From assembly GCF_003814915.1 (NCBI RefSeq), contig NZ_RKQK01000001.1:760031-824030 (forward strand): 64,000 nt of DNA, given 5' to 3'. Made by a program: the position numbers and the translations under genes. Below are positions 1 to 64,000 of the stretch, piece after piece. This DNA comes from Pacificibacter maritimus (GTDB taxonomy: Bacteria; Pseudomonadota; Alphaproteobacteria; Rhodobacterales; Rhodobacteraceae). The notes under the pieces were generated by a model. That model searched no databases and had not been told where the DNA came from. It worked only from the letters and a program-made list of their open reading frames with translations. Position 1 is the stretch's first letter; each line of letters opens with the position of its first letter.

Positions 1-805
1 TTTTCCAATCGGGGGATGTGGTGGACAAGGCCACCACGGTCTCTTGGAAAATGTCCACCTCAAGTCCAACCAGCGTCATGCGATCTATGGCCTGACCGCG
101 CCCCATGGGATCGGCATCAATGGCCTCTGGGGATCCAAGTTTGCCGAGCACTCTCAAGGAATCGCCCATGCGCACGCCCCCCAGACTAAATTCGGTCGCA
201 GGCAGACAATATTCGCGGGGATCAACGCTGGGGTTTGCGCGTAAAATCGAAGTGGGCCTGGGCTGAATATCTTGCGACACCCATGTGAACGAATAGGAAT
301 CCCACGCAAGACCCGCGGCTTGTTTAAGATCATGAAGACCGCCGCCAAAGCCGTAACTCACCGTGTCTGGGACACATTCAAGACTGGCTGCGGGCACACC
401 GCTTTCTGTCACCTCAACCCAACCAAAGCGCCTGATATCGCTTTGCATGTCTTCTTCAGAAAAGGGACGATCAAAACCACCGCCAACATTATAGGCATAA
501 TCGCCGTTGTAGAATGTGATGTTTTCATGGATCGATATGCCCGATCCTGACCAAGGTTTATAATCAACGCGCTCAATGGTTTCTGACAGGACTAACTCAG
601 CAGGTCCGCCGGTTGGTCCATAGCTATAGGTTGCGATGTGGTCATCGAAACACACGAAAACTTCGGTATCGCGGCCTTCAATTTGACAAGAGGTAAAGAC
701 CTCTTGCCCCTGTGCGCAGCCTGCTTGCGCCTCGCCGGCCAGCACGACGGCCCAAAACAATAGATACAGACCAAAGCTTTGTCTCAATCCCCTGCCCTCA
801 TTCAC
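1..805 (-). CDS. Secreted protein of unknown function, 3' end beyond the window
   Basis: An uninterrupted minus-strand frame runs from a GTG at 805 to the left edge, giving 268 residues with the C-terminus missing. A stop codon lies two codons before the GTG, and a GAGAGG ribosome-binding site stands about 8 bases upstream, which fixes this start. The N-terminus has a hydrophobic stretch ending in AGEAQA before GC, read as a Sec signal peptide, so the protein is probably periplasmic or exported. The mature part carries several cysteines and reads as a globular domain. I do not recognise the family. The gene stands alone, convergent with nothing visible. The coding call is firm because the frame is open and in-frame with a good start; the function is unknown. 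Confidence 0.75.
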   Translation of the reverse strand, partial: MNEGRGLRQSFGLYLLFWAVVLAGEAQAGCAQGQEVFTSCQIEGRDTEVFVCFDDHIATYSYGPTGGPAELVLSETIERVDYKPWSGSGISIHENITFYNGDYAYNVGGGFDRPFSEEDMQSDIRRFGWVEVTESGVPAASLECVPDTVSYGFGGGLHDLKQAAGLAWDSYSFTWVSQDIQPRPTSILRANPSVDPREYCLPATEFSLGGVRMGDSLRVLGKLGSPEAIDADPMGRGQAIDRMTLVGLEVDIFQETVVALSTTSPDWK

Positions 806-955
806 CGATCAACCTCTCACTTTGGCCAATGATGATTGCCTTGGAAATGAAAGTCTACAGTTTAAAGACCTGCTTAAAAATCTGCACCGTGGCGCTATCG
901 AAAAGCTGTCTCTCGATACCTCAAGAGACAGCCGATACTTCGATCATGGCGGTGC

Positions 956-1597
956 TTACTTTTCCGAAATAACGGGGGTTTCTTTGATGTGACTGGCGTT
1001 TTCAACAGCTGACAACATAAATCCAGCCACAGCACTGCGACGCACCATCATACCAGGTTTAGGGCTGGTGGCCGTGCCAACGATCAAGGTTTTCTCCTTT
1101 TCGCTGTTCGACAGCCCCATTGCACGAACCAAAGTCCAATCGGTTTGTGAGGCGCGGAAGGTCTTTTCGGCTGAATTGTGATCGGCATAGGCATATTTCA
1201 AGTTTGTACGATTGATCATAAACTTCATGAACCATGGGGCAGAGGCAAAGCTGTCGCCAACACCAGCGGCCGACAAGAAAACAACGCGTTGCTTGCCCAA
1301 AGCTGAAATGTTTTCAGCAACTTGCGTCAAGATTTTTTCAGTGCTCACAGGCTTGGCCCAAGGGGCATCCGAAGTACGTGGATTGTTCAAAGCAACAAGA
1401 ATGGCGTCCACATTCTGTGCCGCACCCGCCACATCTGCGGCATCTGTTGGCGTGCCTTTGATCAATGTCAGTCCATCGCGCGGTGTAACTTTGCTTGGAT
1501 CGCGCACCAAGGCTGTGATCGCGTGACCTTTGGCAAGACCCTGTGCGACAATGTGCTGCCCAGTGCGCCCAGTGGCGCCTAATACGAGTAAGTTCAT
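956..1597 (-). CDS. NAD(P)-binding Rossmann-fold protein (NmrA/SDR-like)
   Basis: A 213-residue cytoplasmic protein with an N-terminal dinucleotide-binding motif GATGRTG at residues 7-13, followed by an alternating beta-alpha pattern typical of atypical short-chain dehydrogenase/NmrA proteins. There is no clear YxxxK pair at the usual spacing, so it may be a redox sensor or reductase of the NAD(P)H-binding type rather than a classical SDR. An AAGGA ribosome-binding site lies about 8 bases before the ATG. It follows the DODA-type dioxygenase by 35 bases on the same strand, so the two are probably co-transcribed and under the divergent LysR gene. The substrate cannot be told from sequence. Confidence 0.85.
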   Translation of the reverse strand: MNLLVLGATGRTGQHIVAQGLAKGHAITALVRDPSKVTPRDGLTLIKGTPTDAADVAGAAQNVDAILVALNNPRTSDAPWAKPVSTEKILTQVAENISALGKQRVVFLSAAGVGDSFASAPWFMKFMINRTNLKYAYADHNSAEKTFRASQTDWTLVRAMGLSNSEKEKTLIVGTATSPKPGMMVRRSAVAGFMLSAVENASHIKETPVISEK

Positions 1598-1632
1598 GTT
1601 TTTTCCTTTTGTCAGGCTGGTGCGCAGCGCAA

Positions 1633-2430
1633 TCAGCCGAATTTATAATTGGAGACTGTGATCCCAGTGATCTCACTGGTGTCATGAAAAATCCGCTCTG
1701 CTGGTTCATTTTCAGCAGCACCAAGCGCCACGAATAACGGCACCAAATGGTCTTCTTCGTCATGGCAAATGCGCGCAGAAGGCGCGGTTTCCCAATTCAA
1801 AATGGCGTTCAATCGCGCCTCTGGTGAGGCTTTCATCGCGTCAAAGAGCCAAGCATCGAATTCAGCAGAAGGCGCAGTGCCTCCGCTGCGCATCAGGCGC
1901 ATATTGTGGAAACTCAAACCAGATCCAACGATCAAAATGCCCTCATTGCGCAACGGTTTCAAAGCGCGGCCTATAGCGATGTGATCAGCTGGATCATAGG
2001 ATTTCAGCATCGACACCTGAAAGATTGGCATGTCCGCATTCGGATACATCACCTCCATCGGGGCATAGAGTCCGTGATCATAGCCACGGGCTGGGTCGAT
2101 ATGGGCTTTGATCCCTGCTTTGGTCAACAAGTCTAGCGCGCGGGCCGCTATTTCGGGCGCGCCTGACGCCTTGTATTCGATCTCGTAGGTATGGGGCGGA
2201 AAGCCAGAATAGTCGTAGATCATCGGCGGTTTGGCAGCCCCCATGATGGCAACGTCAGTGTCTTCCCAATGGCCAGAAATCATCAAGATGGCTTTGGGTT
2301 TTTCACCAAAATCAGCAACCATTTGTTTCAAAGAGGCCTCAAGCGGAGCAAAAAATTCACGCATCTGCGGCACCCAAGGCCATGGGCCACCACCGTGGGA
2401 AATGAAATAGGTGGGAAGTGTGTTGGTCAT
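1633..2430 (-). CDS. ygiD: DODA-type extradiol aromatic-ring-opening dioxygenase (YgiD family)
   Basis: A 265-residue class III extradiol dioxygenase of the 4,5-DOPA dioxygenase group. Metal-ligand candidates are His12 in the ISHGGGP motif and His54 in SGHWE. The family motifs DHGLYAP (about residues 118-124) and DHLVPLF near the C-terminus also hold conserved histidines. Family knowledge: these enzymes open catechol-type rings in the cytoplasm; the real substrate is often unknown, and E. coli YgiD acts on L-DOPA. The ribosome-binding site AAGGG overlaps the stop codon of a 33-residue ORF just upstream, which suggests translational coupling. The NAD(P)-binding protein follows, and a LysR gene is divergent, so an inducible aromatic-compound response is likely. 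Confidence 0.9.
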   Translation of the reverse strand: MTNTLPTYFISHGGGPWPWVPQMREFFAPLEASLKQMVADFGEKPKAILMISGHWEDTDVAIMGAAKPPMIYDYSGFPPHTYEIEYKASGAPEIAARALDLLTKAGIKAHIDPARGYDHGLYAPMEVMYPNADMPIFQVSMLKSYDPADHIAIGRALKPLRNEGILIVGSGLSFHNMRLMRSGGTAPSAEFDAWLFDAMKASPEARLNAILNWETAPSARICHDEEDHLVPLFVALGAAENEPAERIFHDTSEITGITVSNYKFG

Positions 2431-2435
2431 GATAT

Positions 2436-2537
2436 TTACCCTTGGTTCAGAACGATGTCAGTCAGTGCCTGCGCCACCCAGATGTCGATGTGGATGCCCT
2501 TGGAAACGGGGGCTGTATTTGTAGATGTATAAGCCAT
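2436..2537 (-). CDS. Small ORF, 33 residues, leader of the dioxygenase operon
   Basis: An ATG at 2537 opens a 33-codon frame, MAYTSTNTAPVS and onward, ending in LNQG and a TAA at 2436-2438. GAAGGTG lies about 8 bases upstream, a good ribosome-binding site. The stop is 5 bases before the dioxygenase ATG. It sits between the divergent LysR gene and the dioxygenase, where the operon promoter must be, so it would be the first translated frame of the transcript. It has no signal peptide and no family I recognise. It may be a leader peptide that couples translation to the dioxygenase, or the remnant of a longer gene. Coding status rests only on start, ribosome-binding site and position. Confidence 0.45.
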   Translation of the reverse strand: MAYTSTNTAPVSKGIHIDIWVAQALTDIVLNQG

Positions 2538-2632
2538 GTTTGGCACCTTCGATGGAAAACTTTGGGTCTAAACCCCTCTGGTTGTGGTTTACGCTGAATG
2601 GTTCTGCGAAAAAATAGGGATAGTTTAGAAGA

Positions 2633-2645
2633 TATCATTCTGATA
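2633..2645. promoter_or_regulatory. Candidate LysR T-N11-A operator
   Basis: The sequence TATCATTCTGATA is a dyad of 5-base arms around a 3-base centre. It matches the T-N11-A rule for LysR-type regulators exactly. It lies in the divergent region between the LysR gene and the dioxygenase operon, ending 11 bases before the LysR ATG. Binding here could autoregulate the LysR gene and activate the operon on the other strand. The motif is short, so chance cannot be excluded. Confidence 0.4.
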
Positions 2646-2656
2646 ATCTGATAGAC

Positions 2657-3559
2657 ATGGAAGCCCTTACACTTGATCAGTTTGCTGTTTTTCTCGCGAT
2701 TGTTGAGGAAGGCAGCTTTGCCGCCGCCGCCCGCAAATTGGGGCGTGCGCAATCCGCCGTGACCTATGCTGTGCAAAAGCTTGAAGACCAATCGGGCGTC
2801 GAATTGTTTGATCGCTCCAGCTATCGCCCTGCCCTGACCGATGAAGGGCGCGCATTATTGCCGCGAGTGCGCCGTATCATGGATGATTTGGCCGAATTCC
2901 GTGTCCAAGCACAGGCTGTATCGAAAGGCGTGGAAGCCGAACTTGTTTTGTTGCTTGAAACGTTTTTACCGCTATCGATGTTTACGCTGGCACTGCGCCG
3001 CTTTCACGCGGAATTTCCCATGGTGCAATTGCGGATCATTACCGTGCAGCCCCAAGATGCCACACAGCAGCTCATAAATCATCACGCCGATCTCGGCCTG
3101 TTCTTGGCCTCGCCTTTTCCTGAGGCAGCCCTTGAAAGCCGTTTGGTGACAAAACTGGACTTGGTCGCGGTGGCACCACCCGATCACCCGCTTGCACAAT
3201 TGCCACCGCAGTTTCCAAAAGAGGCCATGCGCGATCATCTGCAAATCGTCGTGTCCAACCCGAAAGCCACCCGCCATGCCCGTGACTATGGTGTCATCGG
3301 TGTGAACCAATGGCATGTAAGTGAAATGCGGCTGCGGTACGATCTGGTGAAACAAGGGCTTGGCTGGGGGTCAATGCCCCGCCCCATGGTTGAGGCTGAT
3401 TTGGCGCAAGGGACGCTGGTGGAACTTTACCCAGCGCAATGGGGATCCTCAAATGTCATGCCCAGTTTTAAGGTCGAAGTGTCAAAACTAAAGGCCAATG
3501 CACTGGGGCCCGCAGGTACGTTTTTGTTTGAAACCCTATCTGCATCCCCTGACGATTAA
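2657..3559 (+). CDS. LysR family transcriptional regulator
   Basis: A 300-residue protein with the LysR layout. The N-terminal winged helix-turn-helix spans about residues 1-60 and includes the typical FAAAARKLGRAQSAVTYAVQ helix-turn-helix. A linker helix and a periplasmic-binding-protein-like effector domain of about 210 residues follow. It is divergent from the small ORF-dioxygenase-NAD(P)-binding operon, the usual arrangement for a LysR regulator of a neighbouring catabolic operon, so that operon is its likely target. The effector is unknown. The ribosome-binding site before the ATG is weak. A T-N11-A dyad lies immediately upstream. Length is normal for the family. Confidence 0.92.
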   Translation: MEALTLDQFAVFLAIVEEGSFAAAARKLGRAQSAVTYAVQKLEDQSGVELFDRSSYRPALTDEGRALLPRVRRIMDDLAEFRVQAQAVSKGVEAELVLLLETFLPLSMFTLALRRFHAEFPMVQLRIITVQPQDATQQLINHHADLGLFLASPFPEAALESRLVTKLDLVAVAPPDHPLAQLPPQFPKEAMRDHLQIVVSNPKATRHARDYGVIGVNQWHVSEMRLRYDLVKQGLGWGSMPRPMVEADLAQGTLVELYPAQWGSSNVMPSFKVEVSKLKANALGPAGTFLFETLSASPDD

Positions 3560-3639
3560 CGCCAGTCAGCCAACTCAGTCTCATGACACAATAGGGCAAG
3601 GGCCCTGCGCAGGATCAGAACGCAGCCCCGCCATATGAG

Positions 3640-4221
3640 TTAACCGCCGTAGCTGCGTGTTCCTGCTGTTTTGCCAAAACCACCGCGTGCGGCGACCGCA
3701 GCTTTGCTCATAGGAGCTTTGCCCATTGTCGCAGCGGGCTTGGAAAACTGGCTGCTGTTGACGCTGCCTTTGCCCTTATTGGTCGAATAATTGGCCGACC
3801 CCGCAGCATTTGTAAAACCGCCGCCTGCTTTTTTATACATCGGCTGAGAATTGGCCATGCCCGCGCGATTGCTTAGCATATTGCCGATCAAGTAGCCTGT
3901 GAGCAAAGGCATAAAGATGCCGCTGGACCCTGAGTTGCCCACCTGTTGCGCCTCTGTTCCGCAGGCCCCTTCACCGTGCTGGCTTTCGCAGACCTCTTGG
4001 CTTTCATATCGTGGTGCGGCTTCGACATGCAGCGCTTGTGCCTCAGCAAAGGCGATATCGCATTGTTCTGTAGAGGCGAGCCCACCTTGGCCGACTTCGG
4101 CTTTACAGGTTTGAACATCAGGATAGGCCTGTGCCTCTACTTTGTCTTCTTGGCACCCCGCCAAAGCGAAGGACGCGGCCCCAAGAATGCAGAAGGCGAC
4201 AGATTTTGAACGCTTGGTCAT
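3640..4221 (-). CDS. ygiB: DUF1190 lipoprotein, YgiB family
   Basis: A 193-residue protein with a lipoprotein signal: a basic start, a hydrophobic core and the lipobox LAGC, with the lipidated Cys at residue 23. The C-terminal half is rich in Gly, Ser, Ala and Lys and looks poorly structured, ending in TRSYGG, as in the YgiB/DUF1190 family. E. coli YgiB is of similar size and its role is not settled. The gene follows the ygiC-like gene by 18 bases on the same strand, so they form an operon. In E. coli the order is ygiB-ygiC; here ygiC comes first. The pairing supports the family call. It probably acts at the inner face of the outer membrane or in the periplasm. Confidence 0.85.
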   Translation of the reverse strand: MTKRSKSVAFCILGAASFALAGCQEDKVEAQAYPDVQTCKAEVGQGGLASTEQCDIAFAEAQALHVEAAPRYESQEVCESQHGEGACGTEAQQVGNSGSSGIFMPLLTGYLIGNMLSNRAGMANSQPMYKKAGGGFTNAAGSANYSTNKGKGSVNSSQFSKPAATMGKAPMSKAAVAARGGFGKTAGTRSYGG

Positions 4222-4239
4222 ATGAAGTTTCCTTAGACT

Positions 4240-5466
4240 TTAGTCACGGATAAAATGGGGTTTGAAGCGGGACAAATCTTGCGTGATGCGGGATTTGTCT
4301 TCACGGATGCTCATGCCTGCGCAGGCTGTGCCAACCATCCACGCGCCGATCACGGGGCGAAACCCGTCAAATTCGGGCAAAGGCTGATAGGCCTGCACAA
4401 TCTGGGGATGACGTGCATAATCGCTATTGGACGATTTATCTGTCACGCCGCCGCCTTCAAAGATGGAAATAGAGGCCCCTTCGCGTGAAAAGATCGGCTT
4501 GCACACATGGGCCTTGGTCAATTGATCTTGAGCGCGGGCAAATAGATCGGCCACGGCTGGGCTTGCCCCGCCTGTGCCTTGCAGCGCTTGATCAATGTCG
4601 GATTTAAAGAAGGCAGGCAAAAGATTTGGGTGATTTTCGAACATTGACCACAAAACTGGTAAAATACCTTTGTTTGACAGCACGGCTTTCCACGCGGGTT
4701 CTATGAAATCACATTCGGAGGTTTGGATATGTTTGGCGAACTCATCTTCCAACATATCTTCCCATGGGTAGAGCTTAAACAACGTGCCGATGACCCGATC
4801 CTGATCATCGATAAATTGGCCATCTTGACTGACGCCCAGCTTTTCTAGATCGAAGTAATGCGCCCCCAGCCCTGCTTCGCGCGCAGCCCAGCCCAGCATT
4901 TCAACCGTTGCGTAATCTTCGGCATTGCCTTGGGCGGCGGTGAAATGCACATCCATACCTGACTCAAAGACCTGCGCAAAACGCGTCACCAGAGCTTCGT
5001 GAATACCGTTGAATTGATCATCACCAGCGCGCAAAACGCCCAAGCGCAATTGATCTTCCAGCCAAGTCCATTGGTATGATGCGCTTTCAAACAAGGATGT
5101 TGGCGTATCCGCGTTATATTCCAACATCTTAGCAGGACCGCTGCCATCATAGGCCAGATCAAACCGACCATAAAGTTCGGGCGCGCCCTGTGCCCAGCTG
5201 TTGCGGATCAGGTCGAAATGCGCGTTTGGGATGCCCAGTTTTTCCAGCAGTTCTTCGCTTTTGACGATCTGATCCACCGCATCACGACACATGGCGTGCA
5301 ATTCGGTTGCGGGATCTTCGATATCCTCTTCGATCTGGCGCAGGGAAAATTGATAGGCCGTTGTTTCGTCCCAATAGGGTTCCCCGTGCATATCAGCAAA
5401 GGTAAAGCCAAGCTCAGTCGCTTGATCACGCCAATTTGGGCGTTCTGGAAGTTTAATTTTTTTCAC
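4240..5466 (-). CDS. ygiC: Glutathionylspermidine synthase-like ATP-grasp protein, YgiC/YjfC family
   Basis: A 408-residue protein resembling the synthetase domain of glutathionylspermidine synthase, a pre-ATP-grasp plus ATP-grasp fold, without the N-terminal amidase domain. Visible family blocks include the MLEYNADTPTSLFE region (residues about 110-125) and a C-terminal ATP-grasp part with IFEGGGVTDKS. Family knowledge: YgiC and YjfC are predicted ATP-dependent ligases of a peptide or amino acid, and E. coli YgiC does not make glutathionylspermidine, so the substrate is open. The start is a GTG at 5466. It is the first gene of a ygiC-ygiB pair. Length is slightly above E. coli YgiC (386). 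Confidence 0.88.
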   Translation of the reverse strand: MKKIKLPERPNWRDQATELGFTFADMHGEPYWDETTAYQFSLRQIEEDIEDPATELHAMCRDAVDQIVKSEELLEKLGIPNAHFDLIRNSWAQGAPELYGRFDLAYDGSGPAKMLEYNADTPTSLFESASYQWTWLEDQLRLGVLRAGDDQFNGIHEALVTRFAQVFESGMDVHFTAAQGNAEDYATVEMLGWAAREAGLGAHYFDLEKLGVSQDGQFIDDQDRVIGTLFKLYPWEDMLEDEFAKHIQTSECDFIEPAWKAVLSNKGILPVLWSMFENHPNLLPAFFKSDIDQALQGTGGASPAVADLFARAQDQLTKAHVCKPIFSREGASISIFEGGGVTDKSSNSDYARHPQIVQAYQPLPEFDGFRPVIGAWMVGTACAGMSIREDKSRITQDLSRFKPHFIRD

Positions 5467-5734
5467 AAAAGCTGCCCCTAAACGTCAAAGATGATCTTTA
5501 AAGGGCTGGGCCTTAAATGACCAGAGTGTCGTTTAGTATTCACAGCACAGGTTGTGCAACGCCCCCCATAAGAAGACATCCACATTGCGCGCCATCATGA
5601 ATTTTCTAAAATTATTTTGGCAAGCGGCACGCAATACATATTTCACGAAGCCATACACATGACCCTCAACGTCTTGGCAAGGCCACACGAAAACAAGGGC
5701 GCTGTCATGGACGAGACCTTATTACAAGGCTCAG

Positions 5735-7027
5735 TCACAAAACTACATTGAACGGCTGCATATCCCACTCAAGACGCAGTGTAGGGTGATCCGTGTTGTC
5801 CAACACCATCAAATCAAGTGTGTAGTACCCATCAACACCTTCAACCCATTGAGCTGAAACCATTTTCACAATACCCGCACCTGACACAGGACCGCTGGTC
5901 ATATCAATAGGCCCCAACATTGTGTCGGTTTTCAAATTAACCAGTGATGTCATAATGCTTTCACGGTCAAGGCCTTTTGCGCCTTTAAGCCCTTGAATAC
6001 CAACATCAAACAGCCCTTGTGTTGCCCCCAAACGTGAGGTCCATTGGTTGCCCGTCGCGGTTTCATATCCAAAGGCCAACGATAAGCTGCCCACACCTGT
6101 TACAGGGGATGAATATGGAAACCCTTTGGTCCATTCGGTCAAAATCGTCAGGCCAATCGCTGATGCGCCGAGACTATCAACATCCTCGGGAAATCCGCCA
6201 GTTTTTGCGACTTGCACCACTTTCAGTTTGGCAGATAACGGGCTGGCTTTCAGTTGTGGCATGAACTTCACAAAATCATCATTTTCCATAACGATAATCA
6301 AAGTATCGGCACCACCTTTATCCATATGCGCCAGATTTTCAGACCAATCCTGCGCGCCCTTTTCATAGCGCTGAAATGGCAGAACCTCGTATCCCGTTTT
6401 TGCATAGGTGCCTGTGAGGAATTTTTCGACGGTAGCAGACTCTGGGCCTGCTTCAATAATGACAGAAACTTTCTTGTTTGAGTTCACTTTGTCGAAAGCG
6501 CGCGTGGAGACCACGGAACTATCGGCAATATCCGCACCAATATGGGCCGTCCATTGGAACGGGCTTGGCTGGCCAGCTTTGCCACCACGACCAAAGTACC
6601 AAACTTCCCATGGAGGACCGAACGTCAGACATGGCATATTGGCCGCTTCGCAGATGTTTGCGACCTCGTTTAGCGCCTGAGACTCACTTGCGCATAGCAT
6701 CAAATTGATGCCCTGATCGATCAAGGACTGCGCAATACCAACCGTGCTGTCGATATCAGCGCCCTCTGCGGCCATAATAATATCAACAGGATAAGTGGTG
6801 CCCGCGATGTCGATCCCATCTGCCAAAGCGGTGCGCAGTTCTTCAACCACGTATTGTGCATCGGGTGCGGCGCCGCCTGTCGCAGGGTCACGTTCTGGAA
6901 TAAATCCGATGCGGACCGGCGTCGAGGCATTGGCGAGTGTTGGCATGCCAGCGGCAAGGGCAATGCCAGAGGTCACCCCCATTCTTAGGAATGAGCGGCG
7001 AGAGAACTGAGAACCAAAACTGTGCAT
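5735..7027 (-). CDS. Tat-exported ABC transporter substrate-binding protein, branched-chain amino acid type, orphan
   Basis: A 430-residue periplasmic binding protein of the Leu/Ile/Val-receptor class. The N-terminus has a twin-arginine signal, SRRSFLRM at residues 9-16, then a hydrophobic core and a probable cleavage after LANA near residue 34. The mature protein begins STPVRIGFIPERDP, with the two-lobe pattern of this fold. The family usually works with two LIV-type permeases and two ATPases; none is in this window, so it is an orphan that either borrows a transporter encoded elsewhere or acts as a sensor input. Export of a binding protein by Tat rather than Sec is less usual. The ligand cannot be inferred. 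Confidence 0.85.
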   Translation of the reverse strand: MHSFGSQFSRRSFLRMGVTSGIALAAGMPTLANASTPVRIGFIPERDPATGGAAPDAQYVVEELRTALADGIDIAGTTYPVDIIMAAEGADIDSTVGIAQSLIDQGINLMLCASESQALNEVANICEAANMPCLTFGPPWEVWYFGRGGKAGQPSPFQWTAHIGADIADSSVVSTRAFDKVNSNKKVSVIIEAGPESATVEKFLTGTYAKTGYEVLPFQRYEKGAQDWSENLAHMDKGGADTLIIVMENDDFVKFMPQLKASPLSAKLKVVQVAKTGGFPEDVDSLGASAIGLTILTEWTKGFPYSSPVTGVGSLSLAFGYETATGNQWTSRLGATQGLFDVGIQGLKGAKGLDRESIMTSLVNLKTDTMLGPIDMTSGPVSGAGIVKMVSAQWVEGVDGYYTLDLMVLDNTDHPTLRLEWDMQPFNVVL

Positions 7028-7166
7028 AAATACCGACCTTGTGACTGATGAGAATAACCTTACGCACCAGCATTATAGTCGAACGCATTTAACGGAGCCT
7101 TAAGCCCCAAAAAAATTATGGCATGCAAAAAATGCACGCCCTAATTAATTGATATGGAATAGGAAA

Positions 7167-7997
7167 TTACTTACTAAGTCGGTCCGCATGCCAAGTGAGG
7201 TGATCATCCATGAAGGTCGAAATAAAGAAATACGAGTGATCGTACCCCTCTTGAAGCCGCAACGTCAGGGCAATATCAGTATCGACACAGGCGCTTTGCA
7301 AAGCATGCGGATTGCAGCCGTCAAAAAAGTTATCAGCAGCCCCTTGATCGACAAGAAGCGCTGGAAATTTTGCACCTTTTTCGATCAAACGCACCGCATC
7401 ATAATCGGCCCATGCGGCTTGATCCGCGCCAAGATAGGTGGTCAATGCGCCTTTGGACCATTCGGCCGTCGAAGGGTTCGTAATCGGCGCAAAAGCGGAA
7501 CAGGATTTGAAGGTATCAGGGTTTTTCAAGGCAATCGTCAACGCGCCGTGCCCCCCCATTGAGTGCCCTGTGATGCCTTGGCGGCTCATGTCTGCTGGAA
7601 AATTTTCAGCAATCAAAGCAGGCAGTTCTTGCGTGATATAGCTGTACATCTGAAAATGTTTGGACCAAGGCTCTTGGGTCGCATCCACATAAAAACCAGC
7701 GCCCTGCCCCATTTGCCAGCTTTCATCATTGGCCACATCATCCCCGCGCGGCGATGTATCAGGGCAAACGATTATAAGGCCAAGTTCGGCGGCTTTGCGG
7801 CGATACTCGCCTTTGTCCATCACGTTGGCATGGCTACAGGTCAAGCCTGACAGATACCACACAACGGGGCAGCTTTGCGTTGCCGCTTGCGGTGGCACAA
7901 ACACAGCGAAAGTCATCTGGGTGCCTGTTGAGGTCGATTGATGCGTGTAAACGCCCTGTGTGCCGCCAAAAGAGAGGTTCGTTGAAACGGTTTCCAT
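7167..7997 (-). CDS. fghA: S-formylglutathione hydrolase
   Basis: A 276-residue serine hydrolase (esterase D family) that splits S-formylglutathione into formate and glutathione, the second step of glutathione-dependent formaldehyde oxidation. The nucleophile Ser is in GHSMGGHGA and a C-terminal catalytic His lies in YDHSYFF. I chose the ATG at 7997 (METVSTN...) because AAAGGG lies about 7 bases before it; an upstream TTG at 8033 would place the start inside the terminator hairpin of adhI. The gene follows adhI on the same strand, so the two enzymes act in sequence in the cytoplasm, but a terminator lies between them, so fghA may rely on readthrough or its own promoter. Confidence 0.93.
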   Translation of the reverse strand: METVSTNLSFGGTQGVYTHQSTSTGTQMTFAVFVPPQAATQSCPVVWYLSGLTCSHANVMDKGEYRRKAAELGLIIVCPDTSPRGDDVANDESWQMGQGAGFYVDATQEPWSKHFQMYSYITQELPALIAENFPADMSRQGITGHSMGGHGALTIALKNPDTFKSCSAFAPITNPSTAEWSKGALTTYLGADQAAWADYDAVRLIEKGAKFPALLVDQGAADNFFDGCNPHALQSACVDTDIALTLRLQEGYDHSYFFISTFMDDHLTWHADRLSK

Positions 7998-8011
7998 GGT
8001 TGGACCCTTTT

Positions 8012-8053
8012 TAAATAGAAAAACCCCGCGCAATCAGAATGTTACGCGGGGTT
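8012..8053 (-). terminator. Rho-independent terminator after adhI
   Basis: The arms AACCCCGCG (8022-8030) and CGCGGGGTT (8045-8053) form a perfect 9-bp stem with a 14-base loop. Read on the minus strand, the hairpin is followed by TTTTTCTATTT. It begins 10 bases after the adhI stop and ends just before the ribosome-binding site of fghA, so it may attenuate adhI-fghA co-transcription. Confidence 0.8.
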
Positions 8054-8062
8054 GTTATAGGT

Positions 8063-9193
8063 TTAGAAAATGACGACAGAGCGAATGGATTCGCCTTTAT
8101 GCATCAAATCGAAGCCTTTGTTGATGTCTTCCAAGCCCATTGTGTGGGTGATCATGGAATCGATTTCGATCTTACCATCCAAGTACCAATCAACGATTTT
8201 TGGCACATCTGTGCGACCACGTGCGCCGCCAAATGCAGTGCCTTTCCATGTGCGGCCTGTGACCAATTGGAAAGGACGCGTGGCGATCTCTTGACCGGCG
8301 CCTGCGACACCAATGATAACACTTTCGCCCCAACCGCGGTGTGAGGCTTCCAAAGCTTGGCGCATCACGTTGACGTTGCCCGTGCAATCGAATGTGTAAT
8401 CCGCGCCGCCGATTTGGTCATCGCCGCGCTTAGTCATGTTGACGATTTGCTCGACCACATCGCCGCCTTTGGATGGGTTGATAAAGTGGGTCATGCCGAA
8501 TTTGCGGCCCCACTCTTCTTTATCGTCGTTCAGATCCACACCGATGATCATATCCGCTCCCGCCAAACGCAGACCTTGGATCACGTTCAAACCGATACCG
8601 CCAAGACCAAAGACAGCAGCCGTGGCGCCGAATTCAACTTTGGCCGTGTTCATCACAGCGCCAACACCCGTTGTCACACCACAACCGACGTAACAGGCTT
8701 TGTCGAAGGCCGCTTTTTCAGAGATTTTCGCCACAGCGATTTCAGGCATCACAGTGTGGTTCGCAAAGGTGGAACAGCCCATGTAATGGTGAATCTTTTG
8801 ACCCTTGTATGAAAAACGCGATGTGCCGTCGGGCATCAGGCCTTGGCCTTGCGTGGCGCGGATCGATGTACACAGGTTGGTTTTTTGTGATTTACAGGAC
8901 GCACATTCACGACATTCAGGCGTGTAAAGCGGAATCACGTGATCGCCAACTTTCAACGAGGTCACGCCAGGGCCGACCTCTTGCACAACGCCCGCGCCTT
9001 CATGGCCCAAGATGACAGGAAAGATGCCTTCGGGATCAGCACCAGAACGGGTGAATTCATCTGTATGACAGATACCAGTGGCTTTGATTTCGATCAGAAC
9101 CTCACCCCATTTTGGGCCTTCTAGATCGACTTCTACGATTTCGAGCGGCTTTCCTGCCTCGAATGCGACTGCTGCGCGTGTTTTCATTTTCAA
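8063..9193 (-). CDS. adhI: S-(hydroxymethyl)glutathione dehydrogenase / class III alcohol dehydrogenase
   Basis: A 376-residue zinc-dependent NAD enzyme that oxidises S-hydroxymethylglutathione, formed from formaldehyde and glutathione, to S-formylglutathione. Catalytic zinc ligands visible are Cys42 in GICHTDEF and His64 in GHEGAG. The structural zinc site is Cys94, Cys97, Cys100 and Cys108. The nucleotide-binding motif is GLGGIGLNV. Length matches the family. The start could be the first ATG or the second two codons later; the first is used, with AGGGGA upstream. It pairs with fghA downstream for formaldehyde detoxification or methyl-group oxidation, common in marine roseobacters using methylated compounds. 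Confidence 0.95.
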
Positions 9194-9364
9194 TCCCCTA
9201 TGACGGTTTGCGCATATTTGCGCAGTGCGGCCACTTTAGCGCTACATTTTCGCTCATGATAGGGCTGCGAGGTGAAAAACAGCGCGAAAACCTGTGTAGC
9301 GCGTCACTTCCTCCCTGTGCAAAAAATAGGGTTGATTAGCGAATTTAGTCCATTTAGCGCACAG

Positions 9365-9382
9365 AAAACCCCCAACAGGGGG
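9365..9382 (-). terminator. Probable terminator after the DUF1127 gene
   Basis: Arms CCCCC (9369-9373) and GGGGG (9378-9382) flank the loop AACA. Read on the minus strand, the stem is followed by TTTTC. It lies about 90 bases beyond the DUF1127 stop. The T-run is short, so the call is moderate. A second GC-rich dyad, GGGCGC-TT-GCGCCC, lies closer to the stop without a T-run. Confidence 0.45.
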
Positions 9383-9469
9383 AGGACCTGAAGGGGGTTA
9401 TGAGCGTCAGTTGTAGGGATAGACCCTCAACATATGCGGGCGCTTGCGCCCACATTGATACCGTATCTT

Positions 9470-9685
9470 TTAGCTGCGCGCTGCGTCACGGGCGATGGCT
9501 GGAATGTCTGCACGGCTGATACCGATGTCATTCAATTCGCGATCGCTTAGCATGGTCAATTCTTGCATGTAACGTGCTTGGACAGTCGCGATTACGAAAG
9601 ATTTGTAAATGCGAGAGAACAATTTTGTGAAGCGCTCAGTCAAAGAGGATTGGCCGAACTGTGTGTTTGAAGCTGCATATGCCAT
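9470..9685 (-). CDS. DUF1127 small protein (YjiS-like)
   Basis: A 71-residue protein whose C-terminal half has the DUF1127 pattern: an amphipathic helix followed by LSDRELNDIGISRADIPAIA. Family knowledge: DUF1127 proteins are short, often several per alphaproteobacterial genome, and some bind RNA or affect phosphate and carbon metabolism and sRNA turnover; no role is known for this one. There is no signal peptide. AAGGA about 9 bases before the ATG is a good ribosome-binding site. It is a single-gene transcript, with a probable terminator downstream and a 307-base intergenic region upstream shared with kdsA. Confidence 0.88.
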   Translation of the reverse strand: MAYAASNTQFGQSSLTERFTKLFSRIYKSFVIATVQARYMQELTMLSDRELNDIGISRADIPAIARDAARS

Positions 9686-9992
9686 TGTAAAGTTCCTTAC
9701 TTTGTGCGGTTAACATTTGGACGTTTGGTGCAGTGTTGGGCGATTGCCCGTTTGCTTGAGTTGAATATGGGGCAAATGCTGCACTGCAACAACGGACAAT
9801 GCGAGAACCCCGTTATGCATTAAACGCATACATAATTGATTTACTCATGCGCCTTGCGCAACCGTGCTATGATCGGCACCCCGTTTATGCTGTGTTACCT
9901 GCCGCCGACTTTGCACCTGCAGCATAAATGCAATGCTTGCGCACCTTTGCTGCAATGTGATTTATGGGCATCATTAAAACTGGAGCCCTAAA
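9686..9992. other. Divergent intergenic region between DUF1127 gene and kdsA
   Basis: This 307-base stretch holds the promoters of two divergent genes. It contains the dyad GGGC-GATT-GCCC and a pair of 7-base inverted arms, TGCAGTG and CACTGCA, in the part that would be the 5' leader of the DUF1127 transcript. The central part is AT-rich. I see no ORF with a credible start and no RNA gene I recognise. Confidence 0.4.
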
Positions 9993-10841
9993 ATGACATC
10001 TGCAAAAGCCGTCTCCATCGGAGCTGATACTCTTAAAGGTCAAGTGACCCTTGCCAATGATCTGCCATTTGGCTTGATCTGTGGCCCCTGCCAGTTGGAA
10101 AGCCTTGATCACGCACGCATGTTGGCCGAAAAAATTGCCAAGGCTTGTGATGCAACTGGCACGCCTTTCATTTTCAAAGGCTCCTATGACAAGGCCAATC
10201 GGTCGTCTTTGACGGGTGAGCGCGGGCTTGGTTCTGAACTGGGGCTGACGATCTTGTCGAAAATCCGTGATGAATTTGGCTGCCCTGTGCTGACCGATGT
10301 TCATGAAACACATCACTGTGAAATGGCGGCAGAATTTGTAGATATTTTGCAGATCCCTGCGTTTTTGTGCCGCCAGACAGATCTTTTATTGGCCGCAGGC
10401 GAGACAGGCAAAGCCATCAACATCAAAAAAGGCCAGTTTTTAGCGCCTTGGGATATGGCCAATGTCGCGGCGAAAGTCGCCTCAACAGGCAATGAAAAGA
10501 TCATGCTCTGCGACCGTGGCACGTCTTTTGGTTATAACACCTTGGTCTCTGATTTCCGCGGATTGCCGAAAATGGCCGAAACTGGATATCCAGTTGTCTT
10601 CGACGCCACCCATTCTGTGCAGCAGCCTGGCGGCAATGGCAATTCCTCTGGCGGTGATCGCACCATGGTGCCCCCGCTTGCGCGTGCGGCTGTGGCTGTG
10701 GGCGTGTCTTGCCTGTTTATCGAGGCCCATGAAGACCCTGACAATGCGCCTTCAGACGGGCCAAACATGGTACGCATCGAAGAGCTTGAAGGCTTGCTGG
10801 GCACTCTACGCGCACTCGATCAAGTGGTTAAACCCGCTTAA
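9993..10841 (+). CDS. kdsA: 3-deoxy-8-phosphooctulonate synthase, metal-dependent type
   Basis: A 282-residue TIM-barrel enzyme that condenses phosphoenolpyruvate with arabinose 5-phosphate to give Kdo 8-phosphate, for the LPS inner core, in the cytoplasm. Family motifs are GPCQLES near residues 31-37, FKGSYDKANRSS, GERGLGSELGL, CDRGTSFGYN and DATHSVQQPGG. At the metal position this protein has Cys33 in CGPC, as in the metal-dependent class represented by Aquifex, where the E. coli type has Asn. I therefore infer the metal-dependent class. The LPS export genes lptFGD lie about 7 kb downstream in the same window but are not in the same operon. Confidence 0.95.
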   Translation: MTSAKAVSIGADTLKGQVTLANDLPFGLICGPCQLESLDHARMLAEKIAKACDATGTPFIFKGSYDKANRSSLTGERGLGSELGLTILSKIRDEFGCPVLTDVHETHHCEMAAEFVDILQIPAFLCRQTDLLLAAGETGKAINIKKGQFLAPWDMANVAAKVASTGNEKIMLCDRGTSFGYNTLVSDFRGLPKMAETGYPVVFDATHSVQQPGGNGNSSGGDRTMVPPLARAAVAVGVSCLFIEAHEDPDNAPSDGPNMVRIEELEGLLGTLRALDQVVKPA

Positions 10842-10977
10842 CGAAGCCACATAAATAGGCGAAATATCCAGATATACGCCCCCTCGCCGCCACATTTACG
10901 TCAATGGGGCGGCAGATTTACCTTTTATATTTATTTTGTCGCAACAGTATTTGTAGCAATTTAAGGAAGGGTAATAC

Positions 10978-11082
10978 ATGGCACAGCCTCATCCATCGCA
11001 ACCAGCGCCTTCGACCGCGCAAACACCAGCAAAGCCAAGTCAGACGCCGCCCGTGAAATTCACCGATTGGGCCGCTTGGTAG
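10978..11082 (+). CDS. Small proline-rich ORF, 34 residues
   Basis: ATG at 10978 opens a frame of 34 codons ending with TAG at 11080-11082. AAGGAAGG stands 6 bases before the ATG, one of the best ribosome-binding sites in the window. The product begins MAQPHPSQPAPS, is rich in Pro, Gln, Ser and Ala, and ends PPVKFTDWAAW. There is no membrane segment or signal. It lies 136 bases after kdsA and 69 bases before the TfoX-domain gene. I do not recognise a family. The strong ribosome-binding site and the aromatic conserved-looking tail suggest a real microprotein; without homologues this remains a proposal. Confidence 0.5.
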   Translation: MAQPHPSQPAPSTAQTPAKPSQTPPVKFTDWAAW

Positions 11083-11151
11083 GCAATCACGCATTGCTTT
11101 GCGCTTATGATGCGTGCAATTTAAGCGGGCAACATTAGGCCAAAACGCGCT

Positions 11152-11505
11152 ATGACCACCACAGCTGATCCCGTTTCCGCCATTCGCAACCTTGGCCCTG
11201 CGTCCGAGCAAGAATATGCCCGTGCAGGTATACATACAGCCGATCAGTTGCGTGAATTGGGCGCCGATGCCGCTTACGGCATGCTTTTGGCCGCAGGCAA
11301 CGCGCCTCATTTCATCGGATATTACGCGCTGGTCATGGGACTTCAGGGGCGACCTTGGAATGACTGCAAAGGTGATGAGAAAAAAGCCCTGCGTGCACGC
11401 TTTGACGCGATCAAGGCGGGTAGTGCCAGCGATACAAACGCGGCCCCTGCTGGGATCGAACGTATATTGGATCAAATCGGCGTTGGCACAAAGCGCCAAA
11501 GCTAG
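11152..11505 (+). CDS. TfoX/Sxy C-terminal domain protein
   Basis: A 117-residue protein matching the TfoX C-terminal domain: IRNLGPASEQEYARAGI, then a helical helix-hairpin-helix-like region with LRELGADAAYGMLLAAG, up to about residue 90. The N-terminal TfoX domain is absent. Full-length TfoX/Sxy is a competence activator in gammaproteobacteria; stand-alone C-domain proteins are common in alphaproteobacteria and have no settled role, so a competence function should not be assumed. The last 25 residues are low in complexity. A terminator lies about 50 bases after the stop. Confidence 0.82.
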   Translation: MTTTADPVSAIRNLGPASEQEYARAGIHTADQLRELGADAAYGMLLAAGNAPHFIGYYALVMGLQGRPWNDCKGDEKKALRARFDAIKAGSASDTNAAPAGIERILDQIGVGTKRQS

Positions 11506-11551
11506 GTCACTGGCTCAGACCTGCTCCCCAGATTAAAGACCACCGCAGCAA

Positions 11552-11581
11552 AAAAGGGCCACTCTTTCGAGCAGCCCTTTT
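11552..11581. terminator. Bidirectional terminator between the TfoX-domain gene and ndk
   Basis: Arms AAAAGGGC (11552-11559) and GCCCTTTT (11574-11581) form an 8-bp stem with a 14-base loop. There is an A-run on one side and a T-run on the other, so it can stop transcripts from both convergent genes. Confidence 0.75.
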
Positions 11582-11633
11582 AATTCTATTCGTCTCATGA
11601 GGCATAGCCCAATCGACCCTGAGGCGGAGCCTC

Positions 11634-12056
11634 TTAGCCTACAAGTTCAAGACCTGAGAAGAAGTATGCGATTTCTTCAGCAGCTGTTTCAGGTGCGTCA
11701 GAGCCGTGAACAGAGTTTTCGCCGATAGACAAAGCAAATTCTTTACGGATTGTACCTTCTGCCGCGTCTGCTGGGTTTGTTGCACCCATAACTTCGCGGT
11801 TTTTCGCGATTGCATCTTCGCCTTCAAGAACTTGAACAACGATTGGCTCGGAAATCATGAATTCACACAATTCGCCAAAGAAAGGACGCTCAGAGTGAAC
11901 GCCGTAGAATTCTTGTGCTTGTGCAAGTGTCAATTGAATACGCTTGGAGGCCACGACGCGTAGACCAGCTTCTTCGAATTTCGCAACAATCGCACCTGTA
12001 AGGTTACGTTTTGTGGCGTCTGGTTTGATGATAGAAAAAGTACGTTGGATAGCCAT
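11634..12056 (-). CDS. ndk: Nucleoside diphosphate kinase
   Basis: A 140-residue cytosolic enzyme that moves the gamma phosphate from ATP to nucleoside diphosphates through a phosphohistidine. The catalytic His is at residue 117 in NSVHGSD, and the family start [13 protein letters not shown] is intact. Length is exactly typical. It is a single gene convergent with the TfoX-domain gene. An AAAGGAG ribosome-binding site lies close before the ATG. About 270 bases separate it from the divergent ABC-F gene, so each has its own promoter there. Confidence 0.97.
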
Positions 12057-12323
12057 GATGAAGCTCCTTTAAAACGGTTGTAGAGTTTTTGGAACGACGA
12101 TCACGCACACCCCAAAGATTGCGCGCCGATTACCACGCCCCATAGCGTTTGAAAAGCAATGATTGTGCGACAAAACGCAGTTCCGTAACGATCTTTTGAA
12201 AAACCAACGTAACCTGTCGTAATTTTGCGAATATAAGCCCGCAATTTTAGCCATAGGGCGAATTTATCAAGGCCACGTCCAATTCCTCTAGACCGCCCGC
12301 ATTTCCCCTGATAAGCGGCTGGC

Positions 12324-14201
12324 ATGCTTAAAATCCATGATATCACATATTCAGTCGAGGGTCGTACCCTTTTCGAAAACGCCAGCGTCACCATTCCGAC
12401 GGGCCATAAAATCGGCATCGTTGGCCGCAATGGGGCAGGTAAATCCACCCTATTCAAATTGCTGCGTGGTGAATTGGTTTTGGAAACAGGGTCAATCGAA
12501 TTGCCGTCACGGGCCAAAATCGGTGGTGTGGCCCAAGAGGTGCCTGGCAATGAAGTGTCTTTGATCAATACGGTTTTGGCCGAAGACAAAGAACGCGACG
12601 CCTTGATGAAAGAATCTGAAAGCGCAACAGACCCGATGCGCATCGCGGAAATTCAAACCCGCTTGGCCGATATCGATGCTTGGAGTGCCGAAGGGCGTGC
12701 CGCGGCCTTGCTGCGCGGCCTTGGATTTACCGAAGAAGAAATCCACATGCCCTGCTCTGAATTTTCAGGCGGTTGGCGTATGCGTGTGGCGCTGGCGGGC
12801 GTGCTGTTTTCACAGCCCGATTTCTTGCTACTTGATGAGCCGACCAACTATCTGGATCTTGAGGGCGCTTTATGGCTGGAAAGCTATCTTGGCCGTTACC
12901 CGCATACGGTTTTGCTGATTTCGCACGACCGCGCTTTGCTGAACCGTGCTGTGAATGGCATTGTGCATCTGGAAAGCAAAAAACTAACGCTTTATGCGGG
13001 CGGCTACGATGACTTTGCCAAAACCCGTGCAGCCAAACGCGCTGTACAAGCGGCGGCTGCGAAAAAACAAGACGCAGCGCGAGAGCACCTGCAAAGCTTT
13101 GTGGACCGCTTTAAAGCCAAGGCATCAAAGGCGAAACAAGCGCAGTCTCGGGTGAAAATGCTTGAAAAGATGGATAAAATCACAGCGCCTGAAGATGCGG
13201 CGCGTGTGGTCTTTACCTTTCCAGAACCCGAAGAATTGTCCCCGCCGATCATCAATATGGAAGGCGCATCTGTTGGCTATGACGGCAAACAGATTTTAGG
13301 AAATCTGGATTTGCGCATCGACCAAGATGACCGTATCGCGCTTTTGGGTCGCAACGGCGAAGGCAAATCGACTCTGTCGAAACTGCTGTCAAAAGCGCTT
13401 GATCCCATGGGCGGAAGATTGAACCGCCATAACAAATTGCGCATCGGTTTCTTTGCGCAGCACCAAGTCGAAGAATTGGATTTCTCAGAAACACCGCTTC
13501 AGCATTTGACCGCTGCTATGCCAGGTGTCTTTGGTCCGAAACTGCGCGCCAAACTGGCCAGTTTTGGTCTGGGTGCAGACCAAGCAGATACCCAAGTCGG
13601 GCGTCTGTCTGGTGGCCAAAAAGCACGTTTATCTTTGCTTTTGGCGACTTTGGATGCGCCACATTTGCTGATCCTCGATGAGCCGACCAACCACTTGGAC
13701 ATCGAAAGTCGCGAAGCGCTGGTTGAGGCTTTGACCGCCTATACGGGCGCCGTCATTTTGGTGTCGCATGATATGCATTTGCTCAGCTTGGTCGCGGATC
13801 GGTTGTGGCTGGTCAAAGATGGTCGGGTATCGCCCTATGAAGACGATCTGGACACCTACCGCAAACTGTTGATGCAGGGCGATGAAAAGACCAAGATCGA
13901 CAAAAACGTGCGGGCAAAATCCAAGTCCAAGGAAAAAGCAGCTGTTAAACCCGCTAAGGTTTATTCGCGCGATGAAATCCTTGCATTACGTTCTGAGGCG
14001 CGCAAATGTGAACAACGTATGGCGAAAATCAATGAGATGGCAGAAAAGCTGGAAACCAAACTGGCCGACCCTGCCCTTTATGATGACAAGCCCTCTGCGG
14101 TGATGTGGCAAAAAAAGTATAACGAGGTCTGCGATGCCAAAAACCGCGCCGAAGATCTTTGGATGCAAGCCCTAGAGAAATTGGAAAAGGCTGAGAAATA
14201 G
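12324..14201 (+). CDS. ABC-F family ATPase, YheS-like
   Basis: A 625-residue cytoplasmic protein with two ABC domains and no membrane segments. Walker A motifs are GRNGAGKST (near residue 35) and GRNGEGKST (near 345); signatures are FSGGWRMR and LSGGQKARLS; both Walker B regions read LLxLDEPTN. The interdomain linker has YheS-type wording (SFVDRFKAKASKAKQAQSRVKMLEKM in two halves) and the C-terminus is a charged coiled coil. ABC-F proteins act on the ribosome and help translation of difficult sequences. It is followed after 2 bases by the MarC gene. A second ABC-F, Uup-like, is at 29.9-31.7 kb. Confidence 0.93.
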   Translation: MLKIHDITYSVEGRTLFENASVTIPTGHKIGIVGRNGAGKSTLFKLLRGELVLETGSIELPSRAKIGGVAQEVPGNEVSLINTVLAEDKERDALMKESESATDPMRIAEIQTRLADIDAWSAEGRAAALLRGLGFTEEEIHMPCSEFSGGWRMRVALAGVLFSQPDFLLLDEPTNYLDLEGALWLESYLGRYPHTVLLISHDRALLNRAVNGIVHLESKKLTLYAGGYDDFAKTRAAKRAVQAAAAKKQDAAREHLQSFVDRFKAKASKAKQAQSRVKMLEKMDKITAPEDAARVVFTFPEPEELSPPIINMEGASVGYDGKQILGNLDLRIDQDDRIALLGRNGEGKSTLSKLLSKALDPMGGRLNRHNKLRIGFFAQHQVEELDFSETPLQHLTAAMPGVFGPKLRAKLASFGLGADQADTQVGRLSGGQKARLSLLLATLDAPHLLILDEPTNHLDIESREALVEALTAYTGAVILVSHDMHLLSLVADRLWLVKDGRVSPYEDDLDTYRKLLMQGDEKTKIDKNVRAKSKSKEKAAVKPAKVYSRDEILALRSEARKCEQRMAKINEMAEKLETKLADPALYDDKPSAVMWQKKYNEVCDAKNRAEDLWMQALEKLEKAEK

Positions 14202-14203
14202 TT

Positions 14204-14830
14204 TTGGATCTACAATTTTTGATCACAGCGTTTTTCACGCTTTTCGTTATCATTGATCCAATCGGGTTGATGCCGCTTTTTGTGGCGCTGACATCAGGGA
14301 GTTCTCCCCAACAGCGCCGCGGCATTGCCATTCGCGCCACCACCATCGGCTTTGCTATTTTGATTATCTTCGGTCTGTTCGGCGAAGCTGTTTTGAACTT
14401 TGCTGGCATTTCTATGGCGGCATTCCGCATCGCTGGGGGTGTTTTACTGTTTCTCACTGCGCTGGATATGTTGTTTGAGCGACGCTCAAAACGGCGCGAA
14501 GATCAGGCCTCGCAGCCTGATATTTCCGAAGACGATCCCTCTGTCTTTCCCCTCGCAACCCCTTTGATTGCAGGTCCAGGTGCGATTGCATCAATGATCT
14601 TGCTGACGGGCCAGACCGACACAACTATCGGATTTATTTCGGTTTTCGGCGTATTGGCCATCGTTCTTTTGATTATGCTGGCCCTGTTCATCATGGGCGG
14701 TCTGCTGGAGCGTGCCTTGGGACCGACAGGGGTGAATGTGGTGACGCGTATCCTAGGGATGTTGCTTACAGCGCTGTCTATTCAGTTTATTTTGGATGGC
14801 TTGCGCGAAGTTGGTGCTTTGCCCTACTGA
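14204..14830 (+). CDS. MarC family integral membrane protein
   Basis: A 208-residue inner-membrane protein with about six hydrophobic segments and the MarC/UPF0056 pattern: an early IDPIGLMPLFVAL motif in the first segment and a PLATPLIAGPGAIA motif after a charged loop (residues about 100-125). The role of the family is not settled; the name comes from an old multiple-antibiotic-resistance link in E. coli that was later withdrawn. The start is a TTG at 14204, 2 bases after the ABC-F stop, with only a weak ribosome-binding site, so translation is probably coupled to the gene before it. Confidence 0.9.
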   Translation: MDLQFLITAFFTLFVIIDPIGLMPLFVALTSGSSPQQRRGIAIRATTIGFAILIIFGLFGEAVLNFAGISMAAFRIAGGVLLFLTALDMLFERRSKRREDQASQPDISEDDPSVFPLATPLIAGPGAIASMILLTGQTDTTIGFISVFGVLAIVLLIMLALFIMGGLLERALGPTGVNVVTRILGMLLTALSIQFILDGLREVGALPY

Positions 14831-14861
14831 CATTTGTTTCCCCTCGCCCTAAATATAGCGC

Positions 14862-15440
14862 ATGGATGAATTTGACACGGGGCGTTTGCTCTATCTTGTG
14901 GTGCTTTTGGGCGCATTGGTTTTTTACACGCTCATCGCCAATCGGCGGGCCATGGGGCAAATGCTGCGGCATTTGGTGCTCTGGGCGCTGTTGTTTATCG
15001 GCGTCTTGGCTGGCTATGCGCTGTGGCAAGATCTCGTGCCGCGCTTGGCCCCTGTACAGATCACCCACGGCACTGGCGTGATTGAAATCCCCAAAACCCG
15101 CGGCGGTCATTTTGTTTTGACGGCTCAGGTCAACGGCGTCCCCATTGAGTTTTTGGTCGATACGGGGGCAACACATGTTGTCTTATCCCATAGCGACGCA
15201 GAAAAGTCGGGCATTGCATTAGACAATCTTGCTTATACTGGCATGGCGCAAACGGCCAATGGCGCAGTCGAAACCGCAGCTGTAAATATCGACACCTTAA
15301 ATGTGGGCGGCGTGCAAGACAACGACATGCGCGCCTATGTCACCAAAGGCGACCTGTTTGGTTCTTTGCTGGGCATGTCTTACTTGCAACGCTACGACAA
15401 GATTGAAATCACGCGTGATAAACTTATCCTAACGCGCTGA
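14862..15440 (+). CDS. Membrane-anchored retropepsin-like aspartic protease (clan AA)
   Basis: A 192-residue protein. Two N-terminal hydrophobic segments (about residues 9-25 and 38-55) anchor it in the inner membrane. A single retropepsin-type domain follows, with the catalytic motif FLVDTGATHVVLS (Asp near residue 102) and a second hydrophobic-Gly block GSLLGMSYL. This is the layout of the alphaproteobacterial clan AA aspartic protease family; by analogy it should act as a homodimer with the protease domain in the periplasm. The substrate is unknown. It is in line with the MarC gene, 31 bases behind it, and its stop faces the holC stop 9 bases away. Confidence 0.88.
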   Translation: MDEFDTGRLLYLVVLLGALVFYTLIANRRAMGQMLRHLVLWALLFIGVLAGYALWQDLVPRLAPVQITHGTGVIEIPKTRGGHFVLTAQVNGVPIEFLVDTGATHVVLSHSDAEKSGIALDNLAYTGMAQTANGAVETAAVNIDTLNVGGVQDNDMRAYVTKGDLFGSLLGMSYLQRYDKIEITRDKLILTR

Positions 15441-15449
15441 TATTATGTC

Positions 15450-15911
15450 TTATTCAGGCTTGGGGTGCTGGGCTTTCATTTGCCATTTTCCCGTTTCCTC
15501 AGACCAGTATTGCGCTGTCGCGCCTGCATCCGTCAGGCTTTTCCATTGGCCGCGTGCCTGTTGTAAAGCCTCTGGATCATGGCCATCAAACAAAATACAC
15601 ACACGGTCAGCCGCGGCAATTTCATCAGAAGTCACATCCGCGCCTTGGATACACATGAGACAACTGGCACTATTGCCACCCGCGCCTGTGGTGAGCAAAA
15701 CAGGTTGATCCGCGTCATGCGGCCCCCCTGCCATGCCATGAGGTAAAAAGCCCTCGCGCTGCCATAAAGCAACATCAAGGGCGCGCAATTGCGCATCGGC
15801 GCGGCCGCGCACCTCAACCCGCCAACCTGCTGAAAGCGCCTTTTCCACCAATGTGGCCAAAGTTTTTTCCAGCGGATTGCGGGTCAAATGGTAGAAATAG
15901 GCCGCGCCCAT
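15450..15911 (-). CDS. holC: DNA polymerase III chi subunit
   Basis: A 153-residue protein of the HolC family, starting MGAAYFYHLTRNPLEKTLATLVEKAL. Chi binds SSB and, through psi, the clamp loader of DNA polymerase III. The FDGHDPEALQQAR block near residues 110-125 is typical. It follows pepA after 3 bases on the same strand. The pepA-holC pair next to divergent lptF-lptG is a gene order also found in E. coli, which supports the call. No holD is present, as is usual in alphaproteobacteria. Confidence 0.93.
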   Translation of the reverse strand: MGAAYFYHLTRNPLEKTLATLVEKALSAGWRVEVRGRADAQLRALDVALWQREGFLPHGMAGGPHDADQPVLLTTGAGGNSASCLMCIQGADVTSDEIAAADRVCILFDGHDPEALQQARGQWKSLTDAGATAQYWSEETGKWQMKAQHPKPE

Positions 15912-15914
15912 GGT

Positions 15915-17387
15915 TTAGGCTTCCTCGGCTGGGATCAGGTTTTCGACAAAGCGGTTGAGCGCCAAAACGCCCCAGCCTGTCGCACCTTTAGGGGCCAAAT
16001 CGGTCGGCGCTTTCACAGAGGCGACGCCTGCGATATCCAAGTGAATCCAAGGCGTACCCTCTTGCACAAAGCGCTGCAAATACTGCGCGGCAGTGATCGA
16101 ACCACCTGCCCGCGTGCCCACGTTTTTCATATCGGCAATATGAGATTTAAGTTGCGCGTCATAGGACTTGCCCAAAGGCATCCGCCACGCGCCCTCAATT
16201 TCTGTGCGCGCGGATTTCATGAAGGCTTTGCAAAAATCATCATCATTTGAAAACACACCTGCATTGTCATGGCCAAGACCCACTATGATCGCGCCTGTCA
16301 AAGTGGCCAGATCCACCATGCCGCGCGGTTTGAAACGCTCTTGCGTGTACCACATTACATCGCACAGAACCATGCGCCCTTCTGCGTCTGTGTTGATGAT
16401 CTCAACAGTGTCGCCTTTCATGGATTTGATCACATCTCCAGGGCGGATCGCATTGCCATCGGGCATGTTTTCAACCAAGCCCACAAGGCCCACGACATTG
16501 GCAGCTGCTTTGCGCAAAGCCAGCGTTTTCATCACACCAGAGACAACACCAGCGCCGCCCATATCCATGGTCATGTCTTCCATACCGCCCGCAGGCTTAA
16601 TAGAAATGCCACCCGTGTCAAAGACGACCCCCTTGCCAACCAAGGCCAAGGGCGCCTCGTCTTTGCCACCCTTCCATTGCATCACAACCACTTTTGATGG
16701 GCTGCGCGATCCTTGGCCGACAGCCAGCAAAGTGCGCATGCCGAGGGCTTCAAGCGCGTCTTCTTCTAGCACTTCAACTTCAACGCCCAGTTTTTCCAAG
16801 TCTTTCAAACGATTGGCAAATTCAGTGGTCGTCAAAACATTCGCAGGCTCTGACACGAGATCGCGGGTAAAGAAAACGCCTTCGGCCAATGCGGTCACTG
16901 CGGCAGCGTCAAGATCTTCGACTTTGCTGACCGCCATGGTCACGGTCGGCGTTTGTGTGGCAGGGCCTTCGGATTTATGATCCGTGAAAGCATAGGCTTT
17001 GAGCAAGACACCAAGCGCCAGATCTGACAAACGGCGCGTTGGACCCGCCAAAACAAGCACGTCTTTTTTGCCCAAGGCACCGCCGATTGCGGCCCCCGCT
17101 TTGCGCGCCAATTCTGTTTGCGCCGAGCGTGACAGTTTCACCACCTGCACGGCCTCGGCTTGAAGACCAACGGGGAAAGCTAAGTCCTGTGCTGTGCCTT
17201 CTTCAAGCGCTTCAAAGGCTTCGCTTTCGATGTACCGCGCCAAAGCGCCTTTCATCAAACGGTTCACACGACGCGCAGCCGCGCTCATCTTGCCATCTTC
17301 AGGCACCAAAACCGCCACGCGTCCCGTTGCAGTCGCGATGGTATCCAAGTCGATTTCGGTCACGGATAAAGTTGCAGGTGTGGTCAT
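15915..17387 (-). CDS. pepA: Leucyl aminopeptidase (M17)
   Basis: A 490-residue cytosolic aminopeptidase with two metal ions. The metal-binding and catalytic motifs are present: VGKGVVFDTGGISIKP near residue 255, the MDMGGAG block, and the family signature NTDAEGR near residue 340. I use the ATG at 17387 (MTTPATLS...) with GGAG 6 bases upstream; an upstream alternative would add 30 residues unlike the family. It is the first gene of a pepA-holC operon and divergent from lptF. In E. coli PepA also binds DNA as XerA/CarP; whether this one does cannot be seen. Confidence 0.95.
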   Translation of the reverse strand: MTTPATLSVTEIDLDTIATATGRVAVLVPEDGKMSAAARRVNRLMKGALARYIESEAFEALEEGTAQDLAFPVGLQAEAVQVVKLSRSAQTELARKAGAAIGGALGKKDVLVLAGPTRRLSDLALGVLLKAYAFTDHKSEGPATQTPTVTMAVSKVEDLDAAAVTALAEGVFFTRDLVSEPANVLTTTEFANRLKDLEKLGVEVEVLEEDALEALGMRTLLAVGQGSRSPSKVVVMQWKGGKDEAPLALVGKGVVFDTGGISIKPAGGMEDMTMDMGGAGVVSGVMKTLALRKAAANVVGLVGLVENMPDGNAIRPGDVIKSMKGDTVEIINTDAEGRMVLCDVMWYTQERFKPRGMVDLATLTGAIIVGLGHDNAGVFSNDDDFCKAFMKSARTEIEGAWRMPLGKSYDAQLKSHIADMKNVGTRAGGSITAAQYLQRFVQEGTPWIHLDIAGVASVKAPTDLAPKGATGWGVLALNRFVENLIPAEEA

Positions 17388-17649
17388 GGGGACTCCAATG
17401 TAAACAAAGCGCAAGCGCGCGGATGAGGTCAATTTTGCGGCTGGTGCGGGTTTCCCCCTGACCGAACCATAAAACAATTGCCCTATAGGTAGCGATCTCG
17501 CAGGCAGTTTGCCAGAGCTTGCGGTGCTGGTTTTTGCGCAAAGGCCTAGGCGCTTCGTTGCATGGGGTCAAAATTGCCGCGCATTATGGGTTTCAGCGCA
17601 GCGCCGTAGCAGCTAAACTGCCCTAACTGTTTGGACCTTGGGGATCATT

Positions 17650-18786
17650 TTGGGTAGATTCGATAGATACTTGCTACAACAGCATATTTTGTTGTTCGGG
17701 CTGTTTTCTCTCATCCTTGTTATGGTGTTTTGGGTCAACAAAGCTGTGAGCTTGCTGGATCAATTGATGAGCGACGGTCAAAACATGTCGCTGTTTCTCA
17801 AATTGACCTCACTCAGTTTGCCCATGCTGATTGCAGATGTTTTGCCGATCACAGCTTTTATCGCCACGGTCTTTGCGATCAACCGCATGAGCAATGATTC
17901 AGAACTGGTGGTCATCCAAGCCACGGGGTTCAGCCCATGGCGTTTGGGGCGTGCTGTTATTGCGTTCGGGTTGATCGCATCTTTGATGGTTGCCTGTTTG
18001 ACCCATGTTTTATCCCCCTTGGCGCGCGGCGAATTGGCCATAAATCAAGCAGAAATGTCGCGCGATGTCACAGCGCGCTTGTTAACGGAAGGCACATTTG
18101 TACACCCCGCAAATGGTATCACCTTTTATGTGCGTGAAATTAATGCGTCTGGGGAATTGCTAGACGTCTATTTGTCAGACAGCCGTGGCAAAGACCAGCG
18201 CATCAACTTTCTTGCGCGGCGCGCTTTAATCGTCAGCGATACCGAAGGCCCCGTTTTATTGTTGTTTGATGGGGCTTCGCATGCCCTTAACACCAAAACG
18301 CAGCGCCTATCTGTGACGACGTTTGACAGTTTTGCCTATAATCTGGCCCCATTTTTAACCACCACGGACATGGCCGAGCGTTCTGTCCGCAGCATCCCAA
18401 GTGTCGAATTCTTCACCAATCAAGCAGCCGTTCTGGCAGAGACTGAATTGACGGCAATGGAATTGCGTCAGACTTTTCATGAACGCACCAGCAAGGCCCT
18501 TTTGGCCGCCATCGCCACCATTATCGGGTTTGCCGCTCTTGTTGCAGGCGGATTTTCCCGCTTTGGCCTTTGGCGTCAGATATTCTTGGCAATCGGCTTG
18601 CTGATTCTTCTAAAAGCTGTCGACTCTGCCGTTATTTCAACCAGCAGCAACATGCCAGAACTGTGGGCATTGCTCTATGTTCCAAGCGTCATGGGCTTTT
18701 GCTTGGCTGGCCTTATTTTATGGTACACGTCACATCCACATCTATTCCGTAGGCGCGCAAAACAAACACCACAGGTGCCACAATGA
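17650..18786 (+). CDS. lptF: LPS export permease LptF
   Basis: A 378-residue inner-membrane protein with six transmembrane segments, three on each side of a periplasmic jellyroll domain (about residues 110-265). With LptG and the ATPase LptB it extracts LPS from the inner membrane and passes it to the LptC-A-D bridge. I set the start at a TTG (17650) giving GRFDRYLLQQ, where the family begins; another TTG four codons upstream is possible. The ATGA overlap with lptG shows tight coupling. lptB, lptC and lptA are not in this window. Confidence 0.93.
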   Translation: MGRFDRYLLQQHILLFGLFSLILVMVFWVNKAVSLLDQLMSDGQNMSLFLKLTSLSLPMLIADVLPITAFIATVFAINRMSNDSELVVIQATGFSPWRLGRAVIAFGLIASLMVACLTHVLSPLARGELAINQAEMSRDVTARLLTEGTFVHPANGITFYVREINASGELLDVYLSDSRGKDQRINFLARRALIVSDTEGPVLLLFDGASHALNTKTQRLSVTTFDSFAYNLAPFLTTTDMAERSVRSIPSVEFFTNQAAVLAETELTAMELRQTFHERTSKALLAAIATIIGFAALVAGGFSRFGLWRQIFLAIGLLILLKAVDSAVISTSSNMPELWALLYVPSVMGFCLAGLILWYTSHPHLFRRRAKQTPQVPQ

Positions 18787-19880
18787 TATTGCATCTCTAC
18801 TTCGCTCGCCGTGCTTTATCTGCGATTGCAACGGTTGTTGGCATCCTTGTTGTTTTGATCCTGATGATCGAAATGTTGGAGCAAATCCGAAAGTTCGGAT
18901 CGGCGGAAATTTCCTTTGGTCAGATTGTGTATCTCGCCATTTTGCGGGTGCCAGAAACCCTGCATGCTGTGTTGCCTGTGATCATTGTGATCGCCACGCT
19001 GATCTTATTCTTGGGCCTATCGCGATCCTCTGAGCTTGTTGTCACGCGTGCTGCAGGGCGCTCTGCCATGCGGTCCCTATGTGCCCCTTTGAGCGTTGCT
19101 TTTATCATCGGCATGCTGGCTGTGGCAATTTTAAACCCATTGGTGTCCTCGTCATCGCGTAAATTCGACCAACTCAAAGCGCAATATCTTGATGAGCAAA
19201 CCCAAGTCTTTTCTGTCTCAGACGAAGGTCTGTGGCTGCGTCAAGGCAATGCTGATGGGCAGGTCGTCATCCGCGCCAGCCAAGCAAATTTCGACGGGTC
19301 ACAATTGTTCAACGTCACCTTTTTGGGCTTTGATACGGGCGGATCTCCTTCATTTCGGATTGAAGCAAATATCGCTGAATTAACCCCCAGCCAGTGGAAT
19401 ATGTCGGCCGTCAAATATTGGGATTTGCAAAACAGTTTAAACCCTGAAGCAAACGCCGTGCTCTATGACAATTATTCTTTGCCAACAACGCTCACCTTAG
19501 ATGAAATCCAAGATACCTTTGGCACCCCTGCTGCGGTGCCGATTTGGGAAATGCGGGCCTTCATCCAACGGTTGGAAAAAGCTGGTTTTTCGGCGCGGGC
19601 CTATAAAATGTGGTTCCAAAGTGAATTGGCTTTGCCACTCACATTGGTCGCCATGATGCTGATCGGTGCGGGTTTCACCATGCGGCACACGCGCTTTGGC
19701 AGCACTGGACGGTTGGTCACAACCGCGCTTTTGCTTGCCTTTGCCTTCTTTTTTCTACGCAACTTTGCAAATATCTTGGGGCAAAATGGTGAGATCCCGA
19801 TCATTTTAGCGGCTTGGGCCCCGCCTATTGCCGTTATTTTCGCAAGCCTTGCCTTTTTACTTCACATCGAGGACGGGTGA
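18783..19880 (+). CDS. lptG: LPS export permease LptG
   Basis: A 365-residue partner of LptF with the same fold: transmembrane segments near residues 12-32, 55-80 and 95-115, a periplasmic domain, then three C-terminal segments. The start overlaps the lptF stop as ATGA. Two bases separate it from lptD, so the inner-membrane permease and outer-membrane translocon are made from one transcript, an arrangement seen in many alphaproteobacteria though not in E. coli, where lptD lies elsewhere. Confidence 0.94.
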   Translation: MILHLYFARRALSAIATVVGILVVLILMIEMLEQIRKFGSAEISFGQIVYLAILRVPETLHAVLPVIIVIATLILFLGLSRSSELVVTRAAGRSAMRSLCAPLSVAFIIGMLAVAILNPLVSSSSRKFDQLKAQYLDEQTQVFSVSDEGLWLRQGNADGQVVIRASQANFDGSQLFNVTFLGFDTGGSPSFRIEANIAELTPSQWNMSAVKYWDLQNSLNPEANAVLYDNYSLPTTLTLDEIQDTFGTPAAVPIWEMRAFIQRLEKAGFSARAYKMWFQSELALPLTLVAMMLIGAGFTMRHTRFGSTGRLVTTALLLAFAFFFLRNFANILGQNGEIPIILAAWAPPIAVIFASLAFLLHIEDG

Positions 19881-19882
19881 TC

Positions 19883-22108
19883 ATGAAGGTGTTGAAATCC
19901 TTGCCCAAAACCAGTGCTAAAATCACCGCCAAACAGACAGGCGGCCCGTCAAAATTTGCCTTGGTGGCTGCACTTGCCGCAGGCGTATGGGCGGGCACCC
20001 CCCTTGATTTACACGCACAGTCAGCACGCCCCACGGCGAGCTCAACTCAGCGCACGCAAGAGCCCCAAACGGCCGCACTTTTGGCAGATCAGGTGGATTT
20101 TAACGCCGGTCAGTTGACAGCCAGCGGGAATGTGCAGGTGCTTTACGGCGACACGCAAATGAGCGCCACGCAGATCGTATATGATCGCGATACGGGCGGA
20201 CTTTCGATCACTGGGCCTATTCGGTTGGCACAAGACGGGGCTGATTTTATCGTCTTGGCCTCTGCCGCTGAACTCGACGCAGATCTGCGCAACGGCATAT
20301 TGACCTCAGCGCGTTTGGTGATTGATCAACAGTTTCAATTGGCAGCAGCCAGTATGGAGCGGGTCGATGGGCGCTATACCAGCTTGAACCAAACCGTAAG
20401 TTCAGCCTGTCGCATTTGCGAAGGCTCACCGATCCCGCTTTGGCAGATCCGCGCCAAACAAGTGCTGCATGACAGCGAAGCGCGACAGTTGTATTTCACG
20501 GATGCGCAGTTTCGATTGTTCGATGTGCCTGTATTTTTTCTGCCCCGTTTACGCCTGCCTGATCCCACGCTTGATCGCTCCGTTGGTTTTTTAATCCCGC
20601 GGTATCGCAGCAGTTCAACTTTGGGCGTCGGCGTTCAATTGCCCTATTTCATTCCCATCGGCGACAACCGCGATTTGACTGTAGCCCCCTTTGTCACAAC
20701 CAAATCTCGCACTTTGGATTTACGGTATAGGCAGGCCTTTACGCGTGGCGAGCTAGAAGTCAACGGCGCTGTGACCTCAGATGACACTGGCAATGGATCG
20801 CGCGGATATACCTTTATAGACGGCACATGGGACCTCTCCAAAGATCTGACATTTGGCATAGATTTGCGTGCCACATCGGATATTTCTTATCTGCTGGATT
20901 ACGATATTTATGACCGCGACAGGCTATTTTCGCGCATTTGGCTTGATCGTTTTACGCAAACATCCGCTTTAGATGCCCAAGTGCAGCACATCCGAACCCT
21001 GCGCGATTCCGAAATTGATATCGCAGACACTTTGCCATTTTTGCTGGGTGATATTTCATATGAACAGCAATTTTACCCTGACAGATTTGGGGGAACTGCT
21101 TGGATAGAACTTTCGGCTGCAGGATATTACCGCAAAGCGACCACTGATATTGATGGCACGGATGTGCTGCGTGGCTCTGCGCAAGCGGGGTGGAAAACCA
21201 GTAAAATCCTGAACAATGGCTTGCGCTTGGATGGTGAAGCGTCCTTGACCTATGATGCCTATCTCATTGAGCAAAACAGCACATATGACACCACAGTTTT
21301 GCGCGCGACCCCAGCGGGTTTGTTGCGCCTGTCATATCCGCTTGAACGGCGCATAGCATCAGGCGCGCAGCAGGTTTTAACCCCCATCGCGCAGCTGTCA
21401 TGGGCCAAGACCTATGGCGGCGATGTGCCCAATGCTGACAGTATTTTGACCGAATTTGACGCAGGAAACCTCTTTGAAACCGCACAGTTTTCGGGGGCAG
21501 ATCGGCGCGGCGATGGTTTGCGCGCCACTTTGGGTCTGAAGTTTTCACATATCGGACCCAAAGCAAATTTCGACGTAACACTGGGCAAAATCTTTTCCCA
21601 AAGCGATGATGCTGGCTATACGCCTATTTCTGGCCTCTCGACCAAGCGCTCAGATTTTCTGATTGATGTGTCGTCGCAGGTGTCTGACTCTGTATCGCTT
21701 GGCGCGCGCGCTCTGCTTGATGCCGATTTATCCTTTACCAAGTTTGAGACCCGATTGGACATCGCCCGAGAGCGCTACAATTTGGCCCTGATGCATTCCT
21801 ATGTTCTGGCCAGCCCAGTCGAGAACCGTGACACTGATCTATCAGAACTCACATTAGATACCGCAATCAAGCTAGGGACTAATTGGACAGCCTTTGCAGA
21901 TTACCGCTATGATTTCGAACAAAACCAAGCCGCGACAGCAGGGATTGGGCTGGAATATGCCAATGAATGTGCACGGGTAAAACTGGGCGCTGACCGCCGC
22001 TATACAGAATCCAACGCCGTTGAGCCGACAACAAATTTTGCGATCACTGTCTCATTCGGAGCCTTTGGAACCGATGCGACAGCGGCCCAATCGGTTTGCG
22101 GATTTTGA
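19883..22108 (+). CDS. lptD: LPS assembly outer-membrane protein LptD
   Basis: A 741-residue outer-membrane protein. The start is the ATG at 19883 with GAGGACGG before it. A basic start and hydrophobic stretch form a signal peptide ending near LHAQS. An N-terminal LptA-like domain (about residues 65-170) is followed by a large C-terminal beta-barrel of repeated aromatic strands. Cysteines near residues 176 and 179 and two near the C-terminus (about 696 and 739) could form the disulfides that lock the plug, but their placing differs from E. coli, where two of the four lie adjacent. It inserts LPS into the outer leaflet with LptE, not seen here. Confidence 0.93.
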   Translation: MKVLKSLPKTSAKITAKQTGGPSKFALVAALAAGVWAGTPLDLHAQSARPTASSTQRTQEPQTAALLADQVDFNAGQLTASGNVQVLYGDTQMSATQIVYDRDTGGLSITGPIRLAQDGADFIVLASAAELDADLRNGILTSARLVIDQQFQLAAASMERVDGRYTSLNQTVSSACRICEGSPIPLWQIRAKQVLHDSEARQLYFTDAQFRLFDVPVFFLPRLRLPDPTLDRSVGFLIPRYRSSSTLGVGVQLPYFIPIGDNRDLTVAPFVTTKSRTLDLRYRQAFTRGELEVNGAVTSDDTGNGSRGYTFIDGTWDLSKDLTFGIDLRATSDISYLLDYDIYDRDRLFSRIWLDRFTQTSALDAQVQHIRTLRDSEIDIADTLPFLLGDISYEQQFYPDRFGGTAWIELSAAGYYRKATTDIDGTDVLRGSAQAGWKTSKILNNGLRLDGEASLTYDAYLIEQNSTYDTTVLRATPAGLLRLSYPLERRIASGAQQVLTPIAQLSWAKTYGGDVPNADSILTEFDAGNLFETAQFSGADRRGDGLRATLGLKFSHIGPKANFDVTLGKIFSQSDDAGYTPISGLSTKRSDFLIDVSSQVSDSVSLGARALLDADLSFTKFETRLDIARERYNLALMHSYVLASPVENRDTDLSELTLDTAIKLGTNWTAFADYRYDFEQNQAATAGIGLEYANECARVKLGADRRYTESNAVEPTTNFAITVSFGAFGTDATAAQSVCGF

Positions 22109-22202
22109 CCCAGATCGACCACGCTAAAATTGGCCGCTTGGCCCCCCGACCGAAACCGCTTATGAAAGACGTAACGAAGATGTTGAAGACACGAGGGCGG
22201 GT

Positions 22203-23477
22203 ATGACACGCATGATCATCCAAGCAAAGATCGCACAAAAACGCAAAGCGCTGCGCGCCATTTTGCACGCTGGGTGCTTTGCCAGTTTGGCACTTGGTGC
22301 TGGGTTTGGCGCCCTATCGCCCGCCTATGCGCAAAACCTGTTTGCCCCTGTGGCCACGGTCAACGAAAGCGCTGTCACGCGATATGAATTGCAACAACGC
22401 ATGCAATTGCTCAGCGTTTTGGGCGGCGGCAGCACTGAATCATTGGTCTTGGACAGTTTAATCGAAGAACGCCTAAAGCTGGCTGCGGCCGCACGCGTTG
22501 GAATTTCTGTCTCAGATGAGGCCGTTGCCACAGGCATTCGAAATTTCGCAGAGCAAGGCGGGCTCTCCCCCGAACAGCTTTTGACGCTTTTGGGGCGCAA
22601 TGGCGTATCGGCGCAAAGTTTCCGTGACTATGTGGTCGCAGGCTTGGTTTGGCGTGACTACGCACGCGCGCGCTTTTCTTCAAAGGTGAATATTTCCGAA
22701 GCTGATGTTGATCGCGCCTTGCGAAATGCTGGACCGTCTGGCGGCATTATGGTGTCCATGTCCGAATTGTTCTTACCTGCGCGCAATGCGGAAGAACGCG
22801 CAGCATCTGAAAGATTGGCCAAACAAATCGCAGCCAACCCAAGCATTTCAGCCTTTGCTGCCGCCGCGCGTAAATATTCTGTGGCCCCAAGTGGTGAACG
22901 ATCAGGACGTATGGACCCAACGCCAATTGGCAATTTGCCAGGGCCTTTGCGCGTTGCTGCCTCTACCTTGAAGCCAGGTGAAATATCTGCACCCTTGTCG
23001 ACCGATAATGCAATCGGCATTTTCCAGTTGCGCCGCTTGGATGAAATCGAAGCCCCGACACCACGCGCCACAAGTTTGGAATATGCAGCCTATTACATTG
23101 CAGGCGGTCAAACTGAAAAAGCGCGCGCAACAGCGGCGAAAATTCGCGCCAATGTGGACACTTGCGATGACCTTTATGGGGTCGTACCAGCGGCTTTGCT
23201 TGACCAATTGGAAATCGACACCTTGAATGTGTCTGAAATCCCCAATGATGTGGCGGTTGAATTGTCGAAATTGGACGCAGGCGAAAGTTCGACAGCGCTG
23301 ACACGCGCCAATGGTCAAACTTTGGTGTTCCTGATGCTCTGCGACCGTAACTTTGACAATCAGTCTAGCACAGACCGCGATGCTATTCGGTCTGATTTGA
23401 CCAGCAAAGCCATTGGCGCTTTGGCTGCAAATCATTTGGCTGAATTGGAAGCAGACGCCTATATCAAGCGAAATTAA
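22203..23477 (+). CDS. surA: Periplasmic chaperone / peptidyl-prolyl isomerase SurA
   Basis: A 424-residue periplasmic protein that guides unfolded outer-membrane proteins to the BAM complex. A signal peptide ends near SPAYAQN (residue about 43). The SurA N-terminal domain with helix-rich chaperone surface spans about residues 45-160. One parvulin-type rotamase domain follows (about 170-285), beginning near VSMSELFLPA. Compared with E. coli SurA, which has two parvulin domains, the second is degenerate or absent here, as in many alphaproteobacteria. It lies between lptD and pdxA, the classic context, and LptD is a known SurA client. Confidence 0.92.
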   Translation: MTRMIIQAKIAQKRKALRAILHAGCFASLALGAGFGALSPAYAQNLFAPVATVNESAVTRYELQQRMQLLSVLGGGSTESLVLDSLIEERLKLAAAARVGISVSDEAVATGIRNFAEQGGLSPEQLLTLLGRNGVSAQSFRDYVVAGLVWRDYARARFSSKVNISEADVDRALRNAGPSGGIMVSMSELFLPARNAEERAASERLAKQIAANPSISAFAAAARKYSVAPSGERSGRMDPTPIGNLPGPLRVAASTLKPGEISAPLSTDNAIGIFQLRRLDEIEAPTPRATSLEYAAYYIAGGQTEKARATAAKIRANVDTCDDLYGVVPAALLDQLEIDTLNVSEIPNDVAVELSKLDAGESSTALTRANGQTLVFLMLCDRNFDNQSSTDRDAIRSDLTSKAIGALAANHLAELEADAYIKRN

Positions 23478-23479
23478 TC

Positions 23480-24472
23480 ATGCAACACAGACGCCCCCCT
23501 ATCGCGCTGACTTGCGGTGAACCTGCGGGCGTCGGTCCTGAAGTCGCTGCCAAGGCGATTTTGGATATGAAAGGCCGTGTGCCTTTCTTTTGGATCGGCG
23601 ACCCGCGCCACCTGCCCGTTCAGACCTCATTCGCGGAAATCAAAGCCCCTCACGAGGCCTATGATGTGCCTGCGGGGGTTTTGCCTGTGCTCTGCCACTT
23701 GTTTCCTGCACCAGCTGAAGCGGGTGTCGCAAATTTTGCCAATGCGCAGGGCGTGATTGATGTCATAGCCCGCGCTGTGGATTTGGTCAAAACGGGCCAA
23801 GCGTCTGGGATTTGCACATCACCAATACACAAGAAAATTCTTAAAGATGGCGCTGATTTCGCCTATCCGGGACACACGGAATATTTAGCCGATCTGGCGG
23901 GTGTGGATCACGTTGTCATGATGCTGGCCTGTTCTGAACTGCGCGTTGTACCAGCAACGATCCACATAGCTTTGAAAGATGTAGCTGATCAGTTCACGCC
24001 CGAAGTCTTGGAAGAAACCATTCGCATCACAGCCAATGATCTGACGCAACACTGGGGCATTGAACGCCCGCGCATCGCCATTGCGGGCCTGAACCCCCAC
24101 GCGGGCGAAGGTGGTGCCATGGGATCTGAAGAACTAGACTGGATGAATGGGTTGTTGGACACTCTGCGTGGGCAAGGTTTTGACCTAAAAGGGCCAATGC
24201 CCCCTGACACCATGTTTCACGCCCGTGCGCGCCAAGCCTATGATGTGGCGATCTGCGCCTATCACGACCAAGCGCTGATCCCGATTAAGACCATCGATTT
24301 CGACGGTGGTGTCAACGTCACATTGGGCCTGCCTTTCATTCGGACATCCCCCGATCACGGCACAGCGATGGATATCGCAGGCCAAGGCATAGCCAACCCT
24401 TCATCCCTTATCGCGGCGCTAGATATGGCGTGGGATATGGCAGAACGATCCGCAAAGGACAGCGATATATGA
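23480..24472 (+). CDS. pdxA: 4-hydroxythreonine-4-phosphate dehydrogenase
   Basis: A 330-residue NAD-dependent enzyme of the deoxyxylulose-dependent pyridoxal phosphate pathway; it oxidises 4-phosphohydroxy-L-threonine, whose product is then used by PdxJ. Metal-binding histidines are in YPGHTEYL (near residue 137), in [10 protein letters not shown] and in [13 protein letters not shown] (near residue 262). The N-terminus [16 protein letters not shown] matches the family. It begins 2 bases after surA and ends in an ATGA overlap with rsmA, so it is in the middle of a compact operon. Confidence 0.95.
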
Positions 24473-25311
24473 CCAGTTATGATGGGCTTCCCAGCCTTAA
24501 AGATGTGATCCAAGCCCATGGATTAATTGCAAAAAAGTCATTAGGGCAAAACTTTCTACTTGATCTTAACTTGACGGCAAAAATTGCACGCCAAGCGGGC
24601 GATTTAACCAAATGCGATGTGCTTGAGGTCGGCCCTGGCCCTGGCGGTTTGACCCGTGGCCTGCTGGCCGAAGGCGCACGCAAAGTTTTGGCCGTCGAAA
24701 AAGATTCCCGTGCGATGGGTCCATTGGCAGAAATTTCAGACGCTTATCCGGGCCGCCTAGAAATCATCAACGCAGATGCTTTGGACATCAACCCGCTAGA
24801 GCAACTGACCCCCCCTGTGCGGATCGTGTCGAACCTGCCCTATAATGTGGGAACTGAACTGTTAATCCGCTGGTTGACCCCAGATGTGTGGCCGCCCTAT
24901 TGGGCCTCTTTGACTTTGATGTTTCAACGCGAAGTCGCCAACCGTATTGTCGCAAAGCCCGGAAATAAAACTTATGGGCGTCTTGCGATTTTAAGCCAAT
25001 GGCGCACAAATCCACGTTTGGTGATGGAATTACCGCCCGAAGCCTTTAGTCCACCGCCGAAAATTCATTCCGCTGTCGTGCATTTCGAGGCTTTGGAAAA
25101 ACCACGTTTTGAGGCCGATGCGAAAACATTGGAGCGGGTTGTGGCCGCGGGTTTTAATCAACGCCGTAAAATGCTGCGTGCCTCGCTTAAGGGCGTGAAG
25201 CCAGAGATCGAAGACTATCTTGTGGCCGCGGGCATCAAGCCGACAGAACGTGCCGAGCAGGTGCCACTTGAAGGCTGGTGTGCCCTTGCCCGCGAGATTG
25301 CAAAGGACTAA
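24469..25311 (+). CDS. rsmA: 16S rRNA dimethyladenosine transferase
   Basis: A 280-residue methyltransferase that dimethylates two adjacent adenines in the 3' hairpin of 16S rRNA, a late ribosome assembly step. The SAM-binding motif [15 protein letters not shown] is near residues 47-61 and the catalytic NLPYNV motif near residue 118. The start at 24469 overlaps the pdxA stop as ATGA; a longer upstream start would be out of character with the family start [11 protein letters not shown]. It is the last gene of the lptFGD-surA-pdxA-rsmA operon, which ends at a strong terminator. Confidence 0.95.
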
Positions 25312-25342
25312 TCGCAGGCGCTCACCTCAGTGATAGATATTA

Positions 25343-25368
25343 AAAAACCCGCCGTTTGGCGGGTTTTT
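25343..25368. terminator. Bidirectional terminator after rsmA
   Basis: Arms AAAAACCCGCC (25343-25353) and GGCGGGTTTTT (25358-25368) form a perfect 11-bp stem with a GTTT loop. With A- and T-runs on both sides it can end both the rsmA transcript and the convergent DUF4167 transcript. Confidence 0.9.
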
Positions 25369-25388
25369 CGTAAATTATGTGGTCTATT

Positions 25389-26126
25389 TTACTCAGCGAC
25401 TTTTGGGGCGTCATCTGCTGGGGCATCCGCAGGCGTGGCGTCGGCTTTTGTCGCTTCACTCTTAGGCGCTTTCGCTTTCGGCGCATCATTCACAGGATTA
25501 TCTGATTTAGGGGCCTCTGCGTCTGCCTTTGCGCTCTCAGATGTTTCTGTATCTGACTTTGGTGCACGCGGAGCGCGGGGTTTGCGCGGTGCGCGGGCGC
25601 GCTTGGGCTTAGGCGCTTCTTCAGGGGTTTCTACCAGACCTGAATCAGCTACAACTTCTGCAACATCAGGTTGCTCGCCTTCGCCTGCATTTTCGGGGCG
25701 AGATTGATCCGAATTGCGCGAGCGGCGATCATTGCGGTCTGAACGCTCGTTCCGATCAGGGCGGTCGCCATTGCGTTCTGCACGTTCTGCGCGCTCTGCA
25801 CGTTCAGCTTCTTGACGTTCACGGCGCTCTTGCTGTTCACGCTCTTGCTGCTGACGCTGTGCTTCGATTTCTTTTTGCGCCGCACCCAACAGGCGGGTGT
25901 AATGTTCTGCGTGCTGCTGGAAATTTTCAGCGGCAACACGATCGTTGCTCAGTTGCGCATCGCGCGCCAATTGATTGTATTTTTCGATGATCTGTTGCGG
26001 TGTACCGCGCACTTTACCTTCTGGGCCAGAGCTATCAAATGTCCGATTGACGACATTCGCCCCAGAGCGGTTGTTGTTATTGCGATTGTTCGACTTTGAC
26101 CGCGAACGATTTTTCGAAGATCTCAT
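25389..26126 (-). CDS. DUF4167 domain protein
   Basis: A 245-residue protein. The first 85 residues match the DUF4167 domain: an Arg/Ser/Asn-rich start, then the NVVNRTFDSSGPEGKVRG block and IIEKYNQLARDAQLSNDRVAAENFQQHAEHY in pieces. The rest is low-complexity: a Glu/Arg/Gln-rich probable coiled coil (about 85-125), then Arg/Asp/Asn-rich sequence and an Ala/Pro/Lys/Asp-rich tail. The family is mostly alphaproteobacterial with no proven role; the basic head suggests RNA or DNA contact. It lies downstream of prfA-prmC, its usual place in this order, but 318 bases separate it from prmC. Confidence 0.9.
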   Translation of the reverse strand: MRSSKNRSRSKSNNRNNNNRSGANVVNRTFDSSGPEGKVRGTPQQIIEKYNQLARDAQLSNDRVAAENFQQHAEHYTRLLGAAQKEIEAQRQQQEREQQERRERQEAERAERAERAERNGDRPDRNERSDRNDRRSRNSDQSRPENAGEGEQPDVAEVVADSGLVETPEEAPKPKRARAPRKPRAPRAPKSDTETSESAKADAEAPKSDNPVNDAPKAKAPKSEATKADATPADAPADDAPKVAE

Positions 26127-26444
26127 ATGTTTTGACTTTCGCGCCTATTTGCGCCGGATCTTTGGCCCGGCTTGCCTAAAATTCGGCCTAAAAACTGTCC
26201 TGTATCGCCGCTTATGCTGCTTTAAGTTCGATAGAACTTATCATAGCACCGACAGAGTTTTGGATGACTGCGAGAGGGAACAAGTCCCACCTTTCGCTGG
26301 AGTGAGTAAACATGACTGGTAATTTTTTACAAGCCGCTTTGTGTCAAATATACAAATTATCGCGCATAAACCGCTATAATTTATGATATTGACCGCAAAA
26401 CCTTATGATTTCCTTACCAGCTTTGCCATCACAGCCCTCGCGCT
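26127..26444. other. Intergenic region between prmC and the DUF4167 gene
   Basis: This 318-base stretch upstream of the DUF4167 gene has no credible ORF. It contains a perfect 18-base dyad at 26223-26240 and an AT-rich part at about 26310-26400 that could hold the promoter. A small RNA on either strand cannot be excluded, but I recognise none. Confidence 0.35.
26223..26240. promoter_or_regulatory. Perfect 18-base dyad upstream of the DUF4167 gene
   Basis: TAAGTTCGATAGAACTTA has 7-base arms around a 4-base centre. It lies about 97 bases before the DUF4167 start, in a plausible place for an operator or a leader hairpin. The spacing does not fit the alphaproteobacterial SOS box (direct GTTC repeat). 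The binding protein is unknown. Confidence 0.35.
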
Positions 26445-27296
26445 CTAGAGAGCGATTCCTGTCACAACACGGTCACGCCCATCCATATCAGCAATGACGC
26501 GCACTGCTTTAAATCCTGCGTTCAGCAGCATATCTGCGACGGCTTGGCCTTGACTTGGACCGATTTCAAACATCAAACGCCCGTGGCTGTTAAGATAGCG
26601 CGCCGCTTCGGCTGCAATATGGCGATATGCGGTAAGCCCATCTGCCTCATCGGTTAAGGCAAGGCGCGGTTCATGCGACAACTCGGGGGCAAGCCCAGCC
26701 ATTTCATTCAAGGCGATGTAAGGTGGGTTTGACACGATCAGATCAAAAGTCCCGTCGAGGTTGTCGAACCAATTTGACTGGGTAAATTGCACCCGCTTGC
26801 TCAAACCCAGTAGATCGGCATTTGCTTGCGCGATCTTTAATGCAGGCTGAGACAGATCACTGCCCTGCCCTTTGGCCAGTGGGTTTTCAGCCAATAAGGT
26901 CAATATGATCGCGCCTGATCCCGTTCCCATATCCAACACAGAGGCAAAGGGGCGTTGCAAGGCATGAAAGATCAGGGTTTCGGTTTCAGGGCGCGGGTCC
27001 AAAACGTCAGGGGTGACGTGAAAATCGCGGCCATAAAACTGCCTGCGCCCCAAAAGATGGCTCACAGGTTCACGCGCCACACGCCGCGCAATAAGAGTGC
27101 AAAATTGCGAATGAGCCTGAGATGCAAGGGGATCGTGGGCCACCAAAGTGATGCGGCTGGGATCAAGTTGCAAAATATGCGCCATGATTAAACGCGCATC
27201 ACGGGCGCCACCTTGGATGCCTGCCGCTTCAAGCTGGCGCGCGGCTGCGATCAAAGCCTGTTGTACCGTTTGAACCCCAGACACATCACAGGGCAT
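26445..27296 (-). CDS. prmC: Peptide chain release factor N5-glutamine methyltransferase
   Basis: A 283-residue SAM-dependent methyltransferase that methylates the Gln of the GGQ motif in release factors, raising termination efficiency. The SAM motif VLDMGTGSGAIILTL and the substrate-side motif SNPPY are present, with a helical N-terminal domain recognising release factors. It begins 3 bases after its substrate gene prfA on the same strand, the common order, so enzyme and substrate are co-expressed. Confidence 0.94.
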   Translation of the reverse strand: MPCDVSGVQTVQQALIAAARQLEAAGIQGGARDARLIMAHILQLDPSRITLVAHDPLASQAHSQFCTLIARRVAREPVSHLLGRRQFYGRDFHVTPDVLDPRPETETLIFHALQRPFASVLDMGTGSGAIILTLLAENPLAKGQGSDLSQPALKIAQANADLLGLSKRVQFTQSNWFDNLDGTFDLIVSNPPYIALNEMAGLAPELSHEPRLALTDEADGLTAYRHIAAEAARYLNSHGRLMFEIGPSQGQAVADMLLNAGFKAVRVIADMDGRDRVVTGIAL

Positions 27297-27299
27297 GAT

Positions 27300-28349
27300 T
27301 TATTGCCCCATTTCAGCCAAAAGCGCCGCCTGATGATCTGAGATAAGCGCATCGATGATTTCATCCAAATCGCCAGCCATCACGGCATCCAACTTGTACA
27401 AAGTCAGGTTGATACGGTGATCGGACAAGCGCCCTTGGGGAAAATTGTAAGTGCGAATGCGCTCAGAGCGATCGCCTGATCCGACTTGGCTTTTGCGATC
27501 TGCGGAGCGTTCATCGTGGATTTTCTGGCGTTCTGCATCATACAAACGCGCTTTCAGCACGTTCATAGCGATTTCGCGGTTACGGTGTTGTGATTTTTCA
27601 GCAGAGACCACGATGATCCCTGTGGGCAAGTGGGTGATCCGCACGGCAGAATCTGTGGTGTTCACGTGTTGGCCGCCCGCACCAGAGGCGCGCATCGTAT
27701 CAATACGAATGTCATTGGGCTGAATATCGATATCAACGTCTTTGGCTTCGGGTAAAACCGCAACAGTGGCCGCAGAGGTATGCACCCGTCCGCCGCTTTC
27801 CGTTTCAGGCACGCGTTGTACACGGTGAACGCCAGATTCGTATTTCAGCCGCGCAAACACACCCTCCCCGACAACATTGGCGGTGACAGATTTCACGCCA
27901 CCAAGGTCGCCCTCAGAGAGTTCGATAATGTCGAATTTCCATCCCATGTTTTCAGCATAGCGCTGATACATGCGCAACAGATCGCCCGCAAACAGACCCG
28001 CTTCGTCGCCCCCTGTGCCAGGGCGAATTTCCAAAATTGCAGATCCGTTATCGGCTGCATCTTTGGGCAAGAGCGCGATTTGCAGTGCCTCTTCGATCAC
28101 AGGCAATTGGGCTGTGAGTTCTGGCAATTCAGCTTCGGCGAGCTCTTTCATGTCAGGATCATCCAACATGACTTTCGCATCAGCGATGTCTTGCACGACC
28201 TGCATGTAATTACGCACTTGATCCACAACGGGGCGTAATTCAGCATATTCGCGCCCGAGGGCCACGATATCGCCTGCGCCAGTCGACATGGAGGCTTCGA
28301 TAAATTCAAAGCGCTGGGTGATTTGATGTAAGCGTTCTTCTGGTATCAT
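27300..28349 (-). CDS. prfA: Peptide chain release factor 1
   Basis: A 349-residue class I release factor reading UAA and UAG. The codon-recognition tripeptide appears as PET in [11 protein letters not shown], where E. coli has PAT. The catalytic GGQ lies at about residues 225-227 in [10 protein letters not shown] use the ATG at 28349 (MIPEERLHQ...) which fits the family; a TTG 12 codons upstream is possible, and neither has a strong ribosome-binding site. It leads the prfA-prmC pair. Confidence 0.94.
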
Positions 28350-28443
28350 ATGCGATGTGTTGCCTGCTTCGGCAGGTTTGGTCAAGAGGGCTTGACGCCT
28401 AAGCCCCTCGCCTGACCCTGATAAACATCATCACGTCACGCGC

Positions 28444-28866
28444 TTAGAGACCCGCAGTATTTTTCCAAGCGGCCACACGTTTGCCGTTTACGCCCATATC
28501 GCCCTTGCCGAACCGCAAGCGCGCAAGCATCGCGATTTGGCTGCCTGTCTCACTGGGTTGTGCGCCAATAGTTGTGACATCGGGAAATCCCCAAAGCAGG
28601 CTGCGCGTGACATAAGACACACGCCCCTCATGGACGGAGCCTGCCAAAAGCTTGGTGCGCGGGGTTGAAAGTGCAACAGCGTGATAGGCCTCAAGCGCGG
28701 CTTGCGAGGAAACTTCAGTTTGGAAAATATCCAAGACGCCGCCCTCTTGTGGGGGTTGTGCCGTGAAAGGATCAACATGCCATTCTTTTGCATGAATAGG
28801 TGCAAGGCGGATATAGGCCTGCAAAGCAACGATGATCACAATAGGGATTAAAATGAGCACTTTCAT
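28444..28866 (-). CDS. DUF1499 membrane-anchored protein
   Basis: A 140-residue protein with an N-terminal hydrophobic anchor (KVLILIPIVIIVALQAYI) and a DUF1499 domain carrying RTKLLAGSVHEGRVSYVTRS followed by LWGFPDVTT. I chose the ATG at 28866 because AAAAGGA stands 5 bases upstream; an ATG 15 codons earlier has no such site. The soluble domain would sit in the periplasm. The function of the family is unknown. It is transcribed towards prfA, 94 bases away, and follows the outer-membrane protein gene, from which a terminator separates it. Confidence 0.8.
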   Translation of the reverse strand: MKVLILIPIVIIVALQAYIRLAPIHAKEWHVDPFTAQPPQEGGVLDIFQTEVSSQAALEAYHAVALSTPRTKLLAGSVHEGRVSYVTRSLLWGFPDVTTIGAQPSETGSQIAMLARLRFGKGDMGVNGKRVAAWKNTAGL

Positions 28867-28940
28867 ACGTCCTTTTAGATTGGCTGTGTTGAGAAGACCA
28901 GAACCTGACATCTAGCATATCATTGGCGTGGAATTAAAAC

Positions 28941-28966
28941 GCCCTCGGTCCATATGAACCGAGGGC
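28941..28966 (-). terminator. Terminator after the outer-membrane barrel gene
   Basis: Arms GCCCTCGGT and ACCGAGGGC form a perfect 9-bp stem with an 8-base loop. On the minus strand it is followed by GTTTTAATT. It lies 77 bases beyond the stop of the gene at 29043-29630. Confidence 0.75.
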
Positions 28967-29042
28967 GACACTCATTACAATATCGACTGAAAGCGATACT
29001 CATTACAGTACCAGCTGTAACAAGCCGTTCCTAAAATATACT

Positions 29043-29630
29043 TTAGAAACGGAAGCCAACTTTTGCTGCAACAGTTGTTGCAGAGAGGTCAGCACCGCTG
29101 TCGTCGAATTCGTTGAAATCGTTTTGCAAGACTTCAAGACCAGCAACGATATTGTCAGTCACAGCGTAGTCTGCACCGATACCGTAGCTTACGCCTGTGT
29201 CAGAGTAATCTGTGCCAGCGATTGTTGCGTTGGTGTAGTTCGCACCAGCGATACCGTAGACAACAACTTTACCGAAGTCGTAACCAGCACGTAGTTTCAA
29301 ACGTGTCATGTCGTCCACTTCAACGCCTGCGTTTTCCATGTCGGATTTGCTGTACTCCAGCTCACCACCAACAACCCAGTCGCCCATGTCATAGTTGTAG
29401 CCGCCAAATACACCGTAGGTGCTGTCATCAGCGTCTTCTGCTGCGTCTTCACCGTAGCCGTAACCAGCTGTGGCACCAGCGTAGAAACCAGTCCAGTCAG
29501 CGCCAGCAGTTTCAACAGGTGCTACATATACAGGTGCTTCTGGAGCAGCTGGTGTAAGGTTGCCTGCGAAAGCTGGAGCAGCCAAAACAAGTGTTGAAGC
29601 GGATGCGAGTGCAAATGCGATGGTTTTCAT
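29043..29630 (-). CDS. Small outer-membrane beta-barrel protein
   Basis: A 195-residue protein with a clear signal peptide (cleavage after APAFA, residue 22) and a mature part of alternating strands typical of an eight-stranded barrel of the Omp25/Omp31 or OmpA-like superfamily, with GFYAGATAGYGYGE early and AAKVGFRF at the end. The terminal Phe is the usual BAM recognition signal. The mature part is acidic (many Asp) and poor in Lys, as in marine bacterial porin-like proteins. AGGAGAT stands about 6 bases before the ATG and the codon use is strongly biased, both signs of high expression. A role in envelope stability rather than solute uptake is likely. Confidence 0.87.
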   Translation of the reverse strand: MKTIAFALASASTLVLAAPAFAGNLTPAAPEAPVYVAPVETAGADWTGFYAGATAGYGYGEDAAEDADDSTYGVFGGYNYDMGDWVVGGELEYSKSDMENAGVEVDDMTRLKLRAGYDFGKVVVYGIAGANYTNATIAGTDYSDTGVSYGIGADYAVTDNIVAGLEVLQNDFNEFDDSGADLSATTVAAKVGFRF

Positions 29631-29854
29631 AATCTATCTCCTGTCGGCCTCTATTGAGGTCCATGATTGTCAGCGCGGGGCGGTATGCCCGTTGCGTCTG
29701 GAGCTGAGATATACCTTTTTTTTCAAACGACTAGGGGGCAACCAATCACAGGTCCGTGAGAAAAATTTGATCCGCGCATTTACGCACAATCACTGTGCTG
29801 ATCGGCGTGGAACCCGCCTATTTCAGGCAAAAAATCGCGCAAGGCAGGCAATAT

Positions 29855-31669
29855 TTAGCCTGCATTGCGCTCTTCTAGGTCCATCCATTCTGCTTCAATG
29901 GCTTCAAGAGCTTTTTGGCGTTCGGCCAACATTTCTGTCGCCTTGGCAAATTTTACAGGCTGTTCGGTGAAAAGCGCGGGATCAGACATCAATTCGCCCA
30001 GCTTAGCGATTTCAGATTCGATCTTCTCAATTTCAGCAGGTAATTCTTCCAAACGGTGCTTTTCTGTAAAGCTCAAGCTGGACTTGGGAGGCTCCACAGG
30101 TTTTTCAGCGGATTTCTGTTTGGATTTCATATTCACAGTGCTGACAGTTTTTTGCGCTGTGGCTTTGCGTTGACGTTGGTAATCCGTCCAACCGCCTGGA
30201 TACACGGTGGCCTGCCCGTCGCCTTCCATGGCGATGGTCTGCGTGGCGACACGGTCGATAAAGTCACGGTCGTGCGAGACCAGCAATACAGTGCCAGCAA
30301 AATCAGTCAGCAATTCTTGCAGCAAATCCAGTGTTTCGATGTCCAAATCATTGGTCGGCTCATCAAGCACCAATAGGTTTGACGGTTTCGCCATGATTTT
30401 CGCCAAAAGCAAACGCGCTTTTTCGCCACCAGATAGGGCGGATACAGGCGCGCGGGCTTGGGCATCAGAAAATAGGAACTCTTTAAGATAGCCGACCACA
30501 TGTTTGGGATGCCCGCGCACCATGATCTGATCAGCGCGCCCTGACACGGTCAGGTTTTTCTCTGATAAAAGCGCTTCCCAAAGGGTTAGGTCTTCGCGAA
30601 TATTGCTGCGGGTTTGGTCAAAAACTGCCACATCCAACTTGGTGCCCAGCTTGATTTCGCCAGCGTCCGCTTCGATCTCGCCAGTCAGCATTTTCAAAAG
30701 CGTTGTTTTGCCAACGCCGTTGGGGCCGACAAAAGCGATGCGATCCCCACGGCCGATTTTAATGTCGAAATTGCTTAGGATTTTTTTATCGCCAAAGGAT
30801 TTCGCAATGCCTATGGCTTCGACCACGCGCTTGCCCGACACTTCGGACACTTCTAAATCCATCGCAGCTGTGCCTTGACGCTTGATCTGCCCTGCACGTT
30901 CAGCACGCAAATCTTGCAAAGCCCGCACGCGGCCTTGGTTGCGGGTGCGGCGCGCAGAAATGCCTTCAACGGCCCAACGCGCTTCGGCTTTGATCTTGCG
31001 GTTCAGCTTGTGACGCTGGTCGTCTTCTTCTTGCCACAGCTTGTCGCGCCATGCTTCAAAGGCCTCAAAGCCTTCTTCTTGGCGGCGCACTTGACCGCGA
31101 TCGACCCAAAGCGTGGCTTTGGTCAAACGGTTCAAAAACGCCCTATCGTGCGAAATAATCACATAGGCGGTGCGGGTGGTTTTCAATTCTTCTTCCAGCC
31201 ATGCGATGGCTTGAATATCAAGGTGGTTGGTCGGCTCGTCCAGCAGCATCAATTCCGGCGCTTCGGCCAAAAGTTTCGCCAAAGCAGCACGGCGACGTTC
31301 CCCGCCAGAAGCAGTGGCGATCAAGCCTTCGGGGTTAAATTTCAACCCTTCAGCGACCATGTCGACCTTGTAGCTTTCCATCGGATCAAGACCAGAGGCG
31401 GCAAATTCACCCAAAGTGGTGAAGCCATCCATCTTGGGCTCTTGTTCCATATAGCCCACCGTGGTGCCCGGCCCCATGACGCGCGTGCCTTTGTCGGCCT
31501 CCATCAAGCCAGCCATGACTTTCATCAAAGTGGATTTTCCCGATCCGTTACGCCCCACCAAAGCGACACGGTCGCCTTGCTGAACCACAAGATCAAGATT
31601 GTCGAAAACGGGATCGCCGCCGAAAGTCAGGGAAATACCGGAAAGTTGAAGTAAGGGTGCTCTAGCCAT
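29855..31669 (-). CDS. uup: ABC-F family ATPase Uup
   Basis: A 604-residue soluble protein with two ABC domains: Walker A GRNGSGKST near residue 41 and GPNGVGKTT near 320; signatures SGGERRRAAL and LSGGEKARLLL. The linker carries the Uup-type GISARRTRNQGRVRAL, and the C-terminus (about 520-600) is a charged coiled coil as in Uup, which in E. coli binds branched DNA and ribosomes. Uup lowers precise transposon excision and helps ribosome rescue. It is downstream of olsB on the same strand, 51 bases away. It is distinct from the YheS-like ABC-F at 12.3 kb. Confidence 0.93.
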   Translation of the reverse strand: MARAPLLQLSGISLTFGGDPVFDNLDLVVQQGDRVALVGRNGSGKSTLMKVMAGLMEADKGTRVMGPGTTVGYMEQEPKMDGFTTLGEFAASGLDPMESYKVDMVAEGLKFNPEGLIATASGGERRRAALAKLLAEAPELMLLDEPTNHLDIQAIAWLEEELKTTRTAYVIISHDRAFLNRLTKATLWVDRGQVRRQEEGFEAFEAWRDKLWQEEDDQRHKLNRKIKAEARWAVEGISARRTRNQGRVRALQDLRAERAGQIKRQGTAAMDLEVSEVSGKRVVEAIGIAKSFGDKKILSNFDIKIGRGDRIAFVGPNGVGKTTLLKMLTGEIEADAGEIKLGTKLDVAVFDQTRSNIREDLTLWEALLSEKNLTVSGRADQIMVRGHPKHVVGYLKEFLFSDAQARAPVSALSGGEKARLLLAKIMAKPSNLLVLDEPTNDLDIETLDLLQELLTDFAGTVLLVSHDRDFIDRVATQTIAMEGDGQATVYPGGWTDYQRQRKATAQKTVSTVNMKSKQKSAEKPVEPPKSSLSFTEKHRLEELPAEIEKIESEIAKLGELMSDPALFTEQPVKFAKATEMLAERQKALEAIEAEWMDLEERNAG

Positions 31670-31720
31670 GGCAATCCGCTACTGCGCTTAAACGAAAAGG
31701 TCAACGGCGATTGCGACGAC

Positions 31721-32467
31721 TTAGCTGGCCACAGCGCGCAAAAGGCGTTTGCGGGCGGGCGGTATAGCGCTGATTTCAACCCCCGTGAACACATGCAAGG
31801 TGCCCAAGTCGCGATCCACCACAGCGTGATCCGACACCCAGCCGCCCATCATGAGATAGGTTTTCAACAAAGGAGGCATAGCCAGGGCAGCGCGTTTTGC
31901 ATCGGGTTTACGCCGCAAGCGGGCCGCGAATTTGAATACATCAGGGGCTTTGATACGCGGCAACAGTGTTTTGGGGCCAAGGTGACGGTGTTTTAACATC
32001 GCCAAAGCATCCGCATGCAGCGCCCAGTCCGCGCCATGAAAACTGGAGCAACCGAAAAGCATATCGATGTTATTGTCGTCCACATAGGCCGTCATCGCCC
32101 CCCAAGCGATACGCAGGATATCGGCATCTTTCCAATCGGGATGCACGCAAAAACGACCCATCTCAACCATGCGCCCTTTGTATTTAGAGAGGGCTTCGAG
32201 TTCATAATATTGCGCCGAATAGCTTTGCGCGATCTCAGCGCCGCTGGCCAATTCCATAAAGCGAAAACAACACACAAGCTGGCCTGATTTGCGGTCCTCG
32301 ATCAAGACATGCTGACACACTGCATCAAAATCATCTTGATCGGTGGAATCTGGGCTGTTCTGCGCTTGTTTCACAAAGCTCATGTGTCGCAGCCGCTGCG
32401 CGGCCAAAACATCAGCAGGCTGACTGGCTAGGCGCACTGAATAACGCGATTTTCGCAAGTTTAACAT
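31721..32467 (-). CDS. olsB: L-ornithine N-alpha-acyltransferase (OlsB)
   Basis: A 248-residue acyltransferase of the GNAT-like OlsB family. It attaches a 3-hydroxyacyl chain from acyl carrier protein to ornithine, making lyso-ornithine lipid, a phosphorus-free membrane lipid. Family blocks are SRYSVRLA near the start, RLRHMSFV, VEMGRFCVHPDW and FGCSSFHG. I use the ATG at 32467; a GTG 8 codons earlier is possible. OlsA, the second acyltransferase, is often a neighbour but is not here. In marine bacteria these lipids help under phosphate limitation. Confidence 0.87.
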   Translation of the reverse strand: MLNLRKSRYSVRLASQPADVLAAQRLRHMSFVKQAQNSPDSTDQDDFDAVCQHVLIEDRKSGQLVCCFRFMELASGAEIAQSYSAQYYELEALSKYKGRMVEMGRFCVHPDWKDADILRIAWGAMTAYVDDNNIDMLFGCSSFHGADWALHADALAMLKHRHLGPKTLLPRIKAPDVFKFAARLRRKPDAKRAALAMPPLLKTYLMMGGWVSDHAVVDRDLGTLHVFTGVEISAIPPARKRLLRAVAS

Positions 32468-32651
32468 GGCTCTGGCTTTCTGTGTCGTCACCCTATGACG
32501 GCTTCTTTATCTATGGGCTTTCTCTTTATAGCCGACAAGAGGTGACAAAAATTTGACGCATGCAAGCGCAGACAAAGCCTAGAGATTTGCACAAATGACA
32601 CTATCTATACACCAAGCACGCGTGATGTGTGCGACAACAAAATGAGGTTCC

Positions 32652-33086
32652 ATGTCAGACACTCCTAAAAACGCCCCCGCAAAAGTCACCAAAACCGATG
32701 CAGAATGGCGCGAGATTTTGGATGCCGATGCCTATCACGTGACCCGTGAACACGGAACAGAGCGCCCCTATTCCCACCAAGGGTTCCCCAAAACGCCAGG
32801 CGCATTTCATTGTGTGTGCTGCAATGCCGAACTGTTCACCCAAAGTGCCAAATATGAAAGCCATTGCGGCTGGCCTGCGTTTTATGAGGCCAAAGACGGC
32901 GCGCCTGTTGGCGAAACCCGCGACACCACGCACGGGATGATCCGCACAGAAGTGCATTGCGACAATTGCGGTGCCCACCTCGGCCATGTCTTCCCCGATG
33001 GGCCAAAACCCACAGGCATGCGCTATTGCATCAACGGCGTGGCTTTGCACTTCGAGCCAAGTGAAAATGCTGAACAGGCTGACTAA
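32652..33086 (+). CDS. msrB: Peptide-methionine (R)-S-oxide reductase
   Basis: A 144-residue repair enzyme reducing the R epimer of methionine sulfoxide in proteins, using thioredoxin. Zinc ligands are the CxxC pairs Cys54/Cys57 and Cys103/Cys106. The catalytic Cys is at residue 126 in RYCINGVAL; Cys72 in HCGWPAF may be the resolving residue. Length is typical of the stand-alone cytosolic form, with no signal peptide. It is a single gene, divergent from olsB and ended by a strong terminator. Confidence 0.95.
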   Translation: MSDTPKNAPAKVTKTDAEWREILDADAYHVTREHGTERPYSHQGFPKTPGAFHCVCCNAELFTQSAKYESHCGWPAFYEAKDGAPVGETRDTTHGMIRTEVHCDNCGAHLGHVFPDGPKPTGMRYCINGVALHFEPSENAEQAD

Positions 33087-33110
33087 CGTCGGTACATATA
33101 TATAACATGC

Positions 33111-33143
33111 AAAAGGCGGCCCTTGTGATGCGGGCCGCCTTTT
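33111..33143. terminator. Bidirectional terminator between msrB and bamE
   Basis: Arms AAAAGGCGGCCC (33111-33122) and GGGCCGCCTTTT (33132-33143) form a perfect 12-bp stem with a 9-base loop. It lies between two convergent genes and has A- and T-runs suited to both directions. Confidence 0.9.
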
Positions 33144-33165
33144 TATTGAGTTGATCGAATTTGCA

Positions 33166-33651
33166 TTATTGCAGCAATTGTTCGGCCGATACTTGACCCA
33201 GATTGCCAAACAGCTGTTTCAAGAATGTCGTACCTTGCACATTCGACACCGTCACACGGCGCGATAGGGTAACCACTTGGCCGTCTTCTAACCCGTAGCG
33301 TTCGACATTCGACACGCGCCCGCTTGTGTCAAATGAAATGGCCAAAACTTGGCGATCCACTTCTTTAGGCGCATAGGCCCCAAGGTGTTTGAATTGAGAG
33401 CGGACATAATACCATGCAGAATCGGCCAATAGGCCTTCGGATTGTGGCACACCGATTGCGTTGCGCACTGTGTCTTTCGTATCCTTGCCCACCACGATCT
33501 GGGCCAAATCTGCATCGTTTGGCGTATAGCCGTGGTTGCGATATTGCGCCACACAAGCCGTTAAAGTTAGGACCGCCAACAGCATAACGACAGCCTTTAA
33601 TGCGATGCCTGTCCAAGATGTTTGCTGGTAAGTGTCGTTCATTTTGAGCAT
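33166..33651 (-). CDS. bamE: Outer-membrane assembly lipoprotein BamE
   Basis: A 161-residue lipoprotein of the SmpA/OmlA family, part of the BAM complex that inserts beta-barrels. The lipobox LTAC places the lipidated Cys at residue 33. The mature part has the family pattern: VVGKDTKDTVRNAIGVPQ, then WYYVRSQFKHLG and VLAISFD. The ATG at 33651 has AGAGGGG 6 bases upstream, and fits the signal; a longer start is possible but unsupported. It is divergent from the DUF177 gene, a neighbour order common in Rhodobacterales. Other BAM-linked genes in the window are bamB and surA. Confidence 0.93.
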   Translation of the reverse strand: MLKMNDTYQQTSWTGIALKAVVMLLAVLTLTACVAQYRNHGYTPNDADLAQIVVGKDTKDTVRNAIGVPQSEGLLADSAWYYVRSQFKHLGAYAPKEVDRQVLAISFDTSGRVSNVERYGLEDGQVVTLSRRVTVSNVQGTTFLKQLFGNLGQVSAEQLLQ

Positions 33652-33730
33652 AAGCCCCTCTTGCGTTGTGCGGTCTTGCCTTTTAATCGACTTATACGAC
33701 CACCGCCGCGCGATCAAGGAGAACGCAGTC

Positions 33731-34327
33731 ATGTCCAAAGATGGAACGAAAAACAGCCCATACGGTGCCCTGAAAGCTTGGGGCGAAAGTCTTCGCCTGC
33801 AAGATCTGGCCCCAACGCGCGATCATGACTTTGCCATTGCCCCTGATTCTGCCCAAGTGGCCGATATTCGGCGCGACTTGGATTTGCTGGGTCTCAAGAA
33901 AATGCGTTTCGAAGGCGTTTTCACCCCGATGAACAAACGTGATTGGCAATTGACCGCAAAATTGGGCGCAACAGTGTCACAAGCCTGTGTCGCCACTTTG
34001 GTCCCCGTGACAACACGGATCGATATCACAGTGACACGTCTTTATACCAAAGATTTCACAGACCCCGCTTTGGCAACGGCCGAAAACGAAGATGAAATCG
34101 AAATGCCCGAAGATGATACTTTGGAACCGATTCCCGCCGCTTTGACATTATCTGAGGTCGCAATCGAAGCTTTGGCGCTGGCCCTGCCCGCTTATCCGCG
34201 TGCAAGTGATGCAGAATTGTCGAATTTACAGTTTTCAGAGCCTGGAACCGATGCAATGACCGATGCAGACACAAAACCTTTCGCATCCTTGAAAAGCCTA
34301 CGTGACAAGCTGGAAAAAGACGACTAA
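33731..34327 (+). CDS. yceD: DUF177 / YceD family protein
   Basis: A 198-residue acidic protein of the DUF177 family. The family is nearly always upstream of rpmF, as here, and is needed for 23S rRNA accumulation in plants and some bacteria (the YceD/DUF177 group). The start at 33731 has AAGGAG 9 bases before it. The middle block ATVSQACVATLVPV has the family Cys, with a Glu/Asp-rich part (about residues 115-130) after it. It leads the rpmF-plsX-fabH block, though a promoter candidate lies between it and rpmF. Confidence 0.9.
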   Translation: MSKDGTKNSPYGALKAWGESLRLQDLAPTRDHDFAIAPDSAQVADIRRDLDLLGLKKMRFEGVFTPMNKRDWQLTAKLGATVSQACVATLVPVTTRIDITVTRLYTKDFTDPALATAENEDEIEMPEDDTLEPIPAALTLSEVAIEALALALPAYPRASDAELSNLQFSEPGTDAMTDADTKPFASLKSLRDKLEKDD

Positions 34328-34359
34328 GACGGGCCAATAATTCGCCGCAAACAAAGTCC

Positions 34360-34387
34360 TTGCAACATACACAATTCTCAGTATGTT
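34360..34387 (+). promoter_or_regulatory. Candidate sigma-70 promoter of rpmF-plsX-fabH
   Basis: TTGCAA (34360-34365) and TATGTT (34382-34387) with a 16-base spacer. It lies about 130 bases before the rpmF ATG, leaving a long leader with a hairpin. Match to the consensus is moderate. Confidence 0.35.
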
Positions 34388-34481
34388 CCCGGCCTCAATT
34401 GCATGTTGGGATTTGGTCGCAGCGCAGCCTTTAGTGCGCCACCAAATTGCTGATACAAAAAGGGGCTAAGGCCCACAGTTC

Positions 34482-34495
34482 GGGGCAGATGCCCC
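34482..34495 (+). promoter_or_regulatory. Leader hairpin before rpmF
   Basis: GGGGC-AGAT-GCCCC is a short perfect hairpin ending about 20 bases before the rpmF ATG. It has no T-run, so it is not a standard terminator; a role in translation or mRNA stability is possible. Confidence 0.3.
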
Positions 34496-34516
34496 CTTAA
34501 ATTAGAGGTTGTGCCA

Positions 34517-34723
34517 ATGGCAGTCCCAAAGAGTAAGATTACACGTTCACGCGGCGGCCAGCGCCGTTCACACGACGCACTTGTAGCTGGCAACCCAGCT
34601 GAATGCCCAAACTGCGGTGAGTTGAAACGCCCGCACCACGTTTGTGGCGCATGTGGTCACTACGCAGAACGCGAAGTCGTCGCACAAGCTGACGACATCG
34701 ATTACGACGAAGACGCAGCATAA
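34517..34723 (+). CDS. rpmF: 50S ribosomal protein L32
   Basis: A 68-residue ribosomal protein. The start [13 protein letters not shown] is the family start, so the ATG at 34517 is right (a GTG two codons earlier is not needed). A zinc ribbon is formed by CPNC and CGAC, with all four cysteines present, so this is the zinc-binding form. The C-terminus is an acidic tail. It precedes plsX by 23 bases, the widely conserved rpmF-plsX-fabH order linking ribosome and lipid synthesis. Confidence 0.97.
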
Positions 34724-34746
34724 GCTCGATTGATAGAGTAACAGCT

Positions 34747-35871
34747 ATGAGCGCACAGACCCTAACCGATCCCGCTTCGGCGCAATCCGAAATTGCGGAT
34801 AAGGTCACAGGGCGACTTGGCGCTTTGGCTGAAACTCGTATCACTTTGTCTATCGACGCCATGGGCGGAGATCGTGGACCGGCGGCTGTTGTCGCCGGTA
34901 TTTCACGTTCTGCAGCTAAGAATGATAAGGTCGATTTTATCGTTCATGGGAATGCTGCCGAACTTGAAAAATTGATCCAGAAGAAAAAGAACCTTAAGGG
35001 CCGCGTTGAAATACGTGACGCGCAAGGCATTGTTTCTATGGATGAAAAACCATCACAAGCCATGCGACGCGCAGATACATCTATGCGCTCTGCGATTGAC
35101 GCCGTGAAAAACGGTGACGCGCAGGCTGTGGTGTCTTGCGGCAATACAGGCGCTTTGATGGCGACATCAATGATCCGCCTGCGCAAGATCGAGGGCGTCA
35201 ACCGCCCTGCGATTGCATGCTTGTGGCCCTCGCGCAATCCGCAACAATTCAACGTGATGCTGGATGTGGGCGCAGACATTCGTGCGGATGCCCGCGACCT
35301 GCTGCAATATGCTTTGATGGGCGCATCCTATGCGCGCAACGGCATGGGCTTGTTGCGTCCGCGCATTGGTCTTTTGAATGTCGGCACCGAAGATCACAAA
35401 GGCCGCGCGGAACTTAAAGAAGCGCAAGACCTGATCGCGGGTGCCGCAGAACTTGGCGAATTCGACTACAGAGGTTTCGTCGAAGGTGGCGATATTCCAG
35501 GCGATACTGTCGACGTGATTGTCACCGATGGCTTTACGGGCAATATCGCTTTGAAAACGGGCGAAGGCACTGCCAAGCTTATTGGCGATTTCTTGAAAGA
35601 AGCCTTCAAAGCCACGCCTTTGTCGCGGGTTGCGGCCTTGCTGGCTTTGACCTCTTTGAGTCGTTTGCAAAAACGAATCGATCCGCGACGTGTGAACGGC
35701 GGCGTTTTTCTTGGATTGCGTGGCACAGTTGTGAAATCACATGGCTCTGCAGATGCCACAGGCGTCTCGGCGGCAATAAAACTCGCCTATGAGTTGGCCG
35801 CGTCAGGATTTTCTGACCGTTTGGCCGCACGGGTTGCATCTGTCGCAGCCGCAGCGCAAACTGAACAATAA
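34747..35871 (+). CDS. plsX: Phosphate acyltransferase PlsX
   Basis: A 374-residue peripheral membrane enzyme that turns acyl-ACP and phosphate into acyl phosphate, the first step of phospholipid synthesis with PlsY. The core starts at LSIDAMGGDRGP (residues about 34-45). This leaves an N-terminal extension of roughly 30 residues, MSAQTLTDPASAQ and onward, which is longer than usual; a later internal start is possible, but the next in-frame ATG falls inside the conserved DAMGGD motif. The ribosome-binding site before the ATG is weak. fabH follows after 24 bases. Confidence 0.93.
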   Translation: MSAQTLTDPASAQSEIADKVTGRLGALAETRITLSIDAMGGDRGPAAVVAGISRSAAKNDKVDFIVHGNAAELEKLIQKKKNLKGRVEIRDAQGIVSMDEKPSQAMRRADTSMRSAIDAVKNGDAQAVVSCGNTGALMATSMIRLRKIEGVNRPAIACLWPSRNPQQFNVMLDVGADIRADARDLLQYALMGASYARNGMGLLRPRIGLLNVGTEDHKGRAELKEAQDLIAGAAELGEFDYRGFVEGGDIPGDTVDVIVTDGFTGNIALKTGEGTAKLIGDFLKEAFKATPLSRVAALLALTSLSRLQKRIDPRRVNGGVFLGLRGTVVKSHGSADATGVSAAIKLAYELAASGFSDRLAARVASVAAAAQTEQ

Positions 35872-35895
35872 TTCTAATAAATGTGAGCGAACGCT

Positions 35896-36870
35896 ATGAC
35901 CGTACGGGCAGTAATTAAAGGCGTTGGCCATTATCTTCCAGAACGCGTTGTTCCCAACTCCGAATTCGAAGCCATGGTCGACACGACCGACGAATGGATT
36001 CGCACCCGATCTGGTATCGAGCGCCGTCATTTTGCTGCCGAAGGCGAAACCACGTCACAAATGGGCGCGCTTGCCGCACGCGCTGCGCTCAAAGACGCAA
36101 ATCTTGAAGCAAGCGACATCGATATGGTCGTCGTCGCAACATCAACGCCCGACCTGACCTTTCCGTCTGTTGGCACGATGATCCAAAAAGAATTGGGCAT
36201 GACATCAGGCTATGCCTTTGATGTGCAAGCCGTTTGTGCGGGTTTTATCTACGCCCTGTCCAATGCCAACGCGCAAATCGTATCAGGCCAAGCCAAGCGC
36301 GTTTTGGTGATCGGCGCTGAAACCTTTAGCCGCATCATGGATTGGACCGATCGGTCCACCTGTGTGCTGTTTGGCGATGGCGCTGGGGCTTTGGTATTGG
36401 AAGCTGAAGCCGCCGCAGGCACCTCTGACGACCGTGGTATTCTGTCTGTCGATCTGAATTCAGATGGCACTTACCGCGATATGTTATACGTCGATGGCGG
36501 TGTGGCGACGACAGGCACAGCGGGCAAACTGCGGATGCAGGGCAACGCCTTGTTCCGTCAAGCCGTCTCAAAATTGGCCTCTACAGCACAAGCGGCTTTG
36601 GTCAAAGCTGATGTGACGGCTGACAAAATTGATTGGGTTATCCCCCACCAAGCCAATATTCGCATCATCGAAGGCACAGCCAAAAAGCTAGGCCTGCCAA
36701 TGGATAAAGTTGTGGTCACAGTGCAAGATCACGGCAATACATCTGCGGCCTCGATTCCTTTGGCGATGTCCGTGGGCAAAGCGCGCGGGCAAATCAAAAA
36801 AGGCGATCTGTGCGTCGCCGAAGCGATTGGTGGCGGTTTGGCTTGGGGCGCTGTCGTCCTGCGCTGGTAA
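35896..36870 (+). CDS. fabH: 3-oxoacyl-ACP synthase III
   Basis: A 324-residue condensing enzyme that starts fatty acid synthesis by joining acetyl-CoA and malonyl-ACP. The catalytic triad is visible: Cys114 in AVCAGFIYA, His in PHQANIRII near residue 251 and Asn in HGNTSAAS near residue 281. Length is typical. It lies between plsX and ihfA on the plus strand; the gap to ihfA is 113 bases, long enough for a separate ihfA promoter. Confidence 0.96.
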   Translation: MTVRAVIKGVGHYLPERVVPNSEFEAMVDTTDEWIRTRSGIERRHFAAEGETTSQMGALAARAALKDANLEASDIDMVVVATSTPDLTFPSVGTMIQKELGMTSGYAFDVQAVCAGFIYALSNANAQIVSGQAKRVLVIGAETFSRIMDWTDRSTCVLFGDGAGALVLEAEAAAGTSDDRGILSVDLNSDGTYRDMLYVDGGVATTGTAGKLRMQGNALFRQAVSKLASTAQAALVKADVTADKIDWVIPHQANIRIIEGTAKKLGLPMDKVVVTVQDHGNTSAASIPLAMSVGKARGQIKKGDLCVAEAIGGGLAWGAVVLRW

Positions 36871-36983
36871 AAGCAGCCAAACTGACCTTAAGTCCACCTG
36901 AACCGTTCTGCACAAGTCATTGATATTGACTGATCCTTTTCAAGGTGCCAAAGTCATAGCATAACATCTTTTGGGGGACTGAT

Positions 36984-37283
36984 ATGAGCAAAACATTGAC
37001 ACGTATGGACCTAAGCGAATCCGTATTTCGTGAAGTGGGCCTAAGCCGCAATGAATCAGCGCAGCTCGTTGAAAGCGTGCTGTCACATATGTCAGACGCC
37101 TTGGTCGCTGGCGAAACCGTGAAAATTTCATCTTTCGGCACCTTCTCCGTGCGGTCTAAATCTGCCCGTGTTGGTCGCAACCCAAAAACAGGCGATGAAG
37201 CACCGATCCCTGCGCGCCGTGTCATGACATTCCGTCCGTCACACCTGATGAAAGACCGTGTTGCAGACGGAAACAAAAGCTAA
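36984..37283 (+). CDS. ihfA: Integration host factor alpha subunit
   Basis: A 99-residue DNA-bending protein of the HU/IHF family, acting as a heterodimer with IhfB. The family core [28 protein letters not shown] holds the DNA-inserting arm (read here in pieces), with the Pro in RNPKTG at its tip. GGGGGA lies about 8 bases before the ATG. It is followed after 14 bases by a MerR-type gene, the usual order in alphaproteobacteria. Confidence 0.95.
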
Positions 37284-37297
37284 GGCACTGTTGTTAT

Positions 37298-38500
37298 ATG
37301 GATAAATCGCCCGACGCTTTTCGTACGATCAGCGAAGTCGCCGATTGGCTAAACACCCCCGCGCATGTTTTGCGTTTCTGGGAAAGCCGTTTTTCACAAG
37401 TCAAACCTGTAAAACGCGCAGGTGGTCGGCGCTATTATCGCCCGTCAGACATGATCCTCTTAGGGGGCATCAAAAAGCTGTTGCATGAAGATGGTATGAC
37501 CATTCGCGGCGTGCAAAAATTGTTGCGTGAGCATGGTGTGCGTTACGTGGCCTCTATGTCGCCTGAATTGGAAGGCATCGAGCCCGTCACCCCCCTGCCC
37601 GAATCTATCGGCCCGCTTGGCTCAGCCCCAGCCGCCCCCATGGCTGAAGATGTGCCCACAGGGGCTTATGAAACAACGCCCCCCGCCGAGGTCGAAAAAG
37701 TTGTGCCATTCGCGCGCCCTGATCAACAAGAGATGCCGCCAGCTGATCCACCAGCGCAGCGCGATATGTTTGATTTCGATGCGCCCGTGACGCCTACCCC
37801 TGTGACGCCTGACCCCGAAGGTGAGACCGAAAAAGATGTCACTCAAGAAGATTCACCTGAATCTGATACGGCATCAGATAACGAATACCCCGACTTCACG
37901 CGCGGTTATGATCCGCAACCCGCATCAGAAAGCGCCTCAGCAGCGCCAGAAGATTCCAATCCATCGCCAGCCTCCCTTGATGAGGTTACACAAGACACTG
38001 CGCCAGACGCTACGGGTTTTGAGGATGAGCAAGCCTTTGAAGCCGCTTTACAAAATGCACTAAGCTCAGACGCGGACCCCGTAAATGAAGCGGCAGACCC
38101 GCAAGATATAGAGCCAGACTTAGATCACTCTTACACCTCTCCCGAAGCAACAGATTTCGCACCCGACGCGGAATTCGCCGCGGATCTTGCTGCCATGGAT
38201 GGGCTTTCGGATGTTGAAAACCCGATTGGCTCTCTTGACGTATCCGAGGATGCAATGGACCTTGCTGCGCTGGATGACGTTACGCCAGAAGAATTCAGCA
38301 CCGATCCGGTTGATGCGCCTGCAAGCTTTGATCCAGCCTCTGTTCCAGCGGATCCGACAGATGACGCCGAAGGGCTGGATGTCTATTCGGGTGTTTTAGG
38401 GCGCCTGACTGCGGCGTCTTTGGCAAATGCAGACCCAGAGGTTTTACAAGCCATAGCGCAGCGTGCGCAAGCGCTACACGACAAATTGGCACATGCCTAA
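37298..38500 (+). CDS. MerR-type regulator with a long acidic C-terminal region
   Basis: A 400-residue protein. Only the first 85 residues form a recognised domain: a MerR winged helix-turn-helix with [22 protein letters not shown] and [19 protein letters not shown]. The remaining 300 residues are acidic and low in complexity (Asp, Glu, Pro, Ala, Ser) and probably disordered, with a short helical end ([21 protein letters not shown]). No metal-binding Cys pattern is seen, so it is not a metal sensor of the classical type. Its place after ihfA is conserved in the order. The target is unknown. Confidence 0.85.
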
Positions 38501-38550
38501 GTGGGCCATCGGATTTTCACATCGATCTGGGGTAAATCGTCATTTCGCTC

Positions 38551-38578
38551 TTGCCCCGCCGGTCAAAATCCGTAGAAA
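38551..38578 (+). promoter_or_regulatory. Candidate promoter of tRNA-Pro
   Basis: TTGCCC (38551-38556) and TAGAAA (38573-38578) with a 16-base spacer, ending 10 bases before the mature tRNA 5' end. The match to consensus is weak to moderate. Confidence 0.3.
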
Positions 38579-38588
38579 GACCACAGTT

Positions 38589-38665
38589 CGGGCTATAGCG
38601 CAGTCTGGTAGCGCGTCCGTCTGGGGGACGGAAGGTCGCAGGTTCAAGTCCTGCTAGCCCGACCA
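38589..38665 (+). tRNA. tRNA-Pro (anticodon GGG)
   Basis: A 77-base tRNA with acceptor arms CGGGCTA and TAGCCCG, the T-arm GCAGG-TTCAAGT-CCTGC, and an encoded CCA end. The anticodon stem TCCGT/ACGGA encloses the loop CTGGGGG, so the anticodon is GGG at 38623-38625, decoding CCC and CCU. All arms pair well. It lies between the MerR gene and the dCTP deaminase gene. Confidence 0.95.
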
Positions 38666-38675
38666 AATTACCCAC

Positions 38676-38715
38676 AAAAATGCCCGTTTGCGAGACTTTC
38701 GCGGCGGGCATTTTT
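38676..38715 (+). terminator. Terminator after tRNA-Pro
   Basis: Arms AAAAATGCCCG (38676-38686) and CGGGCATTTTT (38705-38715) form an 11-bp stem with an 18-base loop that may fold further. A T-run closes it. It separates the tRNA from the dCTP deaminase gene. Confidence 0.8.
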
Positions 38716-38764
38716 GCGTTATGAATACGCCAACAAAATCAAGGCCATCGGCTGGGAGAAGACT

Positions 38765-39841
38765 ATGGGTGTTTTAGCAGATCAAGCGATTGAACAGATG
38801 ATCAAATCTGGGGCAATCCATGCGACGCCAGCCGTGATTGATGCGCAAATTCAACCCGCCTCACTGGACCTACGCCTCGGCAATCGCGCTTGGCGTGTGC
38901 GGGCGTCATTTTTGGCGGGGGCTGGAAATAGCGTCGCCGAGCGCCTCACTGAATTTGAGATGCATCAAATCGATTTAACCCAAGGTGCCGTGCTGGAAAA
39001 GGGCTGTGTCTACGTCGTGCCCTTGATGGAAAATCTTGATTTACCCGAAACAATTCAAGCGGTTGCTAATGCAAAAAGCTCGACGGGTCGCCTTGATCTA
39101 CTCACGCGCTTGATCACTGACGAAGGTGTTGAATTCGATCGGATCGCATCTGGCTACACTGGTCCGTTATATGCGGAAATTTGCCCAAGGTCATTTTCAG
39201 TGCTGGTACGCCCTGGGATGCGGCTCAACCAAATTCGGTTCCGTGAAGGTCAAGCCGTGCTCAGCGATGCTGACCTGCATGATTTGCACATGAAATCGCC
39301 CTTGGTGGATGGCGAAGCGGTGATCGACCAAGGTTTGGGGTTTTCCGTTGATCTACGCCCAAGCGATGGGGATCTTGTGGGCTATCGCGCCAAACCTCAT
39401 ACGGGGGTCATTGATCTGGATTTAATCGGTCATTACGACCCCGCCGATTACTGGGAGCCGATTCACACAAAGGATGGGCGGATCATTTTGGACCCCGGCG
39501 CTTTTTATATTTTGGTCAGCCGAGAAGCTGTACATATCCCGCCAGAAATGGCCGCGGAAATGGCGCCCTACTTGGCAATGGTCGGCGAATTTCGCGTGCA
39601 TTACGCGGGTTTCTTTGATCCAGGCTTTGGGCATGCCAATGCTGGCGGCACAGGGTCACGCGGCGTATTGGAAGTGCGTTGCCACGAAGCCCCTTTTGTC
39701 TTGGAACACGGCCAAATCGTAGGGCGTTTGGTTTACGAACAAATGAACGAAGTGCCACAGCGTTTGTATGGCGCCGACCTGAAATCAAATTACCAAGGGC
39801 AAGGTTTGAAACTGTCTAAGCATTTCAAACCACCTGTTTAA
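38765..39841 (+). CDS. dcd: 2'-deoxycytidine 5'-triphosphate deaminase, long two-domain form
   Basis: A 358-residue enzyme of the Dcd/dUTPase superfamily, about twice the length of E. coli Dcd (193). The N-terminal half has IQPASLDLRLGNRAW and the catalytic-side block NAKSSTGRLDL; the C-terminal half repeats the fold with GFFDPGFGHANAGGTGSRG and LEVRCHEAPF. This long form is typical of alphaproteobacteria and probably behaves as a fused dimer giving dUTP for thymidylate synthesis. The ATG at 38765 has GGGAGAAG before it; an upstream TTG would start within the tRNA terminator. Confidence 0.92.
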   Translation: MGVLADQAIEQMIKSGAIHATPAVIDAQIQPASLDLRLGNRAWRVRASFLAGAGNSVAERLTEFEMHQIDLTQGAVLEKGCVYVVPLMENLDLPETIQAVANAKSSTGRLDLLTRLITDEGVEFDRIASGYTGPLYAEICPRSFSVLVRPGMRLNQIRFREGQAVLSDADLHDLHMKSPLVDGEAVIDQGLGFSVDLRPSDGDLVGYRAKPHTGVIDLDLIGHYDPADYWEPIHTKDGRIILDPGAFYILVSREAVHIPPEMAAEMAPYLAMVGEFRVHYAGFFDPGFGHANAGGTGSRGVLEVRCHEAPFVLEHGQIVGRLVYEQMNEVPQRLYGADLKSNYQGQGLKLSKHFKPPV

Positions 39842-39879
39842 CGCGCCACGACCTGCGCCAAGACTTTGCTACGGCGACC

Positions 39880-41328
39880 TCAATGCAAGGCGCGTTTTGA
39901 CGTGAATGTCGTGACCAAATCCGCAGCACGCTCTGGCAATTCTTGGCCAAATAAAACCACGCAGTTCTTGCCCCGTGATTTGGCTGAAAACAAGGCATCA
40001 TCGGCTTCTTGAATTGCACCCTCCAAGGTTTTTTCGCCCGCTTTTGACAAGCTCGAGACACCGATAGACATTGTAACAGGGTCGTTGCGTCCCACATTGC
40101 TCCAGCATACGGATGTCGCTATGGCGACCCTTAAAACTTGCGCAACTTTCATGGTTTCTCGTGCTGATAGGTTGGGCAATAGGATTAAAAACTCCTCCCC
40201 CCCCCAGCGTGCGACCACATCAAGACCGCGCACGCGTTCACATAAAACGCGGGAAATTTCGCGCAAGACACGATCGCCTTCGTCGTGGCCACTCACGTCA
40301 TTGATGCGTTTGAACATATCCACATCGGCTAATATCACGCCGACATGGTCATGGGTGTTGACCAGATGTGTGCCAGCGATCGTACGGCGAAACATCCGCA
40401 TATCGCGCACAGCGCGTCTGTTCCACAGACCCGTCAGAGGATCAAAATTGGCTTTGCGTTTCATGTCGCGTTCTTGCACGCGGCGTTGTCGATCAACTTT
40501 TTCGAACACAAACCCCGTCGACAAAATGGTCACAAGAAACAGCCATAGCATACCGATTATAACGGGTTCGATCACCGTTTCACGCCCTGTTTGCAAAACG
40601 ATATACCCCAAAAACCACGCGCCAATCGACAAAGATAAAAGCTGAAGTCGCGCCAAGCGGCCCCAAGAATAGGTTGTCAAAAACGGGCGCAGCAAGGGGG
40701 CGCGCGCAAGGAGCAACAGTTCTGCCAGTCCCAAAAGGAACAGCACAACCGACATGGAAACGGGGATCATCGCATATCCACCAAAGTTGTTATAACTGAG
40801 CGCGAGAAGTGAAACTAAAGGAAAGCATAAACTGCTTAAAATCAATACGATAGCAGCCGATTTATATCTATAACTTGAAAGCACACCAAGGCTGAGGAAA
40901 AACAAAGGAATGGCTGCAACCAACCCCATTTTCATAGGCTGCACGGCGCCCCACAAGAGTTGATCAAGTGCATTAGACACAGGCGACGCGCGTAGAATGC
41001 CGATTTCAGCAAAGCGAATACAGCTCACAATCAATATCAAAGCGTAAACGCAATTTTTAACCCAAATAAACCGCTTTGCGAACAGACCTGTAAAAGCTGC
41101 GCCCCCAATCAGCACAACGCATAGCACGCAAGCACCGTCAAAAACCGCATCGCCAAAGCCAAAGTTATAGCCACGTTGGCGCGCCCCAATCGATATCAGA
41201 TACAAAGCGGCAACCAAAAGTCCTGCATAGATAAAAAGTGTTTTTATCTGCAAAGCTGTCGCAATCGGTCGAAACCATTTCGTACGCGCTCTATGAATAT
41301 TGCCTGTAACTTGGGTTGGAGTTTTCAT
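39880..41328 (-). CDS. Membrane-bound GGDEF diguanylate cyclase
   Basis: A 482-residue inner-membrane enzyme making cyclic di-GMP. The first 290 residues form a membrane sensor region of about eight hydrophobic segments of unrecognised class. The GGDEF domain occupies about residues 300-465, with the active motif GGEEF at 376-380 and an intact inhibitory I-site RGLD at 367-370, five residues before it. No EAL domain is present. I use the ATG at 41328; a TTG 37 codons earlier is unlikely because it would overlap a perfect CtrA-type box. It should control surface versus swimming life, and CtrA control fits that. Confidence 0.9.
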   Translation of the reverse strand: MKTPTQVTGNIHRARTKWFRPIATALQIKTLFIYAGLLVAALYLISIGARQRGYNFGFGDAVFDGACVLCVVLIGGAAFTGLFAKRFIWVKNCVYALILIVSCIRFAEIGILRASPVSNALDQLLWGAVQPMKMGLVAAIPLFFLSLGVLSSYRYKSAAIVLILSSLCFPLVSLLALSYNNFGGYAMIPVSMSVVLFLLGLAELLLLARAPLLRPFLTTYSWGRLARLQLLSLSIGAWFLGYIVLQTGRETVIEPVIIGMLWLFLVTILSTGFVFEKVDRQRRVQERDMKRKANFDPLTGLWNRRAVRDMRMFRRTIAGTHLVNTHDHVGVILADVDMFKRINDVSGHDEGDRVLREISRVLCERVRGLDVVARWGGEEFLILLPNLSARETMKVAQVLRVAIATSVCWSNVGRNDPVTMSIGVSSLSKAGEKTLEGAIQEADDALFSAKSRGKNCVVLFGQELPERAADLVTTFTSKRALH

Positions 41329-41432
41329 AGAAAGTGGTCTGACCTTGAACTCATACGCTGGAACTCCGAAGTAACGTTGATAAATTAGCCCCAAAATGCC
41401 AATTTTTTCACAGTGTGTTTGCCTCGCAAAAG

Positions 41433-41448
41433 TTAACAAAAGGTTAAC
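41433..41448. promoter_or_regulatory. Perfect CtrA-type box upstream of the diguanylate cyclase
   Basis: The sequence TTAACAAAAGGTTAAC fits the full CtrA consensus TTAA-N7-TTAA(C) on both strands, being a near-palindrome. It lies 105-120 bases before the chosen diguanylate cyclase ATG, in the only long non-coding space before that gene. In Rhodobacterales CtrA controls motility, gene transfer agent and cyclic di-GMP genes. Confidence 0.65.
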
Positions 41449-41572
41449 AATTTTACGTAAATTGACCTAAGGGTAATCTTAGGTCGTTTCCCGAGAACTT
41501 CGGCGAAAATTCGCGCGCTGAGATGAAAAAATCGCAAGTTGTAATGTATTTTGCGACAGATCCTTCAAGCGA

Positions 41573-41818
41573 CTAGCGCATGCGGCCCAAACGTGCAGCT
41601 TTGCGGGCGCGCTTGGCTGCCTGCTTTGCCGCTTGAGAGTTTTGCCCAGAGTGTGGGGCATTGTTTTGATCCTCAGCCGAAAAGCCATCCTCAGCTTGGC
41701 TGTTGTTTTGAGCGCCACGCCCTTTGGTCACTGCGTTGATCCCTGCCCCGATGCCCTTATTTAACACACGGCGCATCACTTGACGGATAACCATATTCAA
41801 AAGTCGATCAATATTCAT
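41573..41818 (-). CDS. Small basic hypothetical protein after scpB
   Basis: An 81-residue protein with a basic amphipathic N-terminus (NIDRLLNMVIRQVMRRVLNKGI), an acidic Asn/Gln/Ser-rich middle and a strongly basic Lys/Arg/Ala C-terminus ending RLGRMR. It has no signal peptide. It lies 43 bases after scpB on the same strand, so it may belong to the argS-to-scpB operon. Short proteins of this type occur at this position in other roseobacters, as far as I recall, but no function is known to me. The basic tail suggests nucleic-acid or membrane contact. Confidence 0.7.
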   Translation of the reverse strand: MNIDRLLNMVIRQVMRRVLNKGIGAGINAVTKGRGAQNNSQAEDGFSAEDQNNAPHSGQNSQAAKQAAKRARKAARLGRMR

Positions 41819-41861
41819 CAGTCATTCCTCGCTTGAAGCTGTCGTGCTATGGATGCGACGC

Positions 41862-42539
41862 CTAGCTTTCGTCTTCGAACAAATCATCCTGCTCGTCCGC
41901 GTCTTCTTCACTTATATCCCCCATAACAGGCATCGGACGATTTTCCAACAAGCCCGCCGCACGCAGCTCTTTCAAACCCGGCAAATCACGGGCTGTTTCC
42001 AAACCGAAGTGATCTAAAAACACGGGCGTCACAGTATAGGTCACGGGGCGGCCTGGCGTCATGCGCCTGCGGCCAAACCTAATCCATTCCATTTCGATCA
42101 ACTGATCAATCGTACCACGAGACACAGAAACACCACGAATTTCTTCGATCTCAGCGCGGGTACAGGGCTGGTGATAGGCGATAATAGCCAAGGTTTCGAT
42201 CGCTGCCCGCGACAGTTTGCGGGTCTCTACGGTTTCTTTTTGCATCAAAAACCCAAGATCAGGCGCCGTACGGATCGCCCAAGCCTCACCGACACGCACC
42301 ACGCGCACACCGCGCCCTTCATAGCGGCGCTGCAATTGCTCAACGGCTGCTTTGGGATCACAACCATGCGGCATGCGACCAGCCAGTTCTGCAAGACTGA
42401 TCGGATCAGCCGAGCCAAATAAGACAGCTTCAACCATGCGTTCTTGTTCCGCTAAGGGCGGTGCTTCGAACAGGCTTTCACGCGGAGCATCGGCGGTGTT
42501 TTGGGCGTTCTCAACGGGTTCAGTGATATCTTGACTCAT
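41862..42539 (-). CDS. scpB: Segregation and condensation protein B
   Basis: A 225-residue subunit of the SMC-ScpAB condensin. Two winged-helix domains are visible: the first about residues 30-105, the second with AIIAYHQPCTRAEIEEIRGV and LIEMEWIRFGRR. The start overlaps the scpA stop by 4 bases, so the two subunits are translated together. The end is acidic and probably unstructured. smc is not in this window. Confidence 0.94.
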   Translation of the reverse strand: MSQDITEPVENAQNTADAPRESLFEAPPLAEQERMVEAVLFGSADPISLAELAGRMPHGCDPKAAVEQLQRRYEGRGVRVVRVGEAWAIRTAPDLGFLMQKETVETRKLSRAAIETLAIIAYHQPCTRAEIEEIRGVSVSRGTIDQLIEMEWIRFGRRRMTPGRPVTYTVTPVFLDHFGLETARDLPGLKELRAAGLLENRPMPVMGDISEEDADEQDDLFEDES

Positions 42540-43333
42540 CTGTCGGTCCGGCTCCGAATTTGGATGGGGGCGAATGTTTCGCCCTGTCTGAGTTCAATTT
42601 TGCCTGCCTTGGCCAATTCCAAAGAGGCGGCAAAGGTGGCTGCGGTGGCTGATCGGCGTTTTTTGGGATCAAGTTCCCAGCCCTCAGGCAAATAGGACGA
42701 TAGATCGGTCCAATCGCCAGCAAATGAAATCAACCCGCGCATACGTTCAAGCGCTTGTTCCATAGACAAAATAGATTTGCGGTCGAGCACAAAGGGGCGA
42801 AACTCATCTTTGGTTCGAATGCGTGCATAGCCCTGCATCAAATCCAGCAAAGACGCTGTATAGGTGACATTGCGCACCCGTTCCATGGTCTCAGGCACCC
42901 CGCGCACAAAGAAATCACGGTTCTTTTGGTCGCGCGCCATCAATTTTGCGCCCGCATCGCGCATGGCGGACAAGCGTTCCAATTGAAAGGCCAAATGTGC
43001 TGCAAGATCTTCGCCTGATGGGCCTTCATCGGCGGGATCAGGGGGCAAAAGCAGGCGCGATTTCAAAAAGGCCAGCCAAGCCGCCATCACCAGATAATCA
43101 GCGGCCAATTCGATACGCAGCTCTTTGGCTTTTTCGACAAAGGCCAAATATTGATGTGCCAATTGCAAGATGGACACCGTGCGCAGATCGACTTTTTGAG
43201 TGCGCGACAAGGTCAGCAAAAGATCAAGCGGACCTTCGAAACCGTCAACGTCAACAATCAGCGCTTCTGCTGCAAGGCGTTCTTCAACGCTGAGCGCTTC
43301 AGAAAATTCAAATTGCGCGTCAGTTTGCGACAT
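42536..43333 (-). CDS. scpA: Segregation and condensation protein A
   Basis: A 265-residue kleisin subunit that bridges the SMC heads. The N-terminal block FEGPLDLLLTLSRTQKVDL and the C-terminal winged helix are both present. I use the ATG at 43333 (MSQTDAQFEFSE); an upstream TTG would add 10 residues. It follows nagZ by 38 bases and overlaps scpB. This matches the typical argS-SPOR-nagZ-scpA-scpB order. Confidence 0.94.
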   Translation of the reverse strand: MSQTDAQFEFSEALSVEERLAAEALIVDVDGFEGPLDLLLTLSRTQKVDLRTVSILQLAHQYLAFVEKAKELRIELAADYLVMAAWLAFLKSRLLLPPDPADEGPSGEDLAAHLAFQLERLSAMRDAGAKLMARDQKNRDFFVRGVPETMERVRNVTYTASLLDLMQGYARIRTKDEFRPFVLDRKSILSMEQALERMRGLISFAGDWTDLSSYLPEGWELDPKKRRSATAATFAASLELAKAGKIELRQGETFAPIQIRSRTDR

Positions 43334-43371
43334 GGGCTGCTTTAGATCCAGATTTAGGGTCAATGGCGACG

Positions 43372-44349
43372 TTATAAGGCGTAAAACTCAGCTTCCAGCG
43401 CGTCAATGTCAATGCTTTGTGCCTTAGGCCGCGTCTTTGCTGTACGATCTGCGCGATTTTGCGCCTGATCTGTCATCCTCCCCAAAGCGGCAATGGTTTC
43501 CATTTCAGCCATGTCGCCATTGCAATGCAAGACCAAATCACAGCCCGCTCGGAGTGCTTTTTGCGCCCGCTGTGCGACTGTGCCAGTGAGCGCTTGCATA
43601 GAAATATCATCGGTCATCAACAGGCCCTTAAAGCCGATTTCATTGCGGATCATATCAAGACAAGCAGGGCTTTGTGTGGCGGGCAAATCGGGATCAATTG
43701 CCTCAAAAACGATATGGGCAGACATGCCCATCGAAAGCGTATTCAGGTCTTTAAAGGGCGCAAAATCTTCGGTCAATTCACTGCGCGTGGCTGAGACCCG
43801 TGGCAAATCTTTATGGCTGTCGGCCGTGCCGCGCCCATGACCGGGGATATGTTTCATCACCGATGCCACGCCCCCCGCAGCCATCCCATCCGCCATAGCG
43901 CGGCCCATTTTCGCAACTGTGTCAGCATCAAAGCCGTAACAGCGATTGCGCAAAAAAGGGTGCGTAATATCGCGTGCGACATCCAAGGTCGGGGCACAAT
44001 TTACATCAATCCCCACAGCCGCAAGATCATCAGCAATCAAGCGTCCGCGCAACCACATGGCGCGTTCAGGGTTGGATTTCGTGGTTATGTCATCCAAAGG
44101 CGGGTTAAAGTCACGCCACTGTGGCCCACGCAAACGCTGCACACGTCCGCCTTCTTGGTCGATCAAAATCGGCGCATGCCAGCCAAGGCAGTCTCGCAGT
44201 TCATCACAAAGTGCGGCAAGCTGATCAGGTCTGTCGACATTGCGCCCAAACAGAATAAAGCCCCAAGGATTGGCCTGTTTGAAAAAGCTCTTTTCCGCCT
44301 CTGTGAGCCGAAGCCCCTGACAGCCCAAGATATACGCGCCCTGCCCCAT
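43372..44349 (-). CDS. nagZ: Beta-N-acetylhexosaminidase
   Basis: A 325-residue cytosolic family GH3 enzyme that removes N-acetylglucosamine from anhydromuropeptides during peptidoglycan recycling. Motifs are LIDQEGGRVQRL (near residue 70), KHIPGHGRGTADSHKDLP (catalytic His/Asp pair near 170) and LLMTDDISM with the nucleophile Asp. I use the ATG at 44349; an ATG at 44391 would overlap the end of the SPOR gene by 32 bases and gives residues unlike the family. NagZ also influences beta-lactamase induction in species with AmpR. Confidence 0.93.
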   Translation of the reverse strand: MGQGAYILGCQGLRLTEAEKSFFKQANPWGFILFGRNVDRPDQLAALCDELRDCLGWHAPILIDQEGGRVQRLRGPQWRDFNPPLDDITTKSNPERAMWLRGRLIADDLAAVGIDVNCAPTLDVARDITHPFLRNRCYGFDADTVAKMGRAMADGMAAGGVASVMKHIPGHGRGTADSHKDLPRVSATRSELTEDFAPFKDLNTLSMGMSAHIVFEAIDPDLPATQSPACLDMIRNEIGFKGLLMTDDISMQALTGTVAQRAQKALRAGCDLVLHCNGDMAEMETIAALGRMTDQAQNRADRTAKTRPKAQSIDIDALEAEFYAL

Positions 44350-44359
44350 AACTGGTGAC

Positions 44360-45769
44360 TTAACGCTGACGCGCAGGCACACAGGCCGCATTGCGCGCTG
44401 TCATAGCAGCACAAAAGCGATTGCTGTCTGCAGCATCTGCAAAGCCAAGCGCACGCAAGCGGTAGAATGTTTTGCCGCCCGCTTGAGCTTTCTCGATGAC
44501 GCGGGTTTTTCCATCCATCAAGGCATCAAATTTCAGCGCCAAACGATCCCATTCAGAGCGCGCTATTTCTTCACTTTGAAAGGCTCCGAATTGCACCAGA
44601 CGTGATCCCTCAGGCACTTCATCGGCCGAGATTTCGCCTTCTTGGCCCAAAGCAGCTAAGATATCGTCCGCAACACCATCAAGACTAGCATCAGTCTGCA
44701 CCGTCGGCGTTGTCGCGGCGGGGGCGGCCAATGACGCCAAGCGCACGGGCCGCGCACGCGGCATTGGGGATTGGGTCACTGCGCCTAGGGTCTCAACATC
44801 TGTTTCAGCATCTGCTTCAGCATCAATTTGCGACAATAAAGCCATATCAGCGGCAACATCTTCGACATTGTCCAAAGTCATCGCACTGTCAGCAGGTTCA
44901 GCCAAATCGGCTTGATCTATAGCGGCAGTATCGATTTGATCCGCCAAGGGCGATGATGCTGGGATCTCGCTTTGTGTATAGGCATTATCAGGCTGATAGG
45001 CCGAGACAACGGCCATCGCTGCCCCCATTGGCGCGTCTTCATCAGCCAGAACCATGGGGCGCGGAGCCAATGTGAGTTGATCGGCAGGTGCAGCAGCAGA
45101 GCCATCAGCCGTCACAGAATTGACAGCCAGACCTTGGTGCATCGCCAATTGGCCGCCTGGATCGGACGGAATAGAGCGTGCATCCGCAGACATATCGCGA
45201 ATGACAGGCACGCCAGACACATCACGCATCATCAACTGATAGCCCCAAATGCCAAGCCCAAGCATCAAAGCCAAAGACACAACCGCGCCGCCCCATTGTG
45301 CAGCGCCCAGCTGAGGCCGCAAAGTCCCATCATCGGAATACCCATTGCCATTGGCATCATAAGACATGCCAGGGGGCGCTTGGTGGCCTGCGGAGGGATA
45401 TGAACTTGACGCAGACATCTGCTTGAGCGGCGCTGATCCATAGACGCCAAGCGGAACGGATTGGGGTTGGCCTAGGCCAAAATCCAGATCAGCGCTGTTT
45501 ACATCTGCGCCCATATAGCTTTGGGGTTGAGCGGCATCACTTTGCTGCTGGTGCGCATAGTCTGGGTGAACCTGAGAGGCATGCACATCATGGGCTTGAC
45601 CGCGCGGGTCATAGCCCCAGTCGGGCTGGCCCGTGGGATGCTGCGCCGCCTGCGGGGCCGATGTTTGTGCGTATTGCGAACCGTAAGCCCTCTCATTAGG
45701 AGAGCGAACAGGCGCACTAACCCGCGGGGCGTAGCCCTGCTGTGCGCGCCTAGAAAAATCCTGCGCCAT
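44360..45769 (-). CDS. SPOR domain membrane protein
   Basis: A 469-residue protein with a Gln/Tyr/Pro/Ala-rich cytoplasmic N-terminus (about 155 residues), one transmembrane helix near residues 158-178 (AVVSLALMLGLGIWGYQLMM), an acidic low-complexity periplasmic part, and a C-terminal SPOR domain (about 390-465, VQFGAFQSEEIARSEW). SPOR domains bind denuded glycan strands at the division septum. It follows argS by 115 bases and precedes nagZ, so peptidoglycan genes meet here. Its exact role in division is not known. Confidence 0.9.
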   Translation of the reverse strand: MAQDFSRRAQQGYAPRVSAPVRSPNERAYGSQYAQTSAPQAAQHPTGQPDWGYDPRGQAHDVHASQVHPDYAHQQQSDAAQPQSYMGADVNSADLDFGLGQPQSVPLGVYGSAPLKQMSASSSYPSAGHQAPPGMSYDANGNGYSDDGTLRPQLGAAQWGGAVVSLALMLGLGIWGYQLMMRDVSGVPVIRDMSADARSIPSDPGGQLAMHQGLAVNSVTADGSAAAPADQLTLAPRPMVLADEDAPMGAAMAVVSAYQPDNAYTQSEIPASSPLADQIDTAAIDQADLAEPADSAMTLDNVEDVAADMALLSQIDAEADAETDVETLGAVTQSPMPRARPVRLASLAAPAATTPTVQTDASLDGVADDILAALGQEGEISADEVPEGSRLVQFGAFQSEEIARSEWDRLALKFDALMDGKTRVIEKAQAGGKTFYRLRALGFADAADSNRFCAAMTARNAACVPARQR

Positions 45770-45884
45770 CTTTGCCTCATACCAATTCCCGTTTTAAAGC
45801 AACGGGTTATAGACTGCTCGATGGGGCGATCTGGATCATTGATGTCCGTCATTCACCCCTAGGAAACCAACACAGGTGCGATTT

Positions 45885-47603
45885 TTATCGCATCTCTTGC
45901 GCTGGTGTTACGCCTAGAATACCCAATCCTGCCGAAATAACAACGGCTACGGCACGTGGCAGGGCAATTTTTGCCGCTGATGCATTTAAGTCATCTTGTA
46001 AGAAACGCAATTCAGGTTTGTCGTTGCCTTTATTCCAAAGCGCATGGAAATCTGACGCCAATTCATACAGATAAAAGGCAATACGGTGCGGCTCATGTGA
46101 TTTGGCTGCGATTTCTACTTGGCGCGGCCAATCGGCAAGCTTGCGTGCCAAAGTGATTTCAGCGGGGTCATCGAATTTTGCAACATCAACCAAAGGAACA
46201 CCAGCATCCTTGGCTTTGCGCAAAACAGATTGCACACGCGCATGGGCGTATTGCACATAAAACACTGGGTTGTCTTTGGATTGCTCAAGAACTTTGTCAA
46301 AATCGAAGTCCAAAGACGCATCATTCTTGCGGGTCAGCATAACAAAGCGCGTCACATCTGCGCCCACCTGTTCGACCACATCACGCAGGGTCACGAAAGT
46401 CCCTGCCCGTTTGGACATTTTGAACTCTGCGCCGTTTTTGAACAATTTCACCAATTGCACCAGCTTGATATCGCAGGCCACTTTGCCATCAGACAGCGCT
46501 GAAACGGCTGCCTTCATGCGTTTGACATAGCCACCATGGTCGGCGCCAAAGATATCAATGATCTCATCATAACCGCGCTGCACCTTGTCGTAGTGATAGG
46601 CAATATCAGGGGCAAAATAAGTCCAAGCGCCATCAGATTTTTGAATGGCACGATCCACATCATCGCCGTGATCGGTGGATTTGAACAGCGTTTGCTCGCG
46701 TGGTTCCCAATCGTCAGGCATCTGGCCTTTTGGCGGCTCAAGCGTGCCGCGGTAGATCAGACCTTTGTCTTTCAGCTCTGAAATCGCGCTCTCGATAAGC
46801 CCAGTGTCATACAAAGATTTTTCAGAAAAGAACTTATCCATCTCAACGCCGAGTAGCTTGAGGTCATCGCGGATCATTTCCATCATCGCATCCGTGGAAA
46901 ACACACGGAAATCGGCCAGCCATTCGGATTCAGGCTTGCCGATCAAGCTGTCACCGTATTTTTCTTTCAACGCTTCGCCCACGGGCACCAAGTAATCGCC
47001 TGGGTACAATCCTTCGGCAATCTCAGGCGACAGGCCATTGGCCTCACGGTAGCGTTCATAGACAGAGCGCGCCAGCGTATCGACCTGCCCGCCACCATCG
47101 TTGATGTAATATTCGCGGGTCACATCATAGCCTGCGAAATCCAGCAAGCTGGCCAAAGCGTCGCCAAAGACTGCACCGCGTGTGTGGCCCACATGCATGG
47201 GGCCAGTCGGGTTGGCTGAAACATATTCGACATTGACCTTTTTGCCAGCGCCCAAGGTAGATGCGCCATAGGTTTTGTCTTGCAACACAGAGGTGATTAA
47301 ATCACCCCAGACATCTTGATTGAGGCGCAGATTGATAAAGCCTGGCCCTGCGACATCGACGCTATCAATGCGCGGATCAGTCGCCAGTTTATCAGCCAAG
47401 GCTTGCGCAATCACGCGGGGGTTGGATTTGGCAGGCTTGGCCAAAACCATCGCCGCATTTGTCGCCATATCGCCGTGCAAAGCATCTCGTGGCGGCTCGA
47501 CTGCGACATTGTTGAATGACAGGCCTTCGGGCAAAGCGCCCTCGGCAACCATGGCATCAAGACTGGCAAGGACAAGCGTACGGATATCAGCGAAAAGGTT
47601 CAT
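45885..47603 (-). CDS. argS: Arginyl-tRNA synthetase
   Basis: A 572-residue class I synthetase. The HIGH motif appears as PMHVGHTRG near residue 125 and the KMSKS motif as FKMSKRAGT near residue 385. The N-terminal Arg-tRNA-synthetase domain and the C-terminal anticodon-binding domain (DALR) are present. In most relatives dgt lies directly upstream; here a cation/proton antiporter gene of about 1.9 kb is between them. Confidence 0.96.
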
Positions 47604-47718
47604 TTTATGCGTCTCTCTAAGGGTGTTGTCTTGGGTGTATCATTCCCCGCGCTCAGGTCAACGGCCCAAACACCCCCACAGTCCTACAGGCTGCGTGATT
47701 TGTGGGGGAATTGGCGGT

Positions 47719-49662
47719 TTATGCCTTTGACGATGCGTTTGGTACCTGAGGTGGCGCAAGGCTAACCAAACGAATTCCAGCTTTAAACTGAGATAAAGCT
47801 GCGGCTTGTTTGGCTTCTGAAAACTTGCGTTTTAATTCAACGCGCGCAGCCTCGCGCAGATCTTCGGGCATATCGTCAATCGTCTTGTCAGCGCGCTTTG
47901 GGAACAACAGATTGGCATCTTCAACCGACAAGCGTTTGAATGTCCCGCCTTCTTTGAGGCCGCCTAATAGAACGGCCTGCGGATTGGCCTCTTTCCACTC
48001 AGCAAAGCCAAATGTATCGGACAGTTTTGTCACACGCACAGACCAGTTTTGATTCATCTTATCTTCGAGTTCACGGAATGTCAGACCTGCACCAAATTTG
48101 CGCCCCCCCAATTGGGTTGGCAAAGCGTGGCGCGACTTTTCGCCCTTTGCACGCGCAATTTGCCATGTGTGTTCGCGGCCAAATTCAGCGCCCAAATCTG
48201 TAGAGACAAGCGTGTTATAGGCATCGTTTTCACTGGCCGCGATCACGGTCTCATGGGCCAAGACTTCCAAAGAATGCTCTGCCGCCTCGGACAAGACATC
48301 ACCGTAAAACACAGGCACATTATTGGCGCGAGGACGCACCAAGCGCGCGTGATTGGTATCTGAAATCACCACGGGCACATCAGCTTTCATCAAAGCCGCA
48401 GCCAAAGATGTGGTAAAGCGTGATCCGCCGACGAGCAAAATACCTGGCGTGCCAGTTGCGGCCAAACCCAAAAGGCGCGCAATTGGCGCCAAGGTGAAGC
48501 CGTGCAAGACAACCGTGACCAAAACCAACACAAAGGCAAGTGGGCCGATGATCGCCCCATCTTGCACACCCGCGGCAGCCAGACGTTCGCCAAACAGCCC
48601 CGCGACAGCCACCAAAACCACACCGCGTGGCCCCGTGAAGGCGATCAAAATCTTTTCATTGCGCGGCAATTTGGTGCCCAAGAGCGAGATAAAGACAGTC
48701 AAAGGGCGGGCTATGAACACAATCAAGACTACAAAGAGAGCAGCGCGCCACGTGAGCTGGCCTAAAGACGCAAAATCAAGCGAAGCAGCCAGCAAGATAA
48801 ACACACCTGAGACCAACAAGATGGTGGCATGTTCTTTAAAGCGCCGCAGTTCAACAAAAGACGGTAGATCAGCATTGGCAATCACCAAGCCCATCACAGT
48901 CACCGCCAGCAAACCGCTTTCGTGCAGCATCATATCAGGGACCGCGAAACAAACCAAAAGCGTGGCAAAGAGCACAGGCACTTTCATGTATTCAGGCACC
49001 AGCCCGCCACGAAAAGCCCGCGCAATGCCCAGCCCTGCAGCAACGCCAACAACACTTGCGACCACGAAACCCATGGCCAATTGCCCCAAGGCGGCATTCA
49101 AAGTTTCTGCTTCGCGCGAGACAAGCACAAATTCAAAAGCCAAAACCGCAGCCAAAGCGCCGATAGGATCGTTTACAATGGCTTCCCATTGCAGCAAATT
49201 TGCAGGCCTTTTGTCTAATTTCGCTTGGCGCAGCAAAGGCGCGATCACTGTGGGGCCTGTTACAACCATGATGCCGCCGAAAACTGTTGAGGCTTCCCAA
49301 CCAAGCCCTGCGCCGTAATGCAAGGCCGCCGTTGACAAAGCCCAGCCCAAGGGCGCGCCGATAAAAACCAACCGTTTGACGCCTTGTTTGGCATCGCCCA
49401 ATTTGTGCAATTCAAGTGTCAGCCCGCCTTCGAACAAAATCACAGCCACGGCCAATGAAATCAGGGGCTGCAAAATGGGTCCAATATCGCGACTGGGATC
49501 GAACACCCCCGCTACAGGTCCGATAATGAGACCTGCTGCCAACATCATGACAATGGCGGGCAACTTAAGCCGCCAAGCAACCCATTGTGCGCCGACCCCC
49601 AAAGCCCCAACAAGTGCAAAAGCCTGCACGGTGGTTAATCCTGCAACCTGTTCAACGGCCAT
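47719..49662 (-). CDS. Cation/proton antiporter of the CPA family with a cytoplasmic nucleotide-binding-like domain
   Basis: A 647-residue protein. Residues about 10-405 form a dozen transmembrane segments of the Na+/H+ or K+/H+ exchanger fold, with GGLTLEL in an early segment and FTGPRGVVLVAVAGL in a late one. Residues about 410-520 form an RCK/TrkA-N-like Rossmann domain beginning ILLVGGSRFTTSL, which may sense nucleotide. A charged region follows. It would exchange sodium or potassium for protons across the inner membrane, useful in sea water. It lies between dgt and argS, where relatives usually have no gene; the ion cannot be told. Confidence 0.88.
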   Translation of the reverse strand: MAVEQVAGLTTVQAFALVGALGVGAQWVAWRLKLPAIVMMLAAGLIIGPVAGVFDPSRDIGPILQPLISLAVAVILFEGGLTLELHKLGDAKQGVKRLVFIGAPLGWALSTAALHYGAGLGWEASTVFGGIMVVTGPTVIAPLLRQAKLDKRPANLLQWEAIVNDPIGALAAVLAFEFVLVSREAETLNAALGQLAMGFVVASVVGVAAGLGIARAFRGGLVPEYMKVPVLFATLLVCFAVPDMMLHESGLLAVTVMGLVIANADLPSFVELRRFKEHATILLVSGVFILLAASLDFASLGQLTWRAALFVVLIVFIARPLTVFISLLGTKLPRNEKILIAFTGPRGVVLVAVAGLFGERLAAAGVQDGAIIGPLAFVLVLVTVVLHGFTLAPIARLLGLAATGTPGILLVGGSRFTTSLAAALMKADVPVVISDTNHARLVRPRANNVPVFYGDVLSEAAEHSLEVLAHETVIAASENDAYNTLVSTDLGAEFGREHTWQIARAKGEKSRHALPTQLGGRKFGAGLTFRELEDKMNQNWSVRVTKLSDTFGFAEWKEANPQAVLLGGLKEGGTFKRLSVEDANLLFPKRADKTIDDMPEDLREAARVELKRKFSEAKQAAALSQFKAGIRLVSLAPPQVPNASSKA

Positions 49663-49727
49663 GGGCGCATCTCCTGATTAGGTGTGAGCCCCCTGTTTTG
49701 GGGAGCAAGCTGATAGATAGGGTAAGA

Positions 49728-50906
49728 CTATTTGGCGTCAAACAGCCGTTCATATTCTTGTATCGCAAAACGATCTGTCATGCCTGCAACATAATCAAGG
49801 ACGATCCGTGCCAATTCCGTATCGGTTTTGGCCAAATCCACCTCTGCGCGCCATTCTTGCGGCAAAAGATCGGGCTTTTCCATAAACAGTGGGAACAAGC
49901 CATTGACCATTTTCGTCACCCGCTTGCGTTCAACCACCACAGAAGGAGCGCGATACATACGGTTGAAAAGGAACGATTTAATCGCTTTCAGGTTTTGAAA
50001 GAACGGCTTTGAAAAGCGGATGATCGTTCTGTCCATCTCACGAATATCCTGCGCCGTTTCAGGCATGGCCGATGCCAAACGGTTGTTCGCGATGGCAATC
50101 ACATCTTCGACCATATAGCCGAAAATACGCCTTAAAGCCTCGTGATTGCGGCGATTGGGATCAAGATCAGGATAGAGCCGATCCACCTCTTCATAGGCTG
50201 GGCCTGTCAAAGGCAATTCCATCAAATCATCCGCCGTAAACAAGCCTGCGCGCAAGCCATCGTGCAAATCGTGATGATTATAGGCCACGTCATCGGCAAT
50301 CGCAGCCACCTGCGCTTCTGCTGAGGCGAAGGTGTGCAGCTCTAGATCAAAGCGGTCATTTACTTCGGCCAAAGCGTAAGGCACAGGCGCATCTGCGGGG
50401 TGTTTTTTGGGATCCGCATAGGGGCCAACAATCGGCCCGTTGTGCTTGGCGATCCCTTCCAAGCTTTCCCATGTCAGATTCAACCCGTCAAAATTGGCGT
50501 AGTGTTTTTCCAGCTTGGTCACGATCCGCAAAGCCTGCGCGTTATGATCAAACCCGCCATAAGGCGCCATAAGATCGACCAGCGCATCTTCGCCCGTATG
50601 ACCGAAGGGAGAATGCCCTAAATCATGCGCCAATGCGATGGCTTCGGCCAGACCTTCGTTCAATCCCAAAGCGCCTGCAATCGTGCGCGCCACTTGGGCC
50701 ACTTCGATAGAATGGGTCAAGCGTGTGCGGTAATAATCGCCTTCGTGTTCAACGAAAACTTGGGTCTTGTGTTTCAGACGGCGAAAGGCCGAAGAATGAA
50801 TAATCCTATCGCGATCCCTTTGAAAAGGTGAGCGAAAAGTCGAAAGCGTTTCATCGAAAAGTCTCCCACGGGTTTCCATGGGTTGACTTGCATAGGGTTT
50901 GAGCAT
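49728..50906 (-). CDS. dgt: Deoxyguanosinetriphosphate triphosphohydrolase-like protein
   Basis: A 392-residue HD-domain enzyme that splits dNTPs into deoxynucleoside and triphosphate. The HD metal motifs are HSIEVAQVAR and LAHDLGHSPFGHTGE (near residues 65-105), with a later DDVAYNHHDL block. This is the shorter, type 2 form common in alphaproteobacteria rather than the E. coli 505-residue form. It is divergent from the A-type Fe-S carrier gene, 124 bases away, and leads the long minus-strand run towards argS. Confidence 0.93.
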   Translation of the reverse strand: MLKPYASQPMETRGRLFDETLSTFRSPFQRDRDRIIHSSAFRRLKHKTQVFVEHEGDYYRTRLTHSIEVAQVARTIAGALGLNEGLAEAIALAHDLGHSPFGHTGEDALVDLMAPYGGFDHNAQALRIVTKLEKHYANFDGLNLTWESLEGIAKHNGPIVGPYADPKKHPADAPVPYALAEVNDRFDLELHTFASAEAQVAAIADDVAYNHHDLHDGLRAGLFTADDLMELPLTGPAYEEVDRLYPDLDPNRRNHEALRRIFGYMVEDVIAIANNRLASAMPETAQDIREMDRTIIRFSKPFFQNLKAIKSFLFNRMYRAPSVVVERKRVTKMVNGLFPLFMEKPDLLPQEWRAEVDLAKTDTELARIVLDYVAGMTDRFAIQEYERLFDAK

Positions 50907-51030
50907 GGACTGTCCTTGTCGAGCTGCGTTGCCATCCTTATATGTATAAAGTAACAGCGCGACAAACAGCTAAAGCCCTGAATCAGTGGCTTTTACCAGA
51001 TAAACGCCAGATATAAGCTTGGATTGACCT

Positions 51031-51363
51031 ATGACACTGACATTGCCCCCCCAAGTCACCCCACGCGCCTTCGCTCGCTTGGCGGAAATCAACGCGGAAC
51101 TGGGCGAAGTCAAAGCGCTTCGTGTGGCTGTCGACGGCGGCGGCTGTTCGGGGTTTCAATATGACATCACTTTGGATGCGCCTGCGCCCGATGATGTTGT
51201 CTTGAAAAGCGAAGGATCGGTTGTTGTCATTGACCCTGTGTCCCTGCCCTTTTTAGAAAACGCTGTGATTGATTTCACCGAAGAACTTATTGGTGCGCGG
51301 TTTGTGATTGAAAACCCCAATGCCACATCGTCTTGCGGCTGCGGCACATCCTTTTCGATGTAA
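51031..51363 (+). CDS. erpA: A-type iron-sulfur carrier (ErpA-like)
   Basis: A 110-residue HesB/IscA-family protein that passes Fe-S clusters to target apoproteins. The three cluster-binding cysteines are present: Cys39 in GGGCSGFQY, and Cys102 and Cys104 in SCGCGTS. Being alone, away from isc or suf operons, fits an ErpA-type insertion factor more than IscA or SufA. The start ATG at 51031 is followed by a typical family N-terminus. A terminator lies about 65 bases downstream. Confidence 0.9.
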   Translation: MTLTLPPQVTPRAFARLAEINAELGEVKALRVAVDGGGCSGFQYDITLDAPAPDDVVLKSEGSVVVIDPVSLPFLENAVIDFTEELIGARFVIENPNATSSCGCGTSFSM

Positions 51364-51827
51364 GCCACTTGGCGATCAGACTGCACAGGGCGGCTTCAAA
51401 CCAGCACGTCAAAGACAGGTAGATATCGGGCGCAGCAGTGCGCCCTTTTTCATGTTTGCATTTTCAAACTGAGTAGAGCAGGCTTCAAGTCGCGGCCTTG
51501 GTCTGGTCGCGCAAGCAGCTGTAGCGCTTTGCCTGACCAACATACCTGAACGCACCCGCGTACGAAGCAAAGGCAAAGCTGGATCACTATACACGTGCGA
51601 AAACTGACTTTCCGTCTGTGCAAAAATATTTAGCAATCTGCGCGTTGAAGCACTCACGAAAAAGTCAAATTTCGCTCTTATTCTTGTGATCGATCAAGCA
51701 CTTACAATTTCTTCAAAGCAGTCTAAATCAAATGGCAAGGCAGCAAACAAACTTGCATGACGCAAGCGAGACGCTGCTAGAACACATAAAATCGCGCCAC
51801 TGGATGGCGTTTTGAAAGGACTATAAA
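51364..51827. other. 464-base intergenic region before the small secreted protein
   Basis: It begins with the erpA terminator at 51428-51450. The rest has no credible ORF; a short minus-strand frame lacks a ribosome-binding site and family. The last 150 bases are AT-rich and must hold the promoter and leader of the next gene. I recognise no RNA gene. Confidence 0.4.
51428..51450 (+). terminator. Terminator after erpA
   Basis: GGGCGCA-GCAG-TGCGCCC forms a 7-bp stem with a 4-base loop, followed by TTTTTC. It lies 65 bases beyond the erpA stop. Confidence 0.8.
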
Positions 51828-52163
51828 ATGTTTAACTCTACTGTAAAAACTCTCGTTGCTGCTGCTGTTCTTGTTGGTGCTGGTTCAACTGCATTCGCAT
51901 CTGACCACATCTTTGCTGACGCAAACCAAGACCTGAAATCATATGTTTCTCTTGACCTTGTTCGTGCAACATCTGCTGGCACAGTTGACGTTTACGAATT
52001 GAACGCAGACGGCCGCGGCGAACTTTTGGGTTCTGCAGCTGTACACGCTGGTGCGAACACAGACGTTAAAGTTCAGTTGAAAAACAACATCAGCCAAGAC
52101 GTTGTTGCTGTTTTGACAGCAAACGGCGCTGACGTTGCAATCGACCAAATCGAACGCAACTAA
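51828..52163 (+). CDS. Small secreted protein of unknown function, probably highly expressed
   Basis: A 111-residue protein with a clear signal peptide (cleavage after TAFA, near residue 24). The mature part of about 87 residues has a regular pattern of Val, Asp and Asn with no Cys: YVSLDLVRATSAGTVDVYEL early and IAIDQIERN-like sequence at the end. I do not recognise the family. GAAAGGA lies about 7 bases before the ATG; codon choice is narrow (GCT, GTT, CTT-rich), unlike neighbours and like abundant proteins. It is a single gene with its own terminator, so a stable, abundant periplasmic or released protein is likely. Confidence 0.8.
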   Translation: MFNSTVKTLVAAAVLVGAGSTAFASDHIFADANQDLKSYVSLDLVRATSAGTVDVYELNADGRGELLGSAAVHAGANTDVKVQLKNNISQDVVAVLTANGADVAIDQIERN

Positions 52164-52188
52164 GTCGAATTAAGTTTCCTCCCTCCCG

Positions 52189-52216
52189 AAAGGCGGTCCA
52201 TATGGGCCGCCTTTTT
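52189..52216 (+). terminator. Terminator after the small secreted protein
   Basis: Arms AAAGGCGGTCC (52189-52199) and GGGCCGCCTTT (52204-52214) form an 11-bp stem with one G-T pair and an ATAT loop, followed by a T-run. Confidence 0.85.
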
Positions 52217-52284
52217 CTTTTGCGGGGGGTATGGTGGGTGATCAAAGACTTGCCTGAACATGCGCCTCATGGTTTACGGCGCAT

Positions 52285-53487
52285 ATGAGCAAGATAAGCA
52301 AACAACATTACGATACGATTATTTTGGGCGCAGGCGCTGCTGGACTGATGTGCGCAGGCTTTGCACAGGCCAAGGGCGGCACCGTATTGGTCATTGACCA
52401 CGCCAAACGCGCTGGCGATAAAATTCGTATTTCTGGCGGGGGCCGCTGCAATTTCACCAATATCTATGCGGGGCCAAACAACTTTATCAGCGCCAATAAA
52501 CATTTCGCCAAGTCGGCTTTGGCCCGATACACCCAGTGGGATTTCATCGAATTGGTGGCAAAACATCGTATTGCCTATCACGAAAAAACCCTTGGACAAT
52601 TGTTTTGCGACGGCAAAGCCACGCAGATTATCGACATGTTACTGGCCGAGGCGGGCACGGCCGAGATCACGCTTGAAACCACTCTTGATGACATCAGTAA
52701 AACGGACAGCAAATTCAGCCTAATCTTATCGGGCAAAGCCGTTACAGCAGATAATATTGTTGTTGCTACAGGTGGAAAATCGATTCCCAAGATGGGCGCA
52801 ACGGGCATCGGCTATCAAATAGCCAAGCAGTTTGATGTGCCCGTAACTGATATTCGCGCTGGATTGGTGCCTTTGACCTTTGGCCCACATGACCTTGAAT
52901 GGATCACTCCACTGGCTGGCACTGCGCTTGATGGGCGTTTGACCGCAAATGACACCGCATTTGATGAAGCTTTGTTGTTTACGCACCGAGGCATTTCAGG
53001 CCCTGCGGTCTTGCAAGTGTCGAATTATTGGCATGAGGGCGATGAGGTGCAGGTCAATCTGATGCCCTCAACATCCATTTTTGACGCTCTGCGCGGCGAA
53101 CGCCAATCAAACGGACGCCGCCAAATGGGCACAGCATTGGCCACGCTTTTTCCCAAAAAACTGGCCGTAACCTTAGCTGAAAAACTGCAACTCACGGGCA
53201 ATCTGGCGGATCAATCTGACAAAGCGCTGCAAGAGCTTGCGGATAAATTGCATCGCTTCACCCTGAAACCGACGGGGTCCGAAGGCTATCGTACCGCTGA
53301 AGTGACCTTGGGCGGCGTGGATACCGATGCGCTGAGTTCCAAAACCATGCAAAGCAAATCCGTCAAAGGCCTGTATTTCATTGGCGAGGTTGTCGATGTG
53401 ACAGGCTGGCTTGGCGGGTATAATTTTCAATGGGCATGGTCCTCTGCCGCCGCATGCGGGCGCGCCATCGCAGATCAGGCGCAATAG
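52285..53487 (+). CDS. YhiN/HI0933 family FAD-dependent oxidoreductase
   Basis: A 400-residue flavoprotein. The N-terminal FAD-binding motif IILGAGAAGLMCAGFA is near residue 12, followed by the family block RISGGGRCNFTN (near 50) and a C-terminal FAD motif GEVVDVTGWLGGYNFQWAW. This is the YhiN group, related to BaiN dehydrogenases; the physiological substrate is unknown in most bacteria. It is cytoplasmic. It precedes xthA by 54 bases on the same strand, so they may share a transcript. Confidence 0.9.
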   Translation: MSKISKQHYDTIILGAGAAGLMCAGFAQAKGGTVLVIDHAKRAGDKIRISGGGRCNFTNIYAGPNNFISANKHFAKSALARYTQWDFIELVAKHRIAYHEKTLGQLFCDGKATQIIDMLLAEAGTAEITLETTLDDISKTDSKFSLILSGKAVTADNIVVATGGKSIPKMGATGIGYQIAKQFDVPVTDIRAGLVPLTFGPHDLEWITPLAGTALDGRLTANDTAFDEALLFTHRGISGPAVLQVSNYWHEGDEVQVNLMPSTSIFDALRGERQSNGRRQMGTALATLFPKKLAVTLAEKLQLTGNLADQSDKALQELADKLHRFTLKPTGSEGYRTAEVTLGGVDTDALSSKTMQSKSVKGLYFIGEVVDVTGWLGGYNFQWAWSSAAACGRAIADQAQ

Positions 53488-53541
53488 CCACTTTCCCTTG
53501 CAGGCTTGGGGCCCTAAACTGACAAAAAACAAGGACGCACC

Positions 53542-54372
53542 ATGAAAATTGCCAGCTTTAACATCAATGGAATCAAAGCCCGCATCGATGCCCTAACCGA
53601 TTGGTTAAAAGAGGCTGATGTGGATGTGGTGGTCTTGCAAGAAATCAAATCTGTTGATGAAAACTTTCCCCGCGCCCATTTCGAAGACATGGGTTATATC
53701 GTTGAAACCCATGGACAAAAGTCATTCAATGGCGTCGCTATCTTGTCAAAACTGCCGCTGGAAGATGTCACGCGCGGCCTGCCAAACGGCGCGGGCATGG
53801 GGCGTGATGGCGCGGATGACATTGAGGCGCGCTATATTGAAGCAACCGTCATGGGCAAAGACAAAGCCCTGCGCATTTGCGGGCTCTATCTGCCAAATGG
53901 CAACCCTGTTGATTTGAACGCAGATGGAACGCCTGTCGCGGGCTCAAAATACGATTTCAAACTGAAATGGATGCAACGCTTGCATGACCGCGCGGCTGAA
54001 TTATTTGCACTGGAAGAACCGTTCTTGATGGCGGGCGATTTCAACCTGATTCCTCAAGCAGAGGATGCAAAACGCCCCGATGCTTGGCGTAAAGACGCGC
54101 TGTTTCGCCCTGAGAGCCGCGAAATGTTTCGCAAACTGATGGGTCAGGGCTTTACCGATGCCTTGCGGGTTAAAAACGCTGCGGATGAAACCTATACGTT
54201 TTGGGATTATCAAGCAGGTGCATTTGATCGCAATGATGGCATCCGCATTGACCATTTTTTACTGTGCCCGCAAGCTGCGGACCATTTGCAAGACTGCCAG
54301 ATTGATGCCTATGCACGTGCAAAGGCCAAACCATCAGACCATGTACCGATTTGGGTTGATCTTGATCTGTAA
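53542..54372 (+). CDS. xthA: Exodeoxyribonuclease III
   Basis: A 276-residue AP endonuclease/3' exonuclease of the base excision repair pathway. The family motifs are FNINGIKAR at the start, LQEIKSVDE with the metal-binding Glu, GLYLPNGNP, AGDFNLIPQ and a C-terminal SDHVPIW with the catalytic Asp-His pair. Length is typical. It is convergent with der and ends at a strong shared terminator. Confidence 0.95.
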   Translation: MKIASFNINGIKARIDALTDWLKEADVDVVVLQEIKSVDENFPRAHFEDMGYIVETHGQKSFNGVAILSKLPLEDVTRGLPNGAGMGRDGADDIEARYIEATVMGKDKALRICGLYLPNGNPVDLNADGTPVAGSKYDFKLKWMQRLHDRAAELFALEEPFLMAGDFNLIPQAEDAKRPDAWRKDALFRPESREMFRKLMGQGFTDALRVKNAADETYTFWDYQAGAFDRNDGIRIDHFLLCPQAADHLQDCQIDAYARAKAKPSDHVPIWVDLDL

Positions 54373-54398
54373 CCGATCACGCAGGTCATGCAGAGATG

Positions 54399-54436
54399 AA
54401 AAAACGGCGCGTCCTATCTGGATCGCGCCGTTTTTT
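54399..54436. terminator. Bidirectional terminator between xthA and der
   Basis: Arms AAAAAACGGCGCG (54399-54411) and CGCGCCGTTTTTT (54424-54436) form a perfect 13-bp stem with a 12-base loop. It serves both convergent transcripts. Confidence 0.92.
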
Positions 54437-54454
54437 AATAAAGTATGATCAAAC

Positions 54455-55945
54455 TCAGTAGCGCTTTTTCTCATCTGCGCGGCCCTTGCCCAAGTGTTTG
54501 CGCAGGCGTGAGGGCACGGATTTGGTTTTGTTTTTATAAGGGTTCGCATCAGCTTGATCGCGGAACCACAACCGAATGGGTGTGCCAGGCATATCAAAAT
54601 CGATCCGCAAGCCATTGATAAGATAGCGCTTATAGCTATCGTTCAATTTATCCGCATAAGAACACATCACCACAAAACCTGGTGGACGTGTTTTGGCTTG
54701 GGTCATGTAACGCAGACGAATGCGACGCCCACCTGGCGCGGGGGGCGGGTGCGCTTCGGTCATGGCTTTTAGCCAAGAATTCAAACGCGCCGTCGGTACG
54801 CGGCGGTTCCAAATTTCATGGGCTTTCAAAATGGCTTCTTGCAGCTTGTCCAAATTTTTGCCGGTTTTGGCAGAGACAGTCACAAGTTGCGCGCCTTTGA
54901 GCTGCGGCAATAAGCGTGCAAATTCTTCGCGCAAAAGCTTGGCTTTATTAGATTTATCGCCTTCTTCGTCCCATTTGTTGACCGCGATAACCACAGCGCG
55001 CCCTTCGCGTTCGGCCAAATCGGCAATGCGCAGGTCTTGCTGTTCAAACGGAATAGACACATCCAACAAAACAACCACAACTTCGGCGAATTTCACCGCG
55101 CGCAGACCGTCAGAGACAGATAGTTTTTCAAGCTTTTCCTGAACCTTGGCTTTTTTGCGCATCCCAGCCGTATCGAAGACACGCACAGGCGTGTCGTTCC
55201 AGTCCATCGTGACAGAAATACTGTCACGTGTGATACCAGCCTCGGGGCCAGTGAGCAGACGTTCTTCGCCAAGTAACTTATTGATAAGCGTAGATTTACC
55301 AGCGTTCGGGCGACCGACAACCGCGATCTGCAAAGGCTTTTCAAACGTAAATTCACGCGAGCCCCCCAAGGAATCGCCGTCTTCTTCGAAATCTTCATCT
55401 GTCAGGATAACATCTGTTTCAGGCGTATCACGCAGGGCGCGTTCTTCGAATTCTTCCGCAATAGGCACAAGCATATCGTAGAGATCAGACATGCCTTCGC
55501 CGTGCTCTGCAGACATACGCACGGGGTCGCCGAGACCAAGGGAATAGGCTTCAAGAAAACCAGATTCACCTGCGTGGCCTTCGGCTTTGTTGACCCCCAA
55601 GATCACACGCGCGGATTTACGGCGCAGGATGTCAGCAAAAACTTCATCCGCAGGTAAAATCCCTGTGCGACCATCGACCAAAAACAGACAGACATCCGCC
55701 ATGCCAACAGCGCGTTCAGTCAAGGCCCGCATCCGCCCTTGCAGGCTTTCATCTGTGGCCTCTTCCAAGCCCGCAGTATCGATCACGGTAAAGGGCAAAC
55801 CTTGCAATTTGGCTTCGCCTTCGCGCAGATCGCGGGTCACGCCTGGTTGGTCATCAACCAATGCCAAACGGCGCCCAACCAAACGGTTGAACAGGGTCGA
55901 TTTGCCCACATTCGGGCGGCCAACGATTGCAAGTGTAAAACTCAT
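54455..55945 (-). CDS. der: Ribosome biogenesis GTPase Der (EngA)
   Basis: A 496-residue GTPase with two G domains and a C-terminal KH-like domain, needed for 50S assembly. P-loops are GRPNVGKST (near residue 8) and GRPNAGKST (near 210). The base-recognition motifs are NKAEG and NKWDE. The linker between the two G domains is acidic. The C-terminus is basic with an Arg/Lys tail. It follows bamB, with which it forms the common yfgM-bamB-der group. Confidence 0.95.
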
Positions 55946-56045
55946 GGGAGATCCCGCTTTTCATATCAAGTGGCCCCGATACACCCAAAGGGCGTTCGGG
56001 GTAAAGGGTAAAGCGCATTAACGGTGGTATAGGGCGCAGTTGGCC

Positions 56046-57374
56046 CTATTTCACAGCCGCCAAAGTGCCATTTTCAAGCAAAACATACATGACACCACCA
56101 ACGACAATAGGATCAGAGGCAGCACCAGCAGGCAAAGCGATCTGAGTGCTCAAAGCGCCATTTGTCGGGGAAAACCCGCGCAAAATCTTATCGGATGAGG
56201 CGACCCAAAGTTTGCCACCCGCAGCCACAGGTCCGTAATGGGCGAATACATCTTTGCGTTTGCGGATTTTATCCGTGGTAAAATATGGCAATTGCTGACG
56301 CCAAATCACGGAACCATCTTGTGCAGACAAACGCACAAGTTGACCACGATCCGAGATCAAGAACACAGATCCACCAATCACCGACGCGGGGCTGTAAGCG
56401 CCTTCATCGGCTGTCCAGCGACGTGCGCCTGTTTCCATATCATAGGCCGCATAGCGCCCCGCTTGGTTGCCCATGTAGACCGTATTGCCAAGGATAACAG
56501 GGTCGGATGTGATGTCAGACACATTGGCATAAACCACGCCCGCACGTTGCCCCGCCAAGGAGGCTGACCACAATTGCGTGCCGCCTTTGCGGAACACGCC
56601 CAAGATGTCACCCGATGCGAATGGCACAACCGCCAAACGATCATTTACAGCAGGCGCCGCAGCGCCGACCCGTGACGCGGTTGTTTCAGAACCTGAAACC
56701 TGCCATTTCACCAGACCCGTCACCAAATCAATCGCCCAAAGCTGCGAATCGCCCCCAACCACATAGGCCAAACCTTTGTGGATCGTCAGACCAGAGGCCC
56801 CTGCCGCATCCAAGCGCTGACGCCATTTGACAGCGCCGCTGGTGAGATCAAAGGCCACGACTTCGCCATAGGCTGAGGCCGCCAAAAGTGTATCGCCAGA
56901 AAGTGCCAAAGAGCCGCTAGAGGCGTCGCCACGATTTTCTGTGCTCGGCGTCAAATCCGCAGACCAAATCAATCCGCCAGTAGAGGCAGAGACCACAGAG
57001 ACTGTCGCGCCAGCATCATAGGTCGCGATCACGCCATTTCCTGCAACAGGTGCGGATGCAATACGCAGTTTGCGTGTGTTTCCTTTGCCGATCGGCGCGG
57101 TCCATGCAACCACAGGCGTACCTGCGGTGAAAGCATTGTGACCAGAGGCATGAGACGCGGATCCGCCCGCATGGGTCCAGCTGGCGCGTGACACCTGATT
57201 GCCCAGTGAAATGGCTGCAGATCGGTTGGCCTGTGCTGACTGCGTATCCGTGGCAGGCGCACCAGTGCGCGCGTCCAGACGCACGCCTTGTAAGATCACA
57301 TTGTTCGGATCAGAACAGGCCGATAGGCCAATCGCCAATAAAAGTAGCCCTGTTTTACCAGCCTGAGCGATCAT
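56046..57374 (-). CDS. bamB: Outer-membrane assembly lipoprotein BamB
   Basis: A 442-residue lipoprotein with a lipobox LSAC (Cys20) and a PQQ-like eight-bladed beta-propeller, with repeated GLAYVVGGDSQLWAIDL and NTVYMGNQAGRYAAYDM type blades. BamB helps BamA receive substrates handed on by SurA. It lies between the yfgM-like gene and der, a conserved order. The N-terminal region after the lipid has a linker of about 60 residues before the first blade. Confidence 0.92.
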   Translation of the reverse strand: MIAQAGKTGLLLLAIGLSACSDPNNVILQGVRLDARTGAPATDTQSAQANRSAAISLGNQVSRASWTHAGGSASHASGHNAFTAGTPVVAWTAPIGKGNTRKLRIASAPVAGNGVIATYDAGATVSVVSASTGGLIWSADLTPSTENRGDASSGSLALSGDTLLAASAYGEVVAFDLTSGAVKWRQRLDAAGASGLTIHKGLAYVVGGDSQLWAIDLVTGLVKWQVSGSETTASRVGAAAPAVNDRLAVVPFASGDILGVFRKGGTQLWSASLAGQRAGVVYANVSDITSDPVILGNTVYMGNQAGRYAAYDMETGARRWTADEGAYSPASVIGGSVFLISDRGQLVRLSAQDGSVIWRQQLPYFTTDKIRKRKDVFAHYGPVAAGGKLWVASSDKILRGFSPTNGALSTQIALPAGAASDPIVVGGVMYVLLENGTLAAVK

Positions 57375-57485
57375 AGGAAGATCCTTCGTCCAAATTCAGT
57401 TTGCAAGCGCCACACTGGTGACCCTTTAAGCGTGTTCATGCAGCACAGGGGACTGCGATCAGCCCCCTCGCCGTTATTTCAAGCC

Positions 57486-58145
57486 CTATTGTGGGGCAGG
57501 ATCGGCACCAAGGGCAACGATCATTTGCAAGCTTCGGCGGCGAAGCGCCTCGGTTGCTTCTACGTCTTGTGAGATAGCGCGCAGGCCGTTGACGGCCACT
57601 TGAATATCACCCAATTCGACCTGTGCTGTTGCGATCTGTTCTTCTGCCAGCAAGCGGTAAGGTGCGCCAGGTGACGCGATCCCTGCGAGCTGCGTGATAC
57701 GATCTTCGGGTGAAATTTCACTTGCACCGATCATAGCCGTTTTTAAGATCGCCAAATCCCGAAATACAGCATCTAGGGTCGCATCAACTGTATAGGGCGC
57801 CAGCGCAGAAATCGCAGCCTTGGTATCGCCTGCGGCGTGCAATTCGCCTGCGCGGATCATATCGGCCACCAAACGTGCTGACCCCGTGATGCCAGCCTCT
57901 TGCAAGGCTGCGGCGCGTGCTTTTGCATCATCGCCGCCCGCACTCAGGGCTGCGGTAATCGCATCGCCATTCGCCTGAGCAGCACTGGCGGCTTTGGCTT
58001 TGGACCATTCATTATAGGATGCGCCACCGACGATGCCAATCACAGCGACAACACCGATCCAACCGTATTTGCGCAACAAGCCATAAAGCTTGTCGCGTTG
58101 CACTTCTTCGGTCACCTCATCGATGAAACTATCTGTATCGCTCAC
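57486..58145 (-). CDS. yfgM: YfgM-like inner-membrane protein with TPR-like periplasmic domain
   Basis: A 219-residue protein with a short cytoplasmic start, a single transmembrane helix at about residues 29-46 (WIGVVAVIGIVGGASYNEW) and a helical periplasmic domain of TPR-like repeats. In E. coli YfgM binds the SecYEG translocon with PpiD and is a periplasmic chaperone helper. The start is a GTG at 58145 with GGGGG before it. It leads the yfgM-bamB-der group. The C-terminus contains QIATAQVELGDIQVAVNGL, typical of the last repeat. Confidence 0.87.
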   Translation of the reverse strand: MSDTDSFIDEVTEEVQRDKLYGLLRKYGWIGVVAVIGIVGGASYNEWSKAKAASAAQANGDAITAALSAGGDDAKARAAALQEAGITGSARLVADMIRAGELHAAGDTKAAISALAPYTVDATLDAVFRDLAILKTAMIGASEISPEDRITQLAGIASPGAPYRLLAEEQIATAQVELGDIQVAVNGLRAISQDVEATEALRRRSLQMIVALGADPAPQ

Positions 58146-58660
58146 ACTGGCCCCCAGCTTTGTCTTTCTCGTCGTGCGGCGTCAATTTGCCCACGTTTTG
58201 ATTGTCTTGCGCACTCTCTTACCCTGAACCGCAAAGCATTGCCAAGGGCATGTCCCTTTAACCTTGCTTCTCGGTATCAATTTTCCGCACTGTAGATGTC
58301 TACTTCACGACGTGTATGTCGTAAAACGATACATCATAGGCCGCATTTTGTGCGCAATTGCGACTAGCAGATTGTGCAGTTTGTCGATTGAGGTCAATTG
58401 AAATCACCTTTGTCGGTCCTAACTCATCAAAACACGGGATTTGATCGTCTTAGGCTTGCCTATTTGAACGCTTGGTTCCATTCTGTCGGCAAGTTTATGC
58501 TTAGGGAATAGCGTTTGACGTTAAGCTGCATTTGTTTGTGGCTGAAACCCTAAATTATTTGTCAGCCTTGCTTTCCACAAAGTGGTGGAGACCACAGTTG
58601 GCTTGATCGAAACCATCGCTGGCCCGCGCCTGCAAAATATATACGGAAAACAATTCTCTC
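58146..58660. other. 515-base divergent region before the RND operon
   Basis: This is the longest stretch without a gene. It carries promoters for the yfgM-bamB-der group and the RND operon. Three short dyads are visible: GTAGATGTCTAC at 58292-58303, ACGAC-N6-GTCGT at 58307-58322 and GTGGT-GGAG-ACCAC at 58582-58595. No ORF with a credible start and no known RNA was found, and no regulator gene lies next to the pump. Confidence 0.45.
58582..58595. promoter_or_regulatory. Candidate operator upstream of the RND operon
   Basis: GTGGT-GGAG-ACCAC is a 14-base dyad with 5-base arms, about 65 bases before the adaptor ATG. Efflux operons are commonly controlled by a TetR or MarR repressor at such a site; the repressor would be encoded elsewhere. 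The arms are short enough to arise by chance. Confidence 0.3.
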
Positions 58661-59761
58661 ATGCGTATTATGTCCATCGTCATCGCTGTGCTTGTGAGCA
58701 TCGGCTTGTATTTCTTTATTTTTGATCGAGATCAGCTGACTGGGAACCAAGTTTCCGAAACAGAAAGTGACGAAACGCCCGCCCCACCCGGATTGAGCGA
58801 CACCAAAGAGGCAAAGCCGGTCTCAGTTGTGGCGATACATTCGGTCGCGCGCGAATTGGACAGCGCTGTGATCTTGCGCGGCGAAACCGAAGCGGCGCGT
58901 CAAGTAAAAGTCACGGCCCAGACGGGGGGCCAAGTGGTGTCAGACCCCTTGCGCAAAGGGGCATATGTGAAACAAGATCAACTGCTTTGCGAGCTTGATC
59001 CAGGCATACGCGCATCAACTTTGGCACAGGCGCGCGCTGCATTGGCAGAGGCCGAAGTGGGTTTGAAAAACGCGCAAAAACTATCAGAGGGTGGTTTTGC
59101 GGCAGAAACACGCGTGCTTTCCGCCGAAGCCGCATTAGAAAATGCCCGTGCAAGTGTTGCCCAAGCCCAAATCGATATCGACCGTTTGAAAATCACAGCA
59201 CCTTTTGCAGGTCTTTTGGAAACTGACACAGCAGAATACGGCACATTGCTTCAAGCGGGATCTGAATGTGCGACGGTCATTCAACTTGACCCGATCAAAC
59301 TGGTTGGATTTGCCCCAGAAGCCGAAGTCAACAAGATAGAAGTCGGGGCTTTGGCGGGGGCACGTTTGATTTCAGGCCAGACCGTTTCGGGGCGTGTGAC
59401 GTTTTTGTCCCGCTCTTCCGATCCCGCCACGCGGACATTCCGCGTTGAAATGGAAGTGCCAAACACAGACTTTACCATTCGCGATGGTCAAACCGTCGAA
59501 ATCGGCATTTCATCCGCAGGCCGTTTGGCGCATTTGGTGGCGCAATCTGCTTTGACGCTCAACAATGACGGCGTGATCGGCCTGCGTACGGTCAATGCTG
59601 ACAATATTGTCGAATTCAACCCCATCGAAGTGATCCGCGATACGCAAGACGGCATTTGGGTCGCAGGTTTGCCCCAACAGGCTGATATCATCACAGTGGG
59701 CCATGAATATGTGCGCGAAGGTGTGATTGTAGATCCTCATTTTGAGGAGCAAACCCAATGA
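58661..59761 (+). CDS. RND efflux periplasmic adaptor subunit
   Basis: A 366-residue membrane-fusion protein with an N-terminal hydrophobic anchor (SIVIAVLVSIGLYFFIF). A lipoyl/biotinyl-like domain is split by a coiled-coil hairpin (about residues 95-165, with TLAQARAALAEAEVG and ALENARASVAQAQIDI), then beta-barrel and membrane-proximal parts follow. It couples the inner-membrane pump to an outer-membrane channel, which is not in the window. It overlaps the permease start by 4 bases (ATGA), so the stoichiometry is coupled. The substrate is unknown. Confidence 0.93.
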   Translation: MRIMSIVIAVLVSIGLYFFIFDRDQLTGNQVSETESDETPAPPGLSDTKEAKPVSVVAIHSVARELDSAVILRGETEAARQVKVTAQTGGQVVSDPLRKGAYVKQDQLLCELDPGIRASTLAQARAALAEAEVGLKNAQKLSEGGFAAETRVLSAEAALENARASVAQAQIDIDRLKITAPFAGLLETDTAEYGTLLQAGSECATVIQLDPIKLVGFAPEAEVNKIEVGALAGARLISGQTVSGRVTFLSRSSDPATRTFRVEMEVPNTDFTIRDGQTVEIGISSAGRLAHLVAQSALTLNNDGVIGLRTVNADNIVEFNPIEVIRDTQDGIWVAGLPQQADIITVGHEYVREGVIVDPHFEEQTQ

Positions 59762-62700
59762 CTGGAATAGTCGATTGGGCGGGAGAACGCGCCCGCATGA
59801 TCATGGCCTTTATTATCCTAACCCTTGTGGTTGGGGGAGCAGCCTATGTGAATGTGCCCAAAGAAGGCGAACCCGATATCGAGATTCCCGCCTTGTTTGT
59901 ATCGGTTCCCTTTCAAGGGATTTCAGCCGAAGACAGTGAACGTTTATTGGTCAAGCCGATGGAAACGGAATTGTCGGATCTCGACGGCTTAGATGTGATG
60001 TCGGGCACAGCCGCTGAAGGCTATGCGGGCATTGCGTTGCAATTTGAATTCGGCTGGGACAAATCCCAAGTCATGGCCGATGTGCGCGACCGCATGAGCC
60101 GTGTCGAGGGAAAATTTCCCGCAGGTGCTGACAACTATACGATCAACGAAATCAACTTTTCTGAATTTCCGATCCTTATCGTTAACCTGACAGGCGACGT
60201 GCCAGAACGTACTTTGGTGCAATATGCGCGCAGGCTGCAAGATCGCCTTGAAGGACTGGAACCTGTTCTAGAAGCGCAACTCACTGGCAACCGCGATGAG
60301 ATGTTAGAGGTCTTGATAGACCCTCTGCGTCTTGAGGCCTATAACGTCACAGCCCAAGAATTGATCCAAGTGGTCACCAGCAACAACCAATTGGTCGCAG
60401 CGGGTGAAGTCAGCACCAACTCAGGCACCTTCGGCCTGAAAATCCCAGCATCCTTTGATGACCAAGGCGATGTGATGGAACTGCCTGTCAAGGTAAACGG
60501 CGACCGAGTGATCACCTTAGGCGATCTGGCCACGATCAATCTGACCTTTGAAGACCGCGAAGGCACCGCACGGTTTAACGGTGTCGACAGCGTTGCTTTA
60601 CAAATCGTGAAACGCAAAGGCTTTCCGATTATTGACACTGTTGAATTGCTAAAATCCGAAGTGGATGCCGAAGTCAGCACATGGCCTGAGACCCTGCAAG
60701 AAGCCATTACTGTCGGCACGTCCAACGATCAATCGACCCAAGTGGCCTCAATGGTTAGCCAACTTGAAGGCTCGGTTTTGACGGCTGTGGCTTTGGTGAT
60801 GATCGTGGTCCTCGCCTCGCTCGGCATCAGATCCGCCCTTTTGGTTGGCTTTGCAATTCCCACATCCTTTTTGCTGTGCTTCATTCTACTGAGCCTTTTG
60901 GGCATTACCATTTCCAATATCGTTATGTTCGGTTTGATTTTGGCCGTTGGCATGTTGGTCGATGGCGCCATTGTTGTTGTCGAATACGCAGATCGCAAAA
61001 TGTCCGAAGGTGAAGGCCCGATGGCGGCCTTTGTTGAAGCTGCAAAACGCATGTTCTGGCCGATTGTGTCATCGACTGCGACAACACTTTGCGCGTTTTT
61101 GCCCCTGCTGTTCTGGCCTGGTGTTGCGGGACAATTTATGGGCATGTTGCCGATCACCATTATCTTTGTTCTGAGTGCGTCACTGATTGTCGCCTTGATT
61201 TACCTGCCCGTTATGGGCGGCGTTTCAGGGCGTATTTCGCGGCTGTTTGACAACAGCTCTGCGGTGCTCAAAGCCAACCTGCCATGGATTGTGCGTGCGG
61301 CACTTGTGGTGCCTTGCACATATTTGGTCTTTGTCGCGCTGCGCCAGCTGATGAATCCAAGCTATCTTTTTGGGGGCACAGCCCCTGATGGGCCAGCGGG
61401 TTTGATTCTTGGCGGCGTGTTATTTGTGATCGGCTCGTCCTTATCTGGGATCACTTTGGCGGCAGCGGGTCGCGACAAGTCAGAAACCAAGGTCAGCACA
61501 GGCTACAAACGCTCGCCCTTTGGCTGGTTTACTTACGCCATTGCAGGCAACCCTGTAATGCCGCTGGTGACCATCGCCCTCGTTATCGGCAGCGTGTTGA
61601 CCATCTTCAATTTCTACGGAACCCATGGCAAGGGCGTTGAGTTTTTTCCAGCAGGAGAACCCGAGCAGGCTATTATTTACGTGCGCGCGCGGGGCAACCT
61701 GTCTTTGGCTGAAAAAGACGCACTGGTAAAACAAGTTGAAGACACAGTGCTGACCCAAGTCGGTGTCGACAACGCCTTTACATTTGCAGGGGCTGGCGGG
61801 CTGAACGCCAACACGGGTGGCGGCGAAGGCCCACGGGATACGATCGGGCAAATTCAAGTCGAATTGATCCCTTGGGATGATCGCCCAACCACCACCGAAG
61901 ACGGCTTTTTGTTCTTTGAAAACACATTTGTATCCGAAGAATTTGATGGCAATTATGTCTTGGACCAACTGCAAGAGCGTATTGACCAAATTCCTGGTAT
62001 CTATGGCGAAATCACCGAACTCACAGGCGGTCCGTCTTCTGCAAAACCTGTGCACCTGCGTTTGGCTGGTGATGATTTTGAGGCCCTAGATCAAGCCGTG
62101 ACAGTGGTGCGCGACAAATATGAAGCCACCCAAGGTTTGGCGGATATCGAAGACACCCGTCCGCTTCCTGGCATTGATTGGCAAATTGATGTGGATATCG
62201 CCAAAGCGGGCCGTTACGGCGCAGATGTCGCGACCATTGGCGGGATGGTGCAGCTTGTGACCCGTGGGATCACCTTGGACACCATGCGCGTGCCAAGCTC
62301 GGATGAAGAAATTGATATCCGTGTCAGAATGCCCGAAAAAGACCGCGTGATGTCAACTTTGGACAGCCTAAAAGTGCGCACGCCAGAGGGTCTTGTGCCT
62401 TTGTCGAATTTCATCACGCGCAAACCCGTGCAAAAATTGGCACAGATCGACCGCATTGATCAAAAGCGCTATTTTGACGTCAAAGCAGGTGTGACCCCTG
62501 ATTTAACAACCGCTGATGGCACCATCATCACCCCAACAGAACGCATAGAATTGCTGACAGCTTGGCTCACAGACGAGGCTGATTTGCCGCAAGGTGTGAC
62601 GTGGGAATGGACAGGCGATGACGAAGAACAACGCGAAACAGGTGCGTTTCTTGGCAAGGCTTTTGCCGCAGCCCTCGCGCTGATGTTCATCATTTTGCTG

Positions 62701-63438
62701 GCTCAGTTCAATTCTTTCTACAACTCCATTTTGGTGCTTATGGCTGTTGTGATGTCCACCGCAGGGGTTCTGGTGGGGCTTTTGGTAATGGATATGACCT
62801 TTGGCTTCATCATGACAGGCGTGGGGATCGTTGCGCTGGCGGGGATTGTGGTGAACAACAACATCGTTTTGATCGACACCTTCCAAGACTATTCGCGGTT
62901 TATGCCGCGCATTGATGCCATCGTGCGCACCGCCGAAGATCGCATTCGCCCTGTTCTTTTGACCACCATCACCACAATGGCTGGCCTAACACCCATGATG
63001 TTTGGCCTGTCTTTGGATTTCGTTGATGGTGGATATTCGATCAACTCGCCGACTGCGGCTTTCTGGACAAACCTTGCCACGGCTGTGGTCTTTGGTCTGG
63101 GGATTTCCACAATCCTGACGCTGGTGTTCACCCCTGCTATGCTGGCGCTGCGGGTGTGGTTCTGGGTGATTATGCGCTATATCTTCAGCCGACTTGCCAT
63201 TTTACTTGGGCGCGAAGGCCGTCGCGCGCAGGATTTCATTTTGGCAAAAGAGGCCAAGCGTACCCGCGATCCTGAATTCATCTGGGATGCAGTTTGGCCA
63301 CCGCAGCAAGACACCCATAGCGAGGCAGATCCAGCGCCTGATGCACAGCGTGAGGATGACAGTGAGCCTGATCCAAAACCCAAAACGGTGAAGCCTCCGA
63401 AGTCGTCCAAATCGGGAAGTGCCAAAGCCGCAGAGTAA
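59758..63438 (+). CDS. RND efflux permease with an apparent extra hydrophobic hairpin and a charged tail
   Basis: A 1226-residue AcrB-superfamily pump, longer than the usual 1030-1050. Two porter domains and twelve classical transmembrane segments are visible. Between segment 6 (ending near residue 487) and segment 7 (starting near 598) lie about 105 residues instead of roughly 40, including two hydrophobic stretches at about 509-532 and 549-570. The proton-relay region reads GMLVDGAIVV, with one Asp where AcrB has two. The last 60 residues are Pro/Glu/Asp/Lys-rich and cytoplasmic. Its substrates are unknown; it may export drugs, bile-like or metal-linked compounds. Confidence 0.93.
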   Translation: MTGIVDWAGERARMIMAFIILTLVVGGAAYVNVPKEGEPDIEIPALFVSVPFQGISAEDSERLLVKPMETELSDLDGLDVMSGTAAEGYAGIALQFEFGWDKSQVMADVRDRMSRVEGKFPAGADNYTINEINFSEFPILIVNLTGDVPERTLVQYARRLQDRLEGLEPVLEAQLTGNRDEMLEVLIDPLRLEAYNVTAQELIQVVTSNNQLVAAGEVSTNSGTFGLKIPASFDDQGDVMELPVKVNGDRVITLGDLATINLTFEDREGTARFNGVDSVALQIVKRKGFPIIDTVELLKSEVDAEVSTWPETLQEAITVGTSNDQSTQVASMVSQLEGSVLTAVALVMIVVLASLGIRSALLVGFAIPTSFLLCFILLSLLGITISNIVMFGLILAVGMLVDGAIVVVEYADRKMSEGEGPMAAFVEAAKRMFWPIVSSTATTLCAFLPLLFWPGVAGQFMGMLPITIIFVLSASLIVALIYLPVMGGVSGRISRLFDNSSAVLKANLPWIVRAALVVPCTYLVFVALRQLMNPSYLFGGTAPDGPAGLILGGVLFVIGSSLSGITLAAAGRDKSETKVSTGYKRSPFGWFTYAIAGNPVMPLVTIALVIGSVLTIFNFYGTHGKGVEFFPAGEPEQAIIYVRARGNLSLAEKDALVKQVEDTVLTQVGVDNAFTFAGAGGLNANTGGGEGPRDTIGQIQVELIPWDDRPTTTEDGFLFFENTFVSEEFDGNYVLDQLQERIDQIPGIYGEITELTGGPSSAKPVHLRLAGDDFEALDQAVTVVRDKYEATQGLADIEDTRPLPGIDWQIDVDIAKAGRYGADVATIGGMVQLVTRGITLDTMRVPSSDEEIDIRVRMPEKDRVMSTLDSLKVRTPEGLVPLSNFITRKPVQKLAQIDRIDQKRYFDVKAGVTPDLTTADGTIITPTERIELLTAWLTDEADLPQGVTWEWTGDDEEQRETGAFLGKAFAAALALMFIILLAQFNSFYNSILVLMAVVMSTAGVLVGLLVMDMTFGFIMTGVGIVALAGIVVNNNIVLIDTFQDYSRFMPRIDAIVRTAEDRIRPVLLTTITTMAGLTPMMFGLSLDFVDGGYSINSPTAAFWTNLATAVVFGLGISTILTLVFTPAMLALRVWFWVIMRYIFSRLAILLGREGRRAQDFILAKEAKRTRDPEFIWDAVWPPQQDTHSEADPAPDAQREDDSEPDPKPKTVKPPKSSKSGSAKAAE

Positions 63439-63451
63439 GCCGCAAGAAAAC

Positions 63452-63474
63452 GCCCGCGTGTTGATCACGCGGGC
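63452..63474. terminator. Bidirectional terminator between the RND operon and dusA
   Basis: Arms GCCCGCGTG (63452-63460) and CACGCGGGC (63466-63474) form a perfect 9-bp stem with a TTGAT loop. T-rich sequence follows on the plus strand, and GTTTTC on the minus strand. Confidence 0.8.
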
Positions 63475-63505
63475 CTTTGCTTTTTGTCGCCGAAGCTCAA
63501 GCGGT

Positions 63506-64000
63506 CTAGCGCGCGTCAACCGCCAACAATGCGTCACGCACAACGTCAAATCCAGCGCCCTCTTGATGCGCACCATCCGACAAAATACGCCGCCAGTTTC
63601 GCGCACCTGGCAGGCCAGCAAAGAGGCCAAGCATATGTTTGGTGATTTGCGACAGCTTTCCCCCTGCGGCGACATGCCGTTCGATATGATCTTGCATCGC
63701 CATAACCACTTCGACACGTGACAACGGCTGGCGTGTGTCGCCAAAGATCACCGCATCCGCATTGCCAAGAATGTCATAGGGCTGATGATAGGCCGCACGT
63801 CCCACCATGACGCCGTCCATATGCTGCAAGTGTTCTTTTACCGCCGCCTCAGTCGAGATCCCGCCATTGATGGAGAGATGCAGATCGGGAAAGGCCTGTT
63901 TCATGGCGTATACCAAAGGGTAATCCAATGGAGGGATATCACGGTTTTCTTTAGGGGACAGACCTTTCAGCCAAGCTTTACGGGCATGGATGGTCAAACG
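63506..64000 (-). CDS. dusA: tRNA-dihydrouridine synthase DusA, 5' end beyond the window
   Basis: The C-terminal 164 residues of DusA, the flavoenzyme that reduces uridine 20/20a in the tRNA D-loop. Visible motifs are TIHARKAWLKGLSPKENR near the right edge, followed by the INGGIST block (FMN phosphate binding), VMVGRAAYHQPYDI, and the C-terminal helical domain with KHMLGLFAGLPGARNWRR. The frame is open to base 64000, so the N-terminal part of the TIM barrel with the catalytic Cys is outside. It is convergent with the RND operon across a shared terminator. Confidence 0.94.
   Translation of the reverse strand, partial: RLTIHARKAWLKGLSPKENRDIPPLDYPLVYAMKQAFPDLHLSINGGISTEAAVKEHLQHMDGVMVGRAAYHQPYDILGNADAVIFGDTRQPLSRVEVVMAMQDHIERHVAAGGKLSQITKHMLGLFAGLPGARNWRRILSDGAHQEGAGFDVVRDALLAVDAR

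Follow-up and report, generated by a model that had tools for sequence, protein, structure and literature searches.

The locus studied here raises the question of whether cyclic di-GMP synthesis is tied directly to CtrA in a roseobacter. An earlier note, made from the sequence alone, had proposed such a tie after finding a box of the CtrA type before a gene for a membrane diguanylate cyclase. The gene lies within a stretch of 64,000 nucleotides of Pacificibacter maritimus DNA (hereafter the window, meaning the whole stretch that was analysed), itself part of a 3.08 Mb roseobacter genome in 8 contigs. We studied the gene and its leader in the window, together with the corresponding loci and the CtrA motif in the host genome and its relatives.

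The diguanylate cyclase gene, its locus and its start codon

The cyclase gene is on the reverse strand (39883–41328, stop codon at 39880–39882) and encodes 482 aa when read from the ATG at 41328. The N-terminal half of the protein is hydrophobic, with about eight helices by hydropathy; these were also seen in an AlphaFold model of the sensor half made from four sequences, which was of low confidence (mean pLDDT 57.9). The GGDEF domain (PF00990, residues 293–455, 127 bits) contained both motifs by which we recognized a diguanylate cyclase, a GG(D/E)EF signature and an RxxD I-site. The intact A-site (GGEEF) and I-site (RGLD) that the earlier note had described are present in RGLDVVARWGGEEF, residues 367–380 counted from the ATG. 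Judged by these motifs, the membrane enzyme should make cyclic di-GMP.

Two of the neighbors served as markers of a conserved locus, the convergent dCTP deaminase gene (PF06559 and PF22569; 38714–39841, forward strand) and scpB (PF04079; 41862–42539, reverse strand), the latter being the second neighbor upstream of the cyclase. Between scpB and the cyclase, on the same strand as both, is an 81-aa ORF without a family match (41573–41818). The order dCTP deaminase, cyclase, small ORF, scpB was kept in 13 loci. Of these, 12, counting the window, come from the 20 genomes searched within the genus and one from a genome of a different genus; a similar small ORF stood at the same place in 10 of the 13. 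The nearest relatives found to have the cyclase gene were three genomes filed as Pacificibacter marinus. Locus L014, which is not syntenic, was excluded from the leader counts. The scan of genome contigs, which gave the three P. marinus loci, also gave 30 loci whose match covered residue 249 onward only, and leaders were not taken from these.

The leader of the cyclase gene is the 244 bp between the small ORF, whose stop is at 41573, and the ATG (41329–41572, reverse strand), and it contains the box. Within 41300–41850 a sigma-70 consensus promoter was not found, which suits an activator-dependent promoter and proves nothing.

The longest ORF of the gene is opened not by this ATG but by an in-frame TTG at 41437–41439 (reverse strand), from which 519 aa can be read. 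As this ORF begins at 41439, within the box, a start at the TTG would be overlapped by the box, as had been noted, and the ATG at 41328 had been preferred as the true start on that ground. Our comparisons gave the same answer by another route. In a stop-to-stop alignment of the open frames, the window gene and its three P. marinus counterparts had an in-frame ATG in one common column. Moreover, the open frame of one P. marinus gene (L002, genome G008) began on the downstream side of the box, just 15 nt ahead of its longest ORF, and so never reached the box; in the other two (L003 and L004) the frame was open through the box, as in the window. The TTG was rejected as the start on the basis of the L002 frame and the ATG common to all four genes. 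The remoter orthologues had no M at the column of this ATG, with the exception of L013. An alignment built from those ATGs has an invariant M1 by construction and was not counted as evidence.

A full CtrA-type box in the cyclase leader

The box, TTAACAAAAGGTTAAC, occupies 41433–41448, or -119 to -104 relative to the ATG at 41328, and consists of two GTTAAC half-sites. These form a direct repeat with an 11-bp period, the half-site arrangement of a CtrA site. The pattern TTAACNNNNNGTTAAC was matched without mismatch on both strands, at 41433–41448 (forward) and at 41432–41447 (reverse, reading TTAACCTTTTGTTAAC), and had no other exact match in the window. The box also matches TTAAC-N5-GTTAAC exactly, and has the full CtrA site sequence on both strands; the wording of the motif as TTAA-N7-TTAA(C), and of its roseobacter form as TTAAC-N5-GTTAAC, follows PMC4046655 and PMC7232146. 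No second exact box was found in the 244 bp from the small ORF to the ATG. The sequence and coordinates of the box, its exact fit to TTAA-N7-TTAA(C) on both strands and its being alone in the leader were therefore all as the earlier note had given them.

Relaxed boxes were not enriched in the window. Allowing one mismatch in TTAA-N7-TTAA, 11 were found against 15.3 expected, and with at most two mismatches to the 16-mer there were six in the whole window against 8.2 expected. The box is thus notable for its exactness and its place only. The leader is AT-rich, a composition that favors an accidental CtrA box without a regulatory role; however, an exact TTAAC-N6-TTAAC arose in just 27 of 20,000 dinucleotide shuffles (about 0.001) of a 284-base leader sequence, of which 150 bases came from the longest ORF.

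The half-sites of regulators of the Crp/Fnr type (FnrL or Dnr) can resemble TTAAC, as in the TTAAC-N4-GTCAA of the Dinoroseobacter shibae nosR2 promoter (PMC7232146). It is nevertheless most improbable that the box is a site of this kind, because its spacing and right half fit the CtrA form TTAAC-N5-GTTAAC given in the same source and not the Fnr/Dnr form.

Two other features of the window were observed. An inverted repeat with perfect 8-bp arms, GACCTAAG-N6-CTTAGGTC, lies at 41464–41485, 15 bp from the box on its gene-distal side, and could be a terminator or an operator. The repeat finder had not listed this repeat; it was noticed on visual inspection and then verified with a script, and it is absent from the P. 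marinus leaders. In addition, a second exact TTAA-N7-TTAA, TTAACGGAGCCTTAAG, is present at 7089–7104 with the final C missing, 61 bp upstream of a 430-aa ORF that starts at 7027 and encodes a periplasmic binding protein (PF13458).

Conservation of the element before orthologues

The strict TTAA-N7-TTAA was absent from the 13 other loci, 12 of which are syntenic (0 of 12). The earlier note had named loss of the box in close relatives as one outcome that would refute its reading, and for the strict form this was what we found; conservation held for a relaxed form, TTWAC-N6-TTWAC, in six of the same 12 loci. The relaxed form, which was chosen after the leaders had been viewed, was therefore present in seven of the 13 syntenic leaders, window included. 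It was missing from the remaining six (G001, G019, G006, G004, G002 and G025), three of which carry TTCAG-N6-TTAAC or nearly so. The half-sites themselves varied: the three P. marinus genomes have one TTTAC half-site, and in G018, G011 and G012 both half-sites are TTTAC.

In 2000 sets of shuffled leaders, TTWAC-N6-TTWAC was found in a mean of 0.04 leaders per set and a maximum of 2. The 260 kb around the gene in the 13 genomes contained seven places with this form, every one of them in a cyclase leader, and the seven leaders are not independent, as they represent about three groups of related genomes. A comparison that used no motif, in which 20-mers of the window leader were matched to each P. 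marinus leader, also identified the box as the best conserved stretch (17, 17 and 16 of 20 positions; 0 of 60 shuffles in each case). The element lies at -119 from the aligned ATG in the window; its positions in P. marinus are -106, -105 and -106.

These data bear further on the notion of an accidental box. The absence of the strict form from the 12 other syntenic loci is what can be said for it, and against it are the rarity of the exact box in shuffled leaders, the confinement of the relaxed element to cyclase leaders and the conservation of the element relative to P. marinus. We consider an accident quite improbable.

Farther afield, at least 10 of 394 family genomes had a match to the cyclase (E up to 1e-60), a lower bound in that the scan scored at most four candidates per genome. 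Seven of the nine matches outside the window could be scored, two (L126 and L129) having no WGG(D/E)EF frame by the filter used, and six of the seven were syntenic. One of these six further syntenic loci, the remoter L128, has an exact TTAA-N7-TTAAC that starts 59 bp before its longest ORF.

Another shared feature was seen in the leaders of L006, L008 and L009, which have a common ATGTC-N4-GA(C/T)AT inverted repeat some 10 bp upstream of the TTTAC element.

CtrA and its motif in the genome and genus

The genome encodes CtrA, as indicated by a score of 428.9 bits against the NCBIfam equivalog NF045991 (cut-off 350), and the best solved relative of the protein was a CtrA chain (4qpj, residues 1–118). 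A ctrA match was identified in 20 of 21 genomes (E up to 1e-60). The ctrA leader itself has GTAAC-N6-TTAAC in 13 of 13 genus genomes, and the flagellar regions of seven genomes (280 kb) had 25 strand matches scoring at least 9 of 10, of which 16 were intergenic; several of the flagellar-region sites precede genes read as flgE, flgB/fliI and fliF.

In the host genome, TTAA-N7-TTAAC gave 18 strand matches at 14 places in 3.08 Mb. The reversed pattern was commoner than the motif in strand matches (36 against 18, 534 against 125 and 47 against 20), or about equally common in the case of exact TTAAC-N6-TTAAC (seven reversed, nine of the motif), which means that raw motif counts prove nothing alone. 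As the reversed pattern differs in composition, spacings were compared instead. Over TTAA-N(1-15)-TTAAC there were 125 strand matches in total, and a spacing of 7 accounted for 18 of them against a mean of 7.6 for each other spacing (P about 0.001).

At 11 of the 14 places a plausible ORF (at least 109 aa) started no more than 150 bp away. Among the products of these genes were two with a GGDEF domain (the membrane cyclase and a GAF-PAS-GGDEF-EAL protein), a PAS-only protein of the Rhodobacterales DivL type, a hybrid histidine kinase, a two-GAF protein, a TadG-like protein and a regulator-like protein of 158 aa. DivL is described as having PAS domains only in Rhodobacterales (PMC9430884), and predicted CtrA sites are listed for divL and a Tad pilus gene of D. 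shibae (PMC4046655, PMC6473078). The motif was thus found before known types of CtrA target both in the genome itself and in the genus.

The PAS-only gene (L152:1807–3408) encodes 533 aa, is probably the Rhodobacterales DivL and adjoins a gene read as regB; an exact TTAACCCATCGTTAAC lies 39 bp before it, at L152:3448–3463 (G000:C4:130447–130462). Another TTAA-N7-TTAAC, at L154:2137–2152, is 47 bp before the gene at L154:1613–2089. The product of the latter, a 158-aa receiver-like protein without a Pfam match, resembles in kind the CckA inhibitor Osp, to which we liken it by the description in PMC9430884 only.

The genome has five GGDEF genes. Exact TTAAC-N6-TTAAC precedes two of them and two others reach 8 of 10; the fifth (L147), like L144–L146 of P. 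marinus, was left unscored as it had no GG(D/E)EF by the pattern used. Given eight exact places genome-wide, the rough chance of two among five GGDEF genes is 3e-6, a figure to be read with the fact that the finding itself led us to examine GGDEF genes, although the second gene was picked out by its box when its domain had yet to be identified. The second exact site, at L151:2712–2727 (G000:C2:24711–24726), lies 9 bp before the GAF-PAS-GGDEF-EAL gene (L151:2737–5370, 877 aa). No frame of this size was present among the four GGDEF matches of each P. marinus genome.

Three genomes with a ctrA match (G009, G010 and G004) had none to PF00460, the flagellar rod domain; the cyclase element is kept in G009 and G010 and missing from G004. 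In G010, TTAACAACGGGTTATC (9 of 10) was observed at L097:5095–5110, within the leader of a gene with a SPOR domain, and G009 has a weaker copy.

Half-sites of the TTTAC form

Direct repeats with an 11-bp period are generic for regulators of the OmpR/PhoB family, and the DNA-binding domain of this family (PF00486) is matched seven times in the genome. The element might therefore belong to another such regulator, one that prefers TTTAC with the same period, with the window copy having drifted to a CtrA-like form or being shared by both regulators. The TTTAC half-sites of the relatives, one in P. marinus and two in G018, G011 and G012, are what this explanation would account for. It is also favored by the sites of the ctrA and flagellar genes: none of those scoring at least 9 of 10 had a TTTAC half-site, which counts against CtrA, and in the flagellar stretches TTWAC-N6-TTWAC occurred only at the divL-type box.

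We scored leaders with a matrix derived from the ctrA and flagellar sites, taking 12 of the 13 cyclase leaders (G006 is missing). The window box scored 18.3/18.3, compared with 13.1 for the boxes of P. marinus and 7.8 for the two-TTTAC form. Among 126 other leaders, these scores were reached by 0, 2 and 10, respectively, although one of the two and three of the ten were sites in cyclase leaders that had been brought in through spurious ORFs (G009, G012 and G002). The matrix thus ranked the boxes of the window and P. marinus at the top and the two-TTTAC forms not.

In G008, TTTAC-N6-TTAAC was found at four places: before the cyclase gene, 1 bp ahead of where the longest ORF of a pilus gene (RcpC/CpaB) opens, within a coding frame and before an MscL-like gene. 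The site at the pilus gene is mild evidence that CtrA may accept TTTAC in these bacteria. It speaks against a different OmpR/PhoB-family regulator, as do the window version being a perfect CtrA box and the occurrence of several further full boxes of the genome before genes of the CtrA-target type; on balance we regard such a regulator as unlikely. The regulator CenR was rejected as a candidate, as its motif, given as TGA-N8-TGA in PMC9275681, has no counterpart in the box.

A further and rather improbable reading is that, within the genus, one conserved element with an 11-bp period before this cyclase has kept its place while its half-sites shifted between TTAAC and TTTAC. In that case either CtrA would read TTTAC in this lineage, or control of cyclic di-GMP synthesis would pass between CtrA and another OmpR-family regulator at a single site.

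A proposed role for CtrA at the cyclase gene

Together, these comparisons indicated that the element is real, partly conserved and like a binding site, most likely one for CtrA. Our reading, to which we assign a probability of roughly 0.75, is that the 16-mer is a CtrA binding site and that in this roseobacter the diguanylate cyclase gene belongs directly to the CtrA regulon. The direct tie of cyclic di-GMP synthesis to CtrA is plausible on the sequences compared, and the interpretation offered in the earlier note was, as a whole, partly supported.

We propose that a dimer of CtrA~P would occupy the pair of half-sites, most probably at, or immediately upstream of, the -35 region of a promoter, and that this promoter would fire into the roughly 70–100 nt before the ATG at 41328. 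Bound in this way, CtrA~P would be expected to activate the cyclase gene. Whether a site activates or represses depends on the position of the transcription start, which we infer here; in Caulobacter, activating CtrA sites are reported near -35 and repressing half-sites over -10 (PMC6180460). The cyclase would then make cyclic di-GMP, which in Caulobacter is described as driving CckA to its phosphatase mode (PMC7200025). In Caulobacter, cyclic di-GMP thereby also lowers CtrA~P, and by analogy the result here could be a delayed negative feedback that acts as a motile-to-sessile timer.

If this reading is correct, full-consensus sites at two of five GGDEF genes would build cyclic di-GMP metabolism in this lineage firmly into the CtrA phosphorelay, forming a compact feedback that links motility and the cell cycle with attachment. 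The locus would also provide a natural series (TTAAC/TTAAC, TTTAC/TTAAC and TTTAC/TTTAC) for probing how much drift a CtrA site can tolerate.

Comparison with known CtrA systems

CtrA control of cyclic di-GMP genes is already on record in Hyphomonas, Dinoroseobacter and Phaeobacter, and the locus described here is a good new example and not a new type of system. No paper on the cyclase gene in Pacificibacter was found among the matches listed in a search of the literature by titles and abstract openings.

In Hyphomonas neptunium, where the CtrA motif is likewise TTAA-N7-TTAAC, six cyclic di-GMP genes were called direct CtrA targets from ChIP-seq and expression data (PMC7200025). The organism and the genes are different, and binding was measured there, whereas our site is known from sequence. 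Cereibacter (Rhodobacter) sphaeroides, a member of the same bacterial order, has mapped CtrA-activated promoters with the same motif class; these differ in belonging to flagellar genes, for which the transcription starts were mapped and the sites mutated (PMC6180460).

Turnover of cyclic di-GMP is named a core CtrA target in Phaeobacter inhibens and D. shibae, and five cyclic di-GMP genes of P. inhibens were repressed 2–4 fold in three mutants (PMC12363192). Those are expression data, unlike ours, and in the same report lowered expression in the two species was common to a single dgc gene.

Another roseobacter example is D. shibae dgc2, a cyclase gene with a predicted CtrA site before it, accepted at a matrix cut-off of 82.5% (PMC6473078). 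In that bacterium, reported to have just two cyclase genes (PMC6473078, PMC12363192), cyclic di-GMP rises once the autoinducer starts the CtrA cascade (PMC6473078). The dgc2 product, however, is described as having a receiver domain (PMC7232146), unlike the membrane cyclase; by our reading, dgc2 matches in type the two-receiver GGDEF gene of the present genome (L131).
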